Source: Anthracocystis setariae (lineage: Eukaryota; Basidiomycota; Ustilaginomycetes; Ustilaginales; Ustilaginaceae). Taken from it: a stretch of DNA of 64,000 bases. The translations under genes and the position numbers were made by a program. Below are positions 1 to 64,000 of the stretch, in pieces (within the stretch, counting starts at the first letter, position 1; the number at the start of each line of letters is the position of its first letter). The stretch covers positions 1,240,001 to 1,304,000 of the forward strand of contig CAKMXJ010000002.1 of the NCBI GenBank assembly GCA_928724745.1, given 5' to 3'. The notes under the pieces are model-generated. The model saw only the letters and a list, made by a program, of their open reading frames with translations, searched no databases and was not told the DNA's origin.

Positions 1-1
1 G

Positions 2-160
2 GTCAAGGACCTTGGTCTCACAGGCCAACAATACCTGACCGCGCTTTCAATCCTGTATGTTGGCTACATCACTTTCCAGATCCCTTCCAACATGCTCATG
101 ACCAAGTTTGGGTGTCCTTCCATCTACATCTCTGTAGCCTTTGCTGTTTGGGGCGTGTTG
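2..160 (+). pseudogene. MFS permease internal fragment (inverted piece)
   Basis: The plus strand reads an open segment typical of the second to third membrane helices of the allantoate-permease (Dal5-like) branch of MFS transporters: VKDLGLTGQQYLTALS, then a helix ending in QIPSNM, then MTKFG and a further hydrophobic run. It starts at the window edge, so more of it may lie upstream. The homology stops near position 160; the frame then continues into unrelated sequence and ends at a stop near 262. The matching N-terminal exon of the same kind of protein lies immediately downstream on the opposite strand (319-543), so this looks like one gene cut by an inversion. Two separate partial genes remain possible. 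Confidence 0.6.
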
Positions 161-318
161 TTGAGATGCACAGGAGTAGCCATTGTCTCAAGCTGTAGAT
201 ATCAAATTGCGGTTGAGGTACTTTCACAAGCAGTCATCATGAAACAGAGAGATAAGAGATGAAGTCGGTCAGAGCAGGGAAGGTTGAGGTTGACAAAGAA
301 AGCTGAGGACAGACTTAC

Positions 319-543
319 ATTGAGGATATACAGCAACACAAGGATGGGCATCAATCTCAAGTCGATTTTTCTGACCAGTGCCCCCTCCTTGGTCATCCAT
401 TCTTCCAAATTTGGATCCAAACTGATGCTGCCTGGAGCGCTGGTGTAGATGCGGTTGACAGAACAGGCATCCTGGGTGTCAGGAGACAGACCATGGTTGG
501 AGTCCTTCCCGCTGTCCTGAGCGATATGAAGCTTATTGTCCAT
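319..543 (-). pseudogene. MFS permease, N-terminal exon only
   Basis: The ATG at 543 opens 75 codons ending in LVRKIDLRLMPILVLLYILN, the usual cytosolic tail and start of helix 1 of allantoate-permease-like MFS proteins. The exon ends at a clean donor (AAT|GTAAGT, last exon base 319). In relatives the next exon continues with a FLDRSNIGNAR-like motif and then DLGLTGQQY. Here, after a plausible acceptor near 195, the minus strand does not continue the family; the expected downstream segment is found on the plus strand at 2-160. The gene is therefore probably non-functional. The alternative is a large intron reaching beyond the window. Confidence 0.65.
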
Positions 544-1559
544 CTCTGTGTTGTTCTCTTTTGTGCAAGTTGGAGTTGGACACAAAGAGGCTGAAAGGAA
601 AGCAAGGGAGGCAAATGATGGAGGCTGGGATTTATATGCCAAGGTATGAGCGTGGGCTGGAGTACAGTATAAATGTGGGGACAATTTTTGCACCTGACAT
701 TGGTTATGGATGCTAGCCAATAGTCGAGTGTGCGGGGAAAAGAGCTAGTGTTCCAACTGCAGACACAGCGGGGGAAGATGGAAGGAAGAGACTTAGTGAG
801 TGCAAGACTTGGTTATGCAGTGCAATCTGCTCCAATCATACAGCTACAGACATCTTGCCCAACTATCAAATTTTGACCAATGTTGCTGAAACCACAGTGC
901 CATTGTTGGAGACACCATGCTTGGGAATGTCTTTGGTCCATTGTGGTCCCCCAGCACGCCATCTGCATCTGAGCGTATGAGCAGGCAAGGTATGAAACAA
1001 AGTGCTTAGGCTGTGTGAAGGGCAAAACCGCTCAAAATCTCTGCCTTTGTTGCTATGTGATTGTTGCCTCCACCTTTCATTAGCTTTAGCTCGTGTAACC
1101 CTCCTGAGCTCCGTGTGCCACAGGTTTTATTCTTGCTCATTTGCAAGCGACTTGGAGGGATACCACAAGGTAGTGATTGCGGTCATGGCGATGAGTGGGG
1201 AAGGCTTGTTTACTGCCCTCCGCCGCGGTTAAATTTGTGATGTCAAAACTCTCCAAACGCTGCAATCCATCGGTCTCGCTGATTTCACCGAACGAAAAAA
1301 ATAAGATTGTTTTTTTTTTTTTTAGAAAAATCCCTGGCTGAAAATTTAGCCGACCACAACAACCCCACGTCCATCGTTTTAAGCCACCGCTTCGGCGGAA
1401 CTTCCCCCACACTTTTTCGCTTGCACCACGTCCTTGGAGCTCAGACAGAAGCATTCGTAGCATTCAACATAACAAAGAATAAACATCGAGCAAAACATAA
1501 CCAAAGCAAACCGATAAACCAAGACCAAGCATCATTCTGCTCGCTGCGACGAGCTGATT
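544..1559. other. intergenic, no gene seen
   Basis: About 1 kb between the broken MFS exon and the stop of the HypX-like gene. It contains a T tract near 1310-1323. Open frames here are short and lack any recognisable motif. It should carry the MFS promoter and the HypX 3' end. Confidence 0.5.
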
Positions 1560-4500
1560 TCAAGCCCGAATCGAAGCCTGCAAAGCCGGCCTCTGTGGGT
1601 GCTTGACTCCATCTTCCGAGTAGTAGCAGCTCCATAAACAATTAGCATCCCCGGGGCCGGGTTCACCGAGCCTTCTGCCAAACGCAGCCGTGAAAGGCTC
1701 CTCGTCGATCTTGGGCGTCATGACGACGTCGGGCTGGAAACTGAACGGGTGCTGCGTCGGCGTCGAGGGCAGCGATTTTTTCTCCTCTCCACCGAGGGAA
1801 GAACTCGGTCGGGAAGAACTCGGTCGCCACGAGCGACGGCGTTCAGCCTTCGAGCTGGGCGACCAGTTGGGTGAGGTCTGAAGAATTGTTAAAATGTCGG
1901 AAATCGAACTACGACGACGGCTTTTGGTCTCCGCATCGATCTTGGCACCACCGGCACCGACCACTCGGGTGGTGGTTTCGATCGACGTAAATGCTGGCTC
2001 CAGCAAGCCACCGGCCGAGGTAGGCTGATTGACGGCGATGTGCAAATTGGCTCGCGATTTGCGCCCCAGGCTTTGGAAGAATCGCTGAAACTTGCTCTGC
2101 GGCTTCTCCTTCTCCTTCTCCTTCTCCTTCTCCTTCTCCTTTTCCTTCTCCCTGTCGACACCTGCAACATTCAAAGTTGAAGCAGAGGAACCTCTAGCAC
2201 TGCGTACCTGACCCTCTTTTTCGCCCTCAGCGGCAAAAGAGATCGTCGTCGGTCCACGTTTGACTGCACCGACGCTGCCCACCGACCCTCGATTGATGGC
2301 CTGTCGCACTTTAAGCTGCTCGGCCTCGATCTCTGCGCGCTGCGCCTCTTCGTCTCCCAGTGACAGCACAGGCTTTGGACTCTCGTGCGGAGTCGTTGGA
2401 GCCGTGGAAAGCGAAGTGCGTTGGGACTCTCCGGCTCGAGCATGTCCCTCGCTCAAGTTGGAAGAGAAGGTGTCGGCGCCGACACTGTGTGTACGAATCT
2501 GTCTCGACTCTCCTCGGTGAGCCACGTACTCGGATCGACTGCTGGGCAGACGAGCGACAGCAGCATCCGCGGGGATTCCAGCAAGTCCATCAAACTCGTT
2601 GAGCTCCTCGTCATCGAGATGAGCAGGTGTCTCTGACTTCTGTTCGGCGTCAAACCAGGACGACCCGTATCTACGGTGCAGCGCGAAGCGCATCGGCGTC
2701 GAGGTGGGGACCAGCTTTCGCACAAAGCCTGTGCAACGCGAAGCAAAACGCTGGTTGCGGTGTGGATGGAAGAAGTCCAATGTCATCTGATCCAGCTCGT
2801 GCTTGCGATAGCGAAGGAAATGTTGCGCCAAAGACATGGACTGGTCAGCTTGAGCATGTTCAGCAAACAGATACGCGAGGTACCGTGTCTTGTTGCGCAA
2901 GATTTGCTCAGAGAGAAGTGTAGACTGGTTAGCGGAAGCCGGACGGAGCGATCGAGTCCAAGGCGCACCACTTGAAATGAGACTGTTCTTGCTTGCCAAG
3001 GGGGCAGAGTCGACAATTGCATCCATTACCTCGTTGACGCATGTCTTGATGGACGACAGCATCTGTGACGCATCCATGCCGTCGTTCTCGAGCACATAAT
3101 CGACAAGGCCGATCTCCTTGGCCTGCTGGCTACTCATGGGCAGCATTTCGCGAGCAAACTTCGACGCAACATCTGCGCCGCATCGCTCGTACCAAGAGTA
3201 GGTGTGCCACTCTGATCCAAACAAACCCAACCCACGATAATGAGGGTTGAGCACGGCCGACTCAGCGCAGATGACAAAGTCTGCAGCTGTGGCCAAAGCT
3301 AGACCACCAGCCGCCGCGTTGCCTCGCATGGCTGCGAAAGTCACAATCCCCTTAGGAGCGAGAAGTGCCTGAACGCAATCATCGATAGCGTTGATGTTTG
3401 CCCAACCTTCAGCGGAGGGGTCGGAGGATCCTTCGATAACATTCAGCGCAATGCCGTTGGAAAAGTAGCCTGGACCACCCAGCATGACGACAGCCTTGAG
3501 ATCGGGCACCTTAAGCGACCAGTTGATCGCCTCAAGCAGAATCTCGCACTGCGTAGTGGAAAACGCACCATTGTAAAAATCTGCGTGGATGTAGGCGATC
3601 GAAGAGCAAGTCTTCGGACTCGACTCGATGTCGATCCAAACCTGCTGATAGGTATCAGGTCGACGCTGCCAGGGAACGTTGGGATCAACGCCGAAGCCAG
3701 CTGTTGCACTCCACTCGGGTACCTTGTTCGCATCGCCTAGACCAAGCTTGCTGGCCAAACCCGGCATCGACAGAAGAGCCATCACGGTGGGAAGCTTGGG
3801 ATGGAGATACTTGTCGGTCTTTGCCTTGGGCCGACGGACATGACCGATCCAGATCGGGTAGTTGGCTCCCACGTCAACAAGCACAGCACCCTCACGAGTA
3901 GCCAGCACCGTTCCGGCCTGTTCCAGTGCAGCCTGCCTCGATGCGACTGCAGGCGGAAGAGGCCCTCGCTGGATGTGTGCGTTGTAGAGGAACATGGGTG
4001 TTCCGAAGATCGAAGAGAGCATTCCAGGTTGCGAATCGGCACTGCGAATGCGTTGGACGATCGCGTCCGCAGACAGGTGGCCAAATTTGGAGCTACGGTT
4101 GGTGGTTTGCTGCACAAGAGGGTAAAAGTCGCGTTGAGAGGCTCGAAGAAGGGGACGGTCATGTGTTCGTCCACCGAGGAAGGGGACTCCGCGCGAAACG
4201 CACTGGTTGCGGAACTTCGGTGGCGCTTTTAGCGTCACGCTGATGGGACCGTGTGAAGCATCTTCCGACTGCCTTGATTGCTGCTCTGCACAAAAGGCAA
4301 TGCGCTCAACAGCAGCCAATACGGCATTGACAGCGGCACGAGTAACCGGACCTCGATACAGGTCGCTTTTAGACATGGCAGCGTTGCCAACGTCAAGCTC
4401 GAACTGGTCAAACGCCCAGACCGGACCAGCATCAAAGGCCTCGATAGCCTGGAGCACGGTGACCCCCCAATGACTTCGCATCGTCGACCTTGCATTCCTG

Positions 4501-5002
4501 GCACTGTGCTTAGCATCGATCAACGCCAGCTGTTGGTCGGCATCCTCGAGCTCACCCATATCGCCGATTAGACACCAGTCAATGGCCGACGGGCCAGCAT
4601 CTCCAGGAGGACCGGGATGAACAATAAGTGTCATCCAGTTGTTGTAAACCTTCGGTGGGACGTGCTTTGTGAGAAAGGGGCAGATGATGAGGTCCGGCTG
4701 AGCGAGCTCGGCAGCTTGAATCATGAGCTCGGAAGCTAGTGCATATTCGACCGTAATTGTGTGCCCCTTGGATCTCAGCACGAGCGAAGTTCGCTGAAGC
4801 AAATGAAAGGCAAAGCTTTGGTCAGGCGCTGAGGACTGGAAACAACGGAAGCCATTGTGGGTTGAACCGGCTTCTACGGTCCAACGGTCTCGAGATCGTA
4901 ACGGTGGCTTGGTAGTGTGGGCCGTGACTAGTTTTCTTGTGGGTGATTGAGACTTACCTGCGCGAGAGAGTTAAAAGCTGTGCAAATGAAGAGGATCTTC
5001 AT
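1560..5002 (-). CDS. HypX-like formyltransferase/enoyl-CoA hydratase fusion
   Basis: Two exons. Exon 1 (5002-4958) encodes MKILFICTAFNSLAQ and ends at CAG|GTAAGT. A 164-nt intron follows, and exon 2 (4793-1560) resumes in phase 0 with RTSLVLRSKGHTITVEYA, giving about 1,092 residues. The first ~280 residues resemble the formyl-tetrahydrofolate hydrolase/formyltransferase half of HypX/HoxX, including HPGPPGDAGPSAIDW at about 74-88. Residues about 390-600 are a crotonase (enoyl-CoA hydratase) domain with the GNAAAGGLALATAADF stretch. Known bacterial HypX makes CO for O2-tolerant NiFe-hydrogenase; smuts have no such hydrogenase, so the fungal role is unknown. The last ~400 residues are Ser/Arg-rich and disordered, with a Lys-Glu repeat. 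This tail is not part of bacterial HypX and may be a regulatory addition. Confidence 0.85.
2103..2152. repeat. hexamer tandem repeat (CTCCTT)n
   Basis: About eight imperfect copies of a CTCCTT unit, in frame inside the HypX-like gene. On the minus strand they encode an alternating Lys-Glu run. Because the unit is 6 bp, length changes keep the reading frame. Confidence 0.9.
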
Positions 5003-7522
5003 TGTTCGACGCAAACCAATGAAGTGGTTCAACGGGAACTTGGTATACGAAATGCCGGAGGGTCGAGTACCTAATGCGAAAAGATGAAGTAAGGTCTGCT
5101 CGACCAATTTTACGAAAGTGTCGAAGGGTCACTGATCGTTTGATGTGATAGATATCGAGCCGGTAAGAACTGAGCGGTAAAGTGGATGGAACCTAGAAGG
5201 AAGACAAAGCAGCTGTAGAAGAAACGGAGTCGGAGACAGAAGATCAGGATGTCGGCAGGGAGCAGTAAGGCTGTCAAAGATCAAGACGAAGGATGTGGAA
5301 GAGGAACAATGAAAGAAAGGTTTGGATGGTCAGTCAGTATATGTACCGGGAGGCGAGGAGCGAAAACGGTTCAAGACCGAGTGGAGCAAGAGAATAAGGG
5401 ACTGAAGCTAGACTGCGACAAACTGGATCAAGTGCAGCCGAGCTGAAGAATGAATGTCCATCGAAAACGAGAGCACCCGCCTGATCCTTTGCATTTGACG
5501 CTGATGGTAGGTCGCCCAGGGGTTTGGAATGAACGAAGCAGGAAATCAGACGGGCCACTGCAGGAGCACCATCGAGGCGAGTACTGCACCGTGCAAGCAA
5601 CCAGGTGGGCGCTATACAGAGCGAAGCACAAGGTGGGGAGAGACAACGAGCTGCATAGAGTTCACTGTGCTTCTCGGCATAAAGCATGCGATGTGACTTT
5701 CTCTGTTCGGCTCAGCGAAATGAGATGACCATCACGCCGATAGTCGCATGAAACCGGCAAGCGCGGGAGTCTGGATCGAAATGCGTCGCCAGAATCGTTG
5801 ACATGCCAAAGACGCAAGAGCAAGGGGTGTGGGAGGAGCAGGGAGACCCGGTCAAGCAAGAAGCAAGGCGGCGATCGGCATCGAACAGGAAGCCGATGAC
5901 AACCGAAAAGGGGAGTCTCGGGACAGGAGGCTAAAAGATTCACAACTTACTGGCAAGAGATTGAGCAGAAGCGAAAGAGAGAAGAGTCGCCCCGACTGGA
6001 AGAAGGAAGAGACAAGGAGGTTGACCAGATGGCTTGCAGAGGCGGCGCTTGCTTGATGCCGCAAGGAGGAATTTATGACGAAAAGAGCCGGAGGTATGGT
6101 GGAGGGCGGGCTTACAAGGGCGGAAGATGGGATAGTAAGCCAAGGCACGGGAAGCGGACACAGTAACGAGCACTGGCTGTAGCGAGCACTTGGTCGTAGG
6201 CCTTACGATGAATCACGAGTGGGTTACAGCACCAGCACTTGCGAAGCAGCAAATAAGTTTGCGTCGAGGACGAGGCTATCAAGGCAGGGGGTGGGGTGGG
6301 AAAAGCTGTTTGCTTGTGCGTCTGATACGAGTCCCTTGCGGATGGCAGCAGAATGCAAGGGGTCCAATAGTGCAGACGCCGCGAGAAATTCGGCAAATTA
6401 CTGGAGCTTTTTTTTTTTTTTTTTTTTTTTTTCCCTTGGTTATATATGAAAAAGTGCCTGCTGGAAATGAGGTGGGGAAACGGCTGAGCAGAGAAAACAA
6501 GAGATGAGGAACAGGCGAGAGGGCGATTGATTATGGCAATCGAGAGGAGGAGCAGAGGGGACTCGGAGTGACCGACGGTGATGGAAGGGAAAGTGGTTTG
6601 AGAAAAAAAGGGGGGGCGCAGGGAGATGCCAGACCCCAGCAACCGATCTTTATACAGCAGACGGACAGGGGGAGAGAGCTCGATGTGGTTCTTGCAAGTC
6701 AACTTGGTGGCAATTGTGAAGGTAGCGTCGGCTTAGTGACGGTGGAAAGAAATGAAAAGTTTGCTGATCGTCGTCCTGTCGCTGACAGAAATGACTTGCG
6801 AGGATCCATGAACAAGGGCAAGCAAGGCAAAACGACTTGGGATTTGTTCTACAATGGGCGTTGAAGGGTCTCACATGAGGGTGCAACATGGACTGTTCAA
6901 AGTTGCTGCAACGGAATTCAATGCGAAGGGTCCGAGTTGGGGGAAAGCTAACCACAAGCTACAAGAATGTGGTAACAGCTGGGTGCGGTACATGTTGGCG
7001 TCCCAAGCATACCGTACACACGGAAACAGAGAAAGCAGCGTTGCCATTTCTTGCCAAGACTTTGTTTGTCTGCGGATCTGGTTTGCGTCGCTCTTGCCTG
7101 GTCAATCGAACGTCGAAGTTGATTGCCACCGGCAACTGAACCGCTTGAACATGCGTGGGTCAACGGAGAATCGAGCTTCGTCCAAAAATGAGAACATTAT
7201 TATTATTATTAAGATCATGATGAAGGGAAAAGCTTGATTCTGTTCGTTGTGTTCAAGGCGACATCGGAGCTTGGAATCAAAGAGCGCACTACTACCACAC
7301 TTGCTTTACTGCAACGCTGGGCTCAAGAATCTGGCATTGCGCGTTCCTGTCTTGCACCCTGTCCTGTTTGTGTGCAGTACAGTGCAGTATACTGTGGCGT
7401 ACTGTACCATCTCTTGTGCCCAAAAATTTAACCATATGCGGACTGAATGTTCGGTCCCTTGAAGCTGCGAAGCGAGGGCTTGCATATGCCACATGCAAAG
7501 CGTGAAACACTTTTTATTTCCC

Positions 7523-7556
<34 letters not shown>

Positions 7557-10008
7557 CTTTTCCATTGGTGGGGACTTGCGTGTCAAAATCGCTTAAGCGC
7601 GTTTTGCTTGGTTGTCAAACCTTGCTGCAACCTGGTGGCGCAGATTTGCGGTGCTTCGCTCTAATTGCCGTTGCTAGTTGTCTTTCTAGAACGACTCAGG
7701 CCTGCTCCAGCAAGGCACGCAGCATATTGAGACCATTGGCAAGCGATAGAGCAACAATGTAAAGTGTCTACAGGTAGAGCCAGGCCGAACACATTGTGCT
7801 TCAGATCGTGCATACGAGCCTGCCGTATCAATAATAATTTCAGAACTCAGAAGCGAGACAAAACACCTGAGAAAAACGTGGCGTTGCGTGGATGCAGTCC
7901 CATTTTGTTATACAGTACGGTGCTAGGCAGCATGCCACCGGTCACTCTCAACCAGCATTGTTCTATTCCCGCCAGGTCAAGGCCAAGACTATGTGAAATG
8001 AAGAATGCCAAGCTACAGTACTGTACCGGTAGAAGTACACCCACAGTGCAGTACTGTGCCATACATGAAAGCGATTGGAGCATCTAAATTCAACCCCAAC
8101 CCAGATCAAAACCGCGATCGTACACGACAAGCACAACGTGCAGAGCCCAAAACTCGATGTTCTGTACAGTACAACGGAGTTTGTAGCCATGATGGGTGCG
8201 GCACTCGTCATTCCCGAATGAACCGGAGCGAGAGAGCAAAAAGCCAAAAATCGACATCTTTTGCTTCGTCTCCCTGCGAGCATTGTGTATCCGTTGGTCA
8301 AGCGTCCCGCGGCGGCAATGGCTGGTTTGTGCGTCTCCTGGAGTGGATGTCACAAGTGTGTGTTGGGTGAGAGCGAAATGATTGTTCGGAGGAAAGCTTC
8401 TTTCTTGTGCTTTGGCCTTGTTCCAAGCTGCAAGCCCAGTTTTCCTCGCAAGCAACCACCAAAGACAATGAGATGCTTGCCAGTCGCAACGGTGCAAAGT
8501 GGTCTCAATATCTTGTGCCAGTTGATCGACGCTACATGGTTCAAAGCAGGTACAGCCGAAGGATACAGTGGATTCACTGCGACAATGGCGAGCGAGGTAG
8601 TCGGGATGGTTAACCTGACATTGATCTGGGCGCTTCAAGTGCCTCAAAGAGGTTTCCGAGCGTGGCAACTCGGTCGTTAAAATCGCCCGCTTAGGTCGCC
8701 ACTCAGGCGTTCGTGGATCACGTCAATCAATCTTTGAATCTTCTGTGGCGGTCTCTTGCTCGCCAGGGGCAACGTTTACTACTGAGCGGACCTGCAGTAG
8801 CAAGCCCGTGAGATCGCGTTCCTGGTTCCCTAAAACAAGTCACAGCGGTCAGGAACATTCTCTCAGAGCTACCCGACACCTTTTTCTGCCAGATGAGACT
8901 CAAAGCGGTTAGCGGCTAGGAAAGCACTGTGCCCGACGACGTCTGACAGCAGTGTGAGGAGGACAAGCGCTGTTGTACAGTATCTGTTGAGCTTTGAGCT
9001 CAGCTGCTTTCAACTTGCGGGTAAACTGCCCGTTCGTGATCTGGATCTAAACAGATCGGCTCTAGATTCACATCTCAATCGGGCCACTTTTTTCTTGTGT
9101 GGAGGCAAACACCGCACGCTCGTTTGCTGTTCGCTCGTCCAAGCGCGTCTTTACGGCTGCGTGCAGATAAAGCCTTGCCAACACAGCGAAAGCGCCTGAT
9201 CCGAAATCCTGCGGCTTCGGCTTGCACCTGTCCGAAGCAGCGCTCTCACTGGACCCTGTGGCCGAGCAAATCAGAAAGAGACCGAGGGCCTTTTACTGTA
9301 TTGCTCCTATCAGCACACGACTACGACTTGTTCACCCCACTCGTCTTTGGATCCTTTACCCCCCCTTCCGGACCATCGGCCTCTACCCCGCATTGTCGTT
9401 GACATCCTAAAGCCTTCCACAGCCTCCTGCAGCCTCCTCCCTCTCGTTCAACCAACACTTTCCGCTGATTATAGATTGTGGGACACGAAGACTAGCATAT
9501 AGCTGCTTCCTTTCTGACGCAGTACGGGCACTGGTCCAAATTCTCGGCTTCCTGCACCCAGAGGCAAAGCAACAGGTGATCTTGGTCCTGGTCTCAGCAG
9601 CACTGGCGGAAGAGCCGAAGGTGTATTCAGCAAAGCAATCCATATCTTATTTGGCTAGATAAGGAAACCTTATGCCGAAACTTTAAGTCAGCTTCCATCA
9701 AAAGGCACGCAAAGGCTTCAGGGAGCTCTCGATACGTACCTGCTTCTTGCCATCAGGCCGACGGACGCATTGCTGCTTATATCTGGCTTCGAACAGGAGC
9801 AAACCCGTAGAACCTGCTGCTTAGCACTCACCTCGGACATGCCCTCATAAAGCCCAGATAGAGAAACACCTCTAGACAGAAGTACACACGGGCGTCCTTT
9901 AAAAAAACCCCATCCCGTCGGCTGGATCGAGACCTACTTCAATCTTCGGATCGGCCGACAGCTTGGCGCTCCCTTGGCAATTTCTTCGAAAGGAACTACC
10001 ACAGCAAC
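5003..10008. other. 5 kb gene-poor divergent intergenic region
   Basis: This stretch separates the divergent HypX-like and PQ-loop genes. I see no coding frame with recognisable motifs on either strand. It holds a GA-rich region (about 5800-6050), T tracts at about 6409-6432 and 7526-7556, a TTA/TTATTA run near 7197-7212, and repeated TACTGTA/TACAGTA palindromes (about 7372-7408, 7911-7920, 8013-8060, 8161-8172, 8973-8983). The last kilobase before 10009 is pyrimidine-rich, as in many fungal 5' leaders. It could hide a non-coding transcript or a lineage-specific multi-exon gene that I cannot resolve. Confidence 0.5.
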
Positions 10009-12156
10009 ATGCACCTCGGCGCGGTGCTGAGCACCGTCACCACCCTCGTTCCACGCCAGACTGTATCCGACGTAGCAGGCAGCCTTTCGTTCACTGTCTG
10101 GCTTTTCGCACAATCGCCTCAGCTCCTCGAAAACTACCGTCGAGGCTCAGTCGACGGCCTTTCTCCCGTCTTCCTCATACAGTGGATGCTCGGTGATGCA
10201 ACCAACCTGATCGGATGCATCTTGACCAACCAACTACCATTTCAGATTGCAGTCGCCACCTACTTTTGTTGCATAGATGTTTGCATCCTCTCGCAGTACG
10301 TCTACTATACCCTCAAGGCACAACGCCAAAGGAAGAAGAGCAGCAAGGTGGTGCCAGGCCACAATCCATACTCGGTCTTGAGCGAGACGAGCGAATTGCT
10401 CGGCAGAGGTAGCAGAGGACATAGCTACTTGAGAAGTGCCAGTAAGAGGAGAGGCTTGAGCCAGAGTCAAGTCCTTTATCGCCCTTCCGATTCGCATCAT
10501 CACCACCATTCATCGTCAAGATCCCGATCCAGACAGGCCCCGCTCCCGCTCAGCAGAAGTGGCTCCACCGACGCAGTCATGGGGGTAGCCAACTACAGAG
10601 CCATGTCGGACGCAGCTTTGTCCGTGGCACAGTTGGCTCACGAAGCCGCCAGGAGGAGGCAGGCCATGATGCTTGATGTGCACGCGGTGGACGAAGATTA
10701 TTTCCCGCACAATAAGAGAAAGAGCTCAAGTAGGAGTAAATCGAGGGCGAGCTCGAGTCCCAACCATTCGCTCCCGCCAAGTCGGAGTAGAAGTAGGAGT
10801 AGGGTCAATAGTCATGACCTTGCGAGATCCGAATTGGACGCTGTCTCTGGGGAAGCAGCAGCAGCAGTAGCAGCGGTGGCGGCGGCGGCGGCGGGGAAGA
10901 GTAGGAGGAAGAAGGGTAAAGGAAAGCATATTCCAGAGAGAGTGGATTTCGTCCCCTCTGAGCTCAGTCCCACTCGAGAAGTCAAGGCAGCGGATGAGGA
11001 AGAAGAGGAAGAGGAGGAGACCGAATCCGAAGCGGAACATGCGACGGCAGAAGGTATGGCGGATAGCGTCACCAGCCTTGCTTCCGTCTCGACAGACACC
11101 ACAGGTACCCAATCCACAGACAGCCTCGCTGCTGAACCGAGAGGGAGGGATATGGTCCGTACAGCAACCCGGATCGAGACGATTTCTGGAGAAGCAACGC
11201 CTGTTCCACGCCAGGGAACCTGCTCACCGTACTCTCAACACACTTCGGGCTCTGATGGGACGGCACGTTACGTAACTCCACCAGCGGCATCCACGGATCG
11301 TCCGGAAAGGATGGCCATGTCTCATCACCAGCTCGGACAGCATCCGAATCGAGAGAGCAGCGATGAAGAGGAGCAGCGATCCACGGCGGACGGGACTCAG
11401 ACTGCATCAGAAACGAACGCAAAGACGAGCAAGAAGAGACGAGCGACTGACTCGACGCGCTCGTCGTCGCCGATGGCGGAAATGCACAGGTCCGTGGATG
11501 GACTAAGCCAAGGGTGGAAGAAGAGGACGTTGAAGAGGAGTGAGAGTTCCAGGTCGCAGTCGAGTAGGCGGATGCTCGGCTCCACATTGTCGATCTCAAA
11601 TGCCAAAGATGGAACGAGCAAGAAGAGGCCTAGCACCAAAAGCCCCGCATCGCTGCGAAGGAGTATTGGCATGGTGCTTCTCGGCGTCATGATGATCTCA
11701 TCTCTTCCTGCGTCCACTTCTACACCTATCGCAAGTACGATTTCTCTGAATGGTGCAACGACGGCTAGCAGCGGCTGGTCATTGTTGCTGGGGGAACGAG
11801 GCGATGCAGCCAACATGCAGAGAGTGATTGGTAGGATCTCGGCATGGCTGTGTGCGCTTCTGTACATCACCAGTCGGATCCCACAGATCTGGGAAAACCA
11901 CATCCGACGCTCGGTCGAAGGCCTCTCGATCCTCCTCTTCATGGCAGCATTCACCGGTAATCTGTGCTACACCGTCTCGGTTCTTTCGAATCCGTCGGCC
12001 CAAGGTCAAGGTGCCAGAGCGTACCTGCAAGAAAGCCTGCCGTTCTTGTTAGGTTCGGGTGGAACGTTGGTGTTTGATCTCATCATCGTCGGACAATGGG
12101 TTGCTTGGAGTGGCAAGCAGGAAGAGATGCAAGTGGAAGTAGAGAGGTCGGAGTAG
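10009..12156 (+). CDS. PQ-loop repeat vacuolar amino-acid transporter (YPQ/SLC66A1-like)
   Basis: A single exon of 715 codons. Residues about 20-110 form the first PQ-loop half: a helix with LFAQSPQLLENYRRGSVDGLS, then a WMLGDATNLIG helix. Residues about 610-700 form the second half, with TSRIPQIWENHIRRSVEGLS and a final pair of helices. The two Pro-Gln turns and the paired seven-helix arrangement define the family, whose characterised members export cationic amino acids from the vacuole or lysosome. Unusually, the halves are separated by a polar loop of roughly 450 residues with Ser/Arg, Ala and Glu runs; typical family members are only ~300-400 residues in total. It converges on RIC1, with 117 bp between stop codons. 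Confidence 0.88.
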   Translation: MHLGAVLSTVTTLVPRQTVSDVAGSLSFTVWLFAQSPQLLENYRRGSVDGLSPVFLIQWMLGDATNLIGCILTNQLPFQIAVATYFCCIDVCILSQYVYYTLKAQRQRKKSSKVVPGHNPYSVLSETSELLGRGSRGHSYLRSASKRRGLSQSQVLYRPSDSHHHHHSSSRSRSRQAPLPLSRSGSTDAVMGVANYRAMSDAALSVAQLAHEAARRRQAMMLDVHAVDEDYFPHNKRKSSSRSKSRASSSPNHSLPPSRSRSRSRVNSHDLARSELDAVSGEAAAAVAAVAAAAAGKSRRKKGKGKHIPERVDFVPSELSPTREVKAADEEEEEEEETESEAEHATAEGMADSVTSLASVSTDTTGTQSTDSLAAEPRGRDMVRTATRIETISGEATPVPRQGTCSPYSQHTSGSDGTARYVTPPAASTDRPERMAMSHHQLGQHPNRESSDEEEQRSTADGTQTASETNAKTSKKRRATDSTRSSSPMAEMHRSVDGLSQGWKKRTLKRSESSRSQSSRRMLGSTLSISNAKDGTSKKRPSTKSPASLRRSIGMVLLGVMMISSLPASTSTPIASTISLNGATTASSGWSLLLGERGDAANMQRVIGRISAWLCALLYITSRIPQIWENHIRRSVEGLSILLFMAAFTGNLCYTVSVLSNPSAQGQGARAYLQESLPFLLGSGGTLVFDLIIVGQWVAWSGKQEEMQVEVERSE

Positions 12157-12273
12157 ATGGTTGTAAAAAATCGCAATTTTCATTCGGGGGGGTTTTTTTT
12201 TTCGTCTTCTCAGTGCAAGTTCCGTGGAGTTGGCGTACAATGAAATTGAAGATTGGGGACTTGGGGTGGGGGA

Positions 12274-12525
12274 TCATGATTTTGGGGAAGGTGAAGTGGG
12301 GGTGGTGGTGGTGGTGGTGGTGTCGGTATCGGTTCTGTTGGTGTCCCAGATGTGGTCGGATGAGCGTAGGCCGACGCGGGTGAGGCTGATACCGATGCCT
12401 TGTGTATAGAGTCTTTTCGCGGTGGTGGGGGAGAGCCTGTTGATGGAAATGGCAGGGGTTGTTTCGACTGATTTTTCGGATTTCGAGCGAGGCGGAAGTT
12501 GAGGTCGATCCGTCGGCGCTGTTTC

Positions 12526-12572
<47 letters not shown>

Positions 12573-15500
12573 CTTCTTCTTCGTCTTCTTCGGTCATGGT
12601 GTCGAGTTTGGTGGGGGTGGAGCTGATCGGTGCTGATGCAGTGCGTACCATACGAGGAGCGGGTATCTGTAGTTCAAGCTTGTTCTCCCCTGCATTTCCC
12701 AGGATGCCTGCTTCCTCCACAGCAAGCCTCAATGCACCACCGGTGGGATCCATGCTCGCAACAAACCGCACAAGATCGTGACACGTCGACCAATCCTCTT
12801 TCTGCACCGCCAATTTCAGCAGCTCGATCGTGTGCGCGATCGACACCTGCAGTGGCTCCAAGTTGTGCAGCACCAAAAGGTACATCCCCGCAGTGCGCAA
12901 CTGATCGGCCTGAATACACTTCTGGAAAAGTTCGCGCGGTGCCCCAACCACGTCAAAAAGATACGCCCAACGAGCCACTTCCGTTTTACGTGCGCAACCT
13001 ACAACCACCTCGAGTGCTTCCGGAAAGTGGTCCAGAAACTCGACGACAAGTGGCAGAATCGCCCGTGTAGTTGGCGATGAAGAGCGAGACTTTGAGCTGT
13101 TACGTCGGTTGATCTCAGGCAGGCTGAGGTGCTTGCCGTTGGGCTTCGATGTTCCATCCGGGTCTTGATTCTCGTTTCGCTGCTGAGCTTCTTCTTCATC
13201 TTCAGCCACATCGGCAAGCAGGGAGCTAGCACTGCGCTCTTTTTGGAGCACGCTACCCGATCCTTTGCGGGCATAGAGCGCATCACCCAAACCGGCATCA
13301 GCTTCGTCTTCGAGCACCGCATGCAAGAGAATTTCGAGCGCGTGCGCAAAATAGACCAGGTCCTGGTAAGAAGCAGCAAAGAAGACTGCTTCATCGACAA
13401 GGCCCTTCTCCAGATAGTTGCGTAGTACTTGATGCAAGAAGAGATGCGTAGTGGTGCCTGCACGCCATAGCGCAAAGTCTAGTGACCGGCGTAAGGAGAC
13501 CTCGGATTCGACACCAAGCACGATGCCCTTTTCCAGCAGGACGCACAAAGGGTAGAAGTCGAGCGGCATGAACACGGAAGATTCGATCGTTTTGTATTCT
13601 GGTAGCTGTTCGCGCTCCTCGTCGTCGTCATCCGAGTTCATCGACTCGTCAGGATCAGAATTGGGGATGCGGAGTGCGTCGAGCCAAAGCTTGATGCCAC
13701 TGCCATCGTAACCCCACAACGAGTTTTCGAGCGTGCCAATACCTTGCAAATGCGTCCAGTAGTATTCGATTTTGTCGCCGAGGATCTGCATATCGTAGGC
13801 GACCTCTTCGTCGTCAGTGTCAAGCAGGTCTTGATCGTGACGTGGATCATCGAAGTCCTCCAGCGTCTGCGATGACGGCATCCTGTGTCCGGTGCGAATC
13901 CTGCGTGGTCGCAACAAGACCAGCTTGCCGTCGATGAGGAAGATGATTGTAGCAACCGCCAAGTCGTCGATAGGGTCTCCAAAGCGTTGTTGGCTTTCTG
14001 GAATCATCCAACTCATGCCTCGGACTCGCGCTGGCTCGCCGACGACACCCTCGAATGTGATAGACCCGCAAAGACGAAGCCGAATGCGATCCTGCGAAAG
14101 GTCGATGAGGAAGTGGTAGAATGTGTTGTTCGCGGTGTACACGAGCAGACTGTTGTCGAAGAGCGAAGTGAGGATGACCGGGCTGGGCAGCACCTGCAGA
14201 TCGAGCAAGTTAGCTGAATCAAGATCGCTGTCACGCGAATAGAGTCGCAGCTGAAACTCTCCTCCGGCATCACAGGCAGCGATCAGGACGTGCTGGAACC
14301 ACTGCATGCCGCCTCGAACAACAAAAGACTGTTCCTGAGCGACGCTCTTATGCATCTTCCATCGACCTGATGTGGCAGAATAGTGCGCCAGGCCGCGTCG
14401 ACCCGCCACAGCGATCAGATTGCCATCGGCACTGATGGCTGCATATCTGACTGGCCAGTTTGCTGCAAGGTAGGACTGCGGGATCTTGATGTGCTGCCAC
14501 ACATCACTCTCTGGCGTGATAGCGGTGAGATCGTTTTGGTCAGCGCCTCGGTAGACATGTAAGCTGTCGTCGGTCTGATAGAAGGCGAAGCGCGTGTTGT
14601 CGGGCGAGTGCTGGCCTGCTACGGCAGATTTGGAGAAGGGCAGCACGAAAAGCTGGTTGTCTGGCCGTAAGGCAGCAGCGCCCTGCTTTGGTAAAGAAAG
14701 GAGGAATAGCTCGGTGTTGCCGGGACCCCAAAAGAGATCACGGGTGCCGAACATGAAGGCGTCGGAAAAGTGCTTGGAAGCCAGCTCCCAGTCCTCTCGC
14801 AGGCTGCAACCCATAAGCTTGCCGTACGTTGACCAGATGGAGAGACCCTTGTCCCATGCTACGGCAAGCGCGTATCCATCACTAGTCCAAGAGACGGTCC
14901 GGACCGATCCAGTGGTGAGGTAGCTGGCAGTCGACTTGAGCGCCTCTCTGACCGACAAGGTATGCGAGGGGATCGGAGTGCGGCCGGCAGCGCGATAGTT
15001 GTAGACAGCGACGGTGCCGTCGGCAAGGCCCAAAGCGATGAGGCTGAACTTGGCGTTGATCGATACAGATGTCGCATGTAGTTCGGCAGAAAGGGCACCG
15101 ATGGTAGGTACAGCGGATGGCTCGGCAGTGGGTGCTTGTGGCGGTGTACCTGAGTCAACTTGTGGTGGTGCACTCTCTGGCGAATCGTTGGGGGCAGTGC
15201 CGTTCGCTAACGAGGTTGTGTCGGTCTTCTCCTCCGCTTCGTTCAATTTTGCCTCCGCCTTCTCGTTGTCTGCTTGGATTGAGTTGGCCTGCATCGAAGC
15301 TTCAGAACCGCGCTCGACCGTTGAAGAGGCACGTTTGCGGCTCTTGGGCGGCGCACCATGGAAACATTTGCCAGTCCAGAGCAAAGAGGCGTTAGCGAGG
15401 AGGTCAAAGTTGGCCACGTAGGCGCGACCATCGGAGGTGAGCCATACAAAGACATCCATGGGTCGAGAGTAGCAGATTTGTGTGATTTGCACCTGCTCCT

Positions 15501-16302
15501 GCGCGTGATCTGAGTCGTTGTCGCGACGGATGGTCGGGTAGAACCAACTCAACTGTGAAGCTAAGGTGGTGCGAGTGCGCACCAAAGGATCGTTGAAGTC
15601 GGGCGGTGGTGCATTGGGATCATCGGGGGGCCATCGAATGGATTGGATGGCTGGCGGAGAGGTTGTACTGACGAGCATATGAGTCTCTGTGGATGTGGCA
15701 TAGCCGAGGCCTGCATCAATACGGAGAACGAGGCGGAAACGGAGTTGGCAAGCCTCGCCTGCTAGACCGCCGAGACCGAGGTCACCTGCTGCTGCACTTT
15801 CACCTGCGCCTGGCGAGAATGAGTTGCGCAAGGCATTCGGATTGGGTGCGAGCAAGTCGCCTGCTTGTGAACGAGAACCAGAGCCGGAATACGGGATGTA
15901 GCTGTAGATGGTGGTACCTGCATGGCGATAGACGATGTTGTATAGTAGAAGGAAGTTGAGGTCGGTTTGCACAAGCAAAGCTTTTCCATCTGGCCTCCAT
16001 TCAAGTCGGACGTTGTTGCCGTAGTCGATGATGCTTTGCGGTGTGCGGACAAGCGCTGCAACAACCTGAGCGGGCCGAGCAGACCAGATCGAGATGGTGG
16101 TGCTGCCGAGTGTAGCCCACATGATTGCGTTGCGAGATCGAGCTATCTGTAAGATGCGCTCTTGTGCGTCATGCTGACCATGCTCAGCTGGGTCTGGGAG
16201 TTGTTGAGCTGCATCCTTGTCGAATCGCAGGAAGGTGGCAGGCTGATCGAGTCCCGAAGGTGTGAGGTGTATCCTCTCGGCGCAAGCTGTGGGCCAGTAC
16301 AT
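12274..16302 (-). CDS. RIC1: RIC1, subunit of the Ric1-Rgp1 GEF for Rab6/Ypt6
   Basis: A single exon of 1,342 codons starting MYWPTACAERIHL, the usual RIC1 N-terminus. The first ~750 residues show the repeating beta-propeller texture of RIC1, for example WATLGSTTISIW, VRLEWRPDGKALLV and VRTVSWTSDGYALAVAW. Residues about 900-1240 are the helical RIC1 domain, with HLFLHQVLRNYLEKG, a LPLVVEFLDHFPEALEVVV segment and MYLLVLHNLEPL. With Rgp1 it activates Ypt6/Rab6 at the Golgi for endosome-to-Golgi traffic. The insert near residues 320-400 and the C-terminal polyglutamine tail are low complexity. It lies downstream of FUN14 on the same strand and convergent with the PQ-loop gene. Confidence 0.92.
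12526..12572. repeat. CAA/TTG trinucleotide repeat (polyglutamine)
   Basis: About 16 uninterrupted TTG triplets on the plus strand. Read on the minus strand they encode a pure CAA polyglutamine run close to the RIC1 C-terminus, next to a Glu-rich run. Such pure repeats change length easily. Confidence 0.95.
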
Positions 16303-17139
16303 GCTGACGTAGATTCAGATGAAGAGTCGGATGAGCTTGTCTGAGTGTAGGTTGGAAAGAAGCGCGCAACGCCAAGTAGGCGGATGCCAAGATAGAGATC
16401 AGCTTAAATCTTGACCTGTCGGCTACCTAGCGTTCATCCGAAATGGTGGAGAGCCGCGTTGAAATCGCCCGACCCAACCTGTAGTGTTCGTGGCCCGGCG
16501 GATACTGACGCCTGTCCGTCTGTCCGCTTGCAATGCTAGGATCGTGTTAGTTTAGTGATGGTGGAGTGAGTGCATGTAGAACACGAAGAGCTGATGTTGG
16601 AAATCGAGTTTGGCTGCAAGTGGACCCTGCTTTTCTCGCTGGAAAGCCGCGACTGTGTCGAAAGCGAAATTCCAGTGACACTGGCTTGTGCGGCAAATCC
16701 ATGGCGGGCATGCTACCGTGTCGATTCCAAGTGACCGAATGCTCTCGGCTTGACGTTGTTGCTACACAGCACATTGTGAAACCGTTTCGAGCCGTCAAAC
16801 ATCTATGACAACTCATTCGAGACACCGATCTGCACAACTGATATCTCTTCAATGTTGACACGCCGGCCTCTCAGGACCGCGAGTAAGTGCTCAAGCGGTA
16901 GCGGATCCCTCTTCGGATTGCTCATTTCTTCTACCCTGAAATGGTAGGATAGCGCCAAGGCGATGCGATTGGTTGCGCTCCGATCCGCTCCTTCCTTGAG
17001 TGCTTTAGAAATTTGATCGTGCTCGCTTCTGTTTCTCACTTCAGCCGTGAGGTTCGCAGCACGTCCCTGTCAAGATTTGTTGATTTGATTTCGTATAGTA
17101 TCTGCCTTGCGCAGCTGGAACAGGGCGGGAGCGTATCGC
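16303..17139. other. intergenic between FUN14 3' end and RIC1 start
   Basis: About 840 bp. It contains a minus-strand frame of 78 codons (16803-17039) and another at 16547-16861, neither with a motif I recognise, and no convincing splice structure linking them. It should contain the RIC1 promoter. Confidence 0.5.
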
Positions 17140-17940
17140 CTAACCGAGGCGCAGACCGAGAAGTAGACCAGCCATAAAAGTGGCACGCGGCTGGAAGTCG
17201 GCCATCAGGAAGTTGGTAGTCCTGTTCCAGATCCTCTGCAGAGTGCTACCGGAATAGCCCCTGACACTTCCAGTCTCTGGCCCCGCAGCACTGCCGACAA
17301 GCTTGTCGTACTTGGAGTTGATAGCCGACCAGTTGACCTGGATCAGCTTCTGACCATTGAGGTATTGCAGCAGAATGTAGCAGCCACCGAAAAGGAAAGC
17401 GATGAGCTTCAAGCCCTTCTTGATGAAAACACCCGCACAGAAGCCGCAAATCGTGCCAAACGAAAGCTGGTAGACATTGACGATGCTCTGTTGCTCAGTA
17501 GTGACCGAGGTGGTGTCACCCTTGGTCTCGACCGAGACAGGCGCAGATGTAGCGTAAGGACGAGCGGATTCACACTGAACACGTTGCGAGGTGAAGGCGC
17601 TCAATCCGGCAGCGCCAATGATGGTGCCACCAGCAAGCATGAAACCCAACCGGGCCGATGAACCAGAGGTGGATGCAGAGGCTGCCATCACGCCTCGACG
17701 AGCCTGTTCGAAGCGTGCGTGCGGGTTGATACGTTTGCCGTAGTAGCTGCGAGCCTGTTGCGGCATACGCATGTTGAGACCAACTCTTGCCTGAGCCATG
17801 GATGCAGACTACGGCACCATGCACAGAAACCACAAAGCTTAGTCAGCACGATTCGCCTTGTGCGTATCACATCTTGCAACACAGCGCAAACTTACCTTGC
17901 AGGCCTGCGGAACGGCGCGCATCAATGGGAATGCATTCAT
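17140..17940 (-). CDS. FUN14 family mitochondrial outer-membrane protein
   Basis: Two exons. Exon 1 (17940-17896) encodes MNAFPLMRAVPQACK and ends at AAG|GTAAGT. Exon 2 starts at 17808 after CCGTAG and continues in phase 0, giving 237 residues. The N-terminus is rich in Arg, Ala and Ser without acidic residues, as in a mitochondrial presequence (RMPQQARSYYGKR). The FUN14 domain covers about 125-237, with the glycine-rich helix YQLSFGTICGFCAGVFIKKG, LKLIAFLFGGCYILLQYL, and a terminal ATFMAGLLLGLRLG. Family members sit in mitochondrial membranes; animal FUNDC1 is a mitophagy receptor, and yeast-type members are linked to mitochondrial lipid or quality control. A downstream in-frame ATG at 17799 exists, but exon 1 supplies the presequence. 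Confidence 0.85.
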
Positions 17941-18252
17941 CTTGCTGAATAGCTGCAACCCTCGTTACCGGGGAGAGATGATGATGATGATGATGATGAT
18001 GATGTGATGATTGATGATGGTTGTCGAGAGTAACAAAGATACCATCCACCACTCAAAGCTCTCCTCCATCCCGGCAACCCTCCGCTCTCGGGCACCAACA
18101 TAAACCTCCACATCATCGGCATCCTCCGCGGGTCCACAACCTCAACCCAAAAAAAGCAACACACACCACTTAAATACTCCGCCAACGCCAGACTCCGCAA
18201 AATCCACCACACAGCCATTTGACCAACAATCAAACATGGTAAGGAATGAAAA
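17941..18252. promoter_or_regulatory. bidirectional promoter with GAT microsatellite and orphan ATG|GTAAGG
   Basis: This segment lies upstream of FUN14. It holds a (GAT)n repeat at about 17976-18004 and a C/A-rich stretch ending in a plausible plus-strand start ATG at 18236 followed at once by GTAAGG. A first exon consisting only of ATG, then an intron, is common in fungal ribosomal-protein-type genes. No host exon follows; degraded recombinase sequence starts within about 20 bp. It may be the remains of a host gene truncated when the island formed. Confidence 0.4.
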
Positions 18253-21200
18253 TTGCATCCAAATATTCATTTGAAAAAGCAGTCCTTTTTATTGGATGGG
18301 AAAATGAGGGTTCCCAACACAAAACTACATGTTAGAAGTGACTTTGACCATGTAAAAGAGTTTTGTTGCACCTTTGCATTCCAGATGTTGTTTGACCTGA
18401 ATGCCTATCAAGCTGCAGGCAATGTCTTGCTCCTTCTTGAATTTAAAATCCCAGTGGATTGGTGGCAGACAGTGCAGGAAGCCAACTTGGTCCTGTCAGG
18501 ATTGAGGAATGGAAGGTCTTCAAACAGACCAGGGAGGGTATAGTAACTTTCACTGTAGGCCATTTGCCATATTAGCATAGGAAGTCACAAGATCCCAATA
18601 CCGTATACTGTACTATGCCCCTGTAAAAGTCTAATTTGAATGCTCAGATTTTGTGGCAACTTTGATCCACTCCAGACAACCTCCTCCTCTGATCCCTGCA
18701 AGAGCAAGCCAAGCTGGCTTTCAATCACCTGCTTGTTGGGAGGCCACAAAGGGAAGGGAAGGGAAACAGGACCTGCTCAATTGCAGGTTGTGCACAAGCC
18801 CCCTCGCTTCCAATTCAACTGCAAGGTCAAGTTTTGCAGCTTGAAGGGATACATAAACAATCCCAGCAAGTACCAGTTGCAGCCGCTGTACAACGCAGGC
18901 AGAATGCCGTGCCTTGAGCCAGTACTGCTGCTTGGCCTCCTTGCAGACAAGGATCAGGTCTTTGCCAAGGGGAGTAGCATCGCGAATGTAATCAACACCA
19001 CCAATGAAACATACTTTGATGATCATGACCTCCTTGCCATTCCAATGCAAGATGAGGCTGCCAACCAATTTGTTTTCTGGGCTTTTGAGATGGGCTCAGA
19101 TGAGCAATGGGCAACTTCGCCAACAACGCCCCTGACCAATGCTATGCTGGGTGACCAAACCAACAAGATGGCTCTTGTTGCAGGTCTGCCTGACTATCGG
19201 CTCTACACGTTGAGGCGTTTGACCATTCAGACGCTTGACCGGACTTCTGTCACCAAGGGAGCCAAGCGCCTGTCTGTTGGCCATTCCCTTGCTTTGTTGA
19301 CCATTGTCAAGAGCTACCTTGCACGTCGAAACGTTGTTGACATCCAATGACTTGTGCGAGATGGCAAGGAGCACAAGGATCGCATCATGTCACTGTTAAG
19401 CGCCAAGGGTCTGACAACCTCCTGACTGTGCGGCGTGGCACGCGGTGCGCGAGGCTTGGGCTTGAGAGCGCGTGGCGGGAGTGGTGGCCACGAGAGTCAC
19501 CGAGCACGATCCTGAGGTTAACGGTTCTACCGTTGGGTCTGATATTCGCTATTACTCAAGGTAACTAAGAATACATTCGACGGCGGACAACAAGGAGGTG
19601 GCGCGCGACTCCCACCTTATAAGGCATCACGCGTGCCACGCGCCGCGCGCCTCTTCCTGGAAACACGCGGCTCGCGCGCGGCCCCGACTCACGACATATG
19701 GGTTGGGCCCCTGTGTCGAACGCTGCGCGGCGCGCCTCCTTTTTCAGGAAGCGACGCGCGGCGCGCTCCTCCATTCCCAGCATCCCCCGTAGCTCGCCCC
19801 TTAATGGTAACACCCCGCGTGGCACGCCCTCTCCCCAGCGCGGCCGTCGGACAGCACGCTGGCTGAGAGCCTTCGCCCAGCCGTAACAGTCACACGGTCT
19901 TTGTCACATACAGGCAATCCAGCACCAGCCATCAAAGCTGGATGCTGGCAGCTCTTCAGAGGTGGAGCAGTCACCAACAATGCAGCGGGTCAATCGTCTG
20001 CACCAGGAGGCGGTCAGGACCCTCAAAGCTGCCACCGTGGCCAGCTGCTCATCCCAGGAGTGCCAAGCCCTGCAAAGGGAGGTTACAAAATGCAAGCGAC
20101 GTGTGACCAAGACACGCCGGCAGCTCAGGCTAAGAGCGCTTGTCGAAAAGGCTTTCCAAGCCGATCGAGATGACACCATTCGCAATCTGCTTGGCTCAAA
20201 TTCCAGTCCAGATGCCGCTGCTCAAGAAGCAGAAAGCGAAGAAGACGAGGCCGAGGTTGGACAGACAGGCGCAAGCGAGACATGGCTGGAACGGGCTGCA
20301 GCCATCCCAATCTTGGTGCATGCAACGTCTTTGGCACCCGACCTGGTTTCAGACGAGACTCAACCAGACACCAAGACGCCACCCGCTGCACTCAACCCTC
20401 TCAATGCCGAACCAATCAGAGGTAATGAGACTGGTATTGCTTCCCTGATGGATGCCTCGATGCCTGCGCCTCCAAGCCTGCCAGCTCCAGCTCCATCTGA
20501 GACTGCAGATGATCTCCCATCCCTGCCAGCACCAGACGCTCAAGCGGAGCGTCTTTGCCAAGCATTTGTGGATCTCCACAACGCTTTCAGCTTGGCGCTG
20601 GCGCTTCCACAGCCTGACTACCGGCTGGTGAAAGAGGATGGCGTTTGCTGTCCCTTATGCAAAGTCTGGGCTGCCTTGAACAATGACAATGTTGGCAACC
20701 AGAATGGACTGTTTGACTCCATCAAGCAGAGCACAGGTGGGATGTGTCCTTGGTGCAATAAACCCTTCCGCACCGTCACAAAGAAGAAGGGAAGTGGGCC
20801 TTGCACACGCTGGGATATCATCATGCATGTCACAGCGTGTTCCAAGCCCCACATTCAGGATCGATATGTCTGGGTGTGCTTGACATCCTTGGCCGGTCAG
20901 CACTGCCTACATCGCAGCTGCAGCAGAGCACCGCCACTGCTCAGCCATGACGATGCCCTGTCCAAACATGTCTCAGGTCATTACCAGCAGACCAACGCAA
21001 GCATTTGGGGCCTCCTCAAGTTTGATCAAGCTTCTTTTGACTGTCCTTATTTGCAGGACAGGCAACTGTGCAAATGGACAGTGGCCTCCTCGCATGACCG
21101 GCCCATCTCAAATCTGGCGGTGTTCTGCCACTTCGACCAAGTACTGCATATGGCACAACAAATGGCTCTTTGGTATCAATCAGGCTGAGCAGCACTATGC

Positions 21201-21705
21201 CAAGCATGTAGATGCCTTCCTCAAGGGCTATGGCGAGCCCAAGTGGGAACAACTTTGCTGTAGGTTCTGCCTGGTGGATGAGGACTTGTCTATGGCCGCA
21301 AGAGGGCATCTTTACAAGGAAAACCACAAGCTGGTCCGACATGTGTGCATGCAGCACATCTATCCAGACCACCAAGAACTTTGAGACTGTCCTTATTGCC
21401 CTTTGCAAGTCCCTGTGCACGACTTTGTGGACCACCTGCACAATGAGCACAATCTCAAGCTCAGGCCGCACGCCATCCCTGCTTGTCAGCATGATCAGGT
21501 TGGCAAACCATGGGACAAAGCTGGCAGGGATGTCTGGCTGCAATGGATCAAAGGCCTTCCCAACACACCTGCAACCGAAGCGCCTCAGCCACAAGCCTCA
21601 GTTGCAGGCAATAGTTGCTCTGTGATGCGAAACGCACGCCTGGGTTGGCACAAAATCGGGACGACAATCAACCAAGATAGTCTGCCTGTTCTGCAGCATC
21701 GATGA
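18253..21705 (+). pseudogene. DUF3435-type tyrosine recombinase, decayed and split by a solo LTR
   Basis: The open stretch at 18640-19350 carries features of the DUF3435 tyrosine recombinases (Starship-captain/Crypton-related): KGYINNPSKYQ, MPCLEPVLLLGLLADKDQVF, then LYTLRRLTIQTLD, a GHS motif, and YLARRNVVDIQ. These fit the catalytic Arg, His-like and Tyr region. An in-frame TGA follows VDIQ. A 495-bp solo LTR (19394-19888) with a GTCAC duplication interrupts the gene; leaving out the LTR and one duplication copy, the frame continues into 19894-21188. That part holds a coiled, Arg-rich region and Cys/His zinc-binding modules (CPLCKVW, CPWCNKPF), followed in other frames by CRFCLVDEDL and CPYCPLQVPVHDFVDHLHNEH. 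The family typically has such a zinc-rich C-terminus. The 5' end is missing and several stops are present, so it is inactive. Confidence 0.7.
19394..19888 (+). mobile_element. solo LTR 1 (Copia-like, TGTTA...TAACA), CpG-rich
   Basis: It begins TGTTAAGCGCCAAGGG and ends CCGTAACA, with the target duplication GTCAC at 19389-19393 and 19889-19893. No gag-pol lies between, so it is a solo LTR of 495 bp left by LTR-LTR recombination. It interrupts the recombinase relic. It is strikingly rich in CpG and GCGC (especially 19600-19880), unlike its relative at 22104. Orientation follows the TG...CA reading and is arbitrary without internal sequence. Confidence 0.85.
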
Positions 21706-22103
21706 AGCGCTCACTCAAACTCAGCAAACACGGAAGTGGGACGCACAAAAGGGAGCAGGTCACATCGCCAATGTGCCCTTGTTCTATTTGACCAAAGCTC
21801 ATCAGCTGTGCCCAGCTTGCAGCATCAATGTCAGCTGTGCCCGGCTTGCAGCATCAATATTGCAACGCCCAAACTTCCGCCTCATCTCGATGGAACCCTT
21901 GGCATCCACCTCTCTGGAAAGAAGTCAGAGGCCTTGTCTGCCAATTTTTCAAATCTAGGGGGACTGGCAGCAGACAAGCAACACTCAATATTCCTTGCCT
22001 GAGTCTCAGGTGGCTGTTGCAAAAGCAAGGCCAGCTCTACTTTTCAAAAAAGGTTACAGGCACCCTCCCACTTGATGAGATGTAAAAGAGGTTGGGTCCC
22101 TGA
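21706..22103. other. recombinase tail remnant with 29-bp tandem duplication
   Basis: This is decayed sequence after the last recognisable zinc module. A 29-bp unit starting TCAGCTGTGCCC is repeated in tandem at 21802-21830 and 21831-21859, with one A/G difference creating or losing a CpG. Short frames with CPACSIN motifs are produced by this repeat. No intact gene is seen. Confidence 0.55.
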
Positions 22104-22350
22104 TGTTAAGCGCCAAGGGTCTGACAACCTCTTGACTGTGCAGCGTGGCACATGGTGTGTGAGGCTTGGGCTTGAGGGGGCATGGCGGGAGTGGTGGCCA
22201 CAAGAGTCACCAAGCACAATCCTGAGGGTAACAATTCTACCATTGGGTCTGATATTCACTATTACTCTAGGGTAACTAAGAATACAATCGACAAGCGGAC
22301 AACAGGGATGTAGTGCGCGGCTTGCATCCTACAAATGCATGATTGTAAGA
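22104..22350 (+). mobile_element. LTR copy 2 of the same family, CpG-depleted, 3' end unclear
   Basis: It starts TGTTAAGCGCCAAGGG and aligns with solo LTR 1 for about 245 bp before divergence. Almost all differences from copy 1 are CG in copy 1 against TG or CA here. I find no matching 5-bp duplication, so this copy is truncated or rearranged. It sits just before the 404-codon ORF. Confidence 0.7.
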
Positions 22351-22462
22351 ATGTCAACAGCCTCCTTGGCACCACAGCGGCCCGCTAGAAGAGGCCGCCA
22401 AGTCCGTCGCTGAGGCCCAAGCCCATGGCCACGGGTGGTCATGATCTGCCCATTTGGACAAC

Positions 22463-22470
22463 GTTTAAAC
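22463..22470. promoter_or_regulatory. GTTTAAAC palindrome upstream of the 404-codon ORF
   Basis: An 8-bp perfect palindrome 30 bp before the start codon. An identical one occurs 41 bp after the stop (23755-23762). Function is unknown. Confidence 0.3.
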
Positions 22471-22499
22471 TCCCAAGGCTCTGCATCTTGTAATTAACC

Positions 22500-23714
22500 A
22501 TGAGTGGCGTACAGCTTCCCCAAAAGGCCAAGAGCACCAATGTCGAAGGCGAGGGTACCCCTCAGCCGAGGAGGCCCATCGGAAACGCCATGAGGCTCGC
22601 CGAGTTTGACATGTTGAACACCTTGCATCAAGTGCTGACTGGAATCAGCCAGACTCAGGATATGTTGCACGCCCTTGTAGACCGAGTTGCCGCGCTTGAA
22701 TTGCACATAGCAGACATCAAGTCTGAGTTGTCGGCGGGTCACGTGACGATAGGCCAAGGGGTCAGCGCCGGTCCGGATGATAGCTACAGAGCTAGGAGGA
22801 GCGTAGTGTCCGAGTCAGGGAATTCTATGCCCAGGGATTACGACATGGTCAGCAATCCGGGTTTGAGCTCTGGCGCTGCGACTCCCAGGAGCGACTACAC
22901 TCGCCAGATTCCGGGCTTCCAAGGCTCGGGACCGCAGCCTTGGTTGAGCAACGCGAGGTCCCTCCTGGTGCCGATGGCCTCCATGCAACTGTCTGGAGGC
23001 GACTCCAGGCGCCTGGGAGCTGAAGCGATCCGCGGCGCAGCAGAGGCCAGAGAGCAGGAGGCTCGGTACATGGACGCATACTTCCGCAACAGGGCAGATC
23101 TGTACTGCCGGTTGTTCATGGGCATGTGCAACACGATACTGAGCTCAATCGAAAAGCTGAGGTTTGTCGGGACTACACCCCCGTTGTCCAAGTCTTACAA
23201 CAGGGTGAGGTCCGTTGTCAGCGCACTCGTCAAGGTGAGGAACGTATTGCTCCAGGAGCGCAAGGACTCATCCTTCAGGACCGTGGCTCGTAATCTCCAG
23301 GTGAGAGACAAGAACACTTACTCCGGCATAGGCCCTGCAACGTTCGTTACCATGTCCGACAACAGCGCGACAATAGAGGTAGCCAGGACCTTCAAGGCCA
23401 TATTGGCGCAGCTGAAGGAAATCCCTGAGTGCCTCCCCAAGCCCTGTTGCACCATAGTGCGGCTGATCGATGTCAGTGTCACCGCAAGCTCATCAGAGTT
23501 TGCCATCGACTATGACCGAGCTCACTCTGCCCTGGTCGAAGCCATCAGGCAGGATGAGTTCTGCAGCAAGATTCAGCATGCGTGGTTGCCAGCCTACGTG
23601 GAGATAAGGCTTACGACCAACAAGACGCAAGCTGAAGCCCTTGTGCTCGCCTCCCAGGCCCGGCACCGTGCTGGCTCCGTGGTGGCCTCATCCGTAGCCA
23701 TGTCGACATACTAG
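22500..23714 (+). CDS. uncharacterised 404-residue protein of the RNAP-bearing relic
   Basis: An intact frame from ATG at 22500, with no in-frame stop. I do not recognise the family. Residues 1-30 are polar and Pro/Lys-rich. Residues about 33-80 look like a coiled coil (LAEFDMLNTLHQVLTG to VDRVAALELHIADIKSEL). Residues about 85-165 are Ser/Gly/Pro-rich and probably flexible. Residues about 170-404 are a mixed alpha/beta-looking globular part with two Cys in KPCCTIVRLIDVS. No signal peptide or membrane helix is evident. It lies tail to tail with the Rpb2-like relic (82 bp between the two ends) and is bracketed by GTTTAAAC palindromes at 22463-22470 and 23755-23762. Layout suggests a structural or nucleic-acid-associated partner gene of the same element, but that is inference. 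Its intactness among decayed repeats is notable. Confidence 0.6.
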   Translation: MSGVQLPQKAKSTNVEGEGTPQPRRPIGNAMRLAEFDMLNTLHQVLTGISQTQDMLHALVDRVAALELHIADIKSELSAGHVTIGQGVSAGPDDSYRARRSVVSESGNSMPRDYDMVSNPGLSSGAATPRSDYTRQIPGFQGSGPQPWLSNARSLLVPMASMQLSGGDSRRLGAEAIRGAAEAREQEARYMDAYFRNRADLYCRLFMGMCNTILSSIEKLRFVGTTPPLSKSYNRVRSVVSALVKVRNVLLQERKDSSFRTVARNLQVRDKNTYSGIGPATFVTMSDNSATIEVARTFKAILAQLKEIPECLPKPCCTIVRLIDVSVTASSSEFAIDYDRAHSALVEAIRQDEFCSKIQHAWLPAYVEIRLTTNKTQAEALVLASQARHRAGSVVASSVAMSTY

Positions 23715-23754
23715 GCATCGATGGACGCCGTCTCCTGCAGGGCCCACGGCTCGT

Positions 23755-23762
23755 GTTTAAAC
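23755..23762. promoter_or_regulatory. GTTTAAAC palindrome between the convergent 404-codon ORF and the Rpb2 relic
   Basis: Identical to the palindrome at 22463-22470. It sits in the 82-bp gap between the two converging reading frames, where a shared terminator would be expected. Function is unknown. Confidence 0.3.
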
Positions 23763-24516
23763 TAGCGCGAGGAAGGCAGGGTGCCGAGGGGTGCATTCAC
23801 AGACCGGTCGTGTACTTAAACGACGAAGGGACAATCTCCGAGGGGTCCAAGCCCAACGTCGACGAGCTACGATGGTCCAAACTTGCCGTGCTAACTGCTG
23901 CTGACTGCAGGGCTTCATCATCCGCCGTGTCATGCTGCCTGCGAAGTGCCCTTCTAGTCCGCACAGTTGACGAGCTGAGGCCAGCGGTGTATACTGACAT
24001 CATGATATCGAAGACCACAGTCGAGTATCGTGTCACAACCTGAGTCGTGGCTGGCGAGCATCCCTGACAGTCGCACAGAATGCTCAGCCGCCTACATCCG
24101 CTGCACACCGTCACGATGCACTGATCGCTAGAGTCGATCATTTCGGAAGCGCAGTGCTGCAAGCCCTGGCATTGGATCATGAGCAGGTCCATTTCTGCCA
24201 TTCTGACGGACGAGCCTCTTAGCCTGCTACTCGGGGCAGAAGGAGATGGCGGCACAGAGGATGCATACTGCTGCTTGTCCCGGGCAAGATGAGCCAAGGG
24301 CCATATGCGTATCACCCCATAGTCCGCTTGGCATTCGACGCTGGGATCCATCGCAGTCATGACAGGCCTCTGAGCTCTCCCCATGCTTGTGAACGTGCAC
24401 ATGGTGGGCTTAAGGCTTGCGCTGTCCTGACCCATCGATGATGTGACGTAAGGATCGTACACCTTCGAGGGATCGAAGTCTGCAACGTCCATGACTGAAG
24501 CTCCAGCTCTTGCCTC

Positions 24517-24874
24517 TGTTAAGCTCCTGGGGTCTGGGAATCTCGGAACGTGGTTGTGTGTCGGTATTGAGGCCAGGGGCGTGGTACCGGGTGTTGCTTC
24601 CGGGATTGTTGCCAAGATAGCAGAGCGGGTGAGCGGGAGATTGGGAGAAGGTCTGATATTTCCACCTACTATAGTGAGTAAGCTAAAATACAATCAACAT
24701 CCTAATGTGAGTGTGATGGGATCTAGCCATGAGATTATGTGGCCTCCCGGATACCCCCTGGGAGATGCCGCAGTCTGCCCCAATCACCGATCCGGGACTT
24801 TATTGGGGGAACTACCCCCGCCCATGTTAATACTAAAACCAAACACTAACTCTCCCGATATCCCAATCATAACA
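24517..24874 (+). mobile_element. solo LTR 3 inside the Rpb2-like gene
   Basis: 358 bp, starting TGTTAAGCTCCTGGGG and ending ATCATAACA, with the duplication GCCTC at 24512-24516 and 24875-24879. It shares start, end and the GGTCTGATATT block with LTRs 1 and 2. It splits the Rpb2-like frame between the GQVWEA motif and the following acidic segment. The host frame is continuous if the LTR and one duplication copy are disregarded, so the insertion is later than the Rpb2-like gene. Confidence 0.88.
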
Positions 24875-25489
24875 GCCTCCCACACCTGGCCGAGAGTGCT
24901 TCTATTGTGAACAGAAGACGCTGCGATGATGATGTGGGGTCTGAACTTGGCCCCGCTAGCCACATCCGTGCACTGAGGCCTCCACTGATGCCTGACCACC
25001 TTCGAGACGGTCTGCTTCTGGCCGTGGGATGTGGCTATCTTATCCCCAGGCAGCAGGCCGACTGAGTTCACCGCGGCCACAATGTATGTCGCTCCGGCCT
25101 TGGACACGCCAACCTTGGTCACCTCGCCATCGTTGGACGGCCTCCACCACTTGTGGGTGGACCCTGAGACCATTGATCCCACGCTCGGTGCATCGGTGTT
25201 CTCAGGCAAGGGGTGCACTATCTTGCCCGCAGTGGCTGTAAGCCCCAGCTTGTGAAGCTTGTCACTGACTATCACCGAGTCCTCGTAGGTGTACTTGAAG
25301 TTGGCATAGAGAACTATGAGATTCAAGCCAGGGAGCTCGGGGACCATCGGATGCGAGGATTGGTCTGTCAGCGGTCGGGCGCCTGGTAAATAGGCCGATC
25401 TTGTTTCGAGAGCGGTGCGGTCCTGAGGGGCTGGGCCGCCGAGTTTGTGATACACGCCTGTGCAACTGGGAAGTACGAGGTGGGTTGCG

Positions 25490-26476
25490 CAGGTACGTCG
25501 GCGGCCCCATGAAGACGATTAGGCCGCACTCAATTTGACGGCGGTGGAGTGTGGGCTTCTCAACCGCGTTCGACCTATTACCAACTGACGCTGTTGGCGC
25601 TCCGTTCAGAGGCAGCACGGCGTACTTGGTACTACAGTGTGTTAGCCTGGTGTCTCGCAAGCGCACTTGACGAGACAGAAGGCTGGTTGACTAGCTAGGT
25701 GGACACTGGACGTGATCACCAAGCTGTTACGGTGATGGCTAAGGGCCTGACGTCCCGGCGTCAGCTTGTAAGCAGCGGCTATGCGCTGCGGTGTCGGTAC
25801 AAGTACCAACAAGGTCTAGCTGTTCTCCGACTTGAACGGAGGCACGTGAGAAAGCTGCAATGCTACTGTATTGCAACTTACCAAACTAGATACTGGAATG
25901 ATTGTGACGACGACGTTAAGAAGCTATACTGAGCTGAAGACTGGTGATGTAAGAAGTAGAGTGGATGAGGAGCTCATCCACTACGAGCCAGATGAGGAGG
26001 CCTTAAGTAAGACCGCTCGCAGCCCCTATGGCACGGCTGGTCCGGCGCTAGCCTATTGTCTAGCTGCACGGCCTGCATGTGCGCTTGAGCTGACCGTGAT
26101 ACCACCAGCTGATCACCTCCAGGCCTCTGAGAGCGCCAGATATGGTGTCCATTGACTGTTGATCACCTTGAGATGGTCTTGTTGCGATCCGGCGTCTCTG
26201 CGAAGTCAAACGGCCGCGATCTGATCCTTATGAGGCAACGCGGCTGAGAGAGACGCTCTAAGCCGCGCTCTCATCGAGAGCGGCCGAGAAGGTGTTTCTC
26301 CACCGCACTGACTTCATCGCCCGTGGCAATGTTAATGCTAAATGCGCTGCACTTCAGGCAGCTTACCGTGTCTTGCCTGATGTGAGGGCGGCCGAACAGG
26401 AGTCTCTAAGCCGTGCTTGCCCCAAAGGCGGCCGGAACTTGAGTTTTCCGCTGCCTCAGTTCCGCCGCCTGTAACA
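25490..26476. other. unexplained 1 kb segment interrupting the Rpb2-like relic
   Basis: It lies between block 1 and block 2 of the Rpb2-like frame, where relatives have only a few tens of residues. Short frames occur on both strands (for example 25699-25932 and 26292-26474, plus strand) but show no motif. Its outer sequences read TGTTA (25640) and TAACA (26476), like this LTR family, but I find no 5-bp duplication. It may be a fifth LTR-like insertion, a second element, or family-specific sequence. Confidence 0.35.
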
Positions 26477-27430
26477 TGGTCCATGACGGCCTTGCCTAGA
26501 GGCGTGACGACCAGAGGCGGAGACTGGCGAGTCGGAGTCACCGCTGAGGCTATGCTTATGTGCGGATGAGCTATCGCCTGCATAGACATTGACGTGCCCA
26601 GTGCCGGCCTCGGAGCGTCATTGTACAGGCTGTATGGGAACAGTAGCACTGAGGACCTCACGATTGACAAGGGTGACGACGGCACGGCCAGGGCCACACC
26701 CAGCTCATTCCTCATCTGCTCAGACCCAAGCACGATCGAGTCCAGCCATAAGGCACTTGCAGGGATCACTCGGCCCTCCTCGTGGTATCTGCCGCTGACG
26801 CATTTCATCAGACAGCCAGACGAGGGAGACAGGGTTACAAGCCTCTCGGCTCTGAACACATGCAGGCTGGGAGTATTCGGTCCTCTCATCGCCCTCCAGC
26901 ACTGTATAGCCCTCTTGACTTGGGCTTCCGTAGCATCGAACTCTATGCCTGCGAACCAGCAGTGCCAGCGAATTCCACCTCTCTTGGCTCGGTCGTCCTC
27001 CGCTTGGCGGTCTCTGCGCGGCTTGGAGCTTGCGATGGGCGTGCATAGCGCTTCTACTATGGCACTACACTTCGCAAGGCAGTCGGGCGTCATGACCCGC
27101 ACGGCCACAGAGTCTGCGAGGCATCTGATCTTGCCTGCGTCCACGTTCATGGTCGTGAACTCCGCGTCGATGAAGTACTTCCACTCAGGCTTGTACTTGC
27201 GCATATCTGGATCACTGACAACCTCGTATGGGTCAGCCTCGCCGAACGGCCTCATGTCCACGACGGCGTTGTTGTACACCGATCCGTACATCGTCTCCTT
27301 GGACGGTATGGCTTGCTCTCCTCTGTACAACGTCTCCCACAGGGTGCGTGCCTCGTGCTGGGACACGGTGCCAAGCTCCATGATTGCTGTGTGGTTGAAC
27401 ACATGGATCGGCCCACTCTCAAATGAGTTG

Positions 27431-27540
27431 TGGCTGGCAGGCGTCTCTGGCAGTCGCACAGAATGCTCAGCCGCCTACATCCGCTGCACACTGTCACGAT
27501 GCACTGATTGCTGGAGTTGATCATCTCGGAAGCGAGACCA
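27431..27540 (-). repeat. second copy of the Rpb2-like zinc-site segment
   Basis: About 110 bp nearly identical to 24050-24160, again encoding the CIVTVCSGCRRLSILCDCQ region on the minus strand. It is fused directly upstream of block 1 of the main relic, so a second, mostly deleted copy of the element abutted the first head to tail. Several differences from the main copy are CG to TG changes. Confidence 0.75.
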
Positions 27541-27594
27541 AAGGTTCTGACCACTGCAGGGCGGCTTTGCGGTTGGGGTATTTGGCAGGGAAAC

Positions 27595-27925
27595 TGTTCT
27601 GCTCCTGGGGTCTTAGAACCTCGGAATGTGGTTGTGCATCAGTGTTGAGGCCAGGGGCGTGGTACCGGGTGTTGCTCCCAGGATTGTTACCAAGATAGCA
27701 GAGCGGGGAGTTGGGAGAGCGGGAGAAGGTCTGTGATTTCCACCTACTAGAGTGAGTAAGCTAAAATACAATCAACATCCTAACGTAAGTTGGTTTGCGC
27801 CAGGATGTAGATTTTACAAGCACCCCGGGGGAACGCCGCAGTCAGTTCCAATCCCCAATCCAGGAGAGCCATCGGGGAAACCCACTCCTGCTCACTGTAA
27901 TAACAAGTCCCGGTCATTCATAACA
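27595..27925 (+). mobile_element. solo LTR 4
   Basis: 331 bp, starting TGTTCTGCTCCTGGGG and ending TTCATAACA, with the duplication GAAAC at 27590-27594 and 27926-27930. It is closely related to solo LTR 3 along its length. It has no internal retrotransposon sequence. Confidence 0.85.
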
Positions 27926-27930
27926 GAAAC

Positions 27931-28329
27931 AAGGGCTGCAAATGACACGCTTGTGAAATGCACTAGAGTGATTGATAGTGTTGGGCAATCAGACATGTAA
28001 TGGTTTTTGGAGCTCCGCAATGTTTCTTGTAAGTTGTTGGTCTAAGAAAGGGTGAAAAGCCACCAACATGCAGCCTGTGATTAATTGTGTGGTTTCAGAT
28101 GGTTGCTACAAGCCTATCGTAACAGAGACAGGTTGAGTGATGCTCTTAGAAAGGGGTTGGTGTGTGCAGGATCTAATAAGGCATATCACACCATGCACCT
28201 TGTTGTTGAATCTGTCAGGAAATGGCAGCTGATGTCCTTCATAACTGAAGAGATCAAATGACCATAACTCAACCATTTCACAATAGATATTGCCCAAAAT
28301 TTGACAAGCAAGTTTCCCTTGTGTTCCTA
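27931..28329 (+). other. decayed coding-like stretch left of the Tc1 element
   Basis: The plus strand at about 28098-28260 reads WLLQAYRNRDRLSDALRKGL and on to MSFITEEIK before a stop, preceded by an intron-like GTAAGT...TTTCAG. An upstream frame around 27950-28020 may be a preceding exon with a TAA. I do not recognise the protein. It is probably a relic of another mobile-element gene. Confidence 0.35.
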
Positions 28330-29766
28330 CACCTTTTCTCAGTCAAGTTTGGTGTCCACGCTGTCTACTTCAAGAGCAAAACCGGTAGCAGCTTCTTTCT
28401 TCAATGTAGTTGTTCGATATCATGTATAAATTTCGGTAAAGAGCACAGCAAGTTTGGTAACTATTGCGATCCTGGCCGAGAGGGTGGCCAGCTTCAGCTA
28501 CGGCAAGCCAGCGTGTTGCTTTAAGAATCCAGCCCATGCAGTCTGCTGGTGAGACGGTGTCGAGGACTGCATGGATGATGTTGACAATGCCATTGTGCAA
28601 CCTGAGCTCTTGATGTGTGATGACAGGCTTTACTTTTGAGAACATGTTCTCAGCAATGTTCAACCACAGCAAGTATGGTGGTAGGAAGTTGATCTGATGA
28701 CTGTGAGCATTACAGGCGTTGACAAAGTCTCAATTGTGATGAAACTTGACGTTATCCATCACAAAAGTTGTTGGCTGTCCATCAAGCTTTGGAAAGATCT
28801 CCTCTTCAAAGAAATCAAGGAGCTTCGAAGCGTTCGAAGCTCCCAGTGTGCAGTGACCTGAGACAACTCCATTACAACTGACAGCTACAAGTAACAATAC
28901 ATTGGTTCCACATTGTGCTGGACAATGACGCTGTCAAGCTTGTTGGCCTCTTGATGCCCGGCCTTGAGTTCTTGTCATGTGAAGGTTAAACCCAGCTTTG
29001 TCAAAAAAGATGCAGTCTGAGTAAGACCTTCCTTTGAGATGGAAGTCTTGCGCATAGCGTTGCCTGGTGTGCTTGGTTGATTTGCTGTTGTGTTGAGCGT
29101 GTTCCACACTCATCCTCTTGAGTGTCATGTGAGCACAATTGCCAAGTGCCTAGCCAATTGTTGAGAGGGAGATGGAACCAAGCGCTGGAAAGTGCTCAAG
29201 GAGCTGCACTTGCATCTCCTCAAGTGTTGCTCCTGGAATTTGATGTAGGTAAGCAATGAGATGCTTGATATGCCTGTCTTGAAGCTGTTGTTCTCTTTGA
29301 GCTCCTACTTGTGGAGTTGCTTTGATACCATTGCTGGATTTGAACTTCTCCCAGATGGAGAAGACAGTGGAGTATGGAAACTTGAACCGTTTGGCAATGC
29401 TTGTGCAGCTCTCTCCTCAATTGAGAGCTTCAACAATCTTCAGGCAGAATTCATTGCTTACAGTTCTGTTGTGACATACCATTGCATTTGTATAGTGAAC
29501 AGTACAGGTTACAGGAGCTGGGATGGTGGTAGTGGTACTGTAGTGACAGAGCTATGGATGGATCGATGGTGTCTTGATAGCTCAGTTCAAGGACCAAGGC
29601 TGCTCAGTCAGATGCCATTTGGTTACCAACTTCATTCCTTGGCTTTGCCAATTTTGCTTCACACACCATACCGACACACTTGGATCATGCCAAACAAGCA
29701 ATTTGATCAAGCTTGATTATACCGATTATCATTGGCTGGCATACCAAACTTGACTGAGAAAAGGTG
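28330..29766 (-). mobile_element. Tc1/mariner-type DNA transposon with TIRs and TA duplication
   Basis: The left terminus CACCTTTTCTCAGTCAAGTT (28330 onward) and the right terminus ending at 29766 are near-perfect 24-bp inverted repeats. TA dinucleotides flank both ends (28328-28329 and 29767-29768), the hallmark of IS630-Tc1-mariner insertion. The 1,437-bp element encloses one degenerate transposase on the minus strand. All parts are AT-richer than the host genes. Confidence 0.92.
28450..29482 (-). pseudogene. IS630-Tc1-mariner transposase, degenerate
   Basis: From an ATG at 29482 the frame reads a helix-turn-helix region (ESCTSIAKRFKFPYSTVFSI), then TLEEMQVQLLEHFPALGSIS, then the DDE core. 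The first acidic motif reads CIFFDKAGFNLH, with Lys where the family has Glu after the Asp. The second, FVMDNVKFHHN, is present. The third acidic position lies in IAENMFSKVKPV. In-frame TGA and TAG codons interrupt the N-terminal half (near 29419 and 29150), another stop follows the second Asp motif, and further frame slips occur. The stops fit C-to-T decay. The protein is not functional, though the intact TIRs could still be moved by a relative. Confidence 0.85.
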
Positions 29767-29923
29767 TATTTTCAAAAGTACTATGTTTGGTGGAATAATT
29801 CTGCAACAGGCCATCTACAACAAAGCCAATGAACCAAAGTAGTTAACAAGAAGGTGAGTTTCCTTCGTTGTCTCGCATTACAGTAAAAGCACCAAGAAAA
29901 AGGATTTTTGCCGCCAAAAAATT

Positions 29924-30041
29924 GGGTCACTGTGGGATTCGAACCCACGACCACCTCTATATTCTAGAGCCTCTTTTGACTTAGTGTGCAACACACTGGG
30001 ATTTGCCCGAAAGAGGTATCCTACCACTGGACGAAGCAACC
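29924..30041 (-). tRNA. tRNA-Pro (CGG) with a 46-nt intron
   Basis: On the minus strand the acceptor GGTTGCT (30041-30035) pairs with AGTGACC, using two wobble pairs, and the discriminator is C, as usual for eukaryotic tRNA-Pro. A D-arm follows with GTCC/GGAT. The anticodon stem CCTCT pairs with AGAGG, with loop TT-CGG-G and anticodon CGG at 30009-30007. An intron (30005-29960) follows position 37. The variable loop is TGGTC and the T-arm is GTGGG-TTCGAAT-CCCAC. The 3' CCA is not encoded. It marks the right limit of the repeat island. Confidence 0.87.
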
Positions 30042-30266
30042 GCGTAATTGCCAAGAGAGAGTGACAGTGTGTAAATATCCTCCATGGCCTCCACATCCAC
30101 CTGCGATATTCACCGTCTGTCACCAGCGTATCAGATCAATTTTGCGTTGCTGAAAGCTCGTATCACACATCTGGCAGCGCATTGCTTTTGTCATTGGAAG
30201 CTAAATCACGATGGAGCTATCATTGCAATTGATTCGAGCAGCATGCTTTGTAAAGATCAGCGTCAA

Positions 30267-31289
30267 TTAGGGGAAGCGACCAGTATGAATGGCGGTACGA
30301 GCATAGCGACTGGGCAAGTGAACGGTCGTGTTAAAAAGGGGAGCGACCTGATGGAAAGCTGGATCGATGCGTGCGTGACTGGGCGGGATGCCGCTCGCGT
30401 TGAAAATGTCGAGACCGGTCGAGTCGGGGCGACGGACGGTGCAGATCTTGAGATCCAGCGACGAGATGTCGGCGTCATTCCAGTCTGCCTTGGAGGGAAC
30501 CGTGACTTTGTAGACAACATCGCCGACCTTGTCTTCAGGCTTCTTCTCGTCCTCTTCCTCGGCGCTAGGCTGTCCATCGTCCTCATCCTTTGAGGGGGGA
30601 GGAGGGGGGCCAGGATGAGGTCCACCATGAGGAGGAGCAGGCGGTCCAACCTCGCCATCCCAGACAAAAGTCACGCTGGAACCGGTTAGAGACGGTGCAA
30701 CGCTCACGCTCTGGCTAAACCATTCAAGGGGCGAGCGGATCTCGAGAACCTTTCCAGGCTGCAAGTCAAAGCACTCCTGAGGCTGGGGAGGGCCAGGAGG
30801 CGGCGGCGGATGGGGGGAGCCGGGACGGCCTTGTCCAGGGCCATGTCCCGGTTTGTGAGGAGGTGGAGGCGGGGGGTGAGGGTGTTCATGGCCGGGAGGA
30901 CCATGAGGTGGGGGAGGAGGGTGCTCGGGACCGCGACCAGGGGGACCCGGGTGAGGTCGATGATCAGGCTTGTGGCCGTGATGGTGATGGTGCTTGTGAT
31001 GATGACCGGTACCCTGGCCGTGCAACGACAAGAATCCATTGTGATCATATAACTCTGGACGCATGAGGGCCCAGAAGCCGTTAGCTGCCAGCAAGGCAAT
31101 CAGAAGGACTGCAACGCCCTTGAGCCCTCGGGAGAGCATGCGACAGCCTAAAGTGTTGTCTCGAGACGGAGCATCTTGACCAACACGGAGGTCGATGTGG
31201 TCTTCGTTCAAGGCACCCTTAGGTGGCATATCGACGGCGGTGGCGTCGGGGTGCTGCGTGGGATGGAGCGGTTCTTTTTCGATGTCCAT
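30267..31289 (-). CDS. single-pass His/Pro-rich membrane protein, uncharacterised
   Basis: 340 codons from ATG at 31289. Residues 1-53 are polar. Residues about 54-75 (GLKGVAVLLIALLAANGFWAL) form one membrane helix. Residues about 90-165 are an extreme His/Pro/Gly-rich stretch that could bind metal ions or act as an extended extracellular stalk. Residues about 170-340 are a mixed polar domain with two cysteines, interrupted by a Pro/Asp/Glu-rich insert. A TATATATGA box lies about 55 bp upstream of the start. No named family is recognised. A short 3' exon beyond 30267 cannot be excluded. It is the first host gene to the right of the island. Confidence 0.6.
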   Translation of the reverse strand: MDIEKEPLHPTQHPDATAVDMPPKGALNEDHIDLRVGQDAPSRDNTLGCRMLSRGLKGVAVLLIALLAANGFWALMRPELYDHNGFLSLHGQGTGHHHKHHHHHGHKPDHRPHPGPPGRGPEHPPPPPHGPPGHEHPHPPPPPPHKPGHGPGQGRPGSPHPPPPPGPPQPQECFDLQPGKVLEIRSPLEWFSQSVSVAPSLTGSSVTFVWDGEVGPPAPPHGGPHPGPPPPPSKDEDDGQPSAEEEDEKKPEDKVGDVVYKVTVPSKADWNDADISSLDLKICTVRRPDSTGLDIFNASGIPPSHARIDPAFHQVAPLFNTTVHLPSRYARTAIHTGRFP

Positions 31290-32507
31290 GGTGGAGAAGT
31301 TGTGCGGGACAATGATGGGGCAAGCTCAGACATATTCAGCTTGTATATATGATGTTTCTGCTTGCAACATGTGGACCCATCAACGAGAGAAACAAGAGTG
31401 ATAAACCGGCAATGTCAGGTAGAACTCGGGCCTGGTCGTCACTCAGGTTTCCTTTGGAGGCGGGGCAGAAGGCGTGCGCTCTAAATACGCCATACACTGT
31501 ATTCGCATTGTTGCGGTCAGTTGATATCTCGGCTAATGGACGCCGTGCCGAAGTGGTTGGGATTGACCGACCGGAAATTCGTATTGAAGTGGCCGAATGA
31601 GACTCGACTAAAGTGCTCCGTTACGATGGCATGAACACCGTCGAGAGACGGCTAGGTGACTGTAGTTGTGGACGAACACCGCCACATCGAGGTCTTGACG
31701 ATGCATCCACAGGTCTGGAAGTGAGATTTGTCCAGAAGAAAGCTACATCTACTATGATAAACATCATGATCGTTGCGGCCTGATTTTTGGAATCATGTGG
31801 CACACACCTTAGAGAAGCTCACACACGACTACAGGAACATCTCCAATCACGCGGATGCATCACAAGGTGAGATCCAAAGACAGTACGCTTCGGGTCAACG
31901 GACCACAAGGTCGGGCCGTCTGAGTACGAAAAGGTGTACAGCCCCCACGCACGACGAGCATTCAGGCACGCCCGAGCCCGCGTGAGAGAAAAATAGACCG
32001 CATGGTTCATCGTCGCTGGAATCGCAAAAATGCCACTTGACATTGAATTCATCGGTGCACAGATGGGAAGCTATGGGAGTCTCAACATGTGAATGCTTTC
32101 TCTATCAAATCAGTGATCTGTCGTTATCGAGAATCGCTGCGAAAACGTTTGGGATCCGCCTTGGCAACGGCTTGCTCGTCCCTGTTTCTAGAGACGCCGG
32201 TCGCTAAGTGTGGGCGGTTCGAGCCTGATGTTGCCGAGGCTGGAAATAGGCACGCCATTTGCCGACCCCGGCAGAGGGCCGTCATCATACTTGAAAGGTT
32301 TGCGATAAAAGAAAATGTTACACCGCATAAAAAGACATGTTCGACTCAAATCGAATTTGCTCGGATCGGGACCGAATCAGCCACGCGTTCGCTTTGGCGA
32401 GCGGATGACCCTGAATCTGGAAGATGGCATCGCTTCCAACTTTCAGACGCCCTCATCCTCTTTCCCTTCACTGCGGAGATTGCAGAAGACGATCCACATC
32501 TCATACT
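31290..32507. other. divergent intergenic region, no gene seen
   Basis: 1.2 kb between the membrane protein and SmG starts. Only short frames without motifs occur. The TATA-like box near 31340-31350 and one TACACTGTATT motif near 31493 are the only signals noted. Confidence 0.5.
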
Positions 32508-32771
32508 ATGGCCAAGGTATCGCAGCCGGAGCTGAAACGCTTCCTCGACAAGCGGATCGCCGTCAACATTCAAGGAGGCCGCAAGATCCAGGGCACGCTG
32601 CGAGGTTTCGACATGTTTTTGAACCTCGTCGTAGACGATGCTATCGAGCAGATCCACCCGCAAGCAGGCAACCCAAACGTATGGCAGGATGGCGATCGAT
32701 GCGGTACCGTTGTAATCCGAGGAAACAGTGTCACATCACTCGAGGCACTAGAAAGCGTCAAAACACGGTGA
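32508..32771 (+). CDS. small nuclear ribonucleoprotein SmG
   Basis: 87 codons starting MAKVSQPELKRFLDKRIAV, as in SmG of other eukaryotes. Sm motif 1 includes GGRKIQGTLRGFDMFLNLVVDDA and Sm motif 2 is VVIRGNSVTSLEAL. SmG joins the heptameric Sm ring on U1, U2, U4 and U5 snRNAs. It is about ten residues longer than the yeast and animal proteins, mainly through an extended loop (QAGNPNVWQDGDR). An in-frame upstream start exists at 32424, but the conserved N-terminus fixes 32508. It is functionally linked with PRP8, also in this window, as a spliceosome component. Confidence 0.93.
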   Translation: MAKVSQPELKRFLDKRIAVNIQGGRKIQGTLRGFDMFLNLVVDDAIEQIHPQAGNPNVWQDGDRCGTVVIRGNSVTSLEALESVKTR

Positions 32772-33590
32772 ACAGTCGATTCTGCCAATCTTTGCACCGA
32801 GACCGTCCCACCTTTCTCCGCTTCCCTCATCGATCACCAGGCAGAAGCGGATGCTTATCGACTCTAGATTTCCTCGCGACCCTGTTTGTTCCATCCGTCG
32901 GCGACCGCGCCTCAGTGCGGCAAAGTGTCCCTCCCTCTTCCGATGCACGCCTGCCACCTTGTCTGCTGGCTAGACTCGTTGACTCGTCGCTGCGGGCGTG
33001 ACTGGTTCTGTTGTCAAGTCAGGTCACCATCCGCATTACTCCCTTGTCGATCTATACCTTGACCAGCTGCATGATCCGGACATGCCAGCTTTGCTACCTT
33101 AGCTTGTTTCTACTTGCGCAGCTGTGCCAACTGATCTCAGTCTGCTCCCGCAAACCCAGCGCCATGCTTTTCTCCCATGTTCCATGCCCCCTTCATCCAT
33201 TGTACACTAGCTGCCAATGCAAGACGAATCCTAGTCTCTGTATACACTCTACTTCTCTTGTGCTACGAGAGTGCAAAGAAATGGCTTCAGCTGTGGCTCG
33301 CTGCACATGTGGAATTTCAGTCTGTGAATTTTGAGGTTTCTTCCACATTCGCAATTTTGTTGGAATTCCGACGCAGGTGCCTCATTTCATCTTGCATTTA
33401 CCATCATCATCAGCAGATCCGTTGCACTCCATCGCAGATCAACTTGGGCCTCATCAAGCAATCACTCTTCAGCTCTGTTAGACTGGGCTGTAGACGCTGG
33501 CTTCGGTGTTTCTCAAGCTGCCTTGGACGACGGAACCAAGGTCCGACGCTTGCGACCAGCCGTGTCTGACATCCCGGGGGACGAATCGCG
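32772..33590. other. intergenic, SmG 3' region and PRELI promoter
   Basis: About 820 bp. C/T-rich stretches occur (for example 33100-33260). No motif-bearing frame was found. Confidence 0.5.
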
Positions 33591-35065
33591 ATGGTGAAAG
33601 ACTTTGTCCATCAGTCCAGCTACGACCATTCTTGGTCCTCTTGCACAAGAGCATACTTTCTTCGATATCCGAACCCAAATGCGTCGCATGTGCTGTCGGT
33701 CGACGTGATTGATCGCCACATCGAATATCGACCGGTTCGGAATGGTTCTTCTTCTTCGGCCAGCACATCGTCCGTGACATTGGATGACCTTGACCACTCA
33801 ACATCGCAGAGAACCATTCCTGTGCTCTGTACTACGCGCTTGATCCTCAAGCGCGGCAATCTACCTAAATGGGCGCCAGCCGGACTCATGAAGAATGCCG
33901 AGAGCTGGGTGATGGAGGAAAGCGAGGTGGAGCTGGACCTTTTCCCTCCACGCATCAGCTCAACGCCTTCCAACATTGATATTGACGGAGCGGATTCGGC
34001 ATCAACGATGGATAGTCTGAAAGGTAGGACGAAGAATGGTAGGGCGATGCGAAGCTGGACACGCAACCTCGACCACACCACCGTCATGGCAGTAACAGAA
34101 GGTCTCGTTTTCAAGGAGCGTTTCGGCTTCATGTGTCCGGATGAAGGCCGAAATGATGACAATCACAAGGCTAGCACAGCTGAAAAACCGATTTGGCGCT
34201 CGTACTGCAAGACGTTGACAACAGCTCAGATCGAGTCACAAGTGAGCTTCGGAATGCTGCGAAGGCGAATCGAAAAGTTCGGTCTGGCGCGATTCGTGGC
34301 ACACAAAGACACTGTAAGTCGATGACGCTGACATTGTTGTGGCTGGCCTAATTGCATTTGCTACACAAATTGACGAGATTTCTGCTTCGATAACGACTTT
34401 GTACGAAACAGTCCCAACAGGGAATCATGTGGACTCGATCGCAACTTGGTGATGGCGACAAAGAAGGGTCAAGCAGCAAAGAACAGAACTTGCTGCAACG
34501 CACTTCGATACCGCAAAAGAGGTTCAAAATTCTCGAATCATTGCGACCACCGTTTTTGGACGGGTATCCACTGGGTCCGTGGCAGAAGATCAAGATGTGG
34601 TGGTATTCGGGCCACTACTCGCAAGTCAAGGAGCTGCGCGATGGCTACCTGATTGAGCGGGACGAAGACGAGGATGAAATTAATGCATCGAGCAAGCCAA
34701 GGCGCAGAAGGGGGGAAGAAGTAGGCCATGGTGTAGATGGATCAAGAGACGAGTTACGCTTCCGAGGAGCCGAGCAAGAAGGGCCGTGGGCGGAGCTGAG
34801 TGGACGAAAAGGCAAAGGTGCTGTGTACAGTGATCAAGATCGCAACATGGAGGAGGGTGTGTTGAATCGCGTTCGCACTCGCTTGGGCTTGCCTCTGGTG
34901 TATCCGCCGTCAGCCGACGAACAAGGGCGAGGATTGATCGCCAAAAGCGTGGCGCACTTCAAGATCAAGGCCAAGTCGTTGCTTGGATTTGATGACGAAG
35001 AGATCCATGCCAAGCAGCAAACACAAGGCAGGCTGGAACGCATCGACCGCGATCGTGCTGTGTAG
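33591..35065 (+). CDS. PRELI/MSF1 (Ups-type) mitochondrial lipid-transfer protein
   Basis: Two exons: 33591-34313 and 34412-35065, with a 98-nt intron (ACT|GTAAGT...AAACAG|TCC), giving 458 residues. It starts MVKDFVHQSSYDHSWSSCTRAYFLRYPNP, the signature opening of Ups1/Ups2/PRELID proteins. The PRELI/MSF1 domain spans roughly residues 1-260, with internal low-complexity inserts, and includes HVLSVDVIDRHIEY, ARFVAHK and the end of exon 1. Ups proteins with Mdm35 move phosphatidic acid or phosphatidylserine between mitochondrial membranes. The long basic C-terminal tail (about residues 275-458) is not typical of the ~175-230-residue yeast proteins. Whether it is Ups1-like or Ups2-like cannot be told here. 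Confidence 0.85.
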
Positions 35066-35659
35066 CGGGCCTTGTCAGCAGACGGGCGAGCATATTCTAT
35101 ACCAAGCGCAATTTAATATCAACTGTTCTGCCCGATCCTAATACTACGGCAAAGGCGCCAAGATGCGCTTGCTGCTGTCAAGAAGAGCAACTTGACTTGT
35201 GATGGTTCAATCGCATCTTGGTTTGAGCGTCTAGGTGAATGATGATGAGTGGGAGGGTTGTTGTTAGGTTAGCAATTCTCACAGCGATGCAATCTTGCCA
35301 CAACTGGACCGTGACGCTAAAGTCGCGGTTGGGAAGAAAGCAACGCGTCTTGAACGCGTAAAGTGACGAAGGGCTGCAATTTACGCCAACTTCAACAACC
35401 AATCGCGACGCACAACGACGCACATCCGCCAAAATTGAACCACTTTGCTCGGCTTTGCCCCCTCTTCTTTGCTTGCCATGCACAAGAATCGACCAACGTC
35501 TCTACCTGCTGCTCTTCCTTCATCACAAGCCCAGCTGCTTCTCATCACCTTTCCATCCGCTCTCTCCGCGCTCTAGTCTCCCGTTTCTTGACGATCATCA
35601 GCAGACCCAGTCAAGCTCTTCCGTCCTTGTACAACCAGGCATTGGTGGTGATCTCAACC
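35066..35659. other. intergenic, promoter/leader of the bromodomain gene
   Basis: About 600 bp. The reading frame of the next gene stays open upstream to 35363, but the extra 99 codons look like C/T-rich leader. A GATGATGAGTGGG stretch occurs near 35240. Confidence 0.5.
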
Positions 35660-38617
35660 ATGAGCGCAGAAACAGCCTCTTGTCCAGTCGCTTCGACGTC
35701 CTCTGTACCAGTTCAGCACTCTGGAAAAGCCATCATGCTCAAAGGTCCGTCTCTCACCTCCAAGACCTACTTGGTGCCTTTGCCCGATACCCTGGATCAA
35801 CTTGTCGAAAAGGCCCTTCAACTCTTCCCTATCCCACCAGGAAAACTTCCACATATCACGCTAGGCACCGACGAGCGCGCCATCATTCTGCCCGACTCCT
35901 ACCATTTTATCCGCGATCGTGAGCTTCTTCACTTCCGCTGGTCAGTCGAGACCCCTCGACGCAATCTCGCCAATCGCGTTCGCTGGGACCAATCCGTCGC
36001 AACGCCATCTACCTCTCCCTTCTCGCTCAACCCCACACCATCCCCCCAAATTTCAACCTCCATTCCCTCCGACTCTACAATCCTTTATGCATCAGACGCA
36101 GCCAAGGCGCAATTGCAGGGCACTGCGTCTTTCAAGCACGATCTTGCTTCCACCACCCGTGCAAACACCATTTCTAACCGCGACCCTAATAGCCAATTTG
36201 GCCAAGGCATTTCAGCACGAAAGGCGCATGCACAGCGTGTGCTTGCAGAGCAGCAGCGAAAGCGAGACGAAGAGCATACCGCAGATGCATTGGGCGCCGC
36301 TCCCGTCCTTTCCGAGGTCGACCAGGAAATGCTGATAGAGACTGACCCACATGCAACACTAAACGCAGCCATCGAGCTAGCATCCGCCTGCATCAGTCCA
36401 GGTGCACTTCAACCCGAAGCTGATCAGAGCAAGCTCCGCCAAGACGACGCGGCTTCCGAAGAGAGCAGCTTGAACCACTCGAATCTTCCGGCCTCGTCAG
36501 AATCCGGCGAGCCTACTCTCTCTTCACCGGAAGATGCAGTACACCAAGTCTTCCTAGCACCTACCACCATTCGTGTCGCCATGGAATCGCCTCCTCGAAA
36601 GAAGCTGATCGACAATGGTGGCCTCGACACGCCTCCCTCCAGCGGTAGCCGCTCCAACTCCCCTTTCGTCACCTCGGACCGAAGCCTTAGCGGCGCTCGA
36701 TCTCTCGATAAGCGCATGCTTGCCAACACAGATGACGAACCCTCCAGCTCTCCCATCTCTTCGCCAACACGCCATGTGTCCTCTCGCTTCAAAATCATCT
36801 CGTCAGCTGAGCTGGGTCCACCGCCCCTGCTCACAGCGCCTGCCCAACATCAGCCACAAATCGAGGAGACAGACTCCCACCACGCCACAGTTCTTCAAGG
36901 AGCTGACAATGATGTTGGTGCTACGATTGTCGAGGTCAAACAAGACGCGAGCAAAGTCTCCTCGACAGTCGTGGAGCGGCCAGTATCGCCAATCTCGGAG
37001 ACACCCACACCTCCCAGCAACAGCTCAAGCCCTCCCGTGCCAAAGTCAAGCATTGACCGTGAACTCAACCGCATCTACAGCTTCCTGTCCAACCTCGTCG
37101 CTCAGCTTCTTTCACACAAGGCGAACTGGGCCTTCCAGCGGCCCATGAGTGTGGAGTTTGAGCAATTCTCTGCTCGCAGCTCACGCCCCGTCGATCTCTT
37201 CACCATCCGAGACAGCCTCGCCTCGCGCAAGTACGGTAGTCAGCATCTTGAGGGACGACTAGCGGCGAATGCCGTCGTCACCGACTTTGAAGACGACCTC
37301 AATCTCCTCTACACCAACGCAAAACGATTCTTTGGCATCCGTTCAACCCAGGCGGAATGTGTCGAGCATCTCGAAAAGTTCAGCCGATCCTTCCTCCACG
37401 AATGGAAACGGACCCAGGGGAACACGACGCAGCCAAAGTCGACAACGCAGACCTCGTCGGATGCACTCGCTCGCTTGTCCACGTTCCGAAGTCCCGGCTC
37501 CAGGTCCGAAAAACGTCCTCTGTCGCCCTTCGCAATGCTGATGACGCCCAGCCAATCTGCATCGAATGGGTCCGCTCCCACCTCGTCGAACAAGAAGACT
37601 GTCAACGGCCAGCTCCAATCCAATGTCGCCATGAATCTCATGCGACGACCCGACTTTGGCTTCATGCGCAACGGTTCCTACGAAGGAGCGCTATCGACCG
37701 TCAAACGACCGGCACCACCGGCAAGAGCGACCAGCGAGGCCTTTGAGAAGGCACTTCGAGCCGCATCGGCGACCCCACAGACTGAACGTGTCAAACCACG
37801 ACAGGAAGTTGTGGCGCCCTTCGCTACTCGGTCTGTCATCGAAAATGACTTCATCGCCCGCCCTGCTCCTCAGCCTCAATCACAGCCGCCAGAAGCGGAT
37901 TCGAATACTCCAGTCACTCCGCGTAACAAGCGCAAGCTCGCCCAGGCTACCTTTGACAGTATCAGCAGCAGCAGCAAAGATGAAGCCGCGGAAATGCGTT
38001 CGCCTTCGATCTCACCTCCCTCGTCGCCCTCTCCCACCAAGCGGAACAATCCCGGCGTTGCTCCTAAGCTGACCAAGTCTGCCGGTCGAAGGAACAACAA
38101 GAGGAAAGCAAAGCAAGCCGCTGCCGCTGCCGCCGCCGCCGCCGCACTGCACGAAGCTAATCACAAGGCTCGCAATGGTGACACGGACGAAGAGCAGCTT
38201 GTGCTTAGCCTGCTCGATTTGCAACCTCCAGCATCGAAGCGCGCTCGCACCAATGCCAAAGCTGGTCAGAGCCCGGTTGAAGCCACCTCGGTGACCAAAG
38301 GCAAGACAAGGAGCAAGCAGTCGCGCTCGGCAAATCCAGCTGCTGACGCAGCGACGACGGTCGATGTCCCCTCGACACCCTCATTGCGATCGCTTCGTTC
38401 ACGCAGGACAAGCTCCTCTACCCCCATCGAAAGCGACCAGGTCGTACCGCCCCCGAGAACTCCCCCGCGACTCGGCCACAAGGCTGGTGCAGTTCGGCTA
38501 CACGCGAGTCAAGAAATGGCGCCGAAGGGTGTGCAAACTATCGACGTCGATGGATTCGAAGTCACCGGGTCACGAAGACGATCCTCCCGCCCTCGCAAAC
38601 CCGTTCAGCTGGATTAG
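35660..38617 (+). CDS. bromodomain-containing nuclear protein
   Basis: 985 codons from ATG at 35660, chosen because a compact N-terminal domain begins there; an upstream in-frame start at 35363 is possible. Residues about 25-95 are a small folded module (KAIMLKGPSLTSKTYLVPLP through LPDSYHFIRDRELLHFRW), perhaps ubiquitin-like. Residues about 466-585 are a bromodomain: helix Z (LNRIYSFLSNLVAQLL), FQRPMSVEFEQFSARSS, PVDLFTIRDSLASRKYGS, then DFEDDLNLLYTNAKRFF with the conserved Tyr and Asn-Ala. The rest is Ser/Pro-rich, with an Ala-Lys stretch (about 815-835) and a basic C-terminus (RRRSSRPRKP). It probably reads acetyl-lysine on chromatin; the complex is unknown. It converges with the MFS gene, with a run of C near 38630-38640. 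Confidence 0.8.
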   Translation: MSAETASCPVASTSSVPVQHSGKAIMLKGPSLTSKTYLVPLPDTLDQLVEKALQLFPIPPGKLPHITLGTDERAIILPDSYHFIRDRELLHFRWSVETPRRNLANRVRWDQSVATPSTSPFSLNPTPSPQISTSIPSDSTILYASDAAKAQLQGTASFKHDLASTTRANTISNRDPNSQFGQGISARKAHAQRVLAEQQRKRDEEHTADALGAAPVLSEVDQEMLIETDPHATLNAAIELASACISPGALQPEADQSKLRQDDAASEESSLNHSNLPASSESGEPTLSSPEDAVHQVFLAPTTIRVAMESPPRKKLIDNGGLDTPPSSGSRSNSPFVTSDRSLSGARSLDKRMLANTDDEPSSSPISSPTRHVSSRFKIISSAELGPPPLLTAPAQHQPQIEETDSHHATVLQGADNDVGATIVEVKQDASKVSSTVVERPVSPISETPTPPSNSSSPPVPKSSIDRELNRIYSFLSNLVAQLLSHKANWAFQRPMSVEFEQFSARSSRPVDLFTIRDSLASRKYGSQHLEGRLAANAVVTDFEDDLNLLYTNAKRFFGIRSTQAECVEHLEKFSRSFLHEWKRTQGNTTQPKSTTQTSSDALARLSTFRSPGSRSEKRPLSPFAMLMTPSQSASNGSAPTSSNKKTVNGQLQSNVAMNLMRRPDFGFMRNGSYEGALSTVKRPAPPARATSEAFEKALRAASATPQTERVKPRQEVVAPFATRSVIENDFIARPAPQPQSQPPEADSNTPVTPRNKRKLAQATFDSISSSSKDEAAEMRSPSISPPSSPSPTKRNNPGVAPKLTKSAGRRNNKRKAKQAAAAAAAAAALHEANHKARNGDTDEEQLVLSLLDLQPPASKRARTNAKAGQSPVEATSVTKGKTRSKQSRSANPAADAATTVDVPSTPSLRSLRSRRTSSSTPIESDQVVPPPRTPPRLGHKAGAVRLHASQEMAPKGVQTIDVDGFEVTGSRRRSSRPRKPVQLD

Positions 38618-38772
38618 ATCAACATACAACCCCCCCCCCTCCGTCTCTCACACAAATGTGACCTTTACACACATCTTGATATCCAAATGCGAAACTCCTA
38701 GCAGTCAGGTCATTATTGTATCTTATCCTTCTACAAACTGTATGTGCGTCTTCTTGAGGAGTTGTGGTGAAC

Positions 38773-40646
38773 TTAATGCACGAAGAAAACATCCAACCTC
38801 TTTGAACCTTGGTCGGTCGTTGTCGATTTGTACTGCCATTGCTGTTCTGGGGACAACGCCTCCCAAACCCTTCTCTTTTGCTTGTTGCGCTGGATGTAGT
38901 AGAGCTTGACTAACCAGCAGAGTACGATCGATACGGCGGCTAGGACGATAAGGGCGAGGTTTCCTTTGCGGTAATAGGGCTTGTCAGCGTTTGTGTACAC
39001 TCTGGTGGCAAGGATCGAGCCGACTTGGACGGACATGTTGTAGAGGCAAAGCGAGACAGCACGATTTCTGACTGAGGCCGAATTCTGTGAGACCCATCCA
39101 ATCAGGAAAGGGTGGCAGTAAGGGACGGCAGTGAGACACGTGATGAGCGCAAACCGAATCCAGTTGAGATGGGTATTGGTGGCCAGCGGAAGGAGGTAGA
39201 GTGGGATCAGGAAGGCAAGGTTCCAGACGTTGGAGAGGGATGCGAGGATGCTGCGTTCGTTGAGTTTGGCCGAAAGCCATGTATACGGAATGGTGTTGAG
39301 AGCAAAGAGGAATTGCGACGGGATGGCAAGCAGGTTGCTCTGCAGCGTGCTGTAGCCGAGTTGCTTGAGGATCAGCGACAGGTATGACGATGGTGGAGAG
39401 TACGGGATGAAGATGATCACTGTCATCACGGATGAAGAAGAAATGGATGGAGATGGTAAGCATCCAAGACAAAAAAACGGAGATGGATGACGACGCAATG
39501 ATACTTACGACCGAGCAGATACACCGGCCAAAGATCCTTCTCCCCAAGCGAACGCCAGAGTGCCTTGAGAGTGACACCCTCTCGGTTGTTCATGTCCCCC
39601 TTGGTAGGATCGTCTCGTAGAACGCGGTTGACGAGGATTTTTTCCTCGTGTTCAGTAAACCAACCATTCTTACCCCTCAAAATCCCCTTGGTCTGAGTGG
39701 GCCCAGCGGCGAGTAGGAAGAACGACAGGATCCCAATCACGCCCGAAATCATGCCCTCAAAAGCAAACAGATACCTCCACCCAGCCAGTCCATTTAATCC
39801 CCTCAACTGCAAAAGTCCCGCCGCCAACAACGAACCAACGATCTGACTGATTCCCAGCACAGTATAGAACCAGCTCAGACGAGTGTTTAGTTCCTTTCCT
39901 GTATACCAGTAGCTCAAATACAAAATCAGATCGGGCAAGAAGCCACCCTCGAGCAGCCCGATCCAAGCTCTTGTGGCAAAGAATCCAGCTCTTCCCTGCA
40001 ATGCAGCCTGCGTCGCGGAGACCAGGCCCCATGCCACCATCTGCGTGGGCACCCAGCGATCGGCGCCCAGCTTTTTGGACACCAAGCCGGACGGCAACTC
40101 GGCAGAAAGGAAGGCAAGCAGGTAGATGACCTGACCGTTGTTGAAATCGTTCTGGTTCATGCCCAGATCGCCGAGGAAGTTGTCGGGCAAAACACGGTTG
40201 ATGTTTTTACGGATCAAATCGAGCGACATGAACATGACCCAACTCCAGATGAGGATCCTGACATCGACTTTGCGGAGGACTTTCTTCTCCTCTTGCACCG
40301 TCCATTCGAACGTGGGGTCGAAACGGTGGCGATTTTCGTACTGGGTCGACTCGTAGACGTTTCGCCAGTGTTGTGCGACTTTGTCATCTTGGAAGATGTG
40401 CGACCGGCTGAGCGGCGCTTCGAAGTCGTCGACCAGGGACTCGTCGAGCTTTGCGTCCGCAGAGCTGGGAGACGAGGTGCCATCGTCAGAGGATGTCTTG
40501 AGGTCGTGCGTGTTGGTGGTGGAGACGGATCCATGGCGAGAGTCGACGAGAGGTGGGTTGATGGCTGTCAGGATTTCGTTTTCCGCGACGAAAGCACTCA
40601 GGCCCACTGGTGGTGCGCCTTTGGGCAGTTCAGGAAGGAGGCTCAT
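38773..40646 (-). CDS. MFS transporter, allantoate/vitamin permease-like
   Basis: Two exons: 40646-39509 and 39419-38773, with an 89-nt intron (CTCGGTC|GTAAGT...GATGACAG|TG), giving 594 residues. The start at 40646 (MSLLPELPKG) is preferred over an upstream in-frame Met. A ~150-residue cytosolic N-terminus ends in EEKKVLRKVDVRILIWSW. Twelve hydrophobic segments follow, with the family motif around VSKKLGADRWVPTQMVAWG, RAWIGLLEGGFLPDLILYLSYWY between helices, and a large loop with EHEEKILVNRVLRDDP. These fit anion:cation symporters such as Dal5, Seo1 and Vht1-type permeases. The substrate cannot be assigned. The exon 2 reading continues helix 7 directly (LIIFIPYSPPSSYLSLILKQ). Confidence 0.87.
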
Positions 40647-42622
40647 GGTAAAGAGCGGTGATGATGAAGGGACAAGCAAAGGGTTATTTCAAAGAGGCGT
40701 ACTTATAGCTGTCGGGGAAGAAAGAAGAAAAGATGCTAGAAGAATAGACGACGCTATCGAGATAACAGAAGAGTTGCCATGTGCCCGAACGTACCATGGT
40801 GCACAGATAAGAACGTGTTCTCCATTACAGCAGATCAAGTGCCTGAGGATGAAACAAAAACAGTCCCACGCGGCAGTCCATCCATGCTGAAACAGGCAAG
40901 TGTGTACAAGCTCGACAACGCCGATGAGGTACGCGCCGCGGCATGGCGCTTTTTCTTCGCCATCTTGGAGCATGCGCACGAGGGCTGCCACTCGAGTCGG
41001 AATCAGGGTTTGATGAGCGACACAGTGCGACGAGAGTGGTTTTGTGGATTCGATCAATCGGCCTGTGCAGATGGCGGACTGCATGGGAGAGTTTGCGTGC
41101 TATTCGGAACCACATTCACACGGGGGAGTCCGAGCTTCTGGAAAGCAAGCAAGGCTGCAGACAGACAGGATCAGACTCATCGTAAGGATAAAGCCTATCA
41201 CGACTGGCTTGCGGCAATGCAAATCGCCGGCGAAACGGATGGTGGTCCGGACGGAAGCGACGGCGAACTAGATGGCGGCGGCGGCATTGCACCGGCTTCG
41301 GAGGAAAGAAAGGAGCCCCAAGGGGCTTTGCGGCCAAGCTAGAGCAAGGTATGAGGGATTGCTCAGAACGGGGGAATCATCTGCGGAAGGGTTCAAGGAT
41401 CTTTGATGGCGTATGAGAAGCGTGTGAAAAATGCAGATGGCGAACCTCTTGATACGGTACCGTAATAGGGTACCTTTGTCGAGGCTCAATAACGAGCATT
41501 CTGATATGGGAATGCATGGAAGAGACTCTGCAGAGATTTCAGCGGGGGAGGGGGTGAGTTCTAGTGTAGCGGTTGATGCGTCTAATTGACATCTGCGTGA
41601 TTTGACGTGCAGGAGGGCGAATGTGACGTGCAACATATACAGTACGGTCAATTTCCAAATTACGAGGCATGGCGACAGCGGAAAAATTTGAGCCACAAAG
41701 GCGTGATAAAAAGAGATGTCGTGATTTCACCATACGTGCTGCCAATTGGCCGTCCAGGCTTGGTTGCGAATGCTGTTCGGTCACCGATGGGTTGTTTGTG
41801 AAGCCGCTCTTCGCATCGGTGTTCATCGCCGATCCAAGAGCCATAGTTTGCTCACGACAGTCGCATTCAGGGATTGCCAACTTGGTTCGGTCCCGAGAAC
41901 TCGTTTCTCTCATTTGAAACAGGGTCTTGGTTCTGTCGATGCACAAGTCTTTGGCCCTGTCCAATAGGGAAACTTTTCACAGTTGCTTGCTGTCGGTGGT
42001 AGGATCAGAAGTGAAATTGCTGCGACAGATACTTGCTGATTGCGTACGACTGGGCGAGCTGGGAAAAGAAATGTGCGAGCAAAGTCCTGTTCCTGCGCCT
42101 TGGAATCCCTGAAAGGTAGGTGCAAGAACACGAGAAGACCTTCTCCTTGCACCAACGAGGGTGCCGATCTGGTTCTTCGAGATAGAGGAATAAGAGGTAG
42201 GTGGTTGGCCCCTTGTTCCCACAATACGAGAACGTAATGAGTTGAGGAGAAGAAGCAACGTGTCAGTTGCTGTTTTCGGTGTTGAATACCGCTTCCTGTC
42301 AGCCACTGCGCCAAATAATCTGGAAATCTTCTGAGCAAACAGACAAAAAACAACGGCAGCTCAGTGCAGAGGGAAAAGCGGCAGCTTTTGCTGCCACACG
42401 TGACTCGAAGAATAATTATTATTAATTAATATTTCGTGCAGCTCACAAAGTAAAAGTCGATCACACACAGCAGCGACCGCCGTCAAAACCGTGCAAAGGC
42501 AGCCAACCCATTAGCTGCAGCTCCACGCGTGTCGCTCTTGCGCTCACACCTTCACCGCCCTCGCTTCTCTTCGAGCTTTCATCTACACTCATCCGATCGT
42601 TTGACAGTAGTGTTTCGTCGCC
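40647..42622. other. divergent intergenic region, about 2 kb, no gene seen
   Basis: Open frames on both strands (for example 40779-41342 plus, 41268-41696 minus) overlap each other and show no family motif. A TATACAGTACGG motif occurs near 41637-41648 and an AT-rich stretch (AATAATTATTATTAATTAATATT) near 42410-42433. The last 100 bp before 42623 are C/T-rich, as in a leader. A multi-exon or non-coding gene cannot be excluded. Confidence 0.45.
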
Positions 42623-43762
42623 ATGTCAAACCCAGCACCATCCGTTACCGCCCCCATTTCGGGCCCTCAATCGGTCCCTGTCGGCCAGCTTCCCGCACCT
42701 TCCTCCTCTCTGGTCGCAAAGTACCGAGGCGCCACCATCGAAGATCTTCAAGTACCTCCTGCCATCTCGGTGCCACGATCCACCTCCATCAACTCTGCGC
42801 TTCGAGTCGCTCTCGACCACGACTACTCTCAGCTCCCCCTCGTTAGCGATAAGAACCGCAAGCTTCTCGGCTATGTGCAAAAGCACCGTCTCGAGGAGCA
42901 ACTCAAAGCCGGAAATGGCGACAACTCGGTCGCCACCATCATGACCAAGTTCTCCAGCGGCGCATCCGCCTCCTCTTCCTCATCAGCACCAGCTACCTAC
43001 ACGGTCATGACTCCCGACACGGGTCTTGCAGAGCTCGAAATCTTCCTCCAATCCCATCCCTTTGCCTTCATCACCGATCCTGGTCGAGCTTTCGTTCTTG
43101 GCGTAGCTACGCAGGAGGATCTCTCCAAATATGTTACGAGGAGAGGTCTGGACGGTACACGCTCTGGTGCTGCCACTCCCACACCCGCCAACACCGGAGC
43201 TGCATCGCACGATACCGACGAGCCCATGCCCTCCACCTCGGCAGGCGTCCCTGCACAGAACTCGGCGTCCACCTCTTCCTCCGCCGCAGCCGGCGCAGCA
43301 GCTGCATCAACATCCACACAAACCCACACAATGTCGCGAAGAGAGGAGGAAGAGTCGCGAAAGGACCGCACGCTCGCCGAATTCCTCCAGCTTCTCGACG
43401 GATACACTCCATTGATACCCGACCAGGTCACCGACTTTTACCTTGAAAAGGTGGGCTTCGAATGCCACGATGTGCGTCTCAAGAGGTTGTTGTCCCTGGC
43501 TGCCGAGAAGTTTGTCAGTGACATTGCGGCCGATGCGTTCCAGTATGCCAGGATTAGGACGAATGCCGGGCCGGGCGGTCGTCCTCGGGGTGCTGCGCCT
43601 GCTGCTGCGGGGGCTGGAGGTGCCGGTGCCGGTGCCGGTGCTGCGAGCGCTCTTCCTGCTGGTGCAAGGGATCGATCAAGGACTGTGCTGACAATGGATG
43701 ATTTGCAGGCTGCGTTGGGAGAGTATGGAATCAATGCGCGCCGGGCGGAATACTTTCGATAG
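42623..43762 (+). CDS. TAF10: CBS-domain protein fused to TFIID/SAGA subunit TAF10
   Basis: One uninterrupted frame of 379 codons. Residues about 35-175 form a CBS pair: IEDLQVPPAISVPRSTSINS, LDHDYSQLPLVSDKNRKLLGYV, then YTVMTPDTGLAELEIFL and AFVLGVATQEDLSKYV. A Ser/Ala/Thr-rich linker follows. Residues about 237-379 are a complete TAF10: LAEFLQLLDGYTPLIPDQVT, FECHDVRLKRLLSLAAEKF, DIAADAFQYAR, a Gly/Ala insert, then LTMDDLQAALGEYGI. TAF10 is a histone-fold subunit shared by TFIID and SAGA, normally encoded alone. Met237 (43331) sits exactly where a free TAF10 would start, so internal initiation, a processed fusion or a true fusion are all possible. It converges with the membrane protein gene, 111 bp apart. 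Confidence 0.85.
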   Translation: MSNPAPSVTAPISGPQSVPVGQLPAPSSSLVAKYRGATIEDLQVPPAISVPRSTSINSALRVALDHDYSQLPLVSDKNRKLLGYVQKHRLEEQLKAGNGDNSVATIMTKFSSGASASSSSSAPATYTVMTPDTGLAELEIFLQSHPFAFITDPGRAFVLGVATQEDLSKYVTRRGLDGTRSGAATPTPANTGAASHDTDEPMPSTSAGVPAQNSASTSSSAAAGAAAASTSTQTHTMSRREEEESRKDRTLAEFLQLLDGYTPLIPDQVTDFYLEKVGFECHDVRLKRLLSLAAEKFVSDIAADAFQYARIRTNAGPGGRPRGAAPAAAGAGGAGAGAGAASALPAGARDRSRTVLTMDDLQAALGEYGINARRAEYFR

Positions 43763-43873
43763 ATACACGCATCTCACCCTTGCGATCTCAATACCAGGGC
43801 GTCAGTATTTGTCTCTCTTCAGCTTCAAGTGTGAGAGGTAGTGTATTTGAAGGAACGATTGAGCAAAGGGGGT

Positions 43874-45470
43874 CTATGCTGGCGAATTGGCTTGATCCGA
43901 AGGCCAACCCATGATCCACTCGCTGATGCCTTGTTTGATTCTCCTCTTTGCTCTGGCGATCCAACCGACGTTGTTCGTGGCGGGCGTGATGCGCCATCCA
44001 CCCCACCAGCTTCGTTGAACCACGTACATTTCGCCGCTTTTGGCCTTGTTCGCAGCGGTGGGTTTGGACGTGCCGACGAGCTCGATGTGTGGTGAGGTTG
44101 GATCCAGCATTAGACGGAATCGAGCCATCAGGTGTTGCTGCTGTGCAGACGTCGCTGTGGAAGTGGGTTTGATGTACGATGCTAGATTCAGCGTGTAGAT
44201 GAGAACCATCGCCAGACTGCATCCAACAGGCAACAAGGACGAGTGGGTGAGTAAATTCATGCTCAATCATAAGTTTCGCAGTGTGAGCGACTTACACAAT
44301 AGGCACGATTCCAAGAGTGTAGAACAAGGTTGGGTCCTCAGCACCCTTCCTGATGCTCCTACCGAGCTCTTCGGGGCAACTTCCAAAGGTGGGAGCAAAA
44401 TCGCGAGTGGTGGAGTGCGTCCAGGATCCGGAAAGGTAGATTTGCAAGGCGTTCCAATCGCGAGCACATTTCCAGCTAAAGTGCAAGCCCAGGCAAGACA
44501 TGATCGAAACAATGTGCACCACTACCCCACATCCAAGTCGGTACCGTAGTCGCAAGCCGATCACGCTGCAACGATGCGGCGCATCAGAAGTCATTGTCAG
44601 CTTGCAACACACTCTTATGCAATCCAAGGCGAGAAAATGGGACTTACAGGATGGTCAAGACAAAAAGTACCACCATCGCCAACCCATCCGCCACCAGAGG
44701 GAGCAAAGTCAAGTCTCTTCCCAACCTTGTCGTCCCACATCCCCCAGCACTAGCTACGGCGGTCAACTGGGCTTGACCGAGCCATGCGGTCAAGTCTGCA
44801 AACATTGGCGTCAGCCGTAACTTCGTCCTCCCTGACAAGCATTGGATTGCTTGACAACCATGCACTTACAGTAAGCGTATTCACAGCATGCAACGATAAG
44901 CATGATGAATGCTAGCAAATTCGTACCTCTCGCCACCAATGCTGTAACTTTGATCCATCCTCTCGCGGTCGGCAGCACCCGCTTAGCCAGCAAGCCAAAC
45001 ACCTGAAAACTCGTCTCGCACAGCATCATCGGCGAGCAGCTCACCAACCCATTAGCTGCCACCAACTCCATCAACCCAGCCTGTGTGCTCAACAATGTCG
45101 AGGTAGACGCATGGGCGGTGTTGGAAAGATGAGCACGCAGTGCTGACCACGCGCTGAGAGAGAAAACGAAGAGGACGGTGGGGAGGAAGACGGTCAGAAT
45201 TTGCGCCAAGGTTCGGCCGGCATAGACGCGGAGGAGACCTATGATAAGGAAGACGAGGAGGATGAAGAACAACACCATGCTCCTGTTGTCATGGGGGTTG
45301 GTGGCGAGGTTGCAGTCAGTGCTGAGCATTCACGCTTGCATTAGAGGGGACACTTACGCAGCGAGGTCATCGTCTCGGATCGTGATACCACCAACGAGTG
45401 CCGAAGTCCATGCAAGAGATAGTCCGCATTGCGGACTAAGTAACAGCGGCGGATTGGTAGTTGGAGGCAT
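43874..45470 (-). CDS. multispan membrane protein, five exons, uncharacterised
   Basis: Exons 45470-45358, 45321-44870, 44795-44648, 44565-44296 and 44216-43874 have GTAAGT donors and CAG acceptors throughout and keep one frame for 441 codons. It starts MPPTTNPPLLLSPQCGLSLA. Hydrophobic segments include MVLFFILLVFLIIGLL, ILTVFLPTVLFVFSLSAW, MELVAANGLVSCSPMMLC, NLLAFIMLIVACCEYAYY, LADGLAMVVLFVLTILLVIG, VVVHIVSIMSCLGLHF and IVPIVLAMVLIYTLNLA, so about seven helices. The C-terminal ~110 residues are soluble and basic. No family name is recognised; the layout resembles fungal seven-helix proteins of unknown function. Intron richness (four introns in 1.6 kb) contrasts with the mostly intronless neighbours. 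Confidence 0.75.
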
Positions 45471-46317
45471 CGAAGGATTTGCGGCGTCGGCTTCAATTTA
45501 TCGAAGGGATCTCTACACGAACTCGACGCCAACGAGATCCGGTGGAGGTGGTGGTGGCACGGAGGGAAGAGGGATACAAACAATCCGAGGGTCTCACGAA
45601 CGGATTCAGCCGACCATGCAGTCCTTCTGATCCCAACCGTTAGCCTCGTCCTCTGGTGTGCTTTGTTGTTGCGCCAAATGCAGACAGACGCTGAACGAGC
45701 TTGAGCTCCTGACCCGCAGCCAGAAACCCGCAGCCTCCTCCGTGGACGTACGGAACGGTGCTTCGACATGCTTCTACAGATGCTTGGGCTCAGAATGGCA
45801 GGATTCAACGTCTATGCTTCGAATTAAGCTCAACGCCCACATCCCATAGACCCATATCCATACGAGTGGTTTGATTAGCGACATGTATAGACGCACAGGT
45901 TGACTGGTTGAGACTTTGGGGATGGTTTGAAAATGTTAGACCTGTGCTGTTGCCGACCATTTTCAACGTGAAGGGAAAAAAAAAATCGAGCTTTCGGACG
46001 GGTGGTTGGCAAAAATGAGTCAAAGGAAGAAAAGCGTAAATTGGGCGGTGGCCAGAGCTTGCAAATTGCAAGAAAGCCGCCTACACCCCTCACAGACTGA
46101 CGGCGCACCTATCAATCGAATCGCTAACACCATCTCACATCTTCGCGTCACTTCCACTTTCATCGCCTACGCTACTCCCTCCAGCCTCGACCCGACCTAT
46201 TCGCTGAAGGTACGACATTTCTACAGCGTCATTACTATCTCCTCGTCGCATTCGCCGTACCGAAGCTCGTCACTACTGGCACAACGAGGCCTATCGCAAC
46301 AGCCATCACACGCCATC
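45471..46317. other. divergent promoter region between the membrane protein and PheRS alpha
   Basis: About 850 bp. The PheRS frame remains open upstream to 46006 (104 extra codons), but those codons look like leader sequence. A run of A lies at about 45979-45987. Confidence 0.5.
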
Positions 46318-47946
46318 ATGTCGGCACCACAAAGGCTCACCGGCGAGCCAACAGCTGAGACCGTTCTCGCTGCTTTGGACGCTGCCCCTGGTGGCAAGAT
46401 TGCCGACACTCGTCTAATTGCTCCCGAAATCTCCACCGCCGCTGCCGACCAGCAAACCGACCCTGCCAAGCGCTCTGAAGCCAACGAGGCCATCTTCAAG
46501 GAACGTGCGCGATGGCAGCTCGCGCTTTCCGACGTACTCAAGTCGCTCGTCAGCAGAGACATGGTTGTGATGGAGAAGCTCGAGGAGACCACCTCGGCGC
46601 CTTTGCCGGATGGATTCGTTCTGCTTCAGAACGGTTCACCAGAAATCCGCCTCGTCAAGGCGCTACCCAACGAGCAAGGCGTTGGCAAGTCGATCGATGA
46701 GCTCAAACAGCTTCTCGGTGCTGACACTCTCAAGAACGGTCAGGGCAACGCTTTCCGTAATAAGTGGGCCAAGAAGCTCCCCGATGGCACTTTCGGCAGG
46801 ACCGAAGCGACTCTCGGCAAGACCGATGCCGAGCTTAAGGATGAGATCCAAGAGCAGCTTGCTGAGGTGCTCAAGACCGGTTCCATCGCTGCGCCCGATG
46901 CTGCTGCCACAGACAAGAAGCTCGCCGAGCTTCGGAAGCGTAAGCTCGTAGCTACGCGCAAGCTCGTCTACTTCTCGATTGCCAAGGGTGCCCAGTTCTC
47001 GCTTACGGTTCAGAAGCTCGAGACCGACCTGACGTTCGAGATGCTCCAGTCCGGCTCGTGGAAGCAGGCGCCGTTCAAAAAGTACAACTTCAATGCCGAG
47101 GGTGCCGCACCCGCCGCCGGTGCGCTTCATCCATTGTTGAAGGTCAGGGAAGAGTTCCGAAACATCTTCTTCGAGATGGGATTCACCGAGATGGCCACAG
47201 ACCGATTCGTCGAGTCCTCCTTCTGGTGCTTCGACTCTCTCTTCGTCCCTCAACAACACCCAGCGCGAGATGTGCAGGACACTTTCTTCATCAAAGACCC
47301 ACCCTATGCCAAAGAATTCGACGAAGAATACCTCAAGCGCGTCACCCTGGTCCACCAGACTGGTGGATTTGGCTCCGTCGGTTACCGATACCCCTTCGAC
47401 CGCAAAGTGACTGAGAAACTCGTTCTGCGAACCCACACCACCTCGGTCTCGTCTGCCATGCTGTACAAGCTCGCCAACCAACCGGGCGGCTTCCAACCCG
47501 CCAAGCTCTTCTCGATCGACCGCGTGTTCCGTAACGAGGCGGTGGACGCTACGCATCTCGCCGAATTCCACCAGGTCGAAGGCGTGGTGGCCGACTACAA
47601 CATCACGCTCGGCGACTTGATCGGATTCATGGAGGTGTTCTTCAAAAAGATGGGCGTCACCAATTTACGCTTCAAACCCGCTTACAACCCTTACACCGAA
47701 CCTTCGCTCGAGATCTTTTCCTACCACCAAGGGCTTAACAAGTGGGTCGAGGTCGGTAACTCGGGTATGTTTCGTCCGGAGATGTTGAGACCCATGGGCT
47801 TGCCAGATGGCGTCAATGTGCTCGGTTGGGGTCTCAGTCTCGAACGTCCCACCATGATCCGTTACGCTGTCAAGGATATCAGGGAGTTGGTCGGTCATAA
47901 AGTTCCCATCTCATCGGTAGAGAATGCTCCCGCTACCCGGTTCTAA
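46318..47946 (+). CDS. FRS2: cytosolic phenylalanyl-tRNA synthetase alpha subunit
   Basis: 542 codons from ATG at 46318 (MSAPQRLTGEPTAETVLAAL). The N-terminal ~280 residues hold the winged-helix DNA/tRNA-binding modules typical of eukaryotic alpha subunits. The class II catalytic core follows, with HPLLKVREEFRNIFFEMGF (motif 1 region), RTHTTSVSSAMLYKLA, motif 2 around DRVFRNEAVDATHLAEFHQ, and motif 3 GWGLSLERPTMIRYAVKDIR. It forms an alpha2-beta2 enzyme that charges tRNA-Phe. Length matches the family (~500). The frame is open for 104 codons upstream, but the conserved start fits 46318. It converges with the karyopherin gene 118 bp away. Confidence 0.93.
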   Translation: MSAPQRLTGEPTAETVLAALDAAPGGKIADTRLIAPEISTAAADQQTDPAKRSEANEAIFKERARWQLALSDVLKSLVSRDMVVMEKLEETTSAPLPDGFVLLQNGSPEIRLVKALPNEQGVGKSIDELKQLLGADTLKNGQGNAFRNKWAKKLPDGTFGRTEATLGKTDAELKDEIQEQLAEVLKTGSIAAPDAAATDKKLAELRKRKLVATRKLVYFSIAKGAQFSLTVQKLETDLTFEMLQSGSWKQAPFKKYNFNAEGAAPAAGALHPLLKVREEFRNIFFEMGFTEMATDRFVESSFWCFDSLFVPQQHPARDVQDTFFIKDPPYAKEFDEEYLKRVTLVHQTGGFGSVGYRYPFDRKVTEKLVLRTHTTSVSSAMLYKLANQPGGFQPAKLFSIDRVFRNEAVDATHLAEFHQVEGVVADYNITLGDLIGFMEVFFKKMGVTNLRFKPAYNPYTEPSLEIFSYHQGLNKWVEVGNSGMFRPEMLRPMGLPDGVNVLGWGLSLERPTMIRYAVKDIRELVGHKVPISSVENAPATRF

Positions 47947-48064
47947 TTTCGTTGTCGATTTTGATCTTTACATGCAATCGGATATAATGTCACTTACTGT
48001 ACTTGTGATTGCATCAGAGATGTTTTGATTCGTCGACTGCCGGGTTGGCTCTGAGGGAGAAATT

Positions 48065-51000
48065 CTACCCTGAACCACCCATGAGATCCGTTTGAAACAT
48101 GTTGACGATCAATGGATCCATCGTCTCCAACACCCTGGTGAATGCAGGGTAGCTCGCTTGAGCGTGTGACAGTACCGTCCTCACATGATCTCTCACCTGC
48201 ACCGTCAACGTGCCATCCGCCGTAGCTACGCGCTTCGCCCTAGCCGCCCCCGGCGAAATATCCTCCAGCCACCCACCATCGTCGTCGTCATCATCCAAAA
48301 ACACATCGGCACCCAACTCCATCGACGCAATCGGCGAAGTCGGCCGGGCATACTTGCCCACATCCAAAGCCCGAGACTCGTTGATCTCGGCCAACATCTC
48401 CGACCACACCGAAATCAACTCGGGAGTACACCCGACCACCTGCTGCGGAACCTCGTCATCCGACCCCTCGCCCTGCTCATACTCGACAATCGCCGCTTCC
48501 AGCATCGACGCAAGCCCCAACGCAGTCACCCGCCGCTTCCGAGTCGAAGCCATGTTCTCGAACCGAGAGCAGATCAACCTGAGCAGCGGCGCAAAGATCG
48601 ACGCCGCAGTCGGCCACCTCCGGTGCGCCATTTCGCGCCAGGCAGCGCTGACGAGACGGATGAAGCTGTTGCCCGGGCAGTGATAGGCGATCCGACAAAG
48701 CAGCGACACAAAGTGGGTAGAAATCAGCGTGGCGTCCTGGAAATGCAGGAGCGAACCCACCAGAGCCGCGGCGAGATGCGTAGATTCCAATGCCGAGATC
48801 CACTTCTCGCGCACATCGGTCCAGTTCGGCAACGCCACCAGCGCTTGAACGAGCGTATCGAGGGCCGAGATGGGCGCAAGCACCATCGGATTGGAAGGAT
48901 CGGCAATGATCTGTCCGAAAGCCGTCAGAAGCGCGTCTCCGTACGTCTGGAGCATCTCGAGTGGATTCAACATGGCAATCTCCTCGATCACGCGACACAT
49001 CTCAACGCAGTAGTCAGGCTGCACCACCAAGTCCCTAGCCAGGTCTAGCAGCTCGAACAGTGGCTGCGTCATCTCAGGCGTCGAATGCAGGGCCCTGATC
49101 CAAAGCATCGAGATGGCATCCTTAGCGAGCAGATGCGAGACCTTCGGATGGAGCGAATCACGCACGATGGGTGACACCATGTGATGCACTTTCTGCATCA
49201 GCGCACCACTCGTACCGGCAGCTGGGAGCATCTCGATCGCGCGCAAAACCTTGGAGATGAACACAATGATCGAAGGTCGCGCTTTGCAGTCCGGGTCTTC
49301 CTGCTGCCAGAGCATGGGCACAAGGTCGACCAGAGCATCGGCGTGTGGAGCGATTCGCGGTCCCATCCGCTCGATGAGGATCGACAGAGCGTCGGTGCAC
49401 ACTTTGATCGACTCCATCTCGTGCAATTCGGATGCTGCTGCAAGCGTCGCGAGATTGCGCAGCGCTTTGGCGAGGAAAGGCTCGAATCCGTCCGCGTCGA
49501 ACTCAAGCGTGTCAGCAATGGCCGAGATGGAACGAGCGGCGGCAAGACGGACGGCGACATCGGTTTGGTCGGGAACCTCTTCAAGCAGGTCGACGAGGAG
49601 AGCATAGACGTCCAGACGAGACTCTCTCGGAACCTGCTCGGACCACTCCCACAACAACCAGGCGATCCTGCGACGAATGACGACCCACACGGACGACCTG
49701 ACACTACCAAGGCGGGCCTCCGGAATCAGCTTGGAAGCAATCGCTTGACCCATCAGCACGTCCATGCTCGGTCGATCGTCATCCTCTCCGGCTGGTGAAA
49801 GGTGGTCTCGGCAGCGTCCAACTGCAGCGTAGATAGCATCCCGTGCCAGAACCTCGTTCAGGTTGTACGTCGAGAGGTTTGATGTTGATTCAAAGTGATG
49901 CCAAAGATGCTGGCCGACAAAGCCGGCGGGCTTGGTGTGCTGAGCCAGGACCATCAGAGCACGCTCTGCAGCAGGACGGATGTCAAGCTCGTGGTTTTCC
50001 TGTTCCTCGCCCACAGCCCACTCCTCCGGGTCAGCCTGCCAGCGCTCGAGATCGTCCGAATTCAGACGCATGAGACGGCCTGCAAGTACATCAGTGGCTT
50101 CGCCTGCGAAGTCGTGAGTGAGAAAGAATCCACCTTCCGGACGATGGCCTTTCCATTGCGACAGCGAATACTTGAGGAGCACAAGGGCCTGGACGACAAA
50201 GCGTGGTGGGTAGTCGATGATGGCAGAGTGGTTTGCGTATTCATCGCGAGGCACAGAGAGGCTGTCATCCGTGACGTCTTTTGCCTGAACCCAGTACCAA
50301 GCAACGACCTCCGGCCAGCCGTGCCAGAATGCAGCCTTGCCGTTGTCCCTCTGGACCAGAGAGAGGAAAAGCTTGCCAAACGAGTAGAGATGTTTTGTGA
50401 GTGCAGTAACGAGCGTAGCCGAGGAAGCGGCAGTTGTAGCTGATGCTTGCGCCGAGCGAAGAAGGCGGAGATAGGCCAATCTAGTGTCTTTGAGAGTTTG
50501 TAAGCAATGCGGTGTAGATCGAAAGAAAGCCTGAGCCATGTTGGCCGAAGCACCCCCTTGTGAAGTGTTGCTGCGAGAGATCATACCAATGTCTGCCACC
50601 GCCAGACGAGAGATGGCTTTGAGTAGCAGATGGCTAGTGCGGACCTGCTCTGCACGTAGGGAAGTGTTGGACCAAGCTGACAGTGTAGCAAGGTCATCAG
50701 CAGAGTTGAGCGAAAACACCTCGGAAAAGTATTGTTGGAAGATGGGGTGCAGCACCGGAAGGAGCTCACGCGAGAGTTCGGTCATACGCATCTTGCCCGC
50801 AAGGACTCGGACGGATTCGAGTTCCTTTAGAGTCTTGGAACAAACGTCGGCTGCACGCATGAGGATGGTTGTGTTGAGCTGGCGAGCATGTGCTGAGGCG
50901 CGAGGTTCGGGCTGGTCAAGCTGCGGGGCAGGACCCAGCGACGCAAGAGCTGCATGTGCTTCGACCATAGCTTCTTGCAATGTGGTGAACAGATCGGGCC

Positions 51001-51418
51001 AGTCGCGAGGGTAGTCGAGACGTGCGATGCGAGCGATGGCTACAGAGGCCTGTAGAGCAATGGTGCGGTTGGATTCACGCAGGCACGTCAGGAGAGCATT
51101 ACGAATCGCCTGTTTCTGCTCGGACGAAATGGTGACGGTGACGCGAGCCATGACACGGCTTCTCCAGAACTTGTCGATGCCATTCTTGAGACGGATGATG
51201 GCGAGGATACGGACCGCGTCTCGCTGCTCCTGCACTGAGGATGTGGAAGCCGAGGGAAGCTGAAGTTGGGTATCGAAAGCGATGTGCGAGAGAGCGAGCC
51301 AGAAGTTGGGATCGCGCTCCCATTCCTCGAGCTGCGAGTTGGCTCTGGATAACAAAGCTGGATCCGAACAAGATGCCAGTACCAGCACTTGGACCAGCGA
51401 AGCCTTGGGGTCCACCAT
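48065..51418 (-). CDS. KAP120: importin-beta family karyopherin, Kap120/importin-11 type
   Basis: A single exon of 1,117 codons. Residues about 25-100 carry the importin-beta N-terminal domain: RANSQLEEWERDPNFWLALS, then RDAVRILAIIRLKNGIDKFW. The next segment, LRESNRTIALQASVAIARIARLDYPRDWPDLF, is typical of Kap120/Ipo11. The remainder is HEAT-repeat helical, with segments such as RRIAWLLWEWSEQVP and RLAAARSISAIADTLEFD. An acidic region (FLDDDDDDGGWLED) near residue 1050 precedes a conserved-looking end. The yeast orthologue imports ribosome-assembly factors such as Rpf1. A bidirectional promoter (51419-52177) is shared with the G-patch gene. Confidence 0.9.
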   Translation of the reverse strand: MVDPKASLVQVLVLASCSDPALLSRANSQLEEWERDPNFWLALSHIAFDTQLQLPSASTSSVQEQRDAVRILAIIRLKNGIDKFWRSRVMARVTVTISSEQKQAIRNALLTCLRESNRTIALQASVAIARIARLDYPRDWPDLFTTLQEAMVEAHAALASLGPAPQLDQPEPRASAHARQLNTTILMRAADVCSKTLKELESVRVLAGKMRMTELSRELLPVLHPIFQQYFSEVFSLNSADDLATLSAWSNTSLRAEQVRTSHLLLKAISRLAVADIGMISRSNTSQGGASANMAQAFFRSTPHCLQTLKDTRLAYLRLLRSAQASATTAASSATLVTALTKHLYSFGKLFLSLVQRDNGKAAFWHGWPEVVAWYWVQAKDVTDDSLSVPRDEYANHSAIIDYPPRFVVQALVLLKYSLSQWKGHRPEGGFFLTHDFAGEATDVLAGRLMRLNSDDLERWQADPEEWAVGEEQENHELDIRPAAERALMVLAQHTKPAGFVGQHLWHHFESTSNLSTYNLNEVLARDAIYAAVGRCRDHLSPAGEDDDRPSMDVLMGQAIASKLIPEARLGSVRSSVWVVIRRRIAWLLWEWSEQVPRESRLDVYALLVDLLEEVPDQTDVAVRLAAARSISAIADTLEFDADGFEPFLAKALRNLATLAAASELHEMESIKVCTDALSILIERMGPRIAPHADALVDLVPMLWQQEDPDCKARPSIIVFISKVLRAIEMLPAAGTSGALMQKVHHMVSPIVRDSLHPKVSHLLAKDAISMLWIRALHSTPEMTQPLFELLDLARDLVVQPDYCVEMCRVIEEIAMLNPLEMLQTYGDALLTAFGQIIADPSNPMVLAPISALDTLVQALVALPNWTDVREKWISALESTHLAAALVGSLLHFQDATLISTHFVSLLCRIAYHCPGNSFIRLVSAAWREMAHRRWPTAASIFAPLLRLICSRFENMASTRKRRVTALGLASMLEAAIVEYEQGEGSDDEVPQQVVGCTPELISVWSEMLAEINESRALDVGKYARPTSPIASMELGADVFLDDDDDDGGWLEDISPGAARAKRVATADGTLTVQVRDHVRTVLSHAQASYPAFTRVLETMDPLIVNMFQTDLMGGSG

Positions 51419-52177
51419 GCCGTATACTTGGCCAAGACAGGCGACCAGTATCCAAAAAGAGTGAGAGGTCTAAGCGAGTTGACGAAGACGATCTGGTCGG
51501 CAGAACAGCATCCGACAATTGAGTAAAGACAGTGTAGTCTCGTCAGTATCAGTACAGGCAAAAAGGACAATAGGAAGAGGAGAGGAGATGAGATGAGATG
51601 AAGCAAGACCCGCCGAACAGTGTTGTACTGTATATGCATGAGTGGATTTCTTCGCAATCGCAATCTGCACAACAACACTTTTTGGCGTGAGAAATAATTT
51701 GGCCGTGCGTTCGTGTGTGTGAGAAAAATGTTCGGAAAGCTGCAGAAATTTCGGGCTTGCCGACCGCGATAATCCTAGATGGTCTGTACAGTTTATATGC
51801 CTCCACTCAGGGTCCACCCACTAAAGGCGGCCTCGAGCCAAATTTTAGGCTCAGGAATGGCAGCGGCGGCTCAGTTGAGGCCGAGCTGATTCATCGACCA
51901 AAAAAAGTGTTCAGCTGACCCTGAGTCACAGTGTGCAGGAGGTGATAGAGCGGCTGCATGGATCAACCTTGTCTCGCCTCTGCCGATAGAGCGTAGAGCA
52001 GTGGCTCGACCTGCCAAGTTGGCTGCTTGCTTGCCACATTGTTCACCACCATCATCGTCCGCTCGCACCTCCGCTGTCGCCGGCAGCGCAATCTTCCTCG
52101 GTGTTTAGCTGCGAAACATGCTCTGATGAACCTCTTCAAATATCAACCCTAAAAAGTCTTCGGGGCTTGCATTCACA
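51419..52177. promoter_or_regulatory. bidirectional promoter region between KAP120 and the G-patch gene
   Basis: About 760 bp. It holds a GAGATGAGATGAGATG run near 51580-51600 and TACTGTA/TGTACAG motifs near 51622-51632 and 51783-51790. No gene is seen. Confidence 0.5.
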
Positions 52178-54148
52178 ATGGCGCTCGACGCTGTGCACAT
52201 CCGTTCTCGAACCAGCTCGCCTGAAGATGGACTTGGCCGTTCTAGGGATGACTCCGAATGGCTCGGTCTCGTTGGGTCATCTTCAAGTCGATCCAACATC
52301 TCATCGAAACGGCTATCCTTTTCATCGTCGCGACCAGTGCTAGCCCGACCCAGGCGACCCGGACTTGGTAGCTCCACTTCAAGTTCTCAGTATAAACCGG
52401 ATGAGCATGGATGGCACTCACTCCGGACTGGCGAGTCACTTGCCGCTTCAGCGCTCCGCATGCACCATCGGTTCGTCAAAGCTACAGGGCTGAGCGATCC
52501 TACTCAGCTGTCTCCAAACAGTATTGAGCTTGAGACGACCAGATCCGTCTCTGAGCCTGCAACCTCGCCAACTACGGATATCGCGCGCAGTTCTGACGGA
52601 AAAGAGGCCGCTGAACCTACTTTGGCTCAGCTTTACTCTGAGCTGGCAGAGAAGATGCCAGTGGCAGAAGCCTCGCAAGCAAGGCGCCGGAATCCTGCAG
52701 CGCTAAGCAGTGCACTGCAGTCGTCTGGGAAGGATCAGGAGGCAGAACTAGCACGCGCACATCGCCACCGGCATCATTCGGAAGCTCGACAACGAACGGA
52801 ATGGTTCATTACGCGCGCCTTAACAAAGATGAGAAGGGCCCAGCATGCCCCTTCATCTGCATCCGACAATGCGAAACCGGCACAGCGTGCTTCAGATGGG
52901 ACGCTGCAGGATGATCAAATGCAGGTCAAGACCGGTGGCGCACCAACACGCAAACGCTGTTCTCGTTGTGGCGATCTTCTTCCGCCAAATGCCACATCAG
53001 AAGACTTGGCTCGGCATCGGCAAAGCATTGGCCATCGCTTGGGACTCAACGCCCCGGTCTCCTCAGCATCCGCATCAGAAGCACCTTCCCCACCTGCATT
53101 GGAAGCTCCGACGCCTGCACCACGCTCGCGTTTCTCAAGTCCAGATGCGATCTCGCTGCTTGATGCATCACTGCAAGCCCTGCATCGCAGATCTGAAAAG
53201 CTTCCGCGAAGATTGAGCAACGCGCCTCGATGGAAGAAGATCTCTCGCGACAACGTTGGTCATAATTTGCTGTCGCGCATGGGATGGAAGGAGGGGATGG
53301 GACTAGGTGTTCAAGAATGGAAGTGGCAGCAGCTCAAACGAGAGAAGCTCAAACGGCAGCGATCAAGCGCAGTGAGGGCCTTGTTGCAACGGACGACCCC
53401 CGTCCAACAGGATACACCTCCGCTTCAGCTAGACCAAAATGCAATGGGCGAGTCGGAAGTGTCCGACCAAGCCCAATGGCTCGGGTATTTGGTGCAACAG
53501 AATTCGATGTCTGCGCTGCAAGATCCCTCTACGATGCAGACGGCCTTCCCTTTCCAGTACGAGGAATCGAGCCTGGAAGCTCAGCGCCAAGCTGCGCGTG
53601 CGTGGCTGTCCAGTCTCTCTGGCAGCGATCGCGAGTGGTTCGAGTGCTTGACGAATGACGAGCAACAAGGTCTGGAGCAAGCCCTGCTTTCAGGGCACGT
53701 CACACTGGGAGATCTACAGGCGGCGGTGCTGGCAAGCACAGAGCCTCGCGACGTTGACCCCGCCAAAGGTCAAGGGCAAGCCAGCGTGGCAGCAGAGAAT
53801 CTGGGAAGCGAAGAAGCGTCCAACGCAATGCTATATCCCATCCAAGTCGAGCTTCGCAGCGATCGGAGCGGTATTGGCAATCGACCGCGCAGACGTTCAC
53901 GCGAGGCTGAAGGAAGTGTTGAAATCCGTGACTCTTCGTCCTCATGGGAGGATGCTCAGCACAGTAAGAAGAAGAGATCGGTCTCACCAACACGACCAAT
54001 CAAGGCGGTTGCGCGATCGAGGTCTCATCACGGAAGCGGTACACGACAGAGCAAGGGCAAACAGGCGGAAATGACACGGAGGCAACGTGAGGCGGCCTAC
54101 CAGAAGGATAAGCGCGAATGGCTCGACCTACGAGCTTCGCTCTCGTGA
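52178..54148 (+). CDS. G-patch domain protein with a Cys/His zinc module
   Basis: A single exon of 656 codons. Residues 1-260 are Ser/Arg-rich and disordered. Residues about 262-292 form a small zinc module (CSRCGDLL...DLARHRQSIGH). Residues about 359-385 are the G-patch, NVGHNLLSRMGWKEGMGLG, followed by a basic helix. G-patch proteins of this type activate or partner DEAH-box helicases or otherwise act in RNA processing. The C-terminal third has a compact stretch (AARAWLSSLSGSDREWFECL) then basic Ser/Arg sequence ending in TRRQREAAYQKDKREWLDLR. The zinc-plus-G-patch order recalls animal GPANK1-like proteins, but orthology is uncertain. It converges with the GNAT gene, 116 bp apart. Confidence 0.82.
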   Translation: MALDAVHIRSRTSSPEDGLGRSRDDSEWLGLVGSSSSRSNISSKRLSFSSSRPVLARPRRPGLGSSTSSSQYKPDEHGWHSLRTGESLAASALRMHHRFVKATGLSDPTQLSPNSIELETTRSVSEPATSPTTDIARSSDGKEAAEPTLAQLYSELAEKMPVAEASQARRRNPAALSSALQSSGKDQEAELARAHRHRHHSEARQRTEWFITRALTKMRRAQHAPSSASDNAKPAQRASDGTLQDDQMQVKTGGAPTRKRCSRCGDLLPPNATSEDLARHRQSIGHRLGLNAPVSSASASEAPSPPALEAPTPAPRSRFSSPDAISLLDASLQALHRRSEKLPRRLSNAPRWKKISRDNVGHNLLSRMGWKEGMGLGVQEWKWQQLKREKLKRQRSSAVRALLQRTTPVQQDTPPLQLDQNAMGESEVSDQAQWLGYLVQQNSMSALQDPSTMQTAFPFQYEESSLEAQRQAARAWLSSLSGSDREWFECLTNDEQQGLEQALLSGHVTLGDLQAAVLASTEPRDVDPAKGQGQASVAAENLGSEEASNAMLYPIQVELRSDRSGIGNRPRRRSREAEGSVEIRDSSSSWEDAQHSKKKRSVSPTRPIKAVARSRSHHGSGTRQSKGKQAEMTRRQREAAYQKDKREWLDLRASLS

Positions 54149-54264
54149 AACCGAAGCACAAACCTACCCAGACTTTCCGATCTTGATGGAGTTTTGCGAC
54201 AAGGATGCAATGAAGGCTAACATAGTGTATGTTTGTCGAATCTTTTGGGTCTAGTAGGTGAGGT

Positions 54265-55154
54265 CTAGATGAGGTTGGCGAGATTCTCGATGCCTTGCTG
54301 TTCGAGACGCATGCCCTTCCATTCGTCCATGGGCTTGGCGCCCAGAACTTTGGTGTAGAACGCGATTGAAGGACTGCAGCGTGGGTTGGGACAGCAACAT
54401 ACACCAGAGTCAGTACCATATTTCACCTAACCGAGATTCACCTCGATACGGAAGCAACACTTACGCATTCCAAGTCAAGACGGACCAATCCATCCTGGCG
54501 CAATCCTTCTGCTGAGCGACCTGGCCGAGAGCTTTGAACAGCAGCTTTCCAACGCCCTTGTTGCGCAGTGTGGGGATCACGAACAAGTCCTCGAGGTAGA
54601 GCGAAGGTTTAGACGTCCAGGTCGAGAACGAATAGAAGTACTGTGGGAATTCGATAAGGCGAAGCGCGAAAGTTTAGGTCGGATGCAGAGAGGATGGGGG
54701 TCTGGGAAGGTAGAGGTGGACTTACGAGGGCCATTCCGACAGCGACGGGGCTCGAGCTTTCCGAGTGCTGCTCGGCGATCAGCACTTCTGCGTAGCCTTT
54801 GTTGAACACATTCTCCTCAAGCTGTATAGGGATCGCCAAGGGTACTTCGGTGTCAGCGATGGGAGTGGTCCGAGGTGACGAAATGAGCATGGATGAGAAG
54901 AAGGTGAGCTTACCGTTTGAACTGTGGCCTTGACGGCATCAGGTTCCTTCTCGTAGTCGGCCAGCTGCTGGATCTGTCGAGTTGGTAGCGAGGACACGGT
55001 CAGTGGAAGCTGCACATCAATCAACTAGGCCAATGAGCGAGCGAGTGAGCGGGCGAGAGTGTGGACCTACAAAGTCAAGGATGGCTGGGCAGTCCTGCTT
55101 GGTTCCCCTGCGGATCTGGAACTGCTTGTCGGACGAAGAAACGAGGGCAGACAT
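54265..55154 (-). CDS. GNAT N-acetyltransferase, diamine/thialysine acetyltransferase-like
   Basis: Five exons: 55154-55071, 54973-54914, 54821-54726, 54640-54465 and 54373-54265, all with GT-AG borders, adding up to exactly 174 codons. The protein reads MSALVSSSDKQFQIRRGTKQ, then IQQLADYEKEPDAVKATV, then YFYSFSTWTSKPSLYLEDLF, the acetyl-CoA loop PTLRNKGVGKLLFKALGQVA, DWSVLTWNAPSIAFYTKVLG, and ends GIENLANLI. This order is that of spermidine/spermine-type (SSAT2-like, PF00583) acetyltransferases. The substrate could be a polyamine, thialysine or another amine. Small exons (60-176 nt) contrast with neighbouring single-exon genes. It diverges from MED20, whose start lies 371 bp away. Confidence 0.9.
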
Positions 55155-55524
55155 CTTTGGCAATGGCTGTGCGAGGTTGTTGTGGACAAGAAGAAAGGTG
55201 CTCGATCTTGCCTTGTTGGACTCAAGTAGCATTTCAGCGTTCCTGCGACTTTGGGGCGAATTTTGCCGAAGGTGGAGGAAGGCAGGCCAGCAGGCCACGA
55301 GTCACGGAATGGCAGCACAGTCTGTCTTTGGCCCGCACTCTTCGGCGTTCTTCTTGGCTCTCGGCGGCTTTCTTAGTGCACGCCCGTGGATTTCTCGGGA
55401 GTCGGGCTGAAGTGTGCTTCTTCCCAACGTTCGACTTTGGAGGTGCACGTCCATATCCTTGAATGACATCTTGAACCCTGAGATACATCAGTGGCCAAAC
55501 ATCAGGGTCTGAATCTTGGGCGCA
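55155..55524. promoter_or_regulatory. bidirectional promoter of the GNAT and MED20 genes
   Basis: A 370-bp gap between divergent start codons. No further gene or unusual motif was seen. Confidence 0.55.
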
Positions 55525-57819
55525 ATGGGCGTATCCAGCACAGCACGGCTGCCATCGTTGGGTGCGCAATCCATCCCTCCTCTCTTCAGCCATCTTCAGC
55601 ACACCTCGAATGCCAAGGTCGTCTCGCGATGGAGCATCAATATCCGTTCCTTCCGCGCCGTACCCGTCCCCACCAATGCGTGGCCATCCGCAGGCCAGTA
55701 CGACTCCTCCTTCAACCGCGTGGTGGATGACGCTGAATCAAGCAGCCAGACGAACACATCTTTCTCCTCTAGCCTGGCGGGTCAATTGGCCAGCGCAACT
55801 GCCCCTGCTGCAGGTTCATCCGCTTCGGCAACACCACCACTGACCAAGCCAAGAACAATGTGGCAAGTCGTGCTGTCAGATCATCCTGGAGTTGTGTTCG
55901 TCATTGTGGAGGATACAGGTAGGCCGTCTCGTGCCAAGGCGTGGCGCGACTGGGAAATCTCGATGAAGAAATGGAAAAAGGCAAAGCGAAAGGAGATCGA
56001 GGCTAGGCGCAAACAGCAGCAAAGGGCGCAGCAAAGGGCGCTACACCGAGCCAACACGGCGAAAGAGCAATCCACACGCGATGCTGTTTTGTCTCAGGGA
56101 GGCGAGGCAAAAGATGCTGCAGGAAGCCAAGTCGCAACGTCGATGGAAGGTGCTCCAGTGCCAGAAGACAAGGCAGAACCCATGGATGTGGATACAGTCA
56201 CCTCAGCGACAGCCTCCACTGCGACGAATACGGTCAGATCTGATGCTCCTTCAGCCACTTCAGAGTCATGGGAGAAGCAACAATCGTCGGGGGCCAATAT
56301 CACACCGATCAACGAACAAGCTGCCGACATGCCGAAAATCGACCAAGAAGAAAGAGACGAACCTATCGAACTAGCGGGTCCCAAACCGAAACTTGGTCTT
56401 CCCTCGCACACTCGCTACACAATCTCAGCTCTCACATCCTCCATGTCAGCCATGTTGACTGGGCTCAATCTGCCTCCACCGCACGGAGCTCCTGTGGGAA
56501 CAGCGGGACCAGGCGCATGGGTTCCTCGTGGAGCAGCAGTGTCGATCGAAGGTCTGGTGCTCGAGATCAACAGTCAAAACTTGAATGCGCTTCCTGGCAT
56601 CTCGCCTGCGCTCGCCTCTCTCTCCTCTACAGACGATGCAGCAACTTTCCCCAGAAGCAACGGGGTGGGCTCCACGAGGTCAGGTGTAGGTGCGGGAGGT
56701 GCTGGCCAAGTCGACTGGAGAGTTCGAGTAGGTAGTGTCATGGGTGGAGGCGGACGTAGCGCAGGCGCCATCGTCGAAGCCGAGTTCCTGCCCGTCTCTA
56801 CACTTCTTCCCACATCCAAATTCATGCAAGAGTTCCTGCACTCTTTGTTCCCGCCTGGACTCGTTCCCATGCCTCCTGCACCCGCACCCGCCGCACCCGC
56901 ACCCGGCGTGCCCAACCAGAACATTGTGGGTGGGCAGTCGCGCGGACCTCCAACCGCTTCGGCTATAGCAAGCGCAGTAGGCACTCCACGCAGCCTTCAT
57001 GGGGCACTCGGTCCAGCGAACGGTGCCAATGGTAATACGGCAATTGCAGGTGGGTTGACTGGGTTCAACTATACGATTGGAGGAGGTGGCGCAGGCGCCA
57101 CTGCGCCGAACCGCAGTTTCAACATTCCAGTGCTGTCCGATCAGCTTTGGGAGGAGGTCGTGCCGCGTTCAGGCGAGGGTTGGCGTAGACGCATTGCCAA
57201 GAGATCGCACCGCATCAAGGCGACGGCTCGAATGGAGCGCAGGCAGCGAAAGAATGGGACAGAGAAGAACGATCAGAGCTCCGCTAGCGGAGCTTCGGCA
57301 AAGCATGCACATACCCATGGAGTCGATGACGCGTTTGGATGGCACGCGTTTGGCTCAGAAGATGAAGCAGAGGCGCCCCAATGTGCACCTACAAACGACG
57401 AATGGCGGGATGAGGATGAGGATGAAGACCAAGTGTCGTCGTCGGATTCTGAAGCTGAGCAAACGCTGCTTTCTGGTACCAAGATGGCTGCAGGCGCATT
57501 GGCAGGGACAGCAGTGACGATGCAACAGGTAGATGAGGATGACGATGATGACGATGATGATCGTCCGCTTGGCGCGCCGATCCGGACAAGCTCGAATCGC
57601 GCATCCTCCATCGCTCCTGGGTCTACCGCTCAGCCCGCGACCACCGACGCTGCAGTGGCTAAGAAGGAAGATGCCGTACAGCTCATCTTCCAAGGGCTCC
57701 GTTCGGAAGGACAGCCCAGCGATAGCAGTGTGGAAGAAGATGGATGGACAGGGATCGAACGTGGAAGACGCATCGCTTTCCAGTATGTGCAGATGCTACG
57801 TGCAGAGGGAATCATCTGA
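55525..57819 (+). CDS. MED20: Mediator complex subunit 20, greatly enlarged
   Basis: 764 codons from ATG at 55525 (MGVSSTARLP), the family-like start. MED20 segments occur in order but far apart: RWSINIRSFRAVP near residue 35, MWQVVLSDHPGVVFVIVED near 110, YTISALTSSMSAML near 295, GAWVPRGAAVSIEGLVLEI near 330, DWRVRVGSVMGGGGRSAGAI near 395, and EFLHSLFPP near 435. MED20 with MED18 forms a beta-barrel head module that contacts RNA polymerase II. Yeast and human MED20 are ~210 residues; here Ala/Ser/Thr-rich and Lys/Arg/Gln-rich inserts and an acidic tail (DEDDDDDDDD) treble the size. Assignment rests on pattern order rather than strong identity. Confidence 0.7.
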   Translation: MGVSSTARLPSLGAQSIPPLFSHLQHTSNAKVVSRWSINIRSFRAVPVPTNAWPSAGQYDSSFNRVVDDAESSSQTNTSFSSSLAGQLASATAPAAGSSASATPPLTKPRTMWQVVLSDHPGVVFVIVEDTGRPSRAKAWRDWEISMKKWKKAKRKEIEARRKQQQRAQQRALHRANTAKEQSTRDAVLSQGGEAKDAAGSQVATSMEGAPVPEDKAEPMDVDTVTSATASTATNTVRSDAPSATSESWEKQQSSGANITPINEQAADMPKIDQEERDEPIELAGPKPKLGLPSHTRYTISALTSSMSAMLTGLNLPPPHGAPVGTAGPGAWVPRGAAVSIEGLVLEINSQNLNALPGISPALASLSSTDDAATFPRSNGVGSTRSGVGAGGAGQVDWRVRVGSVMGGGGRSAGAIVEAEFLPVSTLLPTSKFMQEFLHSLFPPGLVPMPPAPAPAAPAPGVPNQNIVGGQSRGPPTASAIASAVGTPRSLHGALGPANGANGNTAIAGGLTGFNYTIGGGGAGATAPNRSFNIPVLSDQLWEEVVPRSGEGWRRRIAKRSHRIKATARMERRQRKNGTEKNDQSSASGASAKHAHTHGVDDAFGWHAFGSEDEAEAPQCAPTNDEWRDEDEDEDQVSSSDSEAEQTLLSGTKMAAGALAGTAVTMQQVDEDDDDDDDDRPLGAPIRTSSNRASSIAPGSTAQPATTDAAVAKKEDAVQLIFQGLRSEGQPSDSSVEEDGWTGIERGRRIAFQYVQMLRAEGII

Positions 57820-58163
57820 ATGGCACAGTAACATACTGTACCGCAGAGTAACACATTGCACAATTCGAAGGACAGCTTGGTGATGCAAAGTGATGCTGTA
57901 GCTTTCCGTGTTCCGGATGATTTTGGCAACTGGTGCCAATGGTTTGAAGCGATCTGACAGAGATGCTGAAATTTTAGCGATTTCCAGAAGACTGCCGAAT
58001 CGAAATCCAATTTTGCCTTTAAACGTGGCTCGTCCGTGGATGGACGTGTGCAGCCAGGACAGAATAATACTGAGCGGTCTTGGATTTTGCTCTTGCACCT
58101 CTCTCCTCCACCATATCCAACGATTCGGCAAGCACTCCCGCAACTGTGCGAACAACGATCAAG
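57820..58163. other. intergenic between MED20 and GET4
   Basis: 344 bp on the same-strand boundary. A TACTGTACC motif lies 10-20 bp after the MED20 stop (57833-57841). The GET4 frame is open from 58080, but a conserved start is at 58164. Confidence 0.5.
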
Positions 58164-59348
58164 ATGAGCTCCGGCTACGAACTGCACCAAAAGCTGCGAA
58201 CCAAGACGGTGCGACAGGTCAAGAAGAAGCAATACGATGAAGCGATTTCGACGCTCCACGCGGGTGCGCTCGAGCTGCTCTCGCAAAACGAACAGGGTTC
58301 CGGTTGCGATCTAGCCATCTACATGATCGATGTGTATGGCATCAAGAACCAAGCCAACGACGCGGATGCTCGCGATCGCATCACTGATATCCTGGACAAG
58401 GTTGCACCCGACTTTTGGCGCAAGAAACTCATCGATGCTGCGGTCAAGTGGAGCATCAAGGCTACCGAGGCTTCGACGGGCGATCCGCTTTTGCGTCTGC
58501 ATATTGCCAAGCTCTATGCCAAGGAGGCTGATTACCAACATGCCGAGCCTCATTTCCTTGCATCGTGCGTCGAGACGGACAAGACCTACGCCATCGAGTC
58601 GGCACCCAAAGCGTATGCTTCCGCGATGGTCGAGTGGCTCGCCAAATTTGCAGGCCAAGCTAGCCAACAGCCTGGAGAGACTCGATCGGTAGATGCAATT
58701 CAACGGATCGAAGCGGGTCGTTTCGCTCTACGTGCAACCATCCCTTTGCTGGCCAACCATGCAGTGAAACAAGCCATCGCCTTCCAGGATACCTACCTCA
58801 CCACCATTACAGCAACACAGAAATCCCTCCTCCTCCCCGTCTCCCCCAACCCTCGCCCTTACACCCCACCCGGCTCAACCACCCCAACAAACATCCAACT
58901 CTACCTCACCGCCAATGCCGACCTCAACTTTAGCCAAATGGCCGTCGCCCTCGTATCGGAATCGTTGCGACTCAAAACCGCATCCTCATCGACATCGGTT
59001 CCCGACTGGTTGAGAAACGCGTGGGTGAACCTAGTCCGACAGTACGAACGCGAGGCACCGGCATTGGCACATGAGGACGCCATTCGAAGTGCCATCCCTC
59101 AAATCGGCGTCGACTGGTTCGGCCTCCCACAGCAAAGACAAAGCGGAAACATGCTCAGCGAGATGATGGCTAGCTTGTTCGGTGGTCCCCAACCACCAAC
59201 AACAGCACCAGCAGCGCAATCCATCAAAGGCGCAGGAAAACCTCCCCTACCCCTCACATCCACCTCAACCTCGTCTTCGTCATCGTCTTCGACAGCACAA
59301 CCACAACAAAAAGTCGCAGCCGATCTCGTAGATGACGAAATGGATTAA
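58164..59348 (+). CDS. GET4: Get4, TRC/GET pathway adaptor for tail-anchored proteins
   Basis: 394 codons starting MSSGYELHQKLRTKTVRQVKKKQYDEAISTL. The N-terminal ~300 residues form the tetratricopeptide-like alpha-solenoid of Get4, with YDEAISTLHAGALELLSQNE, LAIYMIDVYGIKN, WSIKATEASTGDPLLRLHIA and YAKEADYQHAEPHFL. Get4 with Get5 hands tail-anchored proteins from Sgt2 to Get3. A Thr/Pro insert (about 225-250) and a Ser/Thr-rich C-terminal tail ending DLVDDEMD lengthen it relative to yeast Get4 (~310). The gene ends 7 bp before a run of 12 C, convergent with PRP8 86 bp away. Confidence 0.9.
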   Translation: MSSGYELHQKLRTKTVRQVKKKQYDEAISTLHAGALELLSQNEQGSGCDLAIYMIDVYGIKNQANDADARDRITDILDKVAPDFWRKKLIDAAVKWSIKATEASTGDPLLRLHIAKLYAKEADYQHAEPHFLASCVETDKTYAIESAPKAYASAMVEWLAKFAGQASQQPGETRSVDAIQRIEAGRFALRATIPLLANHAVKQAIAFQDTYLTTITATQKSLLLPVSPNPRPYTPPGSTTPTNIQLYLTANADLNFSQMAVALVSESLRLKTASSSTSVPDWLRNAWVNLVRQYEREAPALAHEDAIRSAIPQIGVDWFGLPQQRQSGNMLSEMMASLFGGPQPPTTAPAAQSIKGAGKPPLPLTSTSTSSSSSSSTAQPQQKVAADLVDDEMD

Positions 59349-59435
59349 ACCCCCCCCCCCCCCAACACTGAATTCAAACAGGGTTTCTCACTCTTCGTTT
59401 GTTCTCCTTTGCATGTGTGTGAAATTGAGATCGAA
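59349..59435. terminator. shared 3' region of GET4 and PRP8 with a poly-C run
   Basis: 87 bp between two convergent stop codons. It holds C12 at about 59350-59361, followed by T-rich sequence. Both transcripts must end in or overlap across this gap. Confidence 0.4.
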
Positions 59436-62400
59436 CTAAGCGAACGCATTATGAACATCGGCGTTATCGCCCACCGCGACGTCGTTTGTGAACGAGAGGA
59501 AGTTGTGCGGCCTATGCACCTCATCCCAAAACGCGGGGGGTCTATCCAAGGTGACTTGGTACTTGAGCGTTGGTGTCCACTGTGGGCTCAAACTGAGCGC
59601 GTAATTCCAGGCGGCGCCATCCTTGGGAGTCAAGGTAGTGCCTAAAATGCGATCGCTCAACAAGAGCTGTACCTTATCCACCATTGCTGCAGCGTTGAAA
59701 CCTGCGCCGCCGCCGGCGGAGGCGATTTCGGCGTCGGTGACTTTTCGACCCCATTCAAAGCCAGCAACGCTGAGCGTGTAGGCGGACAACGAAACGGATC
59801 CCGGTGTAAATGCACACGAGATGCAAATCGTCGAAGCTCCCCAAGAGGTATGCTTAGCCATGGTACGCGCATGCACCGCCACATCCTGCGCCGGCAAATA
59901 AGCCATATCCATCGAAGACGTCTTGATCCACCCCAACGGCTCCAGATCCCTAAGTATGAAATCATGCTCCGGCAAATCATCCGGCAATTCGACACCATGG
60001 TTCGACCCGCGCTGAGGAACCCACACAATCACCTTAACCTCCTTAATCGTCGGCGCATCCGGCGCCGAAACCCCATACAAATACCCCGCCACCTGCGTCC
60101 TCAAATCCGCCCCAACAATAAACGTCTTGAGCACATTCTTGGGCATCACATACGTCCAACTGCCCACATCATCGCGGATGTCATCGTTGGACACATACAG
60201 ATGCTGACATCGCAACGCCAGATTCGTCGCCGCCAACGCACGCACCCTCCAATCCGACTTGGAACTAAACACCTTGTTCTCATACTGCGTCGTCGTCACC
60301 GTCTGAATCTCGTCTCCATGCACATTCACCGTACGCGTCTGCGTCGCCGTCACCTGCTGCTGCGTCGCCTCCGCCGTCTTCTCCAACTCCGCCATCTGCT
60401 GCCGCTGCACCGACGGCGCCTGGATCGTCATCCCCAAAATGATATCCCGAATCTCGGAACTCGTCAGCGAGTTGACATTCACATTGTTCCTCTTGCCAAA
60501 ATCGGCCAGGATCAGATCACGCAGCTGGATCTCGACCTTGATCCACTCGTCGTCCGTCAAGGTCGGCCACAGGTGGTGCGCCTCCGTCACCACGCCCGGA
60601 TGCGGTCGTAGGATGATCTTGGCCTTCTCCTGGTTGACGTGGAGCGAACGCAGAAGCAGGATCAGTCGCGAAAACGCGGTAAAGCTCGAGACATTCGACA
60701 TCCAGTTGTCGTACGACGAGTAGAGCACCATCTGCGGCTGCGTCGCCTTCAACACCAGATCGCCGATCGCTTCGAGCTTCAAAAACGACTGGAACGGCAA
60801 CTGCAACTCGGATCCCACGATCGACAAGTTGGGGAAGTCGAGCGAGTGCGTCTCGAGCGGATCGAGCATCCCTTTTCGCGAAACAATGATGCGCTTCGGC
60901 TGCTCTTCCACAGGCAGCGATCGCACCAGTGCGATGGTCTCTTCGGCCGTCTTCCACTTGGCCAACTGGCCCAGACGTTTCTGGCCCGCCCACACCGAGG
61001 TATGGATGACCTTGAGGAACAGCTGTCCGGTTCGCGGGTTGAGGATGATGATGGCGCCGTTGATCGGCTTGGTGACCAAGTTGCCCTCGAACGTACGGTG
61101 GATGGTGACTCGGTAGACGTTGGTGTCATCGACAAACCAGATGATCTGATTGCTGAACAGCTCGGCATAGTTGTTCGAGTTGAGGTACGGCTCCGTCGGC
61201 TCGGAGCTGTAGAGCTGCAGACTCTTGCGAACACGCTCGCGAAGCACGTAGAGCGCTGGATTCGCCTTCATGATCTTGGCCATGGCCTGCTGGATGAGCG
61301 GCTTGCTGCCTGGGAACCAGATGCCGTATGCCGAGTGGATGTTGTACGCCAGATCGATACCGACGAGCGCACCAGTAGCGGATGGATAGATGGACGTATT
61401 GTCGCTCGTGTAGTCCAAGAACTTGGCGCGACAGTAACGCTCGATATCGTGCGAGTCGTAGTCACCCCACCGAAGCTGCACATCGACCCACCACTTGTTA
61501 CCGCTCGAGCCGTCCATCACATCCCTCGTATCGGTCAGCAACGACGGCCTCGACATGGGCCACTTGTAACTGGCAAACAGCAGGATGTCGGAACTCGACG
61601 CCGTGAGCCTGTACGACTTTCTCGGATGGATCGTCTCCTTCTGCACCGTCTCGATCGACAGCGCCTCGAGCTCCTGGTCAAACACCTGGCACAAATCCAT
61701 GACCACCGACTCGTGGATCTTCTGCCACAAATGCGCGCGGAACAGCTGGATGTACGAGATCTTGAGCGAAGGCATCTTACCCGACATGAGCACACCACAC
61801 AGGTCGAGCTGCACCTGGAAACCGATGTACACGCTACTGCGGTTGAGCGTCGGCGACCACCACAGCGTGAAGCGACGGTTGGGAATCTGCGACAGGCCCG
61901 ACCTCTGTGCGTTGGTAAGACGCTTCTGCTGCATGCTCTCCTCGAACGAAGACGACTTCTCCCAGAACAGACCCTCCCAAGTTGGATGACCCGTGGCGGC
62001 GAACAGCGAATGTTCGAGGATCGTCTCGACACCGCCGAGAGCTGCGATCGTGTCGGTACGCAGCTGATTGAGGTTGTGCAGCTTACCGTCGTGACGCTGG
62101 TTGGTCCAAGCAAACGGTTGCGCTTTGGCGATCTGATACTTCTTGAACTCCTGTCGCACACGCCACATCTTGTCGTACGACAAGATGGTACGGTCCTTCT
62201 GGAACAGCGTCGCGATACGAGGCAGACCGCGGTGGAAAGAGTCTTCGAGGTCCTCGAGCGTCAAGCGACGATTCTGTTCGTTGGCCTCCTTTCGCTTCTG
62301 TGCATACTCCTGCCAAACGCGCGCCGAGTCCTCGAATTCGGACGCCCAGGGTGTGATGTATCGGTAGAGTGCCGGCAGCAGCTGGTCTTCCTGATTCGAC

Positions 62401-64000
62401 AGACCGGCACGGAAGTGGGTGATGCCTGTGGTCGTCTGGCGCGAGTACTTGAGGTCGGATGCAGGGATGAGCACGTGACCCATCGAAAGCATACCGAGAC
62501 CACCCAGTTCCTTGGGCGATGCGAGGATGTGAATCGGCCAACGCGAAGGCATCTTACTGTTGACACCGGACTTGATGCGGTTGATCACCTTGTTCTCGCT
62601 ACGCACCAGCAGGTCCAGCATCTCCTCGGTGTTGACCACAGCCTCGCGATAGTAGGTCATCAATGCAATAAGACACGTGTTCCACTTGTTGGCGATCTTG
62701 CTGAAGGGAGCTGCACCCGCCGACATGAGCAGTGCGCGAACTCGGTTGCTGAAGTTGGAGATGCCTTCCTCCGACACGCGCAGGAACGCAGTCGACGTGC
62801 GCTCACCTGAGCTAGCCTGGATCAGCGGCCACACGCCGTCGCGCGCAACATCGACATCTTCCTGTCGAATCTTTGGCAAGATGCGCACTTCAAAGCCGAG
62901 CATCGAGAAGAGCAAGTTGGGGTTGTCCTTGCTGTAGACCGAGCAGAACGTATCCTCCCATTCGATCGTGGTGAGGGAGCGCGGTAAGCTGTTCTTGACA
63001 GTCCAGAAAACGGCGCGACCCAAGTTGACATCGTGCTTGACGAGACGCATGCGAGCATCCCGCGGCCAGCACTTGCGATTGTTGTAACCGATGACGTTGC
63101 TGTTGTTCGGGTCCGGGTTGGCGGTCAGGTAACGCTGCACCAAGTCGCGAGCCTCCTCGGCGGTGAAGCGGTAGAGGATGTGGATGCGGTCGATGTAACG
63201 CGTGTAGAGTCGTACCGGGTGGCGGGTTTCGGTGGCGGTGTTCTGGAACTGGAAGAGACCGTTGGGCATGTTGAGCGGCCCCGCCATCTCGTTGGCACGC
63301 TGCAGGCCAAGGATCAAGAGATCGAGGACCAGTCCGTAGTACTGGAAGACAAACGAGCTGAACTGTAGACCGCGGATGAGACCGTACGAGTTGACGTGGG
63401 ACATATCCTTGAACACGATCGAGATGTTGTTTTTGGATGTGATGTAATCGGCCAAGTTGTGATCCATGATGAGACGCAGCAGACGGTTGAGCAAGGTGAG
63501 GTCGATCTTTTCAAACACTTTGCTGAGCGTCGTCTCCATGAGCACGTTGCATTGTCCCTCGGAGGTATCCCAGACTTCGTGCGCATTGTTGATGCCATTG
63601 CACCACTTGTAGACGAGGAGCGGAGCTGGCTCGGAATCACTGGGCTTGATCCATGCTGGGAAGAGCTGACGTTTATCAGCTTCGTACGAGAGGTACTGAC
63701 TGAGATAGGCGTCGGTGATCTTTTCGATGGGCTCAATGTCGTAGGTTGGGGTCAACTTGTTGAAAGTGTCGAAGAATTCGAAACCGGCCTCCTTGAATGC
63801 ACGCTGTGTAAGCATCAATCGCTTGACACGCGCCAAGGTCTCGTGTGGGTTGTCGAAAGCCTGCTCGATCAGCGCGAGCTCTTCGCGTTGGCTCTGATTG
63901 AGACGACCCTTGACCGAGTAGGCCTCTTTGAGCGAGTCGAGCGCCAACACCAGGTGCTTGACATCGTGCTTGTTGTTGAGACTCGGGAATGGGATTGGAC
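59436..64000 (-). CDS. PRP8: PRP8, U5 snRNP core splicing factor, C-terminal part (5' end outside window)
   Basis: An uninterrupted frame of about 1,520 codons enters from the right edge ([20 protein letters not shown]). In order it shows the reverse-transcriptase-like palm and thumb ([34 protein letters not shown]), the linker with [20 protein letters not shown], the endonuclease-like part, the RNase H-like domain ([36 protein letters not shown]) and the Jab1/MPN domain ([31 protein letters not shown]) near the end. PRP8 cradles the spliceosome active site. No intein interrupts the portion present, although PRP8 is a known intein host in several fungi. The N-terminal ~800 residues are beyond the window. 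Confidence 0.97.

Follow-up and report, generated by a model that had tools for sequence, protein, structure and literature searches.

A broken Rpb2-like RNA polymerase gene in Anthracocystis setariae, probably left by an undescribed small virus-like DNA element of fungi

Background

Among the described systems with which the present locus may be compared, the yeast virus-like elements (pGKL2 ORF6/ORF7) come first. The passages of PMC6211774 that concern pGKL2 ORF6 describe it as a beta subunit fused with part of beta'. A further point of reference is the Rpb2 of the Nucleocytoviricota, and with it the endogenized viral region (GEVE) of Rhizophagus, in which, according to part of PMC10640383, a virus-type RNA polymerase (RNAP) and a B-family DNA polymerase (PolB) lie fossilised in a fungal chromosome. 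The abstract of that paper describes double-stranded DNA viruses of fungi as not known up to 2023. The cellular Rpb2 proteins (Pol I, II and III, and archaeal Rpo2) and A0A481SH47, a DNA-directed RNA polymerase of Ustilago esculenta, are the remaining terms of the comparison.

Here we describe a broken Rpb2-like gene and the protein family to which it belongs. As with the yeast virus-like elements, the probable source is a fungal DNA element owning a reduced multisubunit-type RNAP, but in this family beta stands alone, the DNA polymerase linked to relative P0015 belongs to PF00136, and the GC content of the relic is about that of its host. Unlike the Nucleocytoviricota, the family lies outside the 18 viral-contig Rpb2s tested and its subunit is shorter; against the 1.5-Mb Rhizophagus insertion (size from part of PMC10640383) stand contigs of at most 28 kb for the relatives and two-gene fragments in this genome. 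With cellular Rpb2 it shares the domain order, the predicted fold, the GDK...HGQK and R-T-x-x-Q motifs and the clamp zinc, whereas its proteins measure 790-862 amino acids (793-862 in the single frames of full-length appearance), never place Arg before HGQK, read HGQK-[QF]-T for HGQKG and have a compact CxxC-x6-CxC cluster. A0A481SH47 (P0002 below) is a member of the family, but its 633-amino acid gene model is without internal stretches and the clamp.

The Rpb2-like relic

The window, by which we mean the whole stretch of 64,000 nucleotides analysed (C2:1240001-1304000), comes from a genome of 21.5 Mb in 36 contigs, of which C2 measures 1.62 Mb and C28 1.93 Mb. A first-pass annotation had read three minus-strand blocks in Rpb2 order as the relic of a very divergent Rpb2-like subunit inside a repeat island. 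A family profile, built from 13 relatives with the window sequence left out, matched all three blocks and upheld the reading. The blocks do lie on the minus strand in Rpb2 order and constitute one broken gene (relic span 23797-27534), and the features of the locus are as follows.

22500..23714, plus strand: intact 404-codon open reading frame for a helical protein, convergent with the RNAP relic, about 80 bases between the stops
23797..24516, minus strand: RNAP block 3, end of the hybrid-binding domain, clamp with CxxC-x6-CxC, family C-terminus PSSFKY; 251.2 bits
24517..24874, no strand assigned: insert B, a lone 358-bp LTR, TG...CA, target duplication GCCTC
24875..25365, minus strand: RNAP block 2, with YEDSVIVS, GDKIATSHGQKQT and HNRSTLGQVWEA; 226.6 bits, PF00562 30.1 bits
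25366..26476, no strand assigned: insert A, a lone 1111-bp LTR, TG...CA, target duplication TGGTC
26477..27423, minus strand: RNAP block 1, which starts at about residue 150 of the family and extends to the PRPALGTSMSMQA region; 319.9 bits
27424..27534, minus strand: duplicate of part of the RNAP tail, including the zinc cluster, lying upstream of block 1 and 90% identical to 24041-24151; 42.1 bits
27594..27790, no strand assigned: a further, incomplete LTR of the insert-B family, 87% identical to 24516-24712

With 227-320 bits for each block, and no family-profile match at E<=100 in any of 20 dinucleotide-shuffled windows, the resemblance is not due to chance. Of the Pfam domains proposed for the blocks at first pass, PF00562 was recovered in the single-sequence search of the block 2 frame (24784-25518; 30.1 bits, cut-off 23.4); PF04560 reached only 19.1 bits in the block 3 frame (23797-24693), below its cut-off of 32.1, and block 1 matched no Pfam family. 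PF00562 is likewise above the cut-off in the copy on C28 (42.8 bits) and in 14 of 14 relatives. PF04560 scores 18.4 bits in the C28 copy and, among the 13 relatives with a clamp match, passes the cut-off in P0012 alone (33.9 bits). When PDB was searched by sequence, block 1 had no credible match and block 3 none at all.

Blocks 1, 2 and 3 run for 313, 153 and 237 codons without a stop. The earlier remark that blocks 1 and 3 are open therefore stands and applies to block 2 as well, but the RNAP part of block 1 comes to about 313 codons and not 360; the 378-codon frame that holds it consists for the rest of LTR and duplicated tail. Over the 2109 coding bases there are no stops, against 2.9 expected at 4% neutral change (P(0) 0.054). 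Block 1 is 28-40% identical to the full-length relatives. Block 2 has kept YED, GDK, HGQK and R-T-x-x-Q, which we take to be catalytic and nucleic-acid-binding residues of Rpb2/beta. Two details of the first-pass annotation were seen again: GDKIATSHGQK in block 2 carries Ser where all three host copies carry Arg, and the C4-type zinc cluster of the clamp was found as CxxC-x6-CxC.

Disruption of the gene and its genomic setting

The gaps between the blocks are two lone LTRs, each of the form TG...CA and flanked by exact 5-bp target duplications; it is these two insertions that break the gene. The alignments of the relatives continue across both insertion sites. The family of insert A has at least 40 scored genome copies and that of insert B at least 44 genome matches, the nearest other copies among the matches listed standing at 92% and 93%, respectively. 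Judging from coordinates, many copies of the two families occur in pairs with a spacing of about 8.6 and 7.8 kb, the pattern expected of LTR retrotransposons. A firm date for the relic or its inserts was rejected, since the listed copies at 92-93% are not established as sources.

The alignment of block 1 starts at about residue 142-151 of the relatives, so that the first sixth of the gene is missing. Its place is taken by 111 bp duplicated from the tail of the gene itself, followed by the partial insert-B repeat. Ordinary host genes flank the repeat-rich stretch, namely RIC1 with a PQ-loop protein, and a bromodomain protein with a phenylalanyl-tRNA synthetase chain. Codon GC3 is 0.65-0.73 in the relics and 0.68-0.72 in host RNAP genes, which points to prolonged residence in hosts of this kind, or just to a shared base composition.

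Elsewhere in the window, pieces at 28370-29416 (minus strand) with weak DDE_3 and Sleeping-Beauty-type HTH matches represent a decayed Tc1-like transposon. A 433-codon frame at 19887-21188 (plus strand), single-copy in the genome, has Cys-rich motifs and scores 16.7 bits with DUF3435, below the cut-off of 25.8. At 29924-30041 (minus strand) there is a tRNA gene containing about 50 inserted bases (Rfam 46.1 bits) which ARAGORN missed, and positions 5001-7000 display a strong strand bias, with a GC skew of 0.25-0.34 and an AT skew of up to 0.32.

Second copy and relatives

Besides its three ordinary Rpb2 loci, the genome contains a divergent fourth on C28, where a 793-codon open frame is 45% identical to block 2 and 38% to block 1. 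The C28 copy starts at about residue 79 of the relatives, pointing to 5' loss there too. A LINE at its 5' break was judged by eye, and Pfam found nothing in the ORF tested at that break. The disrupted copies on C2 and C28 are both embedded in host chromosomes, with host genes around each. The host Rpb2 at C11:116100-120197 has a 1730-codon frame in which SPRNVYQ is directly followed by a stretch starting CLTVDHDVLTKHGW, which to our eye resembles an intein. Pfam reported Rpb2 domains only for this frame. Inteins in such polymerase genes are dealt with in part of PMC1635734.

The search for relatives advised at first pass was productive: two protein-database searches revealed 14 (P0001-P0006 and P0008-P0015), with P0016-P0019 left uncounted because none of the usual Rpb2 domains is missing from them. 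Those with an organism name come from Ustilago esculenta (P0002) and the chytrids Clydaea vesicula (P0014) and Chytriomyces sp. MP71 (P0015); the other 11 are without one. Twelve of the 14 lie on contigs of 4.7-28.0 kb (maximum 27,952 bases; six at 19,924-27,952), which may be assembly fragments. Across 13 aligned rows there is no variation in the Lys of GDK, the Lys of HGQK, the fork PR or the four clamp Cys, and a single exception each at the YED Asp and the NRxT Arg. The Arg before HGQK is absent from the 14 relatives, the C28 copy and the window, and present in the three host copies. PHROGs matches of the family RNAPs were RNAP-like only, and no Rpb1-type Pfam domain was found in any family protein scanned (relatives and C28 copy).

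The Chytriomyces relative P0015, a partial gene model of 1114 amino acids, possesses a PF00136 (DNA_pol_B) domain at residues 25-241 (84.9 bits) followed by the RNAP. A sequence comparison with PDB places the polymerase part of this protein closest to cellular pol alpha chains. Even if the gene model merged two genes, PolB and RNAP would in this single case be same-strand neighbours.

Phylogeny and predicted structure

In a global tree, made by a quick method and leaving out P0005, P0002 and window block 1, the family forms one clade (SH-aLRT 100) apart from host Pol I, II and III and from 18 viral-contig Rpb2s. The viral rows are from IMG/VR and include no named asfar-, pox- or mimivirus sequence; of 29 loci, three had no open frame of 700 amino acids, and eight of the 26 usable rows were dropped as near copies. 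Identity between the family and the three host Rpb2s is 25-31% over about 210 residues, the best value (31%) being that of the C28 copy. The claim that the relic falls outside the host Rpa2/Rpb2/Rpc2 clades, and not at orthologue distance, is thus borne out. In the family tree the C28 copy is sister to P0002 with support of 100/96, and the window blocks do not group together with support.

The fold of the family is predicted to be Rpb2-like. AF2 chains superimposed on Rpb2 gave, for the chain as a whole, a TM-score of about 0.24 and an rmsd near 30 A, and so the models provide domains and not their arrangement; within one domain region, 225-250 residues align at 3.5-5 A. Foldseek placed poxvirus Rpb2 at the top of the PDB matches, and in BFVD the Rpb2 of pox-, pitho- and mimiviruses ranked high. 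The fold scores tied.

The convergent neighbouring gene

The only protein-database match of the 404-codon neighbour is P0007, which also has 404 amino acids and is 50% identical over 100% of the length; the P0007-type relative sits on contigs of up to 19,224 bases. The neighbour's protein matched no Pfam family, and its fold model, made from two sequences, was too poor for use (pLDDT 39.4). A match of RNA_pol_L_2 to P0007 (13.8 bits, cut-off 27) was taken as chance.

On C28 a broken, weak match to P0007 (E 7.4e-5, with three TGA and one TAA) occupies the same relative place and orientation. It is split into two pieces by an LTR A copy, which is flanked by a 5-bp duplication of its own (CCAAT). 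The window's 404-amino acid protein itself matches the C28 site with an E of just 0.012 in a 3.2-kb target. With this reserve, the convergent pair of RNAP and 404-amino acid gene appears to be conserved between C2 and C28. No relative of the 404-amino acid pair was found in IMG/VR, and P0007 had no match among plasmid sequences.

Searches for a free element and its partners

No relatives of the RNAP were found in IMG/VR or among bacterial and archaeal genomes. The plasmid search with the RNAP returned 16 records, all bacterial-type and rpoB-like, at 27-32% identity over 23-25% of the query; the phage search returned six at 22-25% identity. The genome contains no extra Rpb1 (beta'), PF00623 giving three matches and an Rpb1 motif pattern the same three places. 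Searches of the open PMC literature turned up no title or abstract describing such an RNAP family or element.

With P0015 as query, three polymerase-like long frames were found in the genome, presumably the host's own. PF03175 occurs at two places, both on the 73.8-kb contig C24 (C24:70520-71803 and C24:3262-4557), and one of these polymerase frames is open if TGA is read as Trp. C24 looks like mitochondrial DNA with plasmid-type polymerase genes.

Origin of the relic

We propose that the relic is probably a chromosomal fossil of an undescribed small virus-like DNA element of fungi. That it is an integrated copy of an undescribed RNAP-bearing element, as was suggested at first pass, is the best-supported explanation because the relatives lie on short contigs, PolB reads into one of them and the neighbouring gene is conserved. 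In the free element, whose existence we infer, the gene would encode an Rpb2-type subunit, the beta of a multisubunit RNA polymerase owned by the element, which would pair with a beta' likewise encoded by the element to transcribe its genes, and an element-encoded B-family DNA polymerase would copy its DNA. Fragments of two distinct elements, each comprising an RNAP and a convergent neighbour, may have entered the chromosomes at C2 and C28; both copies would then have been silenced by LTRs inserted later and by loss of the 5' part at each site. Several observations speak against this origin: no intact free element, terminal repeat, capsid gene or beta' came to light, the short contigs may be assembly fragments, the neighbour's match on C28 is weak, the GC3 of the relics is host-like, and IMG/VR and the bacterial and archaeal genomes yielded no relative. 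We give about even chances to the wider proposition of an autonomous dsDNA virus-like lineage of about 20-28 kb, extending from chytrids to smuts, with its own PolB and a compact-beta RNAP outside the cellular and large-virus Rpb2s tested, which leaves chromosomal fossils.

Other origins have to be set against this one. A fragment of an endogenized NCLDV (asfar-like or other), with the second-largest RNAP subunit as surviving marker gene, would fit the Foldseek ranking of pox-, pitho- and mimivirus Rpb2 and the PolB of P0015, and has a precedent in the comparable insertion in Rhizophagus, where, according to PMC10640383, PolB and the two large RNAP subunits lie in a region of 1.5 Mb; we consider it unlikely. 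The gene could also be an old fungal nuclear one, a subunit of a fourth polymerase derived from host Rpb2 and lost or decaying here. A resident gene would show the host-like GC3 observed, there are two chromosomal copies in the genome, and the named relatives are annotated in fungal genomes. Against it are the identity of just 25-31% to the host Rpb2s, the separate long branch of the family, the lack of a matching fourth Rpb1 in the genome, the DNA polymerase fused in frame ahead of the RNAP in P0015, and the provenance of the named relatives from chytrids and Ustilaginales only, with both loci here truncated. On balance this origin is quite improbable.

The likeness to pGKL2 ORF6 drawn at first pass did not hold up. 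A relic of a cytoplasmic linear plasmid of that type would again derive from an extrachromosomal element of fungi that owns a multisubunit RNAP (as portrayed in passages of PMC6211774), but the 13 scanned relatives that reach or pass the clamp have PF00562/PF04560-type domains only and no Rpb1 domain, hence no beta-beta' fusion, and the polymerase of P0015 is PF00136 and pol alpha-like, not PF03175, whose matches in the genome are on C24 only. Such a source must be rated very unlikely. The low single-sequence Pfam scores are what might be cited for chance resemblance or an assembly artefact; the former is refuted by the profile scores and the 20 shuffled windows, and the exact target duplications around both inserts and the second locus on C28 leave the two together scarcely credible.

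Implications

If the small virus-like element that we favour is real, elements with their own replication and transcription enzymes would exist in chytrids and Basidiomycota and would fill part of the gap in fungal dsDNA viruses. They would also join the yeast virus-like elements as a second case in which a small element bears a reduced multisubunit RNAP, and their intact single-ORF proteins would be on offer for the study of a minimal RNAP.
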